Shown here in pieces: positions 1 to 52,921 of a stretch of DNA of 52,921 nt. The stretch spans positions 1-52,921 of the forward strand of contig JASHPX010000044.1 in the NCBI GenBank assembly GCA_030037905.1, written 5' to 3'. Both the position numbers and the translations under genes were made by a program. Every line of letters starts with the position of its first letter. Within the stretch, counting starts at the first letter, position 1. Under the pieces are notes generated by a model, which had not been told where the DNA came from, ran no database searches, and saw only the letters and a list, made by a program, of their open reading frames with translations. Origin of the DNA: Gammaproteobacteria bacterium. GTDB taxonomy: Bacteria > Pseudomonadota > Gammaproteobacteria > Steroidobacterales > Steroidobacteraceae.

Positions 1-2018
1 CCTGACTTTCGCAACTGGGGCATAGGGCTGAGCGCAAGTGCTTGGTTTTCCAAGTGAGGGGCGTCAAAGGTCTGCCCTACACCGGCGCTGCTATTTTTGC
101 AGCAGTGATCCTCGGTGGAGCCTGAGGCGGCAAGGTCCAGGCGAGCTTTGCGAGCAGCATCTGCTGATCGGCATCCGGCTCGGTGTGGCGCACGAAGATC
201 AGCTCGCGTCCATCAGTCGTAGGAAAGTGCACGTCCAGCAGTTGGATGGCTGCGAACTTTTCCAGCGCCTGACGCACCGTGAGTCCCGGCGCGTGAATTT
301 TGAGCTGATGTTTGAATGTGATGTGCACGCAGTAGGCCAGGAATGACAGGAAAATGTGCGCCTCGATGCGGCTTTCTTTCTGATGGAAGATCGGTCGGAT
401 GGCCAGATCACCTTTGATATCGCGGAACGCGGCTTCCACTTCCGCCAGCTGCAGGTAGAACTGCCACAGTTGCGCGGGATCTGTTGCGGTCAGGTTGGTG
501 CGCAACAGATAGCGACCTTCGCGCCGCCGCGCGATACGCACACGCGTGCGCGAGAGCGTGAAACCGAAGTCTACGCGCCGCGAGCGCTTCTCTTTGGCTG
601 GCGCGTCGGGCAAGAACAAATGGACCAGGCGGAAGGCCCGGCCCGCTTCTTTTTTTGCTGCCCCGATCTCCATCAGCAGGCGCTTGTAGGTGGGCCGTTG
701 ACGCTGCAGCTCCTTCAATCGCTTCCACAGCCATTTGAGTTTACGACGACGCATCGAGCGCTCCTTGCCGATACGCGCCTGACTCTGCACAAACACATAT
801 AAGTCCCCCTGCTGTGGTAGGAGCTTCACTTGGACCGACTCACGCGCCTGCTTCCAGGGCAAAACGGCAAGTTGTTGCTCCAGCTCAGTCAATCGTCCCT
901 TGGGCGTGCCCACCAGGTACTGAGCCCCGCGGCGGCGCATCTCCTCCAGGTGCGCTTCGGTCGGAATCCCCCGGTCCATCACCCAGATCCGTTGCGCCTT
1001 GCCGTATTGCCGCTCGATCTTCTCCAGAAACAGCGGCAACGTCGTCTTATCCAGCGTATTGCCCGCCATCACCTCGTAGGCGAGCGGAAAGCCTTCCGGC
1101 GTCACGATCAGCGCGATTACCACCTGCACGCAGTCCGACCTATGGTCCCGGGAATAACCGAAGCGGCGTTTGCCACCTACACCGGGGAAGGGCGGATCGC
1201 TTTCAAAATAGGTGCTCGTCAAGTCGTACAGCAGCACCTCGAACTTCACTCCAAATAGATCCTGCCAGCGCTCCTTGAGAAAGCCGAACAGCGCCTCCTT
1301 GTGCTCGAGTAATAGATCCAGACAGCGATATAGATCATCCTTGCTCGCCAGCTCTGGCCCCTCGTTGAGCAGATCGCCCATCGCACTGCGGTGATACCAC
1401 TCCCGATGCATCCGCCACTCGCTCCCCGGATCGATCCAGCGATACGCTGTCGATGCCATCAGCACGTGGTACCACGAGGTGCCTTCGCGCGAGTCCTTCA
1501 GTCGCTCGCGCCAAAACTCATCCAGGTCCAACTGCTCCCACAGTCGGCAAAATGTCCAGCAGGCACCCCATTGTCGCGGCCTCTTCAGCTGAAACTTCGA
1601 CAGCTGTACCTGCACGCCCACCGCGCGCGCATGAGAGGGAATCTCTCGATCCGCCGGAAACAATGCGAGCGATCGCTGCTCCTGGCGAGCCTCATCGAAC
1701 GCCTCGATCGTCTTCAGCCACGCCTCGCGCTGACTGTCGTTGATCTCACCCAAATACAGCACGTGCCGATCCACCGTGCGCTCGCCCGAGACGCGCAGCT
1801 TCTCCACAATGCTCCAATAGCGGTGTTCTTTGCCGTCCTTGAACCGGTGATGGCACTTCAAATACATCGGGTGCGAGCCTAATGATCTGCGCCAGCACTC
1901 GCCACACCAAGGTCTGTACCCAGCGCCTCGGCAAAACTCAGCACCTTGCCGCTCAATTACTTACGCGTGTGCCGCCCACGAAAACCGCCGGAAAACGCCG
2001 CCAGTTGCGAAAGTCAGG
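1..2018. mobile_element. IS1634-family-like insertion sequence, apparently complete
   Basis: Perfect 18-19 bp terminal inverted repeats: CCTGACTTTCGCAACTGG at 1-18 and its reverse complement CCAGTTGCGAAAGTCAGG at 2001-2018; intact 596 aa transposase between them. Confidence 0.9.
77..1867 (-). CDS. IS1634-family (IS4-superfamily) transposase
   Basis: 596 aa ORF, MYLKCHHRFKDGKEHRYWSIVEKLR...HVLYLGEIN; LLYDLTSTYFE and DRGIPTEAHLEEM motifs typical of the family. Confidence 0.9.
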   Translation of the reverse strand: MYLKCHHRFKDGKEHRYWSIVEKLRVSGERTVDRHVLYLGEINDSQREAWLKTIEAFDEARQEQRSLALFPADREIPSHARAVGVQVQLSKFQLKRPRQWGACWTFCRLWEQLDLDEFWRERLKDSREGTSWYHVLMASTAYRWIDPGSEWRMHREWYHRSAMGDLLNEGPELASKDDLYRCLDLLLEHKEALFGFLKERWQDLFGVKFEVLLYDLTSTYFESDPPFPGVGGKRRFGYSRDHRSDCVQVVIALIVTPEGFPLAYEVMAGNTLDKTTLPLFLEKIERQYGKAQRIWVMDRGIPTEAHLEEMRRRGAQYLVGTPKGRLTELEQQLAVLPWKQARESVQVKLLPQQGDLYVFVQSQARIGKERSMRRRKLKWLWKRLKELQRQRPTYKRLLMEIGAAKKEAGRAFRLVHLFLPDAPAKEKRSRRVDFGFTLSRTRVRIARRREGRYLLRTNLTATDPAQLWQFYLQLAEVEAAFRDIKGDLAIRPIFHQKESRIEAHIFLSFLAYCVHITFKHQLKIHAPGLTVRQALEKFAAIQLLDVHFPTTDGRELIFVRHTEPDADQQMLLAKLAWTLPPQAPPRITAAKIAAPV

Positions 2019-2726
2019 CTACCGCCGAGCTGGGACGTTCTTTGGTCCTTGTCGGTGGAAGAGATGTTCTATTTCTGCTTCCCATTGATTTGCCGGACTT
2101 TGGGTCGGGACAAAGTCATCGTATCGCTGCTACTGATCTTCGTCGTCCTCGGGCCGATTGGGCGTAGCGTTCTCTCGCATGGCAATCCGGTGTGGCACGA
2201 ATACTCCTATCTCGGGAGCATGGACGCCATTGCCCTGGGTTGCCTGACAGCGATGCTGTCGTCCCGCTATCGGCTGCCGAGGCGCTTGCTCAGAGTGTGC
2301 GGAATCTGCGGCGCCGCGCTCCTGGCAACGGTTCTGGGATTCTCGACCAGCATCGATCGGTGGGGGCTCGGACGCAGCGGCCTCGATATGACCGTGGTCG
2401 CATTCGCTGCGTGTCTGCTGCTCGCAGCAGCGGCGCAAAGTGAATGGAGAAGTCCTCGCGCATTGCGTCCACTGCTACTGCCCGGTCGACGGAGTTACGA
2501 GATCTATCTCACCCACATGTTCATCGTGCTGGCGTTCTTCGGCTACTTCATCCGCATCGGAAGACCGCTGGATGTCGTTCCCATGCTATTTGTCGCCGTC
2601 ATCCTCGCAGCTATAGTGCTGGGAGAGCTGGTCGGGCGGGTGGTCTCCGAGCCGCTGAACAGACTGCTGCGGAGCGCTTTCAGAGGTGTCGGTCAGCGGG
2701 TCCCGGCGGTCGCAGATGCTCGATAA
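2019..2726 (+). pseudogene. acyltransferase 3 (OafA-like), 5' end lost to the IS insertion
   Basis: Frame reads PPSWDVLWSLSVEEMFYFCFPLI directly from the IS right end; WSLSVEE is the mid-protein signature of acyltransferase 3, so the N-terminal part is missing. Confidence 0.8.
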
Positions 2727-2865
2727 TTCCCGCTACGCTCATTCGACGGCTCAACATGCGCAGGGTCGCGCAGCAGCCCGATCGCACCAGGGGCCGTGGG
2801 TCTAATCGCTCCTCCAGGGACGTGCTATTGTCAGTGACTGTTGTCTGCCTCTCGGGAGTGGCCGG

Positions 2866-3591
2866 ATGGCACGAGCTGGGGGCCCTGGTACGGATACCGC
2901 GCGACAGGATTTTCTGACAGCGGCGGCAGCGGCCGCTGGAGCCACGACAGCACCGGATCTCGCCCATGCGCAAGCCCACGATCACGGTGCTCAGAAGCTT
3001 CCGTCAGACGTGGCGCTGCGGGTCAAATCGCTCGAATCGTTGCTCATCGAGAAGGGAATAGTGGATTCCGCGGCGCTCGACGCGCTGGTCGACGCCTACG
3101 AACACGAGATTGGCCCACACAATGGCGCACGCGTGGTGGCGCGCGCATGGGTCGATCCGGCCTACAAGCAACGCCTGCTTGCCGACGGCACTGCTGCAAT
3201 CGCGGAGCTCGGTTACGGTGGGAGCAACGGGGTGGATGTCAGAGTGCTCGAAAACACTCCCAGAGTTCACAATCTCGTCGTCTGCACCCTATGCTCCTGT
3301 TATATCTGGGCCGTTCTCGGTCTGCCACCGCTCTGGTACAAGTCCCCGCCCTATCGATCGCGCGCCGTGATTGACCCCCGTGGCGTGCTGCGAGAGTTCG
3401 GAACGGTGTTGCCGGAAGATATCGAGGTGCGCGTCTGGGACAGCACTGCCGAGCAACGTTACATGGTCCTGCCGGAGCGGCCGACCGGGAGCGAGGCGTT
3501 GAGTGAAGAGGCGCTCGCCGCACTGGTCACGCGCGATGCGATGATCGGTGTCGCCAAAGCCATGCCGCCAGAGACGGGAATCCGCTCATGA
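2866..3591 (+). CDS. nitrile hydratase alpha subunit, cobalt type
   Basis: [44 protein letters not shown] metal claw. Start codon uncertain. Confidence 0.93.
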
Positions 3592-4241
3592 ACGGGATTC
3601 ACGATATGGGCGGCATGCAGGACATGGGCCCAATCCAGTACGAAGAGAATGAGCCCGCGTTTCACGCGCCTTGGGAAGGCAGGGTCTACGCGATGACAGC
3701 CGCAGTGACGGCGACCGGCAAGTTGCGGCTCGGCCTTCGCCCGCCCATGGAGAACCTACCGGCAGCCGAGTACCTGCGCATGAGCTACTATGAACGTTGG
3801 CTCGTGTCGCTGACAGAACGCCTGGCTGCCAGTGAACTGGTGACGCGCAGTGAGATAGAGACTGGCCGCGCGGCGCCCGGCAGTACCGAGGGCACCTTGG
3901 CAGTGTCGCCGGCGAATGCGGTGGCGGCGATATTCCGGGTCCCGACGAGACGCCAAGAATCGGTCCGAGCGCAGTTTCAGATGGGCCAGCGGGTGCGCAC
4001 CCGCAACATCAATCCGGTCACGCACACGCGGCTGCCCCGCTATGCGCGCGGCAAGATCGGCACGATCGAGCGAGACCATGGCGTTTTCGCATTCGCTGAC
4101 ACCAGTGAGTACGGTCTCGGCGATGAGCCGCAGCACGTGTATTCGGTGCGGTTTAGCGCCCGCGAGCTCTGGGGCGGGCAGGCTGCACCGCAGGATGCCG
4201 TCTATCTGGATCTGTACGATGACTACCTCGAGGCTGCCTGA
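3588..4241 (+). CDS. nitrile hydratase beta subunit
   Basis: [36 protein letters not shown]; 4 nt overlap with the alpha gene. Confidence 0.93.
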
Positions 4242-4641
4242 ATCGACTGGAATCGATGAGCCCTCGCCGGCCCTCCGGTCGCTTCCGCGCGACGTGGGAC
4301 CGGTCTTCGCCGAGCCCTGGCAGGCACAGGCATTCGCGCTCGCAGTCGAGCTCTCCGAGCAGGGATATTTCGGCTGGGGCGAGTGGACACAGGCGCTCGG
4401 GGCGCAACTCCAGGCGGCGGCGGATCGCGGCGAGCCCGATGACGGCTCGCATTATTATGAGCATTGGCTCTGCGCGCTCGAGAACCTGGTGATGGCAAAG
4501 GGACTCGTTGATCGCGCCGTGCTCGACCGGCGCAAGGACGCCTGGGCGTATGCCTACCGAATGACTCCACACGGCCAGCCAGTCGAGCTTCAGGCCCCGT
4601 GCGTGCAAACGGACAACGTCGCCGTCTTGCGCGTCACGTAA
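4219..4641 (+). CDS. nitrile hydratase activator/accessory protein (P14K-like)
   Basis: ATG at 4219 overlapping the end of beta; FAEPWQAQAFALAVELSEQGYFGWGEWTQALG...YYEHWLCALENLV. Confidence 0.8.
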   Translation: MTTSRLPESTGIDEPSPALRSLPRDVGPVFAEPWQAQAFALAVELSEQGYFGWGEWTQALGAQLQAAADRGEPDDGSHYYEHWLCALENLVMAKGLVDRAVLDRRKDAWAYAYRMTPHGQPVELQAPCVQTDNVAVLRVT

Positions 4642-4698
4642 GCGGGTAGAACCAGAACAGCAGGTGATAAATGAGCCGCGCCAGTTGGCATTGGGGGG

Positions 4699-4923
4699 TC
4701 AGGACTTGCACTGGCCGACGAATTTCTTAGCGTCTTCTTCGCTCAAGCCAGCTTGACGCAAAATCGCGATAACGTTTTCGTCAGCAATAGAATCGCCTTT
4801 GCGGCGAAGCTGCACGTAATGGGTCGATCCCTTCTTGCGGTAGAGCTGGACCTTTTCCGTCTGCCGCTGGTACTTGTAGCCGAGGTCGCGCAGCTTATTA
4901 AGCAGTTGTTCTCGCGAAACTAT
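4699..4923 (-). CDS. hicA: HicA-like toxin with non-canonical start (ATA in the expected start position)
   Basis: Reverse-strand frame (I/M)VSREQLLNKLRDLGYKYQRQTEKVQLYRKKGSTHYVQLRRKGDSIADENVIAILRQAGLSEEDAKKFVGQCKS*; no ATG/GTG/TTG start available, absent from the supplied ORF track. Confidence 0.6.
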   Translation of the reverse strand: MVSREQLLNKLRDLGYKYQRQTEKVQLYRKKGSTHYVQLRRKGDSIADENVIAILRQAGLSEEDAKKFVGQCKS

Positions 4924-5236
4924 GCTGCGTCTTCTTCTTGGACGCTACGATTTCCATAGGAATGTCGAACCTTACCGTCCGCAACGTAACATTTGCCGGA
5001 ATGTGCGCTGGCGCCTTATGCCAGCCCTTTTCGCGCAGGAACCGATCAAAGTCGCCTGTCTTCACCAGATCTACCAGTAACAGCTGGATCCCCTCGCTGA
5101 GGTTCTCGAGCATCTCCTGATAGGTGTCGCCTTCCATGGTCAACTTGAGGTCTTCACAAATCGCTAGCCATGTGCCGCCCTTGGTCTGGGAGTACACCCA
5201 GCGCACCATGCCGTTGATGAAGATCGTCTGTGCCAT
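4898..5236 (-). CDS. hicB: HicB-like antitoxin
   Basis: MAQTIFINGMVRWVYSQTKGGTWLAICEDLKLTMEGDTYQEMLENLSEGIQLLL; overlaps the HicA-like frame. Confidence 0.6.
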   Translation of the reverse strand: MAQTIFINGMVRWVYSQTKGGTWLAICEDLKLTMEGDTYQEMLENLSEGIQLLLVDLVKTGDFDRFLREKGWHKAPAHIPANVTLRTVRFDIPMEIVASKKKTQHSFARTTA

Positions 5237-5415
5237 TCGCGGTCTGTATGAATAATCAGTGGGCTTCTTCCTGATCCTAACACGCGGGCCGGTCACGCGA
5301 CCGGACACTCGCCGGCAGGCTCAACCCTGAGCCCGTGATGCTCGTACTTCGGTAGCGCGAGAGTCCGCGATACGCGGATGCGGACCGCGGTAGAGGCTGG
5401 CGGACGAGGATTTGA

Positions 5416-5488
5416 TGCCGGAGAGAGGACTCGAACCTCCGACCCGCGCATTACGAATGCGCTGCTCTACCAACTGAGCTACTCCGGC
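5416..5488 (-). tRNA. tRNA-Thr(CGT)
   Basis: Minus strand GCCGGAGTAGCTCAGTTGGTAGAGCAGCGCATTCGTAATGCGCGGGTCGGAGGTTCGAGTCCTCTCTCCGGCA; 7 bp acceptor stem, anticodon loop TTCGTAA. Confidence 0.95.
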
Positions 5489-5626
5489 CCGGAAGTCTCG
5501 CGAGGGGCGGTATGTTAAGCAGGACCCGCCGATCCTGCCAGTACCCTACCTGCCGTCGCGCGGCCGCGCCTGGCCGGTGCGCGGCGAAACCCGGCTACCG
5601 CGCGGCTCTCACGCGGCTCCGTGCGG

Positions 5627-6127
5627 CTATTCGCCCCGCCGGCGCAGCCGGATGACCACATCGATGCCGGCGACTTCCATGCCGCTCGGCGGCTCCGGCA
5701 GGCGGCTGAATTGCACGTCGTGCGGGGCGACGTCGGTCAAGGTGCCCGTCTGCTCGTCCTGGAAGTGATAATGCGGCGCGACGTTCGAGTCGAACCACGC
5801 GCACTCCCCATCGACTCGCAGCTGGCGAATCAGTCCGTGCGCCGCGAACAGGTTCAGCGTGTTATAGACGGTCGCTTTTGAGACCTGCGCGCCACTGCGG
5901 CGCAAGGCCTCGGTGATCTGCTCGGCGGACAGGTGCTGCGGCACGGACAGCAGTAGCGCTGCGATTTGCACGCGCTGCTCGGTGGGGCGGATGCCGCACT
6001 CGGAGAGCCTCGCCGCAGCGGCCGCCGCGGGAGGAGCCGTCGTCGCCGCAGAGGCCGCAGGCAGCTCGGCCGCCGCACCGTTTCCGAGGGCCGGCGCGTC
6101 CTCGAGCATTGCGGAGGCTTTCACCAT
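5627..6127 (-). CDS. Fur-family regulator, Irr-like
   Basis: CGIRPTEQRVQIAALLL...VSKATVYNTLNLF...WFDSNVAPHYHFQDEQTGTLTDVAPHDVQFSRLPEPPSGMEVAGIDVVIRLRRRGE; no C-terminal CxxC zinc motifs. Confidence 0.85.
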   Translation of the reverse strand: MVKASAMLEDAPALGNGAAAELPAASAATTAPPAAAAAARLSECGIRPTEQRVQIAALLLSVPQHLSAEQITEALRRSGAQVSKATVYNTLNLFAAHGLIRQLRVDGECAWFDSNVAPHYHFQDEQTGTLTDVAPHDVQFSRLPEPPSGMEVAGIDVVIRLRRRGE

Positions 6128-6173
6128 CGAGCGATTATAGCCCCGCCGGGATCAGCCCATGTCGCGGCCGGAA

Positions 6174-7196
6174 TCAGGAGTCCACGGGGGAGTCTGCGGG
6201 GGAGTCCGCGGGCGCTTCCCGCGCAGGGGCCACCTGCGTCGCCGTCTGCGCCGCCGCACCACGGGCGCGTAGCGCGCGCGGCAGGCCGAAGATCACGTGC
6301 TCCTCGCCGCCGGCCAGCTCGGCCGGAGTCTCCACGCCCCAGCTGCGCAGCCGCTCGATGACCTGCTGCACCAGCAGCTCCGGAGCCGAAGCGCCGGCAG
6401 TCACACCGACAGCTTGCCGGCCCTCCAGCCACTCGCGCTTCAAATCCTCGGCGTCGTCGACCAGGTAGCCCGGAATACCCGCCCGATCGGCCAGCTCGCG
6501 CAGGCGGTTGGAATTGGAGCTGGTACGCGAGCCCACCACGATCAGCAGATCGCACTGCCCGAGCAGCTGCTTGACCGCGTCCTGGCGATTCTGCGTGGCG
6601 TAACAGATGTCCTCACGCCGCGGCGCCTGCAGCGTCGGAAAGCGCGCGCGCAGCGCCGCGACCATCGTCGCGGTGTCATCCACGGACAGCGTGGTCTGCG
6701 TAACGAATGCCAGCTTCTCGGGATCGCGCACCTGCAGACTCGCGACGTCCTGGAGGTTCTGCACCAGGTAAATACGTCCACCCCGACTGGTATCGAAGCG
6801 GCCGAGGGTGCCCTCGACCTCCGGGTGACCGGCATGGCCGATGAGAATGACTTCGCATCCCTCGCGCGCGTGGCGGGCCACCTCCATGTGTACCTTGCTC
6901 ACCAGAGGGCAGGTGGCATCGAAGATCTGCAGGCCCCGCGCACCGGCTTCGCGCTCCACCGCCGAGGATACGCCGTGCGCCGAGAACACGACCGTGGCGC
7001 CGGCCGGCACCTCGGCGAGCTCCTCGACGAATACCGCGCCCAGGCCGCGCAACCGTTCCACCACGTGCCGATTGTGGACCACCTCGTGACGCACGTAGAT
7101 CGGCGCACCGAACATCTGCAGCGCGCGTTCCACGATCTCGATGGCCCGGTCGACGCCGGCGCAGAAGCCGCGGGGATTGGCGAGTAACAGGCGCAT
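6174..7196 (-). CDS. ispH: 4-hydroxy-3-methylbut-2-enyl diphosphate reductase
   Basis: [26 protein letters not shown]...RHEVVHN...FSAHGVS. Confidence 0.95.
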
Positions 7197-7206
7197 GGAC
7201 CCGATC

Positions 7207-7743
7207 TTACCGGGGTTTGCGCCGTGCATCGAGCCAGGCGTCCAGCAGCCAGAGGATGACCCCCACGGTAATGGCCGAATCGGCCAGATTGAAGGTGGGA
7301 AAGTAGTGCGGCCCCCAGTGCGCGTTGATGAAGTCGACGACGTGACCCAGCCTCAGTCGATCGATGAGGTTGCCGACCGCACCGCCCAGGATCAGCGCAA
7401 AGCCGCTCGCCTGCAGCCATGCCCGCCGCTCGGTCTGCCGCAGCACGATCAGCAGCACGATGCTGACGATCACCGCCAGAGCGGCGAACATCCAGCGTTG
7501 CCACCCCGAGGCGTTGTACAGGAAGCTGAACGCGGCGCCAGGGTTGTAGACATAAGTGAGCGCGAGCACCGGCAGCAGGGCGATCGAGTGATACAGCGCC
7601 ACGGTAGCGACGATCCAGGCCTTGCTCACCTGATCGAGCACCACGATCAGCGCCGACAGCCACACATACGGCAGAGCGCTGCGATGCGGCCGCCCCACCC
7701 TCGCGTTGGGCACATCGACCGGCGCCGGCTGCGACGGTGCCAT
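7207..7743 (-). CDS. lspA: lipoprotein signal peptidase II
   Basis: [10 protein letters not shown]...NPGAAFSFL...[20 protein letters not shown]...[14 protein letters not shown] overlaps the ileS TGA (TGATG). Confidence 0.93.
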
Positions 7744-10700
7744 CAGCTGTACCTGCGCGTCTCGCCGGGGAGCGACAGGTTGGTGATACAACGCGCGCAC
7801 AGCTGTGGATGCTGCGCACTGGCACCCACATCGGGCCGGTGTTGCCAGCAGCGCACGCACTTCGGCTGCCTCGAGGGCTCCACGCGGATCCATACGCCCG
7901 GAGTACTCAGCGCCGGCACGGCCTCGGCAGGCACGCCAGCGGGCGAGCGCGCAACGTCCGCCGACAGCGCGAGCGCCTGCTCGGCGACGACTCGGTGCAC
8001 GCGCGCCTCGGAGGTGATCATGAAGAAGCGCAGCTCCTCGCCCAGCGACGCGAGCCGCGCGTACGGCTCCGGAGCGCACCATAGCTCGAGCTCCGCATCC
8101 AGCGGCGCCCCGATCGAGCCGGCCACACGCAACCGCTCGAGCTCCCGCGCCACATCGGCGCGCAGCGCGATCAATGCGTCCCAGTCGATGGATGCAGCTC
8201 CCGTGTCCGGCAGCTCGTGCCAGACCGTCAGGAACACCGATTCGGCGCGGCCGTCGGCAGCTCGGTTCGGCGCCACCGCGTCGCTGGACGCCGCCGCGTC
8301 GCTGGGCGCCGCCGCGTTGCCGGGCGCCACTGCGTTGCCGGGCGCAGCCGCGTTGCCGGACGCCGCCACCGCGCCCGGCAGATGCCGCCACATCTCCTCG
8401 GCGGTGAACGGTAGGATCGGCGCGAGCCAGCGCACCAGACATTCGGCCATGTGCCACAGCGCGGTCTGCGCCGAGCGGCGCGCGCGGCTCGACGCCGGGG
8501 TCGTGTACAGCCGGTCCTTCAGGATATCCAGGTACAGTCCGCCCATATCCACGACACAGAAGTTGTGGATCTTCTGGTAGATCACGTGGAAGGCGAAGCT
8601 GCGATACGCATCGACGATCTGCGCCTGCAGCGAACGCGTGCGCTCGATCGCCCAGCGATCCAGCGCTACGAGGTCCGCGACGGCGAGCGCGTCGCGCGCC
8701 GGCTCGAACTGATCCAGGTTGCCCAGCAGGAAGCGCACCGTGTTGCGCATCCGCCGGTACGAATCCGTGATGCGCTTGAGAATCTCCTGGGAGAGACTCA
8801 TCTCGTGAGCGTAGTCGGTCGCCGCGACCCACAGTCGCAATACGTCAGCACCGAGGGTACGCAGAATGTCCTGCGGCTCAATGCCGTTACCGAGCGACTT
8901 GGACATCTTGCGGCCCTGCTCGTCGACCGTGAAGCCATGCGTCAGCACGGCGCGGTAGGGTGCGCGCGCATACAGCGCCTCGGACATCAGCAGCGAGCTG
9001 TGAAACCAGCCGCGGTGCTGATCGGAGCCTTCCAGGTAGAGATCCACGGGCGCGCTGAAATCCGGCCGCAGCGCCGCGACACACTCGAACGACAGGCCCG
9101 AATCCGCCCACACGTCCATGACGTCCTGCAGCTTGTCGTATTCGGCGGCCGAGGCGCCCAGGAGCTCTGCGGGATCCAGCGCAAACCATGCGTCGATGCC
9201 GCCGCGCTCCACGCGCGCGGCGACCGCCTCGAGCAGCTCCCCGGTGCGCGGGTGCAGAGCCGCCGTCTGCTTGTGCACGAACAGCGCCAGCGGCACGCCC
9301 CAGGTGCGCTGGCGCGAGATGCACCAATCGGGCCGCTCGGCGATCATCCCCGTGATGCGCTGCTCGCCCCAGGCCGGGGTCCAGCGCACCGTGCGAATGT
9401 CGCGCAGCGCATGCTCGCGCAGGCCGTGTTGATCCATGCTGATGAACCACTGGGGCGTGGCGCGAAAGATCAACGGGGAGTGATGCCGCCAGCAGTGCGG
9501 GTAGCTGTGCCGCAGCGGCTCCTGGTGTAGCAGCGCCCCACGCCGCGCCAGCTCCGCGATGATCACGCCATTCGCCTTGCCGACGGGCAGGCCGCCGACG
9601 AGCGCGGTATCCGCGGCGAAACGGCCATCGGGACCGACCGGATTGACGACCGGCAGCCCGTAGCGGACCCCGACGAAGTAATCCTCCTGGCCATGCGCGG
9701 GCGCCGTATGCACCGCACCGGTACCGGTATCGAGCGTGACGTGCTCGGCGAGAATCACCGGCACCGATCGCGGCAGCCACGGATGCGCGAGCGCGAGCCC
9801 CTCGAGCGCGCGCCCCCGGAAGCTGCCGAGCACCTCGGGCGCGCCACCGCCTGCGGCGGCGCTCGAGCCGTAGCGCTCCAGGCAGCGATCCTTCAGCGCC
9901 GCGGCAAGCACCAGCACGCGCCGCTGAGGCACCGCCAGCCCCGGCGCCGCGTACTCCGGCGCCGCGTGCTCCGGTACCGCGACGGCCAGGTACTCGAACT
10001 CATCGCGCAGCGCCACGGCCTCGTTGGCCGGCAGTGTCCAGGGAGTGGTGGTCCAGATGACCACGGCCACCGCTGGCCCCAGGCGTGCCGGCTCGATACC
10101 CGTGCGGCGCGCGAAATCCGCGACGTCGGCGACGGGAAAGGCGACGTCGATCGCGGGCGACACCGCCTCCTCGTATTCCACTTCCGCTTCCGCCAGCGCC
10201 GAGCGGCAGTCCAGGCACCAATGCACGGGCTTGGCGCCGCGGTACAGGTGGCCGTTGCGGATGATGCGGCCGAGCGCGCGGATCTGCTGCGCCTCGTAGC
10301 GCGGATCCATCGTGAGGTAGGGATGCTCCCAATCGCCGAACACTCCGAGGCGCTCGAAATCGGCGCGCTGCGTATCGATCTGCTCGCTCGCAAACGCGCG
10401 GCACGCGGCTCGGAACGCCGCCGCATCGAGCTTCTGGCCCGGCTTGCCGTGCTTCTTCTCCACGGCCAGCTCGATCGGCAGGCCATGACAGTCCCATCCC
10501 GGAATGTAGGGAGCGTCCTGTCCGTCGAGCGTGCGCGACTTGACGATGATGTCCTTCAGCACCTTGTTGAGCGCGTGGCCGAGATGGATCGCGCCGTTGG
10601 CGTACGGCGGGCCATCGTGCAGCACGAACGACGGCCGCCCGCGGCTCACGGCGCGCATGCGCTGATAGATGGCGAGATCTTTCCAGCGCGCGAGCTGCTC

Positions 10701-10778
10701 GGGCTCGCGCCGGGCCAGATCCGCCTTCATGGGGAACTGCGTCTGCGGCAGATTGACAGTCTGTCTGTAGTCGGTCAC
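7743..10778 (-). CDS. ileS: isoleucyl-tRNA synthetase
   Basis: 1011 aa; [23 protein letters not shown] and [11 protein letters not shown]-terminal CVRCW and CARC motifs; GTG start. Confidence 0.96.
8270..8359 (-). repeat. in-frame 18 bp minisatellite (5 units) inside ileS
   Basis: gcgccaccgcgtcgctgg/acgccgccgcgtcgctgg/gcgccgccgcgttgccgg/gcgccactgcgttgccgg/gcgcagccgcgttgccgg; encodes [18 protein letters not shown]-type hexapeptides. Confidence 0.9.
9941..9985 (-). repeat. in-frame 15 bp tandem repeat (3 units) inside ileS
   Basis: ccggcgccgcgtact/ccggcgccgcgtgct/ccggtaccgcgacgg; encodes [12 protein letters not shown]. Confidence 0.75.
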
Positions 10779-10788
10779 TCGCTACCTC

Positions 10789-10845
10789 GCTATCAACCAT
10801 CACCGCCGCTATCAACCATCACCGCCGCTATCAGCCGCCACCGCC
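10789..10845. repeat. 19 bp tandem repeat (3 units) across the ribF stop codon and ribF/ileS gap
   Basis: gctatcaaccatcaccgcc x2 then gctatcagccgccaccgcc. Confidence 0.9.
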
Positions 10846-11760
10846 GGCCCCGAGAATGTCGCGCGCCTGCGCCGCATCGCGCCGCATCTGCGCCACCATC
10901 GCCTCCATCGAGTCGAATGTCAGCTCATCGCGCAGCCTCGCAACAAATTCGACCGACAGCTCCCGGCCGTACAGGTCGCCGTCGAAGTCGAACAGATGCG
11001 CCTCGAGCAGCACCTGCCGGCCGCCGACCATGGGCCGCGTGCCGAGGTTGGCCACGCCGGGCAGCGCACCCGCGCCGGGCACCCCCGCCACGCGCACCGC
11101 AAACACGCCGCTGAGCGGCACGCGCCGGCGCTTGACCGCGATGTTCGCGGTCGGAAAGCCCAGCGTGCGCCCGAGCCGATCGCCCGCGCGCACGCGGCCG
11201 CACATCGCATAGGGGCGCCCGAGCCAGCGCTGCGCGCCGGCGAAATCCCCTGCTGCCAGCGCCGCGCGCACTCTACCGCTACTGACACGCTCACGGTTCA
11301 GCTGCACCGGCGAGACGACATCCACCGTAAAGCCGAACGGCTTGGCATGCGCGGCGCACCAGCCGGCACTCGCCTCCCCGCCGCGCCCGAAGCGAAAGTC
11401 GTGCCCCACGACGACCACGCGGGCGTGCGCCGCGGCCAGGAGCTGCATGAACTGCAGCCCCGAAGTCACCCGCAGGGCCTCGTCGAAGCTCAGCAGGCAG
11501 AGCCGCTCGACACCGCATCCCTGGAATATGTGCCAGCGTTCACGCAGATTCGTCAGCCGTGGGGGCGGATCGTCCGGCTGCAGGAACTCGCGCGGCAGCG
11601 GCTCGAAGGTGAGCACCATGGTCGGCAGCGCCAGGCGCCGCCCGTGCCAGAGCAGTCGTTCGATCAGCGCCTGATGGCCAAGGTGAATGCCATCGAAGCT
11701 GCCGATCGTAACGACACAGTCGCCTTGCTGTTCCAGCGCAGGTCTGCGGATGAGCTCCAT
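10831..11760 (-). CDS. ribF: bifunctional riboflavin kinase/FAD synthetase
   Basis: VVTIGSFDGIHLGHQALIERL...GDRLGRTLGFPTANIAVKRRRVPLSGVFAV. Confidence 0.95.
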   Translation of the reverse strand: MELIRRPALEQQGDCVVTIGSFDGIHLGHQALIERLLWHGRRLALPTMVLTFEPLPREFLQPDDPPPRLTNLRERWHIFQGCGVERLCLLSFDEALRVTSGLQFMQLLAAAHARVVVVGHDFRFGRGGEASAGWCAAHAKPFGFTVDVVSPVQLNRERVSSGRVRAALAAGDFAGAQRWLGRPYAMCGRVRAGDRLGRTLGFPTANIAVKRRRVPLSGVFAVRVAGVPGAGALPGVANLGTRPMVGGRQVLLEAHLFDFDGDLYGRELSVEFVARLRDELTFDSMEAMVAQMRRDAAQARDILGAGGGG

Positions 11761-11772
11761 GACCGATGACGC

Positions 11773-11794
11773 AATGTAAATTCAAATGTAAATT
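11773..11794. promoter_or_regulatory. AT-rich direct repeat in the ribF/transglutaminase divergent intergenic region
   Basis: AATGTAAATT at 11773-11782 and 11785-11794 (12 bp period), within GCAATGTAAATTCAAATGTAAATTTGC. Confidence 0.45.
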
Positions 11795-11824
11795 TGCAAG
11801 TATAGTGAATTTTCCGGGTCAGCC

Positions 11825-12703
11825 ATGACTGTTCTGCATATCCGCCATCATACCTGCTACGAATACCGCACCCCGGTGCAACTGGGCGAGCATCGGCTCA
11901 TGACACGGCCGCGCGACAGCCACGATCTGCGGCTGCTGGACACTTCGCTCTCGATCGAGCCGGCGGCCAGCCAAGTACGCTGGATCCACGATGTGTTCGG
12001 CAATTCCATCACGATCGTGAGCTTCGACAGCCGCGCGAAGCGGCTGACGTTCATGTCGGACTTCCGCGTACAGCATTTCCCGGGTGCGCCGCAGGAGATT
12101 GCGGTCGAGCCATACGCCGCGAGCTTTCCCTTCAGCTACTCGGCCAGCGACGCCGAGGATCTCGGCCGCACCAAGGAGCGACACCATCCCGATCCCCAGC
12201 ATCGCATCGACCAGTGGGCGCATGCATTGCTGCAGCAGGTACCGCGGGCCGCGACGCTCGAGACGCTGGCGTCGATGACCGCGAACATCAGGGAAACGTT
12301 CAAGTACACGGCGCGCGAAGCCGCCGGAGTGCAGACACCGCTCGAGACACTCGAGCGCCGCAGTGGCAGCTGCCGCGATTTCGCGCTGTTCATGATGGAG
12401 GCGGCGCGCAGTCTCGGAGTCGCCGCGCGCTTCGTGTCCGGCTACCTGTACGATGAGCGGCGCGTGGATGCGGGCGAGGCACTGGTCGGCGGCGGCGCGA
12501 CACATGCGTGGGTGCAGCTCTACCTGCCGGGAGCCGGCTGGGTCGAGTATGACCCGACCAACGGGCTGGTCGGTGGGCGTAACCTGATCCGCGTGGCCGT
12601 GGCCCGCGACCCGTCGCAGGCGGTGCCGGTCGCGGGCAGCTTTCAGGGCCCGGAGGATGCGCACTTGTCCTTGACCGTACGCGTCGAGGTCACGACGGAT
12701 TGA
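11825..12703 (+). CDS. transglutaminase-like family protein with bacterial transglutaminase N-terminal region
   Basis: MTVLHIRHHTCYEYRTPVQLGEHRLMTRPRDSHDLRLLDTSL...RRSGSCRDFALFMMEAARSLGVAARFVSGYL...ATHAWVQLYLPGAGWVEYDPTN; Cys-His-Asp triad. Confidence 0.92.
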   Translation: MTVLHIRHHTCYEYRTPVQLGEHRLMTRPRDSHDLRLLDTSLSIEPAASQVRWIHDVFGNSITIVSFDSRAKRLTFMSDFRVQHFPGAPQEIAVEPYAASFPFSYSASDAEDLGRTKERHHPDPQHRIDQWAHALLQQVPRAATLETLASMTANIRETFKYTAREAAGVQTPLETLERRSGSCRDFALFMMEAARSLGVAARFVSGYLYDERRVDAGEALVGGGATHAWVQLYLPGAGWVEYDPTNGLVGGRNLIRVAVARDPSQAVPVAGSFQGPEDAHLSLTVRVEVTTD

Positions 12704-12911
12704 ACACGGATCAGGGGCGCACCCGCCGGCGGCGCAGCGGATGCGAGGTCACACCGCGTTGAGCGGCCGCACCGCCACCCGCACCGACAGCTCGTGGCTG
12801 CGCCTGCTCGTACAGGTACATCGTGCGGCAATGAGGGGCCGGGCGCAGCCGCACAACCTGCGGCCCGAGGCGCACACGGACGCACCTGTTTGGCGCATAC
12901 CGGAGCAAATA

Positions 12912-12952
12912 TGCACCAACTCGTTCCCCCGTTTGCGGAACGAGGGCGTGCA
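12912..12952. promoter_or_regulatory. nested inverted repeat upstream of the ATP-grasp gene
   Basis: TGCAC-caa-CTCGTTCC-cccgtttgc-GGAACGAG-ggc-GTGCA. Confidence 0.45.
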
Positions 12953-13006
12953 CGCTATGGTTCCTGTCGAGGGCCGCGGGCCGCGACAGGGGTGCGAGCG
13001 CTCAGC

Positions 13007-14458
13007 ATGCAGGTGGACTGGAGCGCCTATTCGGCGCCGGGTTTGCATGATGAACTGATGGGGCCTGGCGGGCGCCCGCGCGCCGCAGGGCGTGCGCTGA
13101 TGCGACACCTCTCGGATCTCGACGAGCAGGAGATCGGCCTGCGCCAGCGGGCCGCCGAGCTCGCCATCAAGGCGATGGGCATCACCTTCACCGTGTATCA
13201 CGAGCAGGACGGCTCGATCGACCGCGCCTGGCCGCTGGACATCATCCCGCGCACCATTACACGCAAAGAATGGCTGTGTATCGAGGCGGGACTGCGCCAG
13301 CGCGTCACGGCGCTGAACCTGTTCATCGATGATGTCTATCACGATCAGCGCATCCTGAAGGACGGCGTGGTCCCGGAGGAACTCATCGCCTCCTCCACCA
13401 ATTTCCGCCGCGAGTGCGTCGGCATTGCGCCGCCGCTGCGCTGCTGGGCCCACATCTGCGGCACGGATCTGGTGCGCGATAAGGACGGCACCGTATTCGT
13501 GCTCGAGGACAACCTGCGCGTACCTTCCGGCGTGTCGTACATGCTCGAGAACCGCCAGGTCATCAAGCGCGTGTTCCCGGAGATGTTCGACAGCGCCGCG
13601 ATCCTGCCGGTGGATGATTACCCGTCGAAGCTGCACGAGATGCTGCTGGCGTTGTCTCCGCAGCGCCAGCAGCGTGCCGAGATCGTGGTGCTGACGCCGG
13701 GGGTCTACAACTCGGCGTACTTCGAGCACGCCTACCTCGCCCGCCAGATGGGCTGCGAGCTGGTGGAAGGGCGCGACCTGGCCGTGCACGACGATGATTG
13801 CGTGTACATGCACACGGTACGCGGGTGGACGCCGGTGGACGTGATCTATCGGCGCGTCGACGATGACTTCCTCGATCCGGAAGTGTTCCGCGCCGACTCG
13901 GCCCTTGGCGTACGTGGCCTGATGCGTGCCTGGTCCAAGGGCAACGTGGCACTGGCCAACGCGCCCGGCGCCGGAGTCGCCGACGACAAGCTGATCTATA
14001 CGTACGTGCCGGACATGATCCGCTACTACCTGGACGAGGACGCGGTCCTGCCGAACGTGCCCTCGTGGCGTTGCTGCGAGCCCAGGCAGCTCGAATACGT
14101 GCTCGCACACCTGGATTCGCTGGTGGTGAAGACCATCGACGGCTCCGGCGGCTACGGCATGCTCATGGGACCGAGCGCCTCGCAGGCCGAGCGCTCGAAG
14201 TTCGCCGCCGCCCTCAAGCGCACCCCGCGCGGCTACATCGCCCAGCCCGTGGTGACGCTGTCGACCGTGCCGACCTTCACGGGCAGCGGTCTGGAGCCGC
14301 GCCACGTGGACCTGCGCCCCTTCGTGCTCAGCGGTCCGCAGACCTACGTGACCACCGGCGGGCTGACGCGCGTGGCCATGCGCCGCGGTACGCTGATCGT
14401 CAACTCCAGCCAGGGTGGCGGCAGCAAGGACACCTGGGTCGTCGACACGGAGGCCTAA
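13007..14458 (+). CDS. circularly permuted type 2 ATP-grasp protein (DUF404/DUF407)
   Basis: MQVDWSAYSAPGLHDELMGPGGRPR...GITFTVYHEQDGSIDRAWPLDIIPRTITRKEWLCIEAGLRQR...VKTIDGSGGYGMLMGPSAS. Confidence 0.92.
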   Translation: MQVDWSAYSAPGLHDELMGPGGRPRAAGRALMRHLSDLDEQEIGLRQRAAELAIKAMGITFTVYHEQDGSIDRAWPLDIIPRTITRKEWLCIEAGLRQRVTALNLFIDDVYHDQRILKDGVVPEELIASSTNFRRECVGIAPPLRCWAHICGTDLVRDKDGTVFVLEDNLRVPSGVSYMLENRQVIKRVFPEMFDSAAILPVDDYPSKLHEMLLALSPQRQQRAEIVVLTPGVYNSAYFEHAYLARQMGCELVEGRDLAVHDDDCVYMHTVRGWTPVDVIYRRVDDDFLDPEVFRADSALGVRGLMRAWSKGNVALANAPGAGVADDKLIYTYVPDMIRYYLDEDAVLPNVPSWRCCEPRQLEYVLAHLDSLVVKTIDGSGGYGMLMGPSASQAERSKFAAALKRTPRGYIAQPVVTLSTVPTFTGSGLEPRHVDLRPFVLSGPQTYVTTGGLTRVAMRRGTLIVNSSQGGGSKDTWVVDTEA

Positions 14459-14460
14459 GG

Positions 14461-15480
14461 ATGCTTGCGCGCACCGTCGAGAACGTCTACTGGCTGGCAC
14501 GCTACCTGGAGCGCGCTGAGAACACCGCGCGGCTGGTCAGTGTCAACTCGCACCTGCTGCTGGACCTGCCTCCGGGCATCGACCCGGGCTGGCTGCCGCT
14601 CGTGGACATCACCGGCAGCCGCGCGCTGTTCGACGCGCGCTACAAGCGCGCTGCCGAGCGTGATGTGGTGCAGTTCCTGATCGCCGACCGCGACAATCCC
14701 GGCTCGATCGTCGCCTCGCTGAATCTGGCGCGCGAGAATGCGCGCGCGCTGCGCGACGTGCTGCCGGCCGAGACCTGGGAGGAGCTCAACAGCTTCTTCA
14801 TGCGCTTCTCCGAGGATCTGCCCGCAGGCCTGAGCCGCGCCGCGCGCTTCGATTTCCTCAAGCGCAGCGTGCTGGTTTCGCAAACCCTCACCGGCATGCT
14901 CGACGGCACCATGAGCCGCAATGATGCCCACACTTTCATGATGCTCGGACGCAACCTGGAACGCGCCGACATGACCAGCCGCATCATCGACGTGCGCTCA
15001 GCGCAGCTGCTGCCCGACACCTCGGAGCTGCGGCCGTTCGACACCATCCAGTGGATGAGCGTGCTGCGTTCGCTGTCCGGCTACGAGATGTACCGCCTCG
15101 GCCGCGAGCGCGTGAACCGCGCCGACGTGCTCGAGTTCGCGCTGCGCGACGAGCGCTTCCCGCGCTCCTGCCTGTTCTGTCTGCTGCAGATGGAGCCGTG
15201 CCTGCACGGATTACCGCGCAGCGGCGGCGCGCGCAGCGCGCTCGTGAACGCCAGCCAGTTCCTGGCGGGCGCCGACCTCGGCGGCCTCGACCAGGAAGGG
15301 CTGCACGAACTGATCGATCAGGTGCAGCTGCACCTCACGGCGCTGCACGCGACGATCGCGGGCAGCTACTTCCCCCGGCCGGCACTCGCCGCCTCGGCCG
15401 CCGGCTCGCCGGCCGCGGCGGGCGCAGCCCAGGGCGAGCGCGCGCCGCAGGTGCCGCGCCCGCTGGCACTGTTCCAGTGA
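14461..15480 (+). CDS. alpha-E domain protein (DUF403)
   Basis: MLARTVENVYWLARYLERAENTARLVSVNSHLLLDLPPGI. Confidence 0.92.
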   Translation: MLARTVENVYWLARYLERAENTARLVSVNSHLLLDLPPGIDPGWLPLVDITGSRALFDARYKRAAERDVVQFLIADRDNPGSIVASLNLARENARALRDVLPAETWEELNSFFMRFSEDLPAGLSRAARFDFLKRSVLVSQTLTGMLDGTMSRNDAHTFMMLGRNLERADMTSRIIDVRSAQLLPDTSELRPFDTIQWMSVLRSLSGYEMYRLGRERVNRADVLEFALRDERFPRSCLFCLLQMEPCLHGLPRSGGARSALVNASQFLAGADLGGLDQEGLHELIDQVQLHLTALHATIAGSYFPRPALAASAAGSPAAAGAAQGERAPQVPRPLALFQ

Positions 15481-15504
15481 CGCACTGCGCCCAGGACGCG
15501 CGCG

Positions 15505-18036
<2,532 letters not shown>

Positions 18037-18111
18037 GCGCAGGTGTGGCGCGTGCGCGGCGACGCCTTGCGCGGGCGGCCAGGCGGACAGCGCGGCGTGT
18101 ACCGGCGCGAG

Positions 18112-18192
18112 GCTGCGGTCGGCGACTCGCACCGGTCGCGGCTGGCCGTTGAGCTCGAAGAACATACGGTCCAGCGTGTACTTATGTTCGCC
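18112..18192 (-). pseudogene. possible fragment of a pyruvate-carboxylase-like gene
   Basis: Minus-strand frame GEHKYTLDRMFFELNGQPRPVRVADRS, with no intact gene around it. Confidence 0.4.
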
Positions 18193-18437
18193 GGGATCGG
18201 CGCGGGCGCTGCGTCCGCTGGCTGGCGATGAGCGTCAGCGGCCACCTATCGGCGCCACCTGTCGGCCGGTGGGCCCAGCGGATCCGCCTGCGGGCCGCTC
18301 GGCGGGTGCGTTGACAAGGTCCGGCCCACTTTCGCACACTACGCGGCCCTTCGACGCGGCCCTTCGCGACAGCTGGGCACGCGCGCCTCGGTAGCGGCGG
18401 CGCAAATGGCGATCCTGCGGGCAAACCGGAGCAGAAC

Positions 18438-18767
18438 TTGGCGAATACCAAATCGGCGGAAAAGGCCGCTCACCAGGCTGAAAAGCACCGCGCGCGCAAT
18501 ATCGCGCTGCGCTCGCGCATGCGCACGGCCGTACGCCACGTGAACGATGCCATCGCCAAGGGCGACGCGCAGGAGGCCCGGCAGCGCTACGAGGCCGCCG
18601 TGCCGTTGATCGACACGCTGGTGAACAAGCACATCGTCCATCGCAATAAGGCCGACCGCCACAAGAGCCGCCTCGCGGCGCGCGTCAAATCCCTGGCGAG
18701 TGGGGGCAAGAGCGCCGCCGGCGGGAACCCCGCGCCGGCGGGTGGCTCGAGCAATCCGGGCGGCTGA
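18438..18767 (+). CDS. rpsT: 30S ribosomal protein S20
   Basis: TTG start; MANTKSAEKAAHQAEKHRARNIALRSRMRTAVRHV; low-complexity C-terminal tail. Confidence 0.95.
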   Translation: MANTKSAEKAAHQAEKHRARNIALRSRMRTAVRHVNDAIAKGDAQEARQRYEAAVPLIDTLVNKHIVHRNKADRHKSRLAARVKSLASGGKSAAGGNPAPAGGSSNPGG

Positions 18768-18788
18768 TGGCGGCTGATGGCGGCTGAC
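18759..18788. repeat. 10 bp tandem repeat (3 units) over the rpsT stop codon
   Basis: ggcggctgat/ggcggctgat/ggcggctgac then degenerate ggcgaccgat. Confidence 0.9.
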
Positions 18789-18805
18789 GGCGACCGATTG
18801 GCCGC

Positions 18806-19129
18806 TCAGCCGGAGCGTTCGTAGTCCTCCAGCGCCAGCAGCAGCGAGAGCCTCTCATCCCCTCGCGCGACCTCGCGCCAGTGTCTTCCCTCGGGCCAGG
18901 GCTCGAGTGCGCCCGCCAGCGCCCACAGCATGTTCAGTGACGAGGCGATGCCGGCTCGTTTGAGCTCGTAGAACGCTCGCACCGCGCCCCGGCGCCGTAG
19001 CTCCTCGGCGCTGTCCACGCCGATGCGCGCGAGCATGCGCTCCGAGCGCGTCCCCAGATTGCGTAAGTCACGGATGCGCAGCCGCAGCTTGCCGGCCGCG
19101 ATACGCGCGCGGACTTTGCTGTTGCGCAT
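18806..19129 (-). CDS. TfoX/Sxy C-terminal domain protein
   Basis: IRDLRNLGTRSERMLARIGVDSAEELRRRGAVRAFYELKRAGIASSLNMLWALAGAL. Confidence 0.85.
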   Translation of the reverse strand: MRNSKVRARIAAGKLRLRIRDLRNLGTRSERMLARIGVDSAEELRRRGAVRAFYELKRAGIASSLNMLWALAGALEPWPEGRHWREVARGDERLSLLLALEDYERSG

Positions 19130-19150
19130 GGTGCATTCTCGCCCAAAGCG

Positions 19151-20254
19151 TCAGGGCACGCCCGTCTCGTCCGCTTTGGCGGCTGCGCGAGTAGTGACCG
19201 GGCGAGTAGCGGCCGCGCGGGCGGGGGCTGCGCGGGTGATGGCGGGCGTCGTCTCGAGCCAGCGCATCAGGGCCTGGGCCAGCTCGCGCGTGCCGCGACC
19301 GGTAGCCGCCGAGACCAGGAAGTGCGGTCCGCGCCAACGCAGGCGCCGCACGATGTCGTGAGAGCGCTGTTGGGCCTCGGCGTCGGGCAGCAGATCACGC
19401 TTATTGATCACCAGCCAGCGCGGCTTGGCCGCCAGTGAGCGGCTGAACTTGCGCAGCTCGGCGGCAATCGCGCGGGCATCGCGCACCGGGTCGGCCTGCG
19501 GGTCCGGTGGCAACAGGTCCACCATGTGTAACAGTACGCGCGTGCGCTGCAGGTGCTTGAGAAAGCGGATGCCGAGCCCTGCCCCCTCCGCGGCCCCTTC
19601 GATCAGACCGGGAATGTCGGCCATGACGAAGCTGCGGTGCGCCCCGCAGTCCACCACGCCGAGGTTCGGATATAGCGTCGTGAAGGGATAATCAGCCACC
19701 TTGGGACGGGCGGCCGACAGCGCGCGAATCAGTGTCGATTTGCCTGCATTGGGCAGGCCGAGCAGGCCGACGTCAGCGATGACCTTGAGCTCGAGCGCGA
19801 GCGCGCGCCGCTCGCCCGGCAGGCCCGGCCCGAACTGCCGTGGAGCGCGATTGGTGCTGGATTTGAACCGGGCATTGCCATAGCCGCCCTTCCCACCCTC
19901 GGCTACGCGCAGCATCTGCCCGGCTGCGGTCAGATCTCCGAGCTCCTCGCCGGTGTCGGCATCCTGCACGGTGGTGCCGACTGGCACCGTGATGTAGAGG
20001 TCCGTGCCGCTACGTCCAGTGCAGCCGTTGCCCGAGCCGGGCTGCCCGGCAGGGGCCTTGAAGGTGCGCTCGATGCGAAAGTCGGCGAGTGTGTTGATAC
20101 CTTCGGCGGCGCGCAGTAATACGGCCGCACCATGGCCGCCATCGCCTCCGTCGGGTCCACCAAAGGGCACGAACTTCTCGCGCCGGAAGCTCACACAGCC
20201 GCGACCGCCATGACCGGCCTGCACCCGCACGATGGCCTCGTCGACGAATTTCAC
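19151..20254 (-). CDS. obgE: Obg-family GTPase
   Basis: [42 protein letters not shown]...[11 protein letters not shown]...[17 protein letters not shown]. Confidence 0.96.
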
Positions 20255-20343
20255 AGGCAGTGGCTCGGCAGGCGGCGGCGCGATCGCCGGGAACGCGGTC
20301 GGTGGGGACGAGGTCGGCGGGAACGCGGCCGCCCAGCGCGCCC

Positions 20344-20670
20344 TCAGGACGCCGGGCGCCCGGTCGCTGGCTCAGGCGCCGCGGACGCGGCAGCTCCATC
20401 GCCCGAGATCTTGGCGGCGGGTTCTACGCTGACGAACAGGTGCCGCTGCGCACCTCTCAATCGGAACTGCACCTGCCCGGTCACCCGAGCGTAGAGCGTG
20501 TGATCGGTCCCGGTGCCGACGTTGACGCCCGCGCGCACCCGGGTGCCCCGCTGGCGCACCAGGATGTTGCCAGCGAGTACGTGCTCGCCGCCGAAGCGCT
20601 TCACACCGAGGCGCTTGCTGTGTGATTCGCGGCCATTGCGAGTGCTGCCGCCTGCCTTTTTATGTGCCAT
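20344..20670 (-). CDS. rpmA: 50S ribosomal protein L27
   Basis: [44 protein letters not shown]; Ala/Pro-rich C-terminal extension. Confidence 0.95.
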
Positions 20671-20733
20671 ACACTGGACTCCAGCTATCGGCCTCGCCCG
20701 CCGCGAAGGTGCCCGCCGCGAAGGTGCTCGCCA

Positions 20734-21048
20734 TCAGGGCGCGCTGATCTCGGTGATGCGCACCTCGGTGAATGGTTGACGGTGCGCCTTCTGGCGTAAA
20801 TAGTGCTTGCGGCGCCGGAACTTGACCACCGTGACCTTTTCCGCCCGCGCGTGCTTCTGAACGGTCGCCAGCACTTTGACGCCGTCGAGCAGTGGCGCGC
20901 CGAGACGCACCTGGTCACCGTCGGCGAGCAGCAGGACCTCGTTGAACTCGACCGTGCTGCCGGCTTCGGCCGCCAGCTTCTCGATGCGCACGACACCGCC
21001 CTTCTCGACTCGATACTGTTTGCCGCCTGTGGCGATGACCGCGTACAT
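20734..21048 (-). CDS. rplU: 50S ribosomal protein L21
   Basis: [25 protein letters not shown]...[23 protein letters not shown]. Confidence 0.95.
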
Positions 21049-21202
21049 TGTCCGATGCTCCGTGTGTGTCGCCGCATCTGAAGATTCGGCGCTGCGCGCG
21101 CCCACAACCAGCCGGCTCACGTGAGAAGCGGCGAAGGGCCGCGCATTCTAACGGCGGAGTGCTGGCCGGTCAAACGGCACATTCTCTTGGAGAAACAGAG
21201 AG

Positions 21203-22195
21203 TTGAGCACAGATCAGGGCAGCCAGGAGGCACTCGAGGAGATCCGTGCGCTCGTCCAGGGGGAGCTGGCTGCCGTGGACGTGACCATCCGCGAGCGCTT
21301 CCGCAGCTCGGTGAGCCTGGTCGATCAGGTCGCCCAGCACATCATCGCCGGCGGTGGCAAGCGCCTGCGTCCACTGATGGTCGTGCTCGCCGGCCGCGCG
21401 TGCGACGGTGCGCGAGTGGAATGCATTCTGGCCGCAGCGTTCATCGAATTTATTCACACCGCTACGCTGCTTCATGACGACGTGGTGGATATGTCGGTGC
21501 GGCGTCGTGGCCGCGAGACGGCCAACGAGGTCTACGGCAACCAGGCCAGCGTGCTGGTGGGAGACTTTGTGTATTCGCGGGCGTTCCAGCTCATGGCGGC
21601 GACGCGCTCGCAGCGGGTGATCGAGATCATGGCGGACGCGACCAACATCATCGCCGAGGGCGAGGTGCTGCAACTGATGAATTCCCACGACCCCGATACC
21701 ACCGAGGCGCGTTACCTGGAGGTCATCTATCGCAAGACTGCGCGGCTGTTCCAGGCCGGAGGCGAAGTTGCTGCCGTGGTCAGCGGCGCCGACGAATCCG
21801 CGCAGCGCGCTCTGGCCATCTATGGCCGCCATCTGGGCACCGCCTATCAGCTGATCGACGATGTGCTGGATTACCAGTCCGATCCCGAGACACGCGGCAA
21901 AAATCTCGGTGAAGATCTGGCCGAGGGCAAGCCGACGCTGCCGCTGATTTACGCCCTACGCAACGCCACGCCCAGCTGCACGCGACTGATCCGCGAGGTC
22001 ATTCGCGACGGCGGCCGTGAGCACCTCCAGGAGGTCATGGGCGCGATCGAGTCGGCCGGCGGGTTGCAGTACACCAGCGCGCTGGCGCAGACCGAGGCCG
22101 AGCAGGCACTCATTGCGCTGCAGGCCCTGCCGCCCACGCGCTATCGCGATGCCCTCGCGGCGCTCGTGCGATTCACCGTGAGCCGGCGCAACTGA
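21203..22195 (+). CDS. ispB: octaprenyl diphosphate synthase (polyprenyl synthetase)
   Basis: TTG start; GGGKRLRPLMVVLAGRA, LLHDDVVDMSVRRRG, LIDDVLDYQSD. Confidence 0.93.
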   Translation: MSTDQGSQEALEEIRALVQGELAAVDVTIRERFRSSVSLVDQVAQHIIAGGGKRLRPLMVVLAGRACDGARVECILAAAFIEFIHTATLLHDDVVDMSVRRRGRETANEVYGNQASVLVGDFVYSRAFQLMAATRSQRVIEIMADATNIIAEGEVLQLMNSHDPDTTEARYLEVIYRKTARLFQAGGEVAAVVSGADESAQRALAIYGRHLGTAYQLIDDVLDYQSDPETRGKNLGEDLAEGKPTLPLIYALRNATPSCTRLIREVIRDGGREHLQEVMGAIESAGGLQYTSALAQTEAEQALIALQALPPTRYRDALAALVRFTVSRRN

Positions 22196-22220
22196 GCCGC
22201 CAGCGCCGCAGCTGAGCCGC
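22181..22220. repeat. 20 bp imperfect tandem duplication over the ispB stop codon
   Basis: agccggcgcaactgagccgc / cagcgccgcagctgagccgc (15/20 identical). Confidence 0.65.
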
Positions 22221-22238
22221 ATCATCGAGAGCGACGCG

Positions 22239-23117
22239 ATGGATAGGGGCGCGATGCAGAGCGATGGGCTGCAGCGATTCATCGAGCGCCATCCGCGTCT
22301 GTTCGTGCTCACCGGAGCCGGCTGCAGCACCGATTCGGGCATCCCGGACTATCGCGACGCCGAGGGCAACTGGAAACGCAGCACCCGCCCGGTAACGCTG
22401 CAAGCCTTCCTGGCCGATGCAGCCACGCGGCGGCGCTACTGGGCGCGCAGCTTCATCGGCTGGCGGCACTTCGGCGCCGCGCGGCCCAACGACGCGCACC
22501 GCGCCCTCGCACGGCTGCAGCAGGAAGGACACGTCGAGCGGCTCGTGACGCAGAATGTGGATCGGCTGCACCAGGCAGCCGGCAGCGCCGCAGTGATCGA
22601 TCTGCACGGCCGGCTCGATCAGGTGCGCTGCATGGGCTGCGCTCGCCGCAGCGCCCGCGAGGACCTGCAGCGTGAGCTGCTGCGGTGTAACCCTCATTGG
22701 GCCGCGCTCGAGGCGGATCGTGCCCCGGACGGCGACGCCGATGTGCGCGCCGCGCAGGCGACCGAAGCGCAGGTGACCGAAGCGACTGACGGCGGCACCT
22801 TCGAGGTGCCGGGATGCAGCCATTGCGGCGGGGTGCTCAAACCCGACGTGGTGCTCTTCGGCGAGAGCGTACCGCCTGCGCGGGTCGAATCGGCGCTGCA
22901 GGACCTACAGCGCGCCGACGGCATGCTGATCGTCGGCTCCTCGCTGACGCTGTACTCCGGCTACCGCTTCGCGCAGCGAGCAGCCCAGCTCGGCAAGCCC
23001 ATTGCTGCCGTCAATCTCGGCCGCACGCGCGCCGACGCGCTGCTGTCCCTCAAGCTCTCGCAACGCTGCGCGGCCGCGCTGGCCTTCCTGCTCGAGGTGC
23101 AGCCGCGTGTGGCCTGA
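22239..23117 (+). CDS. SIR2-family NAD-dependent protein deacylase (sirtuin)
   Basis: FVLTGAGCSTDSGIPDYRDAEGNWKR, TQNVDRLHQAAGS, DLHGRLDQVRCMGC...PGCSHCGGVLKPDVVLFGE, GSSLTLYSGYRF. Confidence 0.93.
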   Translation: MDRGAMQSDGLQRFIERHPRLFVLTGAGCSTDSGIPDYRDAEGNWKRSTRPVTLQAFLADAATRRRYWARSFIGWRHFGAARPNDAHRALARLQQEGHVERLVTQNVDRLHQAAGSAAVIDLHGRLDQVRCMGCARRSAREDLQRELLRCNPHWAALEADRAPDGDADVRAAQATEAQVTEATDGGTFEVPGCSHCGGVLKPDVVLFGESVPPARVESALQDLQRADGMLIVGSSLTLYSGYRFAQRAAQLGKPIAAVNLGRTRADALLSLKLSQRCAAALAFLLEVQPRVA

Positions 23118-23127
23118 TAGCGTCGCG

Positions 23128-24291
23128 ATGCTGCGTCTTCTGGCCGCGCTGCCGCTGCTGATCTGGATTTATCTGCTCATCGCGCGCGGCGGATTCTGGC
23201 GCATCTCGCACCAGACGAATCCCGGGGCCGCCGAGTCCGCAGGCCGGCGCGTCAGCGCGCCGATGTCGCGCGTGATCGCTGTGATCCCGGCGCGCAATGA
23301 GGTCGCTTCGATCGGCACCGCGGTGAGCTCGCTGCTGCGACAGCAGTTCGAGGGGTCGTTGCAGGTCATCGTCGTGGACGATGGCAGCACCGACGGCACG
23401 GCCGCTGCCGCGCTCGCAGCCGCACACGCCGCAGGCGCCGCTGCCCGACTGACGCTGATACATGGGGCCCCGCTCGCTCCCGGATGGACTGGCAAGCTCT
23501 GGGCTCTGCACCAGGGCATCGAAGCAGCGCAGGCGCTGGCGCCCGATTACCTGCTGCTCACGGATGCGGACATCGAGCACGAACGTGGTTGCCTCGCCGG
23601 CCTGCTCGCCAACGCCGAGGCCGGTCAGCGCGACCTGGTTTCCTACATGGTCGAGCTATCGGTGGATACGCCTGCAGAACGTTGTCTGATCCCGGCCTTC
23701 GTATTCTTCTTCCTGAAGCTCTATCCGCCGCGCTGGATCGCATCGCCCCGGTCGAGGACTGCTGGGGCGGCAGGGGGTTGTATCCTCATCCGTGCTCGGG
23801 CGCTGCAGCGCATCGGCGGCATCAGCGCACTGCGCAGCGAGATCATCGATGACTGCGCGCTTGCGCGCGCGGTCAAGGACAGTGGCGGCAGGCTCTGGCT
23901 CGGCCTGACACACAGCGCCCGGAGCCTGCGCCGCTACGGATCGTTCGCGGAGATCGGCGGCATGATCTCGCGTACCGCCTTCAGCCAGCTGCGCCATTCC
24001 TACTGGCTGCTCGCGGCGACGCTGCTGGGACTCACCGTCACCTACCTGCTGCCTCCGCTGCTGCTGTTCACGCGCGATCCGGTTTCGGTCGCGCTGGGCC
24101 TGGCGGCATGGATTCTCATGAGCGCCTGCTACCTGCCGATGGTGCTGTTTTACGGCCTGTCCGCGGCGTGGAGTGCGTGCCTTCCGGCGATCGCCGCATT
24201 CTACGCAGGGGCGACCGTGCACTCGGCCGTGCAGTACGGCCTGGGCCGCGGCGGCCTATGGAAGGGCCGCGCGCAGGATCTGAACGCCTGA
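23128..24291 (+). CDS. hpnB: HpnB-like glycosyltransferase
   Basis: VIAVIPARNEVASIGTAVSSLLRQQFEGSLQVIVVDDGSTDGTA...APGWTGKLWALHQG...LLTDADIEH...ISRTAFSQLRHS. Confidence 0.85.
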   Translation: MLRLLAALPLLIWIYLLIARGGFWRISHQTNPGAAESAGRRVSAPMSRVIAVIPARNEVASIGTAVSSLLRQQFEGSLQVIVVDDGSTDGTAAAALAAAHAAGAAARLTLIHGAPLAPGWTGKLWALHQGIEAAQALAPDYLLLTDADIEHERGCLAGLLANAEAGQRDLVSYMVELSVDTPAERCLIPAFVFFFLKLYPPRWIASPRSRTAGAAGGCILIRARALQRIGGISALRSEIIDDCALARAVKDSGGRLWLGLTHSARSLRRYGSFAEIGGMISRTAFSQLRHSYWLLAATLLGLTVTYLLPPLLLFTRDPVSVALGLAAWILMSACYLPMVLFYGLSAAWSACLPAIAAFYAGATVHSAVQYGLGRGGLWKGRAQDLNA

Positions 24292-24339
24292 GCGGCTGCA
24301 CGTGCAGGAGTCCGAACCGCGCGCAAGAGCCCGGCCAGC

Positions 24340-24391
24340 GCACAGGGCCCGGACTGGCACAGGGCCCGGACTGGGCGCAGGGCCCGGACTG
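24340..24391. repeat. 17-18 bp tandem repeat (3 units) upstream of the amidohydrolase fusion gene
   Basis: gcacagggcccggactg/gcacagggcccggactg/ggcgcagggcccggactg. Confidence 0.85.
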
Positions 24392-24443
24392 GGCGGAGTA
24401 GTATTGCGGCTTCAATTCCACGGTCTGATGAGCTTCGGGGGGC

Positions 24444-27032
24444 ATGGCCATGAATAGACACCATCAGGCGCGGCGTGCCGGACCGCTGACGCCGCGCGCC
24501 GGCCTGACGCGGCTTGCCGCCGCCGTGCTACCGACAGCATTGCTGCTGTCGATAGTCCCTGCGCTGTCGGGAGCCAACGTAGCCAGGGCACAGGATGCGA
24601 CCATCGTGAACGCGCGAATCGCCGTCGGGGATGGCCCGGTGATCCGCCGTGGTTACATCATCGTTCGCGACGGCCGCATCGTCATGGTGGCTCCCGGGCA
24701 ACCCGCTCAGACGAGCGGCACGATCATCGATGCCATGGGCATGACCGCACTGCCCGGCTTCATCGACGCTCACAAGCACCTCAACACCAGCCCGTTGGGG
24801 GAGAAGGAGCAGATGCAGGATCTGATCGACAACGGGTTCACCACCGTGCTGTCGGCTCTCGGGCCGGCGCAGAGCAACCTGGAGCTGATCAAGAAGATCG
24901 ATTCGGGCCAGATCAATGGGCCACACATCATCGCCTCGGGACGCGTGAATCTGCGCGGCACGCCCGAGCAGGCGCGCGAGGCCGTCCGCCAGATGGCGGC
25001 AGAGGGCATCCACTTTACGGGCGAGATCGCCGTGACACCCGAGCCCACGGCGACCCCGGCAGAGCTCGCGGTGTTGCGTGCCGCGGTCGACGAGGGCAAC
25101 AAGGACGGCGTACAGGTGCTGGTGCATGCAGTTTCCACTCCGGCGATGCTGGCTGCGACCGAGGCGGGCGTGCGCCACATGGTGCATCTACCGAACAAGG
25201 ACTTCATGGGCTACGACGATGCTCAGAAGATCGTCGGCAGCGGCACCTACGTGCTCGACACGGTCAGCTTCGGCGCGCCGCTCATCGGCGTGTTTCAGAG
25301 GGATGACGTGCCGCGATTTCGCACCGGACTGGACTGGCCCGACTCCATCGCGGGAGCGAATCGCGACGCGCAGGGCCGCGCCACCGGCACCGAGGCCGGC
25401 TACGCGATGATGAATGCGCGGCGCATCTGGGATGCGAGCCACGGCCGGGGCCTCGGATACGGCAGCGATCAGAACTATCCCGTGCACGATGTGCTCGAGC
25501 ACGAGATCAAGTCGCTCATGGTGATGCTATCGGTGCCGGACGTGCTGCGCGTCCTCACGATCAACACCGCCACCTTCCTCGGCATGCAGGATGAGATCGG
25601 AACCCTCGAGCCGAAGAAGCGCGCCGACATCGTGCTGGTCCAGGGCGATCCCTTCGAGGATTTCAACAATCTGCTGAGGACCGAGGTCGTGCTCGAGGAT
25701 GGCAAGGTCGTGGTGGACAAGCGCACGAACCGCGCGCCATCGCAGGACCTGGGCTCGGCGGGCGCTGCACCGACAGCAGCAACGGCGAGTGCAGCGGCGG
25801 ATCCGATGGTCGGCACCCTGACCGCCGCGGTCGCGCGGCCCGATCAGGCCCCGGTCGAGAGCTGTGAGCGCCTGGGCGCCACGCCGCTCACGCAGGCGCG
25901 GGTGATGAGTGCCAAAGACGTGCCGGCCAGCCCCCTGCCGCAGGCAGTCTCGCAGAACGGCGCGCCCACGCAGCCGCGCGCGCCGGTCGATCTGCCGCCG
26001 ACGACGCTGCCGGCACATTGCGTGCTGAGCGTGCGGCTGGGCGACGGCCGCCGCGGCACTCTCGGGTTGCAGCTCTGGCTGCCCAGCAGCGACTGGAACG
26101 GCAATTTCCTGATGGTCGGGGATGGCAGCTCGATTGCCTCGGAAGCGATGAGCGGGGCGCTGCTGCGCGGCTATGCGGCGGCCTCCGCGGATACGGGCCG
26201 CCAGGGCGCACGCGCCCATACGCGGCAGCGCCTCGAGCTTGCGAGCCGTGCCCTGCATGAGGGCGCGGAGCAATCCAGGGCATTGATCACGGCCTACTAT
26301 GGTGGCACGCCGCGCTATTCCTATTGGATCGGCGCGATGGCGGGCGTGCCGCAGGGACTCTCAGAGGTGCAGAAGTACCCGATGGACTTCGATGGTCTCG
26401 TGATCGGCGGAGCAGTCGGTGCCGGGGGCAGCGGCAGTGGCAGCGGCGACGGCAGTGGCGACGGCAGTGGCGCCGGCGACGCGGCGTCATCGGATCTCAC
26501 CGCCTTCGCGGCACGCGGCGGGAAGATCATCGAGTATCAGCGCGGCCCCGATGAGGGTCCGGCGCCACAGGGCAGAGGCAACGCGAGGGGTGGCGATCAG
26601 CCCAACGCAGGCGCTGACGCTCGGGCAGACGCCGCCAATCAGAATGCCGTGGATGATTACCAACGCGTCGCGGACCGCAGCGGCGGGCTGCAGCAGACGC
26701 GCGGCTTCTACCGGCTGTTTCTGATGCCTGCGCGACACGCCGGTGATGGCTACCGGGCCAATTGGATCACGGTGCTGGACGAGTGGGTGCAGCGTGGCCG
26801 CGCTCCCGAGGAGGTGCTGGCCGCTCACAGCCCGCCGCCGGGCCTGAGCCTGCCTCCTGCCACGGGCCTCGTGTTCGAGCCGCGCTTCGGCGTACACACG
26901 GTTTGCGCCTACCCGCAGGTCGCGCGAGTACAGAACGGCAGTGGGGAGAGTCCAGTCGATTATCTATGCCTGCAACCTTCTGAAGTGACGGGCGCGGCGG
27001 GGGCCGGCGCGCAAGGGCCGCCTGGGCACTGA
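24444..27032 (+). CDS. secreted amidohydrolase fused to a degenerate tannase/feruloyl-esterase-like domain
   Basis: N-terminal amidohydrolase (GFIDAHKHL, VLVHAVST, GSDQNYPVHDV) followed by tannase-like sequence (HCVLSVRLGD...LQLWLPSSDWNGNFLMVGDGS...GYAAASADTG...SEVQKYPMDFDGLVIGGAV...AYPQVARVQN). Confidence 0.8.
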   Translation: MAMNRHHQARRAGPLTPRAGLTRLAAAVLPTALLLSIVPALSGANVARAQDATIVNARIAVGDGPVIRRGYIIVRDGRIVMVAPGQPAQTSGTIIDAMGMTALPGFIDAHKHLNTSPLGEKEQMQDLIDNGFTTVLSALGPAQSNLELIKKIDSGQINGPHIIASGRVNLRGTPEQAREAVRQMAAEGIHFTGEIAVTPEPTATPAELAVLRAAVDEGNKDGVQVLVHAVSTPAMLAATEAGVRHMVHLPNKDFMGYDDAQKIVGSGTYVLDTVSFGAPLIGVFQRDDVPRFRTGLDWPDSIAGANRDAQGRATGTEAGYAMMNARRIWDASHGRGLGYGSDQNYPVHDVLEHEIKSLMVMLSVPDVLRVLTINTATFLGMQDEIGTLEPKKRADIVLVQGDPFEDFNNLLRTEVVLEDGKVVVDKRTNRAPSQDLGSAGAAPTAATASAAADPMVGTLTAAVARPDQAPVESCERLGATPLTQARVMSAKDVPASPLPQAVSQNGAPTQPRAPVDLPPTTLPAHCVLSVRLGDGRRGTLGLQLWLPSSDWNGNFLMVGDGSSIASEAMSGALLRGYAAASADTGRQGARAHTRQRLELASRALHEGAEQSRALITAYYGGTPRYSYWIGAMAGVPQGLSEVQKYPMDFDGLVIGGAVGAGGSGSGSGDGSGDGSGAGDAASSDLTAFAARGGKIIEYQRGPDEGPAPQGRGNARGGDQPNAGADARADAANQNAVDDYQRVADRSGGLQQTRGFYRLFLMPARHAGDGYRANWITVLDEWVQRGRAPEEVLAAHSPPPGLSLPPATGLVFEPRFGVHTVCAYPQVARVQNGSGESPVDYLCLQPSEVTGAAGAGAQGPPGH

Positions 27033-27131
27033 TGCCGCGCCGCGGCGGCTGGGAGCACCGCCCTGGCAGCGGGCGCACTGTCTGGGCAGTGGCCGCACTG
27101 CCTCGGAGCGGCCGGCCGGCGGCGAGGCGTC

Positions 27132-27160
27132 ATTGAACAGGGCCTCCCCGTTCATTAGAC
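27132..27160 (+). promoter_or_regulatory. sigma70-type promoter of tRNA-Pro
   Basis: TTGAAC (27132-27137), 17 bp spacer, TAGACT (27155-27160), GC-rich discriminator, about 33 bp upstream of the tRNA. Confidence 0.6.
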
Positions 27161-27192
27161 TGCGCGGCTCCTCTGCTGTCGGCAGCGGTTCT

Positions 27193-27269
<77 letters not shown>

Positions 27270-27306
27270 CTGATTCCGGCTCCGACGCTCGGAAGTCGAG
27301 AGGCCA

Positions 27307-27356
27307 CCGGCTCATAGAGGCGTCAACCGATCCGCTCTCCTCAGCGCCGGGAACAG
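27307..27356 (+). repeat. direct repeat copy 1 (3' end of MFS gene)
   Basis: ccggctcatagaggcgtcaaccgatccgctctcctcagcgccgggaacag; shares 22 nt exact plus flanking similarity with 30463-30525. Confidence 0.85.
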
Positions 27357-28556
27357 GCGCATCCACAGTCCCGCGGCGATCAACGCGCCAAAGCCACCGA
27401 CGGCAACGGCCGGCACCGTCCCGATCAACGCGGCGAGTAGACCGGACTCGAAGGCACCGAGCTCGCTCGAGGTGCTGACGAACAGCATGTTGACTGCCGA
27501 GACGCGGCCACGCAGGGCGTCCGGCGTTGCCAGCTGCACGAGCGAGGAGCGGATGTTGACACTGACCATGTCGGCGGCGCCGACTACGATCAGCGCTGTG
27601 ATCGATGCGAGGAACGATGCGGAAAGCGCAAACACCACGGTCGCAAGCCCGAACGCCGCCACGGCGGCAAACAGCTTGTGGCCGGCCGCGCGCACAGGCG
27701 GGTGGCGGACCTGGTAGAGCGCGGTTGCGCAAGCCCCCACGGCCGGGGCACTGCGCAGCAGACCCAAGCCGATCGGCCCGGCGTGCAGGATGTCGCGCGC
27801 GTAGATGGGCATGAGGGCTGTAGCCCCGCCGAGCAGTACGGCGATCAGATCGAGCGAGATCGCACCGAGCAGAATGGGCCGTGATCGCACGAATCGCAGC
27901 CCTTCCACCACACGAGCCGCGCGATCCACGAGCGAGGGGGTATCCGCGGCTGGCACGCGTCGGCCCGAGACGGCAACGACGCCGAGCGCGGCTGCCAGAA
28001 ACGCCACGCAGCACATCCCGTAGGCGCCGGCGGATCCGGCCACATAGGCCAGCCCTCCGAACGCGGGACCCGCGATGACGGCGACCTGCCAGAGCGAGGA
28101 GCTCCAGGCGGTGGCTTGCGGCAGGCGTTCGGACGGAACCAGGAGGGGCAGCAGCGCCTGGCCGGCCGGCTCCGCGAAAGCGCGCGCTGCCCCGGATAGC
28201 ATCAGCACCGGATAGAACGGCCAGAGCGGCAGCGATACTCCCCGCGCCACCACCAGAAAGCCGCCTGCACACAGCGCCTGAAGAGCGAGGGCACCAACCA
28301 GGACGCGTCGCGGTTGCCAGCGGTCACAGATCTCTCCCGCCGGCAGCATGAGGAGCATCATCGGGAGGAACTGCGCGAGACCCACGAGTCCGAGCGCAAG
28401 CGGCGTGTTGGAGCGCAGGTAGACGGTCCAGCCAATCGCGACGGACTGGGCCAGCGATGCAGCTTCGGTGAGGAACCGCGTCGCGAGGCAGATCCACAGA
28501 TCGCGCTCGCGGTATACACCACGATCATCGAGTGTCAGGGTGACCGGCGCGCTCAT
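27312..28556 (-). CDS. MFS transporter
   Basis: MSAPVTLTLDDRGVYRERDLWICLATRFLTEAASLAQSVAIGWTVYL...LPAGEICDRWQPRRVLVGALALQ. Confidence 0.88.
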   Translation of the reverse strand: MSAPVTLTLDDRGVYRERDLWICLATRFLTEAASLAQSVAIGWTVYLRSNTPLALGLVGLAQFLPMMLLMLPAGEICDRWQPRRVLVGALALQALCAGGFLVVARGVSLPLWPFYPVLMLSGAARAFAEPAGQALLPLLVPSERLPQATAWSSSLWQVAVIAGPAFGGLAYVAGSAGAYGMCCVAFLAAALGVVAVSGRRVPAADTPSLVDRAARVVEGLRFVRSRPILLGAISLDLIAVLLGGATALMPIYARDILHAGPIGLGLLRSAPAVGACATALYQVRHPPVRAAGHKLFAAVAAFGLATVVFALSASFLASITALIVVGAADMVSVNIRSSLVQLATPDALRGRVSAVNMLFVSTSSELGAFESGLLAALIGTVPAVAVGGFGALIAAGLWMRLFPALRRADRLTPL

Positions 28557-28602
28557 CGGATCTGCCGCACGGGACGTCTCGACTCGCCCCCTGGAATGCG
28601 AG

Positions 28603-28620
28603 CACAATGCTCATATTGTG
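28603..28620. promoter_or_regulatory. putative TetR operator between divergent MFS and TetR genes
   Basis: CACAAT-gctcat-ATTGTG inverted repeat. Confidence 0.5.
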
Positions 28621-28668
28621 GTGAAGCACACCCTGTTGGCTACTCGCATTCCGCGCCGCTCGGGTGCG

Positions 28669-29304
28669 ATGCGCAAACGGCCAAAACAGGCGCGTTCCCG
28701 AGCGACCATCGAAGCGATACTCCAGGCTGCAGCTCACATTCTGGGAGAACGCGGCTGGGAGGGGCTCACGACCAATGCCGTGGCCGAGGTGGCGGGGGTC
28801 AGCATCGGCTCGCTCTATCAATATTTTCCCCACAAACTGGCTCTCGTAGAGGCCGTGCGGCGACGGCATTTCGACGACGTGCTCGCGGTGCTTTGCGCCG
28901 CAGCCGACAGCCAACTACCGCGCGCGCGCCGTATCGAGGCGCTGGTCGACGGCATGATCGGTGTGCACAGCCGGAATCCCGCAGCCCATCGCGTCCTGCT
29001 GGAAGAAACACCACGCGGCAAGGAAGCCGGCGCCGTCCACGATCGATTCGGGGTCATCCTGCATCAGCGCTACGAGGCCATCGTCAGGGCGAATGCCCGT
29101 GGCACTTCCACCGAGCACACTCGCCTGGCTGCGCGGGTGCTGGCTGCCGCGGTCGCCGGGGTGGTTCACGAGGCGGCCAGTCAGGGCACGCTGCAGTCCG
29201 GTAGCTTGAGGCTCGAGCTGGTAAGGCTGGTGGAATCCTACTTGGCAGCGCGACCGAGCCTCCGTCACGAGCCGAATCATCCTCGAGGAGACCGCACATG
29301 GTGA
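28669..29304 (+). CDS. TetR/AcrR-family regulator
   Basis: MRKRPKQARSRATIEAILQAAAHILGERGWEGLTTNAVAEVAGVSIGSLYQYFPHKLALVEAV; a GTG at 28621 is an alternative start. Confidence 0.9.
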   Translation: MRKRPKQARSRATIEAILQAAAHILGERGWEGLTTNAVAEVAGVSIGSLYQYFPHKLALVEAVRRRHFDDVLAVLCAAADSQLPRARRIEALVDGMIGVHSRNPAAHRVLLEETPRGKEAGAVHDRFGVILHQRYEAIVRANARGTSTEHTRLAARVLAAAVAGVVHEAASQGTLQSGSLRLELVRLVESYLAARPSLRHEPNHPRGDRTW

Positions 29305-29428
29305 ACTCAGTGGCCGTCGTGACAGGCGCCAGCCAGGGCATCGGTCAGGCAACCGCATCGCGATGCCTGGGCTCCCGCTGATCGGCGCTTCGATTCGCAT
29401 GGACGGCGGTGAGATCAAGGGCGTCTAG
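29298..29428 (+). pseudogene. short-chain dehydrogenase remnant with large internal deletion
   Basis: SDR N-terminus MVNSVAVVTGASQGIGQATA next to SDR C-terminus LIGASIRMDGGEIKGV* within 131 nt. Confidence 0.8.
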
Positions 29429-29477
29429 CCGCTCAGCTTGCGCAGACCAGCATCGACGGGCCTGCGAGGAGTCAACC

Positions 29478-30431
29478 GTGAAAGCAGCGATGATCGTCGA
29501 GCCAGGCAGCTCGCCCGTCTATGGGGACTTCGATGACCCGGTGTCCGCACCGGGTAAGAGCGTCATCCGGGTCACGGCGACCTCGATCAGCCACCTCACG
29601 CGCAGCCGTGCGTCGGGGAGCCATTACAGTTCAGCGGGCACTCTGCCACTGATCCCCGGCATCGACGGCACCGGCGTCACCGAGAATGGACACCGCGTCT
29701 ACTTCGCGGCGCCGGAGAGGCCGTACGGCGCCATGGCCGAGCGTTGCCTCGTGGACAATGACCACTGGTTCGTCCTGCCGGAGGGCATCGACGAAGTCAC
29801 GGCGGCCGCCCTCGCGATCCCGGGAATGTCCTCGTGGGCGGCGCTCGTGGAGCGCGCCAAGCTGCGCGCCGGCGAGACGGTCCTCATCAATGGAGCGACC
29901 GGCACCTCGGGTCGATTGGCAGTGCAGATCGCCAAGCACCTGGGAGCCGGGAAAGTCATCGCGACGGGACGCCGGGCCCAATCGCTCGACGACCTCCGCG
30001 CCGTCGGCGCCGACGCGACCGTACAGTGGGCGCAGGACAGGGATGCGCTGGAAGCGGCCGTGAGACACGAGTTCGAGCAGGGTATCGATATCATTCTCGA
30101 CTATCTGTGGGGCACGAGCGCCGAGACCCTGATAGTCGCGGCTGCGAAGGCCGGCCCCGAGGGAGTACCGATCCGCTACGTACAGATTGGCGCCATCAGC
30201 GGACCGGACATCACTCTGCCGGCCGCTGCGCTGCGCGCCTCCGGTCTGCAGCTCATGGGTAGCGGGATCGGTGGCATCCCCCTTCCGGGACTGATGAAAG
30301 CGATCCGAGGCGTCCTGGAGGCTGCCCCGTCAGGCGGCTTCAAGATCGCCACCCGAACGTTGCCACTGTCGCAGGTGACGCAAGCCTGGGCCATCCAGTA
30401 TAGCGGCTCGCGTATCGTTCTTCTGCCCTGA
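29478..30431 (+). CDS. zinc-type alcohol dehydrogenase/quinone oxidoreductase-like protein
   Basis: GTG start; MKAAMIVEPGSSPVYGDFDDP...AGETVLINGATGTSGRLAVQIAKHLGAGKVIATGRR. Confidence 0.88.
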   Translation: MKAAMIVEPGSSPVYGDFDDPVSAPGKSVIRVTATSISHLTRSRASGSHYSSAGTLPLIPGIDGTGVTENGHRVYFAAPERPYGAMAERCLVDNDHWFVLPEGIDEVTAAALAIPGMSSWAALVERAKLRAGETVLINGATGTSGRLAVQIAKHLGAGKVIATGRRAQSLDDLRAVGADATVQWAQDRDALEAAVRHEFEQGIDIILDYLWGTSAETLIVAAAKAGPEGVPIRYVQIGAISGPDITLPAAALRASGLQLMGSGIGGIPLPGLMKAIRGVLEAAPSGGFKIATRTLPLSQVTQAWAIQYSGSRIVLLP

Positions 30432-30462
30432 AGGGCACCGACGGTCTGCGGCCGACAGACCC

Positions 30463-30525
30463 CCGGCTCACGGAGGCGTCAATTGATCTACTCTCCTGAT
30501 GTACTCTCCTCAGCGCCGGGAACAG
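30463..30525 (+). repeat. direct repeat copy 2 (MFS 3'-end fragment)
   Basis: ccggctcacggaggcgtcaattgatctactctcctgatgtactctcctcagcgccgggaacag; internal ctctcct duplication relative to copy 1. Confidence 0.85.
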
Positions 30526-30528
30526 TGG

Positions 30529-30891
30529 CTAGCGCCCGATGAGGTGTCTGAGGGCCTCTTCCACTGTCTTCAGGACATTCGGCGGGACTTTGCAGTACCG
30601 AAACATGAACCTGGCATTCGAGACCGCGCGGATTTGATCGATCAGAAGGTCCGTATCGAATTTCAAACCGTCTGCTTTTTGAATTCGGACTCGAAGCGGA
30701 AAATGATCGCCAGGAGGCGGGGAGTCCGTCTGGCTGGTTCCAGGGATGACGATGGTGGTCGCGTGCCCCGCAGTGTTCAGGGCATCGGTCTGAAGGACCA
30801 GAGCGGGTCGCTCCTTTTTCCCTGGCTCCTGTTTGTGAGTTTGCGGTTCGAAATCCACCGCCCACACTTCACCGCGCAGTCGCTGACTCAT
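30529..30891 (-). CDS. mazF: MazF/PemK-family endoribonuclease toxin
   Basis: MSQRLRGEVWAVDFEPQTHKQEPGKKERPALVLQTDALN...TIVIPGTSQ...FDTDLLIDQIRAVSNARF; 4 nt overlap with the antitoxin. Confidence 0.88.
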   Translation of the reverse strand: MSQRLRGEVWAVDFEPQTHKQEPGKKERPALVLQTDALNTAGHATTIVIPGTSQTDSPPPGDHFPLRVRIQKADGLKFDTDLLIDQIRAVSNARFMFRYCKVPPNVLKTVEEALRHLIGR

Positions 30892-31121
30892 GTCAGCCCA
30901 TCTGAGACGCTCGCGTCCATTGCCTCCGCCACCGCCGCGCTGTGAGCGGCCAACTGCGCCGAGAGCTCGGCCATGCGGCTTTGCATTTGCTGCTGATTGA
31001 ACGCTTCCATCGCGCGACGCGCGTACTCGGACCTGCTCAAGCCCGAACGCTTGGCCTCGGCCGCCACCTGGCGTGCCAAATCCTTCGGGATACGCAGAGA
31101 AAAGGTCGTGAGTGCTTCCAT
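30888..31121 (-). CDS. ribbon-helix-helix antitoxin partner of MazF
   Basis: MEALTTFSLRIPKDLARQVAAEAKRSGLSRSEYARRAMEAF. Confidence 0.82.
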   Translation of the reverse strand: MEALTTFSLRIPKDLARQVAAEAKRSGLSRSEYARRAMEAFNQQQMQSRMAELSAQLAAHSAAVAEAMDASVSDGLT

Positions 31122-31145
31122 GAATGAAGCGTATCACAAAAGGTA

Positions 31146-31172
31146 TTGCGAACACGTATTACAATACGCAAG
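31146..31172. promoter_or_regulatory. putative autoregulatory operator of the MazF/RHH operon
   Basis: TTGCG-aaca-CGTATT-ac-AATACG-CAA; CGTATT/AATACG arms nested in TTGCG/CGCAA arms, just upstream of the antitoxin start. Confidence 0.5.
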
Positions 31173-31446
31173 ACATCCAAGCCCAGAAACTGCTTTTATA
31201 ACAATGGCCTAGAGGCGTTCCACTCGGGCACGACCCGATCCCGAGGGTCGATCGCGGTTTCGCGTCCAGCGCCTCGACGAGCGCGTCATTCCGCGCATCG
31301 ACGATGTCCCGCTCGAGCGCCGAGCGCCGTGCGAAATTCAAGCGATTACAATTCTGGATTGCGGCTCTCTGGAATTTGTGCGCACCGGCGCTAAAGGAAA
31401 CTGGACTCCCAATAGCTGGCACCTTATTTGGTTTGCGGATGAAGCG

Positions 31447-31842
31447 GTGGGAATGTTCGACGAAATCTACTGTGACGCAGTGCTGCCCGACGGTCGCGAC
31501 CCCCGGGAGACGTGTTTCCAGACGAAGTCTTTTCCCGATCCCTGTATGTGTCGCTACCGAATCACGAGCGCGGGGCGCCTGATCGATTCCGCTGGCAATG
31601 ACTTGCAGCCGGACGGATACATCACGTTTTATACGGTGGACCGTGAGAGTGACGACGGCGCAACGTCGGCAAGAGCCGCAACGCTGCGCGAGTATCGCGC
31701 TCGATTCTCATCAGGACAGCTTCAAACCATCGTGCGTGTCGACCAGGATCGTGTTGAACACACCCGCTACGGGTTGGCTTCGTATCGATGGTTCGAGCCG
31801 CGCTCGTTTCTCTTTGGTGATCCGGACGAGCCGTTCAGGTGA
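31447..31842 (+). CDS. conserved hypothetical protein, MGMFDE-type family
   Basis: GTG start; MGMFDEIYCDAVLPDGRDPRETCFQTKSFPDPCMCRYRITSAGRLID. Confidence 0.6.
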   Translation: MGMFDEIYCDAVLPDGRDPRETCFQTKSFPDPCMCRYRITSAGRLIDSAGNDLQPDGYITFYTVDRESDDGATSARAATLREYRARFSSGQLQTIVRVDQDRVEHTRYGLASYRWFEPRSFLFGDPDEPFR

Positions 31843-31894
31843 TCGTGGGCTGGGTTCACCGGCTCATCTCATCGAACGCATCTCATGGTGAGTA

Positions 31895-31927
31895 TTCTAA
31901 AGTGTCACTTTAGAAATCTCATTTCTA
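31895..31927. repeat. overlapping palindromes TTCTAAAGTG-T-CACTTTAGAA and TAGAAAT-CTC-ATTTCTA
   Basis: Perfect 10 bp arms with 1 nt spacer at 31895-31915; second 7 bp-arm repeat at 31911-31927. Confidence 0.8.
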
Positions 31928-32072
31928 GCGCTCAGTGGACAAGGGGACGAGAATGGTATTTGCCCGCTGTCCGCGGATTCGCGACGCGCGGCCCGTTGGT
32001 AATAAGATTAGGCCCATAACTTCCAACCAGTCGGCGCACGGACCGCGCGTGCAGCCCAACCGGAGATGTTCC

Positions 32073-33047
32073 ATGAAGCGTATCGCCGCTGCGCTCGCCT
32101 CGGGCCTGCCGTTATCCGCTGCCCTGGCGCTGGCCATGATGGCCCTGCCGCTGACGGCGATGGGCGCCGCTCGGGCGAGCGACTGCAACCGCGCCTGCCT
32201 GCGCTCGATACTCGACCGCTACCTTACTGCCGTCGTGAAGCACGATCCCGCGGCCGCGCCCTTGGCGCTCGGCTATCGCCAGACGGAAAACGCCATCAAC
32301 GTCCCCATCGGCAAAGGCATCTGGCAAACGATCACCGCCCTCGGCCAGGTACAGCGCCGCTATATCGATCCGGTCAGCAGCCAGGCGGCCTACTACGGCA
32401 TCGTCGATGAGAGCGGGCGGCTGGCCATCGTGACCGCGCGACTGCGCATCGAGGACCACGCCATCACCGAGGCCGAGTGGTACATCGCCCGCAACGGCGA
32501 TCCCGGCCTGCCGGGCGCCAAGCCTCCGAACATGTGGAATCCCACGAGCCTCATGGCAAATCCTCCGCCTGACCGCATCGTCCCGGCCGACAAGCGCCTG
32601 CCGCGCCGCGCGATGATCGCGATCGTCAACAGCTACTACGATGGCATCACCTCCCACGATCGCAGCGTCGTGCTGGCACGCCCGGGCTGCAATCGCTACG
32701 AGAACGGAACCCGCGTCACCGGTCATCGCGGCGGTAAGGACGATGATTGCATCGGCGGGCTGGCGCACTTCAATCTGTCCAACGTCGCGGCGCGCCGCGT
32801 CTCGTTCGTCGACGCCGAGGCGGGGATGGTGCTGGGTATGGCGGTGTTCATCCGGCGGCCCGGATCACCCGTGCCTCGCAACGCGTTCAGCGAATGGTTC
32901 GCGATCGACAATGGCGAGATCAACAACATCTGGACGGCCATGTACTATCCCGGCCCCGAGCGGCCCGTGCCCAACTGGCCGCCCTACGACGGTAATTTCC
33001 CGCTGCCGGCAGACGTGATTCCGGCGCCACCCGCTGCGCGGCCCTGA
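32073..33047 (+). CDS. secreted hypothetical protein
   Basis: Signal peptide MKRIAAALASGLPLSAALALAMMALPLTAMGAARA followed by SDCNRACLRSILDRYLTAVVKHDPAAAPL. Confidence 0.65.
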   Translation: MKRIAAALASGLPLSAALALAMMALPLTAMGAARASDCNRACLRSILDRYLTAVVKHDPAAAPLALGYRQTENAINVPIGKGIWQTITALGQVQRRYIDPVSSQAAYYGIVDESGRLAIVTARLRIEDHAITEAEWYIARNGDPGLPGAKPPNMWNPTSLMANPPPDRIVPADKRLPRRAMIAIVNSYYDGITSHDRSVVLARPGCNRYENGTRVTGHRGGKDDDCIGGLAHFNLSNVAARRVSFVDAEAGMVLGMAVFIRRPGSPVPRNAFSEWFAIDNGEINNIWTAMYYPGPERPVPNWPPYDGNFPLPADVIPAPPAARP

Positions 33048-33056
33048 AATCGCGGC

Positions 33057-34397
33057 TTGTCGCGCGAGCCCGCCTCGCCCGTGCAGGCCGACACCGGCGC
33101 AACCGGCGCAACCGGCGTCAGGGGCGACAGCGCGACGGCATCGCCGCCGCGGGTGATGCCGGGCACGCGCGCCTACGCGCGCATCAGCATCGGCTTGTTC
33201 TTTGCCGGCGCGACGACTTTCTCGCTGTTGTACTGCGTACAGCCGCTGCTGCCGCTGCTGGCGCGCGACTTTGCGGTGGACGCGGCGGCCAGCTCGCTCG
33301 CGTTGTCCTTCACGACCGCCTGCCTGGCCGTGGCGATCGTATGCGCACCGCTCGCCGCGGAGAATTTCGGGCGGCTTGGTCTGATGTTCATCTCACTCAG
33401 CGCCGCGGCGCTGCTGGACATCGCGGTCGCGGCCACGCATCAATGGGCAGTGCTGCTCGCCCTGCGCGCCCTCGAGGGCGTTGCACTCGGAGGCGTACCC
33501 GCGGTGGCCATGGCCTACATCGCGGAAGAGATGGATCCACGCGGCCTGGGATTTTCCATGGGCCTGTATATCGCGGGCACGGCCCTCGGTGGCATGGCGG
33601 GACGAATATGCGCGGGGCTGCTGACGCAAACTTTCTCCTGGCGCATCGCCCTGCTGGTGCTCGGCGCCGCCGGCCTGGCCGCCGCCGCCGCCTTCATCGC
33701 ACTGATGCCGCGCGCGCGGCATGCTGGGCGCGCCAGCGAATCGCGCACGGGCGAATCGCGCACCGAGCCGCCGGGGCGCGAGTCGCCGCGCGGCGCACGG
33801 CCGCGTCATCTGCAGGTCTGGATGGGACATCTGGGCAGTGCGCCCCTGCGCCGGCTGTTCGCGATCGGCTTTCTGGTCATGGGTGCGTTCGTGACCGTCT
33901 ACAACTACCTGGGCTTTCGCCTGATGGCACCGCCGTATGGTTTCGATCAGCGGCAGCTGGGGTTGATCTTCATCATCTACCTGTTCGGCGTTGGCGCGTC
34001 CTCCATCGCCGGCGCCCTCGCCGACCGCATCGGCCCGCAGCGCGTGCTCTGCGCGGGTATCGCGGTCGCGGCACTGGGCGTAGCGACGAGCCTGTTGCAG
34101 CCGCTGCCATGGCTGCTGTCGGGAATCACCATCGTGACGATCGGGTTCTTCGCCGCGCACGCGGTCGCGAGCGGGTGGATCGGCCGGCTCGCTGCAGGTC
34201 ACTACGGACACGCGTCCTCGCTGTACCTGCTCGCCTATTATCTGGGCGCGAGCCTGGCCGGCTCGGCCGGTGGGTGGTTCTGGGGCGCAGGCGGCTGGCC
34301 GCTGGTGGCCGGATTCACGCTCGCGCTGTTGGCCGCGGCCTTCGCCGCCTCCGTAGGCATCGCGGCGCTGCACCGAGCGCCGACCACAGCACGCTGA
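33057..34397 (+). CDS. MFS transporter (YnfM-like)
   Basis: TTG start; ISIGLFFAGATTFSLLYCVQPLLPLLARDFAV...LALRALEGVALGGVPAVAMAYIAEEM. Confidence 0.88.
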   Translation: MSREPASPVQADTGATGATGVRGDSATASPPRVMPGTRAYARISIGLFFAGATTFSLLYCVQPLLPLLARDFAVDAAASSLALSFTTACLAVAIVCAPLAAENFGRLGLMFISLSAAALLDIAVAATHQWAVLLALRALEGVALGGVPAVAMAYIAEEMDPRGLGFSMGLYIAGTALGGMAGRICAGLLTQTFSWRIALLVLGAAGLAAAAAFIALMPRARHAGRASESRTGESRTEPPGRESPRGARPRHLQVWMGHLGSAPLRRLFAIGFLVMGAFVTVYNYLGFRLMAPPYGFDQRQLGLIFIIYLFGVGASSIAGALADRIGPQRVLCAGIAVAALGVATSLLQPLPWLLSGITIVTIGFFAAHAVASGWIGRLAAGHYGHASSLYLLAYYLGASLAGSAGGWFWGAGGWPLVAGFTLALLAAAFAASVGIAALHRAPTTAR

Positions 34398-34426
34398 TTG
34401 CGTTAGACTGCCCGACAGGAGCCCCG

Positions 34427-34639
34427 ATGATGACAACCCATACGGGCCGGGCCCGCCGCTGGTGGTACCTGCTGTTCCTGGTGCAGTTCGTGGCCGTGCT
34501 CTGGCCGCCGTTCTACAACCGCGTCGAACCGCGCTGGATGGGCATTCCGTTCTTCTACTGGTACCAGCTGCTGTGGGTGATCCTCGGCGCGGCCTGCACG
34601 GCGACCGTCTACTTCGCGAGCGCAAGAGCAGCACGATAG
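34427..34639 (+). CDS. DUF3311-type small membrane protein
   Basis: WWYLLFLVQFVAVLWPPFYNRVEPRWMGIPFFYWYQLLWVILGA, directly upstream of a sodium:solute symporter. Confidence 0.85.
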   Translation: MMTTHTGRARRWWYLLFLVQFVAVLWPPFYNRVEPRWMGIPFFYWYQLLWVILGAACTATVYFASARAAR

Positions 34640-34647
34640 GAACGGCG

Positions 34648-36207
34648 GTGCCGAGAATCGATTGGGTCGCGCTGACCATCTTCGTGGCGCTGTTCGCCTT
34701 CGTGGCGTGGCTGGGCCTTGCGGCCGCGCGCTGGCGGCGCGGCGACCTGACGCTGCTGCATGAGTGGGGCCTCGGCGGCCGGCGCTTCGGCACGCTCGTC
34801 ACCTGGTTCCTCGTCGGCGGGGATCTCTACACCGCATACACCTTCATCGCCGTGCCGGCGCTGGCCTTCGGTGCCGGCGCGACCGCCTTCTTCGCGGTTC
34901 CATATACCATCCTCGCCTATCCGATTTTCTTCATGGTATTCCCGCGCATCTGGCATATCTGCCACGAGCAGCGCCACATCACGATCGCCGACTTCGTGCA
35001 CGAGCGTTTCGGAAATCGCTGGTTGGCGCTGGCCGTCACGATCACCGGGATCATCGCGACCATGCCGTACATCGCCCTGCAGCTCGTCGGCCTGCAGGTG
35101 GTGATCGGCGGTCTGGGCATCGCAGGCTCAGGCCTCGCCGGCTACCTGCCGCTGCTGATCGCGTTCGTCATCCTGGCGGCGTTCACGCATTCGAGCGGAC
35201 TGCGCGCTCCGGCCTCCATCGCCATCGTCAAGGACATCCTGATCTATGCGACGACCCTCGCCGCGATCATCTACATTCCGATCCGGCTCGGGGGCTTCGG
35301 GCACATCTTCGCCGCGGTGCCGTCCGCGAAGCTGCTGCTGGCTGCGCCCGGTGCGCACAGCACCGGCAGCTTCAGCGCCTACGCGACGCTGGCACTCGGC
35401 TCCGCGCTCGCGCTGTTTCTCTACCCGCACGCCATCACCGGGGTGCTCAGCGCGAGCAGTGGGCAGGCGATCCGGCGTAATGCGGCGCTGCTGCCCTGTT
35501 ACTCGTTGCTGCTCGGCCTGCTGGTGCTGATGGGCTTCTTTGCGGTCGCCGCGGGCGTCGCGCAGCGTCCCGAGTACGCCCAGGCTTTCAAGCTCTTCGG
35601 TAACAGCTTCTCGGTACCGGCGCTGTTCCTGCAGCTCTTCCCTGCGTGGTTCGTGGGCATCGCCTTCGCCGCCATCGGCATCGGGGCGCTGGTGCCGGCC
35701 GCGATCATGGCGATCGCGTCCGCCAATCTATATGCGCGCAACGTGCATCGCGAATTCATCCGCCGCGATTCCACGGAGCGGCAGCAAGCGGCCACGGCCA
35801 AATGGGCGGCGCTGTTGATCAAGCTCGGCGCTCTGGCGTTCGTGCTGTTCGTGCCCACCGACTACGCGGTCTACCTGCAGCTGCTCGGGGGAATCTGGAT
35901 CATTCAGACCCTGCCCGCAGTGATGTTCGGTGCCTTCACACGCTGGTTCAACGACTGGGCGCTGCTCGCCGGCTGGGCGGTGGGCACCGCCGCCGGCACC
36001 GTGATGGCCGTGCAGGCGCATCTGACGCCGACCTATCCACTGCATCTGGCAGGCTTCACGCTGCCCGGCTACACGGCGCTATACACCGTGATCCTGAATC
36101 TGGCGCTCGCCGCGGCGCTCACCCCGCTGTTGGATACGATCGGTGCCCGGCATGGCCAGCTGCAGCGGGGCGGGCGCGGGCGTGTCGAGACCGGGTCGCT
36201 GAATTAG
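34648..36207 (+). CDS. sodium:solute symporter family protein (monocarboxylate-type)
   Basis: GTG start; WGLGGRRFGTLVTWFLVGGDLYTAYTFIAVPALAFGAGATAFFAVPYTILAYP, multiple TM segments. Confidence 0.88.
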   Translation: MPRIDWVALTIFVALFAFVAWLGLAAARWRRGDLTLLHEWGLGGRRFGTLVTWFLVGGDLYTAYTFIAVPALAFGAGATAFFAVPYTILAYPIFFMVFPRIWHICHEQRHITIADFVHERFGNRWLALAVTITGIIATMPYIALQLVGLQVVIGGLGIAGSGLAGYLPLLIAFVILAAFTHSSGLRAPASIAIVKDILIYATTLAAIIYIPIRLGGFGHIFAAVPSAKLLLAAPGAHSTGSFSAYATLALGSALALFLYPHAITGVLSASSGQAIRRNAALLPCYSLLLGLLVLMGFFAVAAGVAQRPEYAQAFKLFGNSFSVPALFLQLFPAWFVGIAFAAIGIGALVPAAIMAIASANLYARNVHREFIRRDSTERQQAATAKWAALLIKLGALAFVLFVPTDYAVYLQLLGGIWIIQTLPAVMFGAFTRWFNDWALLAGWAVGTAAGTVMAVQAHLTPTYPLHLAGFTLPGYTALYTVILNLALAAALTPLLDTIGARHGQLQRGGRGRVETGSLN

Positions 36208-36230
36208 CGCCGAGTGAATTAGCGTCGAGG
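36201..36230. repeat. 15 bp tandem duplication over the symporter stop codon
   Basis: gaattagcgccgagt / gaattagcgtcgagg (13/15 identical). Confidence 0.8.
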
Positions 36231-36237
36231 GAGAACC

Positions 36238-37383
36238 GTGCCAATCATCAACTGCATCGAGGACCTGCGGCTGCTGGCGCGACGGCGCGTGCCGCGCGCG
36301 CTGTTCGAATACGCCGACCGCGGCTCCTACGACGAGCTGACCCTGCGACGCAACCGCGCCGATCTGGATGCGCTCGAATTCCGCCAGCGCATCCTGGTGG
36401 ATCTGTCCGCGCTGTCGGTACAGACTACGCTCCTCGGGCAGAGCGCCGCCATGCCCCTGGCGATCGCGCCGACCGGCATGACCGGTCTGTTCTATGGCAA
36501 CGGCGAGATCCACGGAGCGCGCGCCGCACAGGCCTTCGGAGTGCCCTTCTGCCTGAGCACGCTGTCGATCTGCTCGATCGAGGACGTGCGCGAAGCCACC
36601 GGACAGCCGTTCTGGTTTCAGCTCTATCTGATGCGCGATCGCGGCTTCAATGAGGAGCTGATCGCGCGGGCGCACGCCGCACAGTGCCCGGTGCTGGTAC
36701 TGACGGTGGATCTGCCGGTGCAGGGCCTGCGCCGCCGCGACGCCAAGAACGGCCTGACCGTGCCGCCGCGCCTCACTCTGCGCAACGCCGCCGAGATCGC
36801 GCTGCGGCCGATGTGGGTGCTGCGGCTGCTGCGCGCCCGGCGGCGCAGCTACGGCAACCTGGTCTCGCACCTGCCCGGCACCGGTGGCCTCGTGACGCTG
36901 TCACAGTGGATCGCCACGCAATTCGACCGCTCCGTGACGTGGAAGGACATCGATTGGCTGCGCCAGCGCTGGAACGGACGACTCATCGTCAAGGGAATTC
37001 TGGACGCCGAAGATGCGCGCGCTGCCTGCGCGGCTGGCGTCGACGCCCTGGTGGTCTCCAATCACGGCGGCCGCCAGCTCGACGGCGCACCCTCGACGAT
37101 CTCGGTGCTGCCCGAGATCGTGGCAGCGGTCGCGGGGCGCTGTGAGGTGCTGTTCGACGGCGGCGTGCGCTGCGGCCAGGACATTCTCAAGGCCGTCGCC
37201 CTGGGAGCGCGCGGCTGCCTCATCGGGAAGAGCTTTCTTTACGCGCTGGGGGCGATGGGTGAGAAAGGCGTCACGCTGGCGTTGAACATCCTGCGCGACG
37301 AGCTGACCGCGACCCTCGCCCTCACCGGCCGCACGCGCATCGAGGCGGTGGACGCGGGCATCCTGCGCCGCCGGACGGCGTAG
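36238..37383 (+). CDS. lldD: FMN-dependent alpha-hydroxy-acid (L-lactate) dehydrogenase
   Basis: GTG start; CIEDLRLLARRRVPRALFEYADRGSYDELT...APTGMTGLF...VKGILDAEDARAACAAGVDALVVSNHGGRQLDGAPSTI. Confidence 0.9.
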   Translation: MPIINCIEDLRLLARRRVPRALFEYADRGSYDELTLRRNRADLDALEFRQRILVDLSALSVQTTLLGQSAAMPLAIAPTGMTGLFYGNGEIHGARAAQAFGVPFCLSTLSICSIEDVREATGQPFWFQLYLMRDRGFNEELIARAHAAQCPVLVLTVDLPVQGLRRRDAKNGLTVPPRLTLRNAAEIALRPMWVLRLLRARRRSYGNLVSHLPGTGGLVTLSQWIATQFDRSVTWKDIDWLRQRWNGRLIVKGILDAEDARAACAAGVDALVVSNHGGRQLDGAPSTISVLPEIVAAVAGRCEVLFDGGVRCGQDILKAVALGARGCLIGKSFLYALGAMGEKGVTLALNILRDELTATLALTGRTRIEAVDAGILRRRTA

Positions 37384-37392
37384 CGCGGGCGC

Positions 37393-38055
37393 TCAGTACG
37401 GGGGATACGGCACGAAGTCGAGCGCGACCGAGTCGATGCGGTAGCGCAGATGCGTGGGTGCAGGACCGTCGTCGAACACCTCGCCCAGGTGCGCATCGCA
37501 ACGCCGGCAGGAGACGGCCAGGTGGTGTACGTCGCCCTGCGCATCCGCCTCGCTCTCCAGGCTCTCGACGACGTTGTAGCGCGAAACCGGCGCGCTGAAG
37601 GTCAGCCAGCCGGCGCCCGGGTCGAACCGCGACCGCCCATCGAACAGCGCCGTGCCACAGCAAACACAGCGGTACAGGCCCGATGTGTGGTTGTGCAGGT
37701 ATTGGCCGGAGAACGCCGGCTCGTCTTCCCCCTGGCGCGTCACCTGGTACGCAAGCGTCGAGAGTCGTACGCGCCACTGCTCGTCGGTTCTGAGGATGCG
37801 GGGCACTTCCATCGTGGCCAGACTGCGGCCGTAGATCGAGAAGCGCTCGATCTGCACCGCCTCCCCCGCCGGCACCACGAACGCGCTGTCCGACTGCGTG
37901 TCCTCGCCGGTATCGGCGGGCCCATCACCGTCCGCCGCCAGCGCCGCGCACGGCATCACCACCGCGATCCCGGCGGCGACACCGCCAACCAGCAGCCACC
38001 TGCGCGAGCAGTCGAGTTCGGAAGCTGCCATGCCACGTTGTATATCATCACTCAT
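37393..38055 (-). CDS. exported MsrB-like protein lacking the catalytic cysteine
   Basis: SRRWLLVGGVAAG export signal; LYRCVCCGTALFDGRSRFDPGAGWLTFSAPV...CRRCDAHLGEVFDDGPAPTHLRYRIDSVALDFVPYPPY. Confidence 0.88.
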   Translation of the reverse strand: MSDDIQRGMAASELDCSRRWLLVGGVAAGIAVVMPCAALAADGDGPADTGEDTQSDSAFVVPAGEAVQIERFSIYGRSLATMEVPRILRTDEQWRVRLSTLAYQVTRQGEDEPAFSGQYLHNHTSGLYRCVCCGTALFDGRSRFDPGAGWLTFSAPVSRYNVVESLESEADAQGDVHHLAVSCRRCDAHLGEVFDDGPAPTHLRYRIDSVALDFVPYPPY

Positions 38056-38090
38056 CACGAGCAGGCAACGATCCAGTGCTCTGATTGGAC

Positions 38091-38345
38091 TCAACCGGCC
38101 GGCGCCTTCGCGACGCGCCGCCGGCGCAGCGGCAACGTCAATAGGAACCACAGTAGTCGCGGCCGCAGCATGCGCAGCCCGGCGCGGGCCTGCTCTGCGT
38201 CCAGCCGCGCCGTAATGGGCATAGTGCCGAAGACCTTGCCTCTGATGAGCAGCTGATCGGCCTCGCGCTCCAGCGATGTCACGGTCAGCAGCTCGCGGTT
38301 GTCTGAGCCGTAGAGCCTCACGGCGGACAGTGTAACGCACCGCAT
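38091..38345 (-). CDS. small hypothetical protein
   Basis: 84 aa VRLYGSDNRELLTVTSLEREADQLLIRGKVFGTMPITARLDAEQARAGLRML, adjacent to the MsrB-like gene. Confidence 0.45.
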   Translation of the reverse strand: MRCVTLSAVRLYGSDNRELLTVTSLEREADQLLIRGKVFGTMPITARLDAEQARAGLRMLRPRLLWFLLTLPLRRRRVAKAPAG

Positions 38346-38415
38346 CGGACTGGCGATGCTATGCTTTGAGACATCGGCAGATACATCGGCAGATACCTAG
38401 CGCCAGGGTGCAATC

Positions 38416-39003
38416 ATGGAAAAGCTCCGACGATTCAGGAACATTCCCCTATGGTCTTGCGCGTCGATCGTGGGGCTGGCGCTGCTCGTCGGCGTCGCGC
38501 ATGCCGACCGCTACAGCGACACCACCGACCTGTTCCGGCATGCGGGACAGAGCGGCCACTTCTTCAGCGACTGCTACGGCTATGCGGTCTTTCCCACCAT
38601 CGGCAAGGGCGGCTTCGGTATCGGTGCGGCGCATGGTGACGGGCGCGTCTACGAGCATGGCCGCTACGTCGGCAACACCTCCATGACGCAGGTGAGTTTC
38701 GGATTTCAGCTCGGTGGCCAGGCCTACAGCGAGATCCTCTTCTTCCAGGACCGCGGGGCCCTGAAACGCTTCGAGTCCGGCAACTTCGCGCTGAGCGCCG
38801 ATGCGAGCGCGGTCGCGATCACGGCGAGTGCCTCGGCCTCCGCCGGGACCACGGGCTCGGGGGCCACGGCCAGTGGCGGTGAGGACAATGCGCGCACCGC
38901 CGGCTATTACCAGAACGGCGTGGCCATATTCACCATCGCCAAGGGCGGGCTCATGTACCAGGCGGCCGTGGCCGGCCAGAAGTTCTCCTTTCGGGGACTG
39001 TGA
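38416..39003 (+). CDS. SYLF/YSC84-like lipid-binding domain protein
   Basis: CYGYAVFPTIGKGGFGIGAAHGDGRVYEHGRYVGNTSMTQVSFGFQLGGQAYSEILFFQD; N-terminal signal. Confidence 0.88.
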   Translation: MEKLRRFRNIPLWSCASIVGLALLVGVAHADRYSDTTDLFRHAGQSGHFFSDCYGYAVFPTIGKGGFGIGAAHGDGRVYEHGRYVGNTSMTQVSFGFQLGGQAYSEILFFQDRGALKRFESGNFALSADASAVAITASASASAGTTGSGATASGGEDNARTAGYYQNGVAIFTIAKGGLMYQAAVAGQKFSFRGL

Positions 39004-39071
39004 CGCCTGGGAACCCGGACGCCGGGACGCCGCGGACTGTGGCGTTCGGTCGCGCTACAGCCCTCGGCTGA

Positions 39072-41342
39072 TCAGGCCCGCTGCCGCTGCGCCTTCCAAC
39101 GCCGCAGCAGCAGGGCGTTGCCGACCACACTGACCGACGAGAGCGCCATCGCCGACCCCGCGATGACCGGGCTGAGGAACCCGAGCGCCGCCGCCGGCAT
39201 GCCCAGTACGTTGTAGACCAGCGCCCAGAACAGGCCCTGCCATACCTTGCGGCGCGTTGCGCGGCTGATGGCAACGGCATCGGCGATCAGTTGCGGCTCC
39301 GCTCGCAGCAGCGTGATCGCAGCGCTCTCCATCGCTACGTCCGCCGCGCCGCCCATGGCCATGCCCACATCGGCGGCCGCGAGCGCCGGGGCATCGTTGA
39401 TACCGTCACCGACCATGGCGACGCACCGCCCCTGCGTCTGCAGCCGCCGTATCTCCGCGGCCTTCGCCGCCGGCAGCACCTCGGCAAGCACGCGCGTGAT
39501 GCCGAGCTCGGAGGCCACCGCGGCGGCGGTACGCGCGTTGTCCCCCGTCAGCAGGACCGTATCGATCCCGAGCTTGCGTAGCCGCTGCACCGCGGCGCGC
39601 GCATCTGGCCTGAGCGGGTCAGCCACCGCGATCAGCCCCAGCACGTGCGGCAGCGGCGCCAGCGTCGCGACCCACATGAGTGTGCGTCCGCGCGCCTCGA
39701 GCTGCGCCGCCTGCGGCTCGTAGTCGCCAGCGGCGATTCCCTGCGAACTCATCAGCGCGCGATTGCCGATGGCGATGCGCCGCTCGCCGATGCGCGCGGT
39801 CACCCCAAGCCCCGCGTGCGCTTGAAATTCCTCGGGCAACGCAGAGGCCGCCATGATCGGCGCGGCATTGCCGGCCGCGTCGACCGCGGACCGCCGCGCC
39901 TCGGCCAGCACTGCGCGCGCCAGCGGATGTTCACTGGCGGATTGCACCGCCGCCGCGACTTGCAACAGCTCGCGCTGCGCGGCCTGCGCGGCGGCTCCAG
40001 CGCCCAGCGCCGGATCGACCAGGAGCTCCGTCACGACGGGCCGGCCCTGCGTCAGCGTGCCGGTCTTGTCGAGTACCACGGTATCCAGCCGATGCGCGCG
40101 CTCGAGTGCCTCGGCATCGCGGATCAGGATGCCTGCGCGGGCGGCGGCCCCCATGCCGACCACGAGCGCGGTCGGTGTGGCCAGACCCAAGGCACAGGGG
40201 CAGGCGATCACCAGCACCGATACCGCGTTGACCACCGCCGAGGTCACGTGGCCACCGAGCAGCCACCCGCTGACGAACGTGACCAGCGCGATCGCCACCA
40301 CGACGGGCACGAATACCGCGGAGACCCGGTCCACCAGCCGCTGCACCGGCGGCTTCTCCAGCTGCGCGGACTCGACCAGCGCGATGATCCGCGCCAGCGT
40401 CGACTGCGCCCCGACGGCAGTGGCACGTACGCGCAGCAGCCCATCGCCGTTGATGGCTCCTCCCGTCACCCGATCGGCGGTCGCCTTGGGAACCGGCAGG
40501 CTCTCGCCGGTCAGCAGACTCTCGTCAACGGCACTGCACCCCTCGATGACTACGCCATCCACGGGCAGCCGTTCGCCCGGCCGCACCAGTACGATATCCC
40601 CGGTGACGACTGCGTCGGCCGGCACGTCCAGCAGCGCGCCGCCCCGCTCCACGCGCGCGCTTTCGGGCCGCAGCGCCGTCAACGCCCGCAGCGCCGCCGT
40701 GGTCGATCGGCGTGCGCGTGCCTCGAGCCACTTGCCGAACAGCACCAGCGTGATGACCACCGCCGCGGCTTCGAAGTACAGCGGCGTCCCCGGGGCCGCC
40801 GCGAGCAGCAGGTACAGGCTGTAGAAATAGGCTGCAGAGCTGCCCAGCGCCACCAGCAGGTCCATGTTGGCGCCGCCGGCGCGCAGCGCTTTCCAGGCGC
40901 GCGCATAAAAGACAGCGCCAAACAGAAACTGCACCGGAGTGGCCAGCGCCAGCTGCAACCACGGCGACAGCGCGACGCCCAGCATCGGCAGCAGCAGCGG
41001 CGCGGTGAGAATCATCGCCGCGATGAGCTGCCACTTGCGGCCGCCGAGTCGCGACGCTGCAGCTGAAGCGCCGGACACTGCGCGGGCGCCATAGCCAGCG
41101 CGGCGCACTGCCTCGATCAGCGCTTCGGGTCGAAGCTGCCCGGCTGCCGCTTCGACCATGGCACGCTCGGTCGCCAGATTGACGGCCGCGCGCTGCACAC
41201 CGGATACCGAGGCAAGGACCTTCTCGACGCGCACGGCGCACGCCGCGCAACTCATGCCCTCGATCGAGAGAATCAGTTGCTCGTGTCGCGCGTCAGACAG
41301 TGTCGCCGTGGCATCCACTGCGGCATCCACTGCGGCATCCAC
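39072..41342 (-). CDS. copA: copper-translocating P1B-type ATPase
   Basis: HMA motif [18 protein letters not shown] in [50 protein letters not shown]. Confidence 0.93.
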
Positions 41343-41343
41343 C
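41308..41343 (-). repeat. 12 bp tandem repeat (3 units) at the copA 5' end
   Basis: gtggcatccact/gcggcatccact/gcggcatccacc; encodes [12 protein letters not shown]. Confidence 0.85.
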
Positions 41344-41375
41344 CGTTACTGCCCGGGGCCATGGCGCGCTCAGGG

Positions 41376-41663
41376 TCATGACGCGTGGGCTTCAAAGCCG
41401 GCAGCCCGCACCGCGGCGAGCAGCGCCTGTACCGGGCTGCTGGTGCGCACGCTTGCGTGTCCGCTCGCCAGATCGACGCGCGCATCCACTACCCCAGGCA
41501 CCTGTTTGAGCACGCGCGTCACCGTAGCGGCGCACCCGTCGCAGACCATGCCGGTCACCGCCAGCTCGATGGCGACAGCCTCACCAGGCTGAGCCGCATT
41601 CGGCCGAGCCGCACTCGGCTGGGAAGCATTCGGTTGGGACGCATTCGATCTGGACGCAGTCAT
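41376..41663 (-). CDS. heavy-metal-associated (CopZ-like) protein with repetitive N-terminus
   Basis: [37 protein letters not shown] preceded by [26 protein letters not shown]. Confidence 0.85.
41587..41646 (-). repeat. 15 bp tandem repeat (4 units) in the CopZ-like gene
   Basis: ggctgagccgcattc/ggccgagccgcactc/ggctgggaagcattc/ggttgggacgcattc. Confidence 0.85.
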
Positions 41664-41733
41664 GGCGACTTCCTCGCAGGCGCGCGTGGGCCAGACCCAC
41701 GCTATATCCATATAGGGCCGCGGTCCGGCCGGG

Positions 41734-42774
41734 TCAAGTCGCGGCCTTGCGCGAGCGAATCAGCTGCTCGAGCTCGGGCACCACCTGGAACAGATCAGCC
41801 ACCAGGCCGATATCTGCGACCTCGAATATCGGCGCTTCCGAGTCCTTATTGATCGCCACGATCGTGCGCGCATCCTTGATGCCCGTCAGGTGCTGGATCG
41901 CTCCAGAGATACCCAGGGCGATGTACAGCTCGGGTGCGATGATCTTGCCGGTCTGACCCACCTGCAGATCATTCGGCACATAGCCGGCATCCACGGCCGC
42001 ACGCGAGGCCCCCACGGCAGCCCCGAGCGCATCGGCGAGCCGATACACGAGCTTGAAATTCTCGGCGCTGCCGAGCGCGCGGCCTCCGGAGACCACGCGC
42101 GCCGCGGTCTGCAGGTCCGGGCGCCCGGTGCTGGGTGCCGAGCGGGTGACGAAGCGTGTGTGCGAGGGCAGCGCGACCTGCAGCTGCGCCGCCTCGATCG
42201 CCGCCGAGCCGCCCGTCGCAGCAGCCTGGAAGGAGGCGGTGCGCACCGTCGCTACCACATGACGCTGTGCCGGCGCTTCGACGGTCACGAGCACATTGCT
42301 CGCGTAGATGGGTCGCTGGAAGCGGTGAGGTGTCTGCACGGCCATGATGTCGCTGATCTGGCCGACGCCCAGCAGCGCCGCGACACGTGGCATGAGATCC
42401 TTGCCGAACGTCGTGGACGGCCCGAGCAGATGCGTATAGTTGCCAGCCAGCGCCACGAGCTGCGGCGCCCACAGCGCCGCGAGCGGCTCGGCATTCTCGC
42501 TGCGCTCGAGCGTGATCACGCGCCGCACACCGGTCAGTGCCGCGGCAGCGCTTGCCACTTGCGTCACGTTCGCACCGAGGACGGCCACGTCGACGCCCGT
42601 CGCGACCGCAGCCGCAGCCGTCGCACCTGCAGTCGCAGCCGCAGCCGCAGCCGCAGCGCTGACAGCGCCGGCGGCATCTGCGCTCAGAATCGCCTGCGCG
42701 CAGGTCACGCATTTGGCGGTGCTCGGATTGAGCCGCCCGCCGGCGTGCTCGGCCACGATCAGCACGGCACTCAC
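41734..42774 (-). CDS. etfA: electron transfer flavoprotein alpha subunit
   Basis: [26 protein letters not shown]...[72 protein letters not shown]. Confidence 0.95.
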
Positions 42775-43526
42775 AGCACACCTCGCTGCTCGAGCGCGTC
42801 CAGCAGCTCCGCCGCGCTGTTGACGCGCACACCGCGTGCGCGCTGCGGCGGAGGCTCATACCTGAGCACACGCGCCGCGCTGGCGACATCGGTGACGCCC
42901 AGCTCCTCCGGCGTGACGGTATCCAGCGGTTTCTTCCGCGCCTTGGTGATCTCGGGCAAACGCACATAGCGCGGCTGGTTCAGCCGCAGGTCCGTGGTGA
43001 TCACCGCCGGCAGATCCACCTCGAGAGTTTCGAGTCCGGCGTCCACCTCGCGCGTGACGCGCGCGCGTGTCCCCTCGAGCTCCACTTTCGAGGCGAAGGT
43101 CGCCTGGGGACGATCCCACAGCGCCGCGAGCATCTGTCCGGTCTGTCCATTGTCATCGTCGATGGCCTGCTTGCCGAGGATCACCAGCTGTGGTTGATGC
43201 CGTTGTGCGAGCGCCAGCAGCACGCGCGCGACGGTGAGCGGCTCGAGCGGCTGCGCCGCCTGCACCAGCACCGCCCGATCCGCGCCCATCGCCAGCGCGG
43301 TGCGCAGCTGCTGCTGCACATCGGCCGGCCCGATGCTCGCGACGATCACCTCGCCGGCCAGACCGCGCTCCCGGATGCGCAGCGCCTCCTCGACGGCGAT
43401 CTCGTCGAAGGGATTGATGCTCATCTTGACCCCGTCGGTCACGACGCCCGAGCCATCCGGCTTGACGCGCACGTGCACGCTGTAATCGATGACGCGCTTG
43501 ATGGGGACGAGAATGCTGTTGCTCAT
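42771..43526 (-). CDS. etfB: electron transfer flavoprotein beta subunit
   Basis: [23 protein letters not shown]...[20 protein letters not shown]...[28 protein letters not shown]. Confidence 0.95.
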
Positions 43527-44950
43527 GCCAGTACCAGCGCTGCCATCAGCTCACTGACCGGCAGAGCCTCGAGGCGCTGCCGGTCAGTGAACAGTGCGAT
43601 GATGCGCCCGGCCTGCTCATTGCCGAAGTGCCCGCGAACCCCCGCGGCAAATTTCTGCTGCAGCAGCGGCAGCGCCTCGGCGCGTCGCAGACGATGGCCG
43701 ATGGGGTAGTCCACCGCTACGCGCTCGGTGCAAGTGCCGTCGCCGAAGAATACCTGCACGGCGTTGCCGATATAGCGCCTGGACGGATCGTAATAGTCGC
43801 GCGTGAAGCCCGCGTTCTCGCGTACGCGCATGCGCTCGCGCAGCGCATCGATACGCGGGTCGGCGGCGACCTCGCGCTCGTAGTCGGCGGCGCTCAGCCG
43901 CCCGAAGATCAGCGGCACGGCGATCATGTACTGCAGGCAGTGATCGCGGTCGGCAGGATTGGCGAGCGGACCGGTCTTGTTGATGATGCGCATGCCGGCC
44001 TGCTGAGTCTCGACGGCGACGTGATCGATCGCCTCGAGTCGCGCGGCCACCTGCGGGTGCAGCTGCATCGCAGCCTCGACCGCAGTCTGTGCGTGGAATT
44101 CCGCCGGATAGGAGACCTTGAACAGCACGTTCTCCATGACATAGCAGCCGAAGGGCTGCGGCAGCGAGAATGCGCGGCCGCGGTTGAGCGCATCGTAGAA
44201 GCCCCACGTGGGCGCCGACAGTGCCGTGGGGTATCCCATCTCCGAGCGCAGCGCGAGCAGCGCCTGCCACACCCCGCGCGCCGTGGCGTCGCCCGCCGCC
44301 CAGCTCTTGCGCGAACCGGTGTTGGGCGCATGACGGTAGGTACGCAACGTCCCGCCATCGACCCATGCATTGGAAACGGCATTGATGACTTGCTCGCGCG
44401 TGCCACCCATCTGCGCGGTGACCACCGCGGTGGTGGCGACGCGCACCAGCAGCACGTGGTCCAGACCGACGCTGTTGAAGCTGTTCTGCAGCGCCAGCAC
44501 TCCCTGGATCTCATGCGCGCGGATCATCGAGCGCAGCACCTGGCGCACCGTGACCGGTTTGCGCGCCTCCAGCTCCGCGGCGCGCGACAGGTAGTCTGCA
44601 GCCGCGAGGATGCCGCCCAGATTATCGGACGGATGGCCCCACTCGGCGGCGAGCCAGGCATCGTTGAAGTCGAGCCAGCGGTTCATCGAGCCGATGTTGA
44701 ACGCCGCGGTCACCGGATCGAGCTCGTAGCCCGTGCCCGGCACGCGCGCCCCGCCGCGCACCAGCCCCGCGGGCACCACCGGTCCGAGCAGCCGCGTACA
44801 GGCCGGATAACGTAACGCCTGCAGGCCGCAGCCGAGCGTATCCATGAAGCAGTAGTAGGCGGTCTGCCAGGCGAGCTCGCTCGGCTCGGCGTCCCCGACC
44901 GCGAAATCGGCAATTGCGCTGATGACCTCGTCCACGGATTGGGGAGTCAT
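43523..44950 (-). CDS. prpD: MmgE/PrpD family 2-methylcitrate dehydratase
   Basis: [28 protein letters not shown]...[43 protein letters not shown]; adjacent to prpC and prpB. Confidence 0.9.
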
Positions 44951-44988
44951 TGACGGCAGCTCCGTGGCAGGCAGGGTCGCCGCGGCCG

Positions 44989-46116
44989 CTAGGCTCGCTC
45001 TTGCAGCGGGACGAAGGCGCGCGGTTGTGGCCCCGTGTAATTGGCGGTCGGGCGGATGATCTTGCCATCCAGACGCTGTTCGATCACGTGCGCCGACCAG
45101 CCGCTGGTGCGCGCCACCGCGAACAGGGGTGTGAACATCGCAGTGGGCACGCCCATGCGGTGATAGGCGACCGCCGAGTACCAGTCCAGGTTCGGAAACA
45201 GATTGCGTGTCGCCTTCATGAGCTGCTCGATGCGCTCGGCGATCGCGTAGAGCTGCATCTCACCGGCAGCCTCCGACAGCGAGCGTGCCACGCGCTGGAT
45301 GACCTCGCTACGCGGATCGGTGACGGTGTAGACCGGATGGCCGAATCCCATGATGACCTCGCGCGCCTCGAGGCGACGGCGAATGTCCGCCTCAGCGGCC
45401 TGCGGCGAGTCGTAGCGGCTCTGGATCTCGAAGGCAACCTCGTTCGCGCCGCCGTGCTTGGGGCCGCGCAGCGCCCCGATCGCCCCCACGATGCAGGAAT
45501 ACAGATCCGAGCCCGTGCCGGCGATCACGCGCGCAGTGAAAGTCGAAGCGTTGAGCTCGTGTTCGGCGTACAAATTCAGCGAGGTGTGCATGGCGCGCGT
45601 CCAGGCCGCGGGGGCCGGCCGGCCATGCAGCAGATGCAGGAAATGCGCGGCAACCGAATCATCATCGGTCTGCACCTCGATGCGCCGTCTGTCGCGACTG
45701 AAGTGGTACCAGTAACACAGCATCGAGGGTAGCGCCGCGAGCAGTCGGTCGGCGAGCGCACGCGCGGGCTCGGCGGCATGGGCGGGCTCTTCACCCTCCA
45801 GGCAACCGAGCGCCGATACGCCGGTACGCAGCACGTCCATGGGATGAGTCGCGGCCGGCAGCAGCTCGAGCGCGGCACGCAGCGGCGCCGGCAGCGCGCG
45901 GCCGCGCCTCAGGCGCTGTTTGTAATCGGCCAGCTCGTCGGCGTTGGGCCAGCGCTCGTGGATCAGCAGATGCGCGACTTCCTCGAACTCGCAGCGTTCG
46001 GCGATCTCCAGGATGTCGTAGCCGCGGTAGTGCAGATCGTTACCCGCCAGCCCCACGGTACACAGCGCGGTGTTGCCGGCGACGACGCCCGAGAGCGCCA
46101 CGGACTTTTTCGGCAT
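44989..46116 (-). CDS. prpC: 2-methylcitrate synthase
   Basis: [37 protein letters not shown]...[17 protein letters not shown]. Confidence 0.92.
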
Positions 46117-46119
46117 CGG

Positions 46120-47064
46120 CTAACGCTCCTTGCCCTCGGCGAACAGCCGATCGAGCCTCTGTTCGAAGGCCGGATAATCCAGGTAGCGATACAGCTCCTC
46201 GCGCGTCTGCATGTGATCGAGCATGGCGCGCTGACTGCCGTCGCGCCGGATCACGCGGTAGGTCTGCAGCGCCGCGGCGTTCATCGCCCGATAGGCCGAG
46301 CAGCAATACAGCACGATGTCCACGCCGTGAGCCCCGAGCTCGTCGCGTCCGAACAGCGGCGTGCGGCCAAACTCGGTGATGTTGGCGAGGATAGGCACCC
46401 GTAGCGCATCCTTGAAGCGCCGATAGTGCCCGAGCTCGGTCACGGCCTCGGGGAAAATCATGTCGGCGCCCGCCGCCACGCAGGCGGCCGCGCGCTCGAT
46501 GGCGCGCTCCAGGCCCTCGTTTGCCAGCGCGTCGGTGCGTGCCATGATGACGAACCCGGCGTCGGGACGCGCGTCCACCGCTGCCTTGATGCGGTCCACC
46601 ATCTCCTCGAGCGGCACGAGCTGCTTTCCCGGGCGATGGCCGCAGCGCTTGGCCTGCACCTGGTCCTCGAGATGCAGGCCGGCCGCGCCCGCCTTGGCGA
46701 TCGCGCGCACCGTGCGCGCGATGTTGAAGGCACCGCCCCAGCCGGTGTCTGCGTCCACCAGCAGCGGCAGCTCGCACGCGTCGGTGATGCGGCGTATGTC
46801 CGTCAGAACATCCTCGAGCGTACTGATGCCGAGGTCCGGCACTCCGAGGGAGTTGGCCGCGACACCACCTCCGGACAGGTATAGCGCACGAAAGCCGGTG
46901 GCGGCAGCCAGGCGCGCCGCGTAGGCATTGATCGCACCGACCATCTGCAGCGGCCGCTCGGCCGCGAGCGCCGCACGCAGATGCGCCCCTGCCGAGCGCT
47001 CGCGCGCGCCCTCGGACGGCGAAGCACGCGCACCCTCGGACGGCGAAACAGGCGGGGCGTTCAT
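46120..47064 (-). CDS. prpB: methylisocitrate lyase
   Basis: [49 protein letters not shown]...[15 protein letters not shown]. Confidence 0.93.
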
Positions 47065-47074
47065 CGCTGAAACC

Positions 47075-47986
47075 CTACACCCCCGCGCTCTGCCGGGCCA
47101 GTGCGACGCGCGAGCGCGTCGGCCGCGAGAGCGCCTCGCAGATATAGCGATCGGCTCGCAACAGCGCGTCCAGCCGCACGCCGGTCTCGATCCCCAGACC
47201 GTCGAGCATGTACAGCAGGTCCTCGGTGGCGAGATTGCCCGAGGCGCCCGGCGCGTAGGGGCAGCCGCCCAGTCCCGCGACCGATGCGTCGAACACGGTC
47301 ACGCCCAGTTGCAGCGCCGCGTAGACATTGGCGAGCGCCTGACCATAGGTATCGTGGAAATGGCCGGCGAGCCGCTCCAGTGGCACGCGCCGCGCGCAGG
47401 CCTCGAGCATCGCCAGCGCAGCGCGCGCAGTACCCACTCCGATGGTATCGCCCAGAGAGATCTCGTAGCAGCCCAGATCGTGCAGTGCCCCGGCGACGTG
47501 CGCCACGGCCGCAGGCGCGACGGCGCCCTCGTAGGGGCAGCCGAGCGCACAGGACACGTAGCCGCGCACCGGCACGCCCGCACCCCTGGCGGCCTGCGTG
47601 ACCTGCTCGAAGCGCTGCAGACTCTCGGCGATCGAGCAGTGGATGTTTTTCTGCGAGAAGCTCTCCGAGGCCGCGCCGAACACCGCCACCTCCTGTGCTC
47701 CGGCAGCCAGCGCGGCCTCGAAGCCGGCAAGGTTCGGCGTCAGCACCGAGTAGCGCACCCCGGCACGCCGCGGTAGCGCGCGCAGCAGCGCCTCGTGGTC
47801 GGCCATCTGCGGCACCCGGCGCGCGGATACGAATGCAGTGGCCTCGATGCGCGTCAACCCCGCGGCGGCGAGTCGCGCGATCAGCTCGAGCTTCACGTCC
47901 GTGGGGACCGGTTGTGTCGCCGGCTCGTTCTGCAGCCCGTCGCGCGGTCCCACCTCCACGATCTGGACGCGCGCCGGTAAGCTCAT
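47075..47986 (-). CDS. hydroxymethylglutaryl-CoA lyase
   Basis: [48 protein letters not shown]...[32 protein letters not shown]. Confidence 0.94.
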
Positions 47987-48023
47987 CGCAGCCTCATCGA
48001 CGCCATCTTTGTGGCCGGTGCGT

Positions 48024-50111
48024 TCAAGGCTGCGGCTCGAAGTCGATCAGCAGCGTGCCTTCCTGCACCTGCGCGCCGACGGCCGCGCGATAGGCACGCA
48101 CGACACCATTGGCCGGCGCGCACAGGGTGTGCTCCATCTTCATCGCTTCCATGATCAACAATGGCGTGCCCTTCGCCACCGTCTGCCCGACGCCGGCGAG
48201 CGTCGCGATGATCCGCCCGGGCATGGGAGCGGCAAGGCTGCTGTCGGCGCCGCGTTCGCCCGCGACCACCTGCAGTGGATCGTGCCGGTGCATGCGGTAT
48301 TGATCCAGGCCGAGCCCGATGCGCAGCTCTGCCTCATCCTCGATGAGGCTCACGCGCACCGTCGTGTCGGCGAAGCGCACGGCGAATTCGTCAGTGCCGG
48401 CCGACAACAACGACGCGACGCCACGACGCTCGCCGATCGCGAGCCAGGTTTCCGACGGATGGTATTCGACCACGACCGGCAGGCGCGGCGTCCCCGGCGC
48501 ATCTGCGCTGGCCGCGGACGCTCGAGCGGCCATGGCACCCACCCGCTCGAACCACAGCGTGCGCGACCCGGTGGCGTTCAACCGCCAGCCATCTGCGCGC
48601 CCCCAGGGCGATGACGCCGCGTATGGCGATGACGCCGCCCATGGCGATGACGCCGCGTATCCGACCTCGCGCTCCCGCGCGAGCGTCCAGAGCGCGGCGG
48701 CCGCGAGCACCGCATCGGGCACGGCAGTGGCCGGCGCAGGCGGCTGGCCTGCCGGTGCCGCGCTCAGCCGCGGCAGCTCGCGCTCGATGAAGCCGGTGTC
48801 GATCCGCCCATCGCGTAGCTCGGGACTCGCGGCCAGGCGGCGCAGCAAGCCGAGATTGTTGCCGACGCCGACGATGCGCACCTCGCCGAGTGCGCTCTGC
48901 AGCGCCGCCACCGCTGCCGCGCGCGTGCCTGCATGCACGATGAGCTTGGCAAGCATGGGGTCGTAATCAATTCCCACGATGTCTCCAGCGCGCACGCCGG
49001 TTTCCAGCCGCAGCGCATGACTCGCGGGCGGAAGCTCGAAACGCCGCAGCCGGCCGCTCGCTGGCAGAAAACCCGCTTCTGGCTGCTCGGCATACAGCCG
49101 CGCCTCGATGGCGTGACCGGCGATGTGGATCTGCGTCTGCCTCAGCGGCAAGGGCTCACCCGCGGCGATGCGCAGCTGCCACTCGACCAGGTCCACGCCG
49201 CTGATCATCTCGGTCACTGCATGCTCGACCTGGATGCGCGTATTCATCTCGATGAAGTGGTGCCGGCCCGCCGCGTCCAGCAGAAACTCGACGGTACCGG
49301 CTCCGCGGTAGCCGACGGCGCGCGCCGCCTCGCAGGCCGCGCTGGTCAGAGCAGCGCGCTGCGCGGCGGACAGATGCGGTGCCGGGGCCTCCTCGAGCAC
49401 CTTCTGGTGACGGCGCTGCGCCGAGCAGTCGCGCTCATGGAGGTGCACCACCGTGCCCGCGGCATCGCCGAACACCTGTACTTCCACGTGCCGCGGCGCC
49501 GGCAGGAATTTCTCCAGCAGCACCCGCGCATCGCCAAAGGCGCCGCGCGCTTCCCGCTGGCAGGCCGCGAGCGTCGTGGCGAGCTCGGCGGCATCCGCCA
49601 CCATGCGCATGCCCTTGCCGCCGCCCCCGGCGACCGGCTTGATCAGCACCGGGTAGCCGATCTGCTCGGCCTGTGCAGCCAGAAACGCGCCGTCCTGTCG
49701 CTCGCCCTGGTAGCCCGGCAACACCGGGACCCCCGCGCGCAGCATCAGCTCGCGCGCGGTGGCCTTGGAGCTCATCGCGCGCATTGCCGCCACGGGCGGC
49801 CCGATGAACACCAGCCCCGCGGCCGCGGCGCGCTCGGCGAGCAGCGGGTTCTCGGCGAGAAATCCGTAGCCGGGGTGGATCGCCTGCGCGCCGCTCGCGC
49901 GCGCCGCTCCGATCACGCGCTCGATATCCAGATAGCTCTCACGCGCAGGGGGCGGGCCGAGGCGCCGCGCCTCGTCGGCCAGCCGCACGTGCAGTGCGCC
50001 GGCATCGGCATCCGAATACACCGCCACGCTCGCCACGCCCAGGCGCCGGCAGGTCGCGATGATGCGGCAGGCTATCTCGCCGCGGTTGGCGATCAGGATG
50101 CGCTCGAACAA
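48024..50111 (-). CDS. biotin-containing acyl-CoA carboxylase alpha subunit (methylcrotonyl-CoA carboxylase-like)
   Basis: TTG start; [25 protein letters not shown]...[10 protein letters not shown]...biotinyl motif [12 protein letters not shown]. Confidence 0.93.
48607..48660 (-). repeat. in-frame 18 bp tandem repeat (3 units) in the carboxylase alpha gene
   Basis: ggcgatgacgccgcgtat/ggcgatgacgccgcccat/ggcgatgacgccgcgtat; encodes [18 protein letters not shown]. Confidence 0.9.
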
Positions 50112-50148
50112 TCCACCGCTCCGCCGTGCCCCACCGCTGCGCCGCGTC

Positions 50149-50940
50149 CTAGGGCGCCCACGACGGCTTGCGCCGCGCGAAGAATGCCTCCATGCCCTCG
50201 CGCGCTTCTTCGCCGGCGCGGATGCTCGCGAGACTGCGCGCGGTCTCCTCGAGCCGCTCGAGCGCGTTTCCCTCCCCGCGCAGCTCCGCGAGCAGCCACT
50301 TGCAGTGCTCCTGCGCCTGCGGGCCGCCGAGCGCGAGGGCGGCGAGCATCGCCTGCAATCGCTCATCGAGCTGCTCGGGAGCAACCGTCTCCTGCACCAG
50401 CCCGAGCCGCTGCGCCTCCTGGGCGTCGAAACGTTCGCCGGTGAGGAAGCAGCGGTGCGCGGCGCGATCCCCGATCGCGGCCACTACGTAGGGAGCGATG
50501 GTCGAGGGGGTCAGCCCCAGCCGGGTCTCGGTCAGTCCAAACACGGCGTCGGTACTGGCCAGCGCGATGTCGCAGGCGGCGATCAGGCCGACACCGCCGC
50601 CGAGGGCCGCGCCATGCACGCGCGCAATCGTCGGCTTCGGGCACTGCGCGACGGCACGCAGCGTGAAGGCGAGCTGGCGCGCGTCCTGCAGGTTGTCCTC
50701 GAAGCTACCCGCCGCCCGGCCGCGCATCCACTGCAGATCTCCGCCCGCGCAGAAGCTCGCGCCGCGCCCACCGATGACGATGGCGCGCACCGCTTCCTCC
50801 TGCGACAGCGTATCGAGCGCATGGTGCAGCTCGGCGATGAGCTCCCCGTCCAGCGCGTTGTGTCGCTCGCGGCGGTTCAGCCAGAGCAGCGCGTAGCGCT
50901 CGCGGCGCTCGAGCTGCAGACAGTGATAGTCGTTGCTCAT
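50149..50940 (-). CDS. enoyl-CoA hydratase/isomerase (methylglutaconyl-CoA hydratase-like)
   Basis: ALLWLNRRERHNALDGELIAELHHAL...GASFCAGGDLQWMRGRA...HGAALGGGVGLIAACDIALAS. Confidence 0.92.
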   Translation of the reverse strand: MSNDYHCLQLERRERYALLWLNRRERHNALDGELIAELHHALDTLSQEEAVRAIVIGGRGASFCAGGDLQWMRGRAAGSFEDNLQDARQLAFTLRAVAQCPKPTIARVHGAALGGGVGLIAACDIALASTDAVFGLTETRLGLTPSTIAPYVVAAIGDRAAHRCFLTGERFDAQEAQRLGLVQETVAPEQLDERLQAMLAALALGGPQAQEHCKWLLAELRGEGNALERLEETARSLASIRAGEEAREGMEAFFARRKPSWAP

Positions 50941-50944
50941 GTGG

Positions 50945-52627
50945 TCACATCCTGAATATCCCGAAGCGGGTTTGCGACTCTGGAGCTTGCAGGGCGGCGT
51001 GCAGTCCGAGGCCGAGCACCCGACGCGTCTGCGCCGGATCGATGATGCCATCATCCCACAGGCGCGCAGTCGCATAGTACGGGTCGCTCTGCTGCTCGAA
51101 CTGCGCGCGAATCGGCCCGGCCATGCGTTGCTGCTCCTGCTCGGAAAATTCCTGCCCGTGGGCGGCGAGCGCCTCGCGGCGCACACTGGTGAGCACACCG
51201 GCCGCCTGCTCGCTGCCCATGACGGCGATGCGCGCATTCGGCCAGCTCCACAGGAAACGCGGCCCATAGGCGCGGCCACACATGCCGTAGTTGCCCGCCC
51301 CGAAGGAGCCGCCGATCAATACCGTGATCTTGGGCACCGCGCTGTCGGCCACGGCCGAGACCAGCTTGGCCCCGTCCTTGGCGATGCCGCCGTGCTCGTA
51401 GCGGCGACCGACCATGAAGCCGGCGATATTCTGCAGGAACAGCAGCGGGATGTTGCGCCGTGCGGCAAGCTGGATGAAGTGCGTGCCCTTGAGCGCGGAT
51501 TCGGAAAACAGAATGCCGTTGTTGGCCAATACGCCCACCGGGCAGCCGTACAGCTGCGCAAATCCCGTCACCAGCGTGGATCCATAGCGCGGTCGGAATT
51601 CCTCGAAGCGTGAGCCGTCCACCAGCCGGGCGATGACTTCGCGCACCTCGTAGGGTTTGCGCACGTCGCTCGGGATGATGCCGTAGAGCTCCTCGGGATC
51701 GTAGCGCGGCTCCTCCGCGGGCCCGAGCGCCGCCAATTGCGAAGGCGGCGAGGACGGCGAAGGCGGCGAGCACGGCGGGGGCGGCAGGCGCAGCGAGGGC
51801 GGCAGAGGCAGCTGCGCGACGATCGCGCGCAGAATGGCGATGGCGTGCGCATCGCTTTCGGCATAGTGATCACACAACCCGGAGATGCGCGTGTGCACAT
51901 CGGCGCCGCCGAGCTCCTCGGCGCTGACCACCTCGCCCGTCGCCGCCTGCACCAGCGGCGGACCGCCCAGGAAGATCGAACCGTTACCCTGCACGATGAC
52001 GCTCTCATCGGCCATGGCCGGCACATAGGCGCCGCCCGCGGTACAGGATCCCATCACGGCGGCGAGCTGCGCAATGCCACGCGCCGACAAGCGCGCCTGG
52101 TTGTAAAAGATCCTGCCGAAGTGCTCGCGGTCGGGAAACACCTCGTCCTGCATCGGCAGATATGCGCCGCCCGAATCGACCAGGTAGATGCACGGCAGGT
52201 GATTGTCGCCCGCGATCTCCTGAGCGCGCAGGTGTTTCTTCACCGTGAGCGGATAGTAGGTACCGCCCTTGACGGTTGCGTCATTCGCGACGATCACGCA
52301 TTCACGGCCCATGATGCGGCCGATGCCGGTGACGACGCCGGCGGCGTGCACCTCGTCGCCGTACAGACCGTGCGCGGCCAGTGGACTCAGTTCCAGGAAT
52401 GGGCTGCCGGGGTCCACCAGCAGGTCGATGCGCTCGCGCACCGGCAGCTTGCCGCGCGCGCGGTGTCGCTCGCGCGAAGCCTGAGGGCCGCCGGCGGCCG
52501 CCGCCGCCGTGCGTGCGCGCAACTCCTCCACCCGGGCACGCATCTCGCGCGCGTTGGCCGCGAACTGCGCGCCGTGTACATCGACGTCCGAGTGCAGCAC
52601 TGCAGGCATGTTCACCGTTCTGCTCAC
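50945..52627 (-). CDS. acyl-CoA carboxylase carboxyltransferase (methylcrotonyl-CoA carboxylase beta-like)
   Basis: [76 protein letters not shown]...[29 protein letters not shown]. Confidence 0.94.
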
Positions 52628-52702
52628 CCTCGGCGCTGCGGCGGCTGCAGCCGCGGCGCCCGCCGGCCATGCGAGTCGGCCACGCGCGCCGGACCGCCTG
52701 CC

Positions 52703-52921
52703 TCAGCGCACAGTCAAATAGCCGCCCGGCACACCGTGCTTGGAGAGTACCAGCTGCCACAGCTGGATCACGCGCGCGCGAAAGCCGCCCGCGCAGGACA
52801 GCAGATAGTACTTCCAGATCCGGTAGAAACGTTCTCCGTAGCGTGATGCGATCTGCGGCCAGTTGCCATCGAACTTATGAAACCACGCCATCAGCGTGTT
52901 GTCGTAGTTGGCACCGAAATT
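52703..52921 (-). CDS. cyclopropane-fatty-acyl-phospholipid synthase family, C-terminal part (runs off window)
   Basis: NFGANYDNTLMAWFHKFDGNWPQIASRYGERFYRIWKYYLLSCAGGFRARVIQLWQLVLSKHGVPGGYLTVR*. Confidence 0.85.
   Translation of the reverse strand, partial: NFGANYDNTLMAWFHKFDGNWPQIASRYGERFYRIWKYYLLSCAGGFRARVIQLWQLVLSKHGVPGGYLTVR

Follow-up and report, generated by a model that had tools for sequence, protein, structure and literature searches.

The window, by which we mean the whole 52,921-nucleotide stretch of DNA analyzed, carries a gene whose product joins an amidohydrolase to a tannase-like domain (Table 1). It is a single open reading frame beginning at an ATG, and the layout proposed in the sequence-only reading, a signal-like start followed by an amidohydrolase and then a tannase-like domain within 862 amino acids, agrees with Pfam, which places Amidohydro_1 at residues 102-417 (E 1.5e-22, above the Pfam cut-off) and Tannase from residue 533 onward in two stretches (E 5.6e-30; 105 bits against a cut-off of 29.8). 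Near its start the protein reads Ala-x-Ala-Gln and then Asp, in alignment with the short signal peptides of relatives, and it is presumably secreted. Sequence searches of the PDB bring the amidohydrolase half closest to prolidase-like or ochratoxin-degrading amidohydrolases (8ihq, 3mkv, 3mtw, and 2qs8) and place the nearest structures of the esterase half among feruloyl esterases and MHETase. A scan for promoters and terminators came back empty. GC content is 69% and antisense open reading frames of several hundred codons also lie nearby, so the open frame of about 390 codons, which the sequence-only reading had offered as an argument against decay, is weak evidence taken alone, and the case made here rests on conservation in relatives.

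Table 1. Features of the fusion gene and its surroundings (nucleotide positions in the window).
Feature	Position	Strand	Description and basis
Fusion gene, 862 aa	24444..27032	+	Putatively secreted amidohydrolase with a C-terminal pseudo-tannase domain; open reading frame, Pfam, same fusion in G030 and G170
Signal-peptide-like N-terminus, residues 1-50	24444..24593	+	...LLLSIVPALSGANVARAQ then DATIV; read from the sequence
Amidohydrolase domain, residues 48-428	24585..25727	+	PF01979; predicted metal ligands; prolidase-like fold match
Ala/Pro-rich linker	25728..25811	+	Alignment with the separate genes of G034, G236, and G235
Pseudo-tannase domain, residues 457-850	25812..26993	+	PF07519; site table; AlphaFold; Foldseek to MHETase
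Former nucleophile elbow, GAMAG for GCSSG	26331..26345	+	Met632 replaces Ser (26337-26339); alignment
Lid scar, 12-bp tandem repeat, unit GGCAGCGGCGAC, 4.2 copies	26427..26477	+	Codes for Gly/Ser/Asp; occupies the lid position
Asp703	26550..26552	+	Aligned with the triad Asp; site alignment
His765	26736..26738	+	Aligned with the triad His; site alignment
Probable inserted segment holding only the fusion gene	24283..27108		Stretch missing in G006; comparison with G006

The amidohydrolase half follows the pattern of its superfamily, with HxH on strand 1, histidines on strands 5 and 6, and an aspartate on strand 8. Its predicted metal ligands are H110, H112, E194, H228, H248, and D342, and, as the sequence-only reading had it, the metal motifs are kept: all of these residues except E194 are invariant across 16 relatives in the alignment. 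Position 194 is glutamate in 14 of the 16; the remaining two carry a lysine one column off, and the window copy has no such lysine. In classic binuclear amidohydrolases, the bridge is a carboxylated lysine on strand 4, and it is plausible that Glu194 replaces it as the metal bridge. The residue lies in a TGE motif conserved in this amidohydrolase subfamily, where classic members have the carboxylated lysine, and the TGE subfamily might form a subtype of its own in which glutamate is the bridge. A TIM barrel is predicted, with blocks of the model near pLDDT 90 and a Foldseek match to 2p9b (E 6.2e-23), and the best Foldseek matches of this half are prolidases and carboxypeptidases. The protein resembles the prolidase, carboxypeptidase, and ochratoxin hydrolase branch of the superfamily (2P9B, 3MKV, 3MTW, 2QS8, and 8IHQ) in its fold, HxH, two further histidines, and last-strand aspartate, and differs from it in the glutamate on strand 4, an identity of only 20-26%, and the extra domain behind it. 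From the full set of metal ligands we infer that the amidohydrolase half would still work.

The esterase half has lost the catalytic apparatus of its family and kept much of its framework. In MHETase, the catalytic triad is S225-H528-D492, a disulfide between C224 and C529 that is more than 80% conserved in the tannase family ties the catalytic serine to the histidine, and in the MHETase/tannase family the lid domain confers substrate specificity (PMC6461665). Aligned with 31 lidded tannase-family proteins, the pseudo-tannase domain has GAMAGV where a GCSSGG elbow is expected, in a motif, GAMAGVPQGLSEVQKYPMDFDGLVIGG, that begins at nucleotide 26331; the nucleophile column is serine in all 31 references and methionine in the window copy, which bears out the earlier claim that the catalytic serine is gone. 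The cysteines that flank the triad are missing as well: the column before the serine and the column after the histidine each hold cysteine in 28 of the 31 references and alanine here (Ala631 and Ala766, respectively). The lid, about 190 residues long in the nearest relatives, is absent in the alignment, and at its place stands the short repeat of Table 1, at a junction that reads GSGSGSGDGSGDGSGAGD, much as the sequence-only reading had described. That reading also took the Asp and His regions to be altered; their surroundings have indeed changed, but D703 and H765 fall in the columns of the catalytic Asp and His, and with both residues probably retained, the window copy is less eroded than had been held. 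Cysteines 474, 526, 821, and 842, which are invariant in the tannase family, are kept in all three fused proteins described here, and the DFDG and RGGK motifs are present. These features, together with the predicted core and the above-cut-off Pfam match, tie the domain to the tannase/feruloyl esterase family (PF07519; ESTHER Block X, with members such as MHETase 6QG9, feruloyl esterase B 3WMT, and FoFaeC 6FAT), from which it departs in lacking the nucleophile, the triad-flanking cysteine pair, and the lid, and in sitting behind an amidohydrolase. Automatic annotation of this open reading frame as a tannase would mislead.

An AlphaFold2 model of the C-terminal 434 residues, built from 34 alignment rows, gives an alpha/beta-hydrolase core without the lid, as the sequence-only reading had anticipated for this half (pLDDT 77.7, pTM 0.78, 185 of the 434 residues at pLDDT 90 or above). 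Core strands and helices exceed pLDDT 90, and the linker and lid scar fall below 50. Foldseek ranks MHETase and feruloyl esterases first (6qg9, E 1.4e-16, TM 0.58 by query length); the rmsd over the full Foldseek alignment is 8 A because the lid and loops are missing. In a model of the whole protein from 16 rows, the amidohydrolase is good, the esterase half unusable, and no domain contact confident (pTM 0.50). Full-length alignments with added tannases were left out of folding, as the tannase rows fell on the amidohydrolase half.

The fusion is shared with other members of the family. When 217 genomes from the same family were searched, it turned up in G030 (L025:4837-7098, 753 aa) and G170 (L028:7420-9684, 754 aa), two species of another genus whose proteins are 57-59% identical to the window protein, so that the fusion is carried by three species in two genera. 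The sequence-only reading would have been weakened by a copy unique among intact relatives; in G030 and G170 the fused domain likewise lacks the serine and lid, ESRTADIAP or EGRTADVAP stands at the elbow, and Ser, Asp, and His of the triad are all lost. Outside the family, 396 genomes of the order yielded no fusion, and 369 from the class and 399 from the phylum yielded no further one; a short-peptide scan of 85,462 species genomes returned only an ordinary distant tannase. A match to residues 595-687 on contig C97 of G000 was rejected as Gly/Ser low complexity in a non-coding frame.

The unfused state of the two genes survives in a third genus, in three species (G034, G236, and G235) where an amidohydrolase gene is followed, 10 nucleotides after its stop, by a tannase gene in the same order and on the same strand as the halves of the fusion. 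The amidohydrolases are 64-66% identical to the window half, and both genes are direct relatives of the corresponding halves. Unlike the fusion, the pair encodes two separate, presumably secreted proteins, the tannases having their own signal-like N-terminus, an intact triad with GCSSGG, GWADP, and MGHC, the disulfide cysteines, and a full lid. The linker of the fusion aligns exactly with the stop codon, gap, and tannase signal peptide of these genes, and a C-terminal PPPG...GxVFxPxFG insertion is common to the fused domain and the operon tannases and is otherwise seen in the family only among the neighbours of the second tannase. Maximum-likelihood trees of both halves place the window copy in one clade with the pair G030 and G170 (support 100/100 and 100/99 in the two trees), and these in a joint clade with the operon genes (100/100 for the tannases, 100/99 for the amidohydrolases). 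The agreement between the trees of the two halves shows that neighbouring genes fused and that the esterase machinery was lost afterwards. On the simplest reading, one fusion and one lid loss predate the split of the fused lineages, and Asp and His disappeared afterwards in the lineage of G030 and G170. In G034 and G236, a second tannase lies directly behind the first. A three-gene row of amidohydrolase, tannase, and tannase is seen in genus g21 (L026:2953-7861 and L029:2545-7453), and its paired conservation suggests that the row serves a shared pathway for an ester- or amide-bearing compound.

In G030 and G170, purifying selection acts on the pseudo-esterase domain as strongly as on the amidohydrolase. 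Between these two species, the only pair for which our omega estimates (Nei-Gojobori counts with bootstrap) are reliable, the amidohydrolase has an omega of 0.117 (bootstrap 0.078-0.171) and the pseudo-esterase one of 0.119 (0.080-0.166), third positions take most of the changes, and neither domain changes length; the relaxed selection that the sequence-only reading had proposed looking for is not seen in this pair. For the esterase half of the window copy against G030, omega is about 0.29 at a dS of about 1.7, which is near saturation and makes this value only an upper-range hint of constraint. The esterase half has diverged faster, with 45% identity to G030 as against 69% for the amidohydrolase half. 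This divergence, the simple repeat in the lid scar, and the loss of the serine, cysteine pair, and lid are what one might expect of a pseudogenizing C-terminal half whose frame is still open merely through chance. Such a passenger is very improbable, however, given a frame kept in three species and two genera, structural cysteines retained, an omega of 0.12, and simulations of neutral change over the G030/G170 distance that remained free of stops in only 2-13 of 200 runs (1-7%, frameshifts uncounted). Simple decay, which the sequence-only reading had also set aside, we reject on the in-frame conservation and the omega, with the pseudo-esterase now seen to be conserved in three species. It is more improbable still that the lidless domain has some other hydrolytic or transferase activity based on Asp703, His765, or new residues: the two residues do align with the triad in the window copy, but the elbow has no nucleophile, and in G030 and G170 the domain is still under selection with the triad Asp and His gone.

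Selection could also act on the esterase shell as ballast, a requirement for folding or stability with neither ligand nor partner, where it would only prevent misfolding. Across the three fused proteins, 137 positions are identical and fall mostly in core strands, helices, and structural cysteines, as such a role would predict, the former active-site and lid regions have been free to erode, and the whole-protein model, with no usable domain arrangement, leaves room for a plain stabilizing or ballast function. An omega as low as that of a catalytic domain counts against pure ballast, though not decisively, and we regard this explanation as rather unlikely.

The IleRS encoded on the contig is 87% identical to that of a genus mate, G006, and at most 69% identical in five genomes tested outside the genus, which assigns the contig to the window's genus. 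In G006, SIR2, glycosyltransferase, and tRNA-Pro(CGG) genes are consecutive and lack the fusion gene between them; similarity between the window and G006 ends at 24282 and restarts at 27109. In the family search, the 14 remaining genus members all lacked the gene. With the empty site in G006, this absence makes acquisition probable: a single-gene segment, obtained within the family, would have entered beside tRNA-Pro, the alternative being loss in the others. The absence from genus mates, a fragmented assembly, and 5% contamination might also suggest that unrelated contigs were joined or that the contig is foreign to the genome. An artefact of this kind is scarcely credible in view of the IleRS identity and the SIR2-glycosyltransferase-tRNA-Pro order common to G006, and we reject it, since two independent assemblies hold the same fusion and in practice refute it. 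In G030, the neighbours of the fusion gene are a lactonase-family propeller, an EamA transporter, and a TonB-dependent receptor, a genomic context that would fit the import and degradation of a plant-type compound.

Some further details of the surroundings were observed. The glycosyltransferase and tRNA-Pro(CGG) (window 27193-27269) flank the fusion gene directly on either side. Just upstream of the fusion gene is an 18-bp tandem repeat, GCGCACAGGGCCCGGACT, in 4.1 copies (24321-24391), and a GGGCCAGGGCC-rich stretch similar to this repeat is found at the empty site of G006 (L096). A transposase with a DDE_Tnp_1 domain is encoded near the contig end (80-1867, minus strand).

Adjacent genes for two presumably secreted proteins, a prolidase-like amidohydrolase and a tannase-family esterase, fused through loss of the stop codon, the esterase signal peptide turning into the linker, and the esterase half lost its lid and nucleophile. 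We propose that selection has since maintained this half in a non-catalytic, accessory capacity. Taken as a whole, a fusion of neighbouring genes with a functional amidohydrolase and a selected pseudoenzyme half is the probable account of this locus. The role of the pseudo-esterase half is presumably an accessory one, most likely to stabilize or oligomerize the exported hydrolase or to hold an aromatic or ester-bearing substrate near the amidohydrolase. A more specific version, in which the tannase shell is now devoted to ligand binding or regulation and captures phenolic ester or amide substrates or presents them to the amidohydrolase, is possible and can be put forward only tentatively; our literature search found no description of a pseudo-esterase role of this capture or presentation type for the tannase family, nor any report of a tannase-amidohydrolase fusion.

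Non-catalytic alpha/beta-hydrolase domains are known from neuroligins and thyroglobulin, where a dead fold is kept as a structural or binding module. Unlike these, the domain described here belongs to a different subfamily, is bacterial, and is joined to what looks from its residues like an active enzyme, and the unfused and partly eroded states all occur within one bacterial family. What is new is the combination of domains with a pseudoenzyme half; the kinds of component were already known. The family thus displays the steps from enzyme to pseudoenzyme side by side: separate and intact, fused without serine and lid, and fused without the triad. A process that usually has to be reconstructed becomes testable on living sequences, with its last stage under measurable purifying selection.
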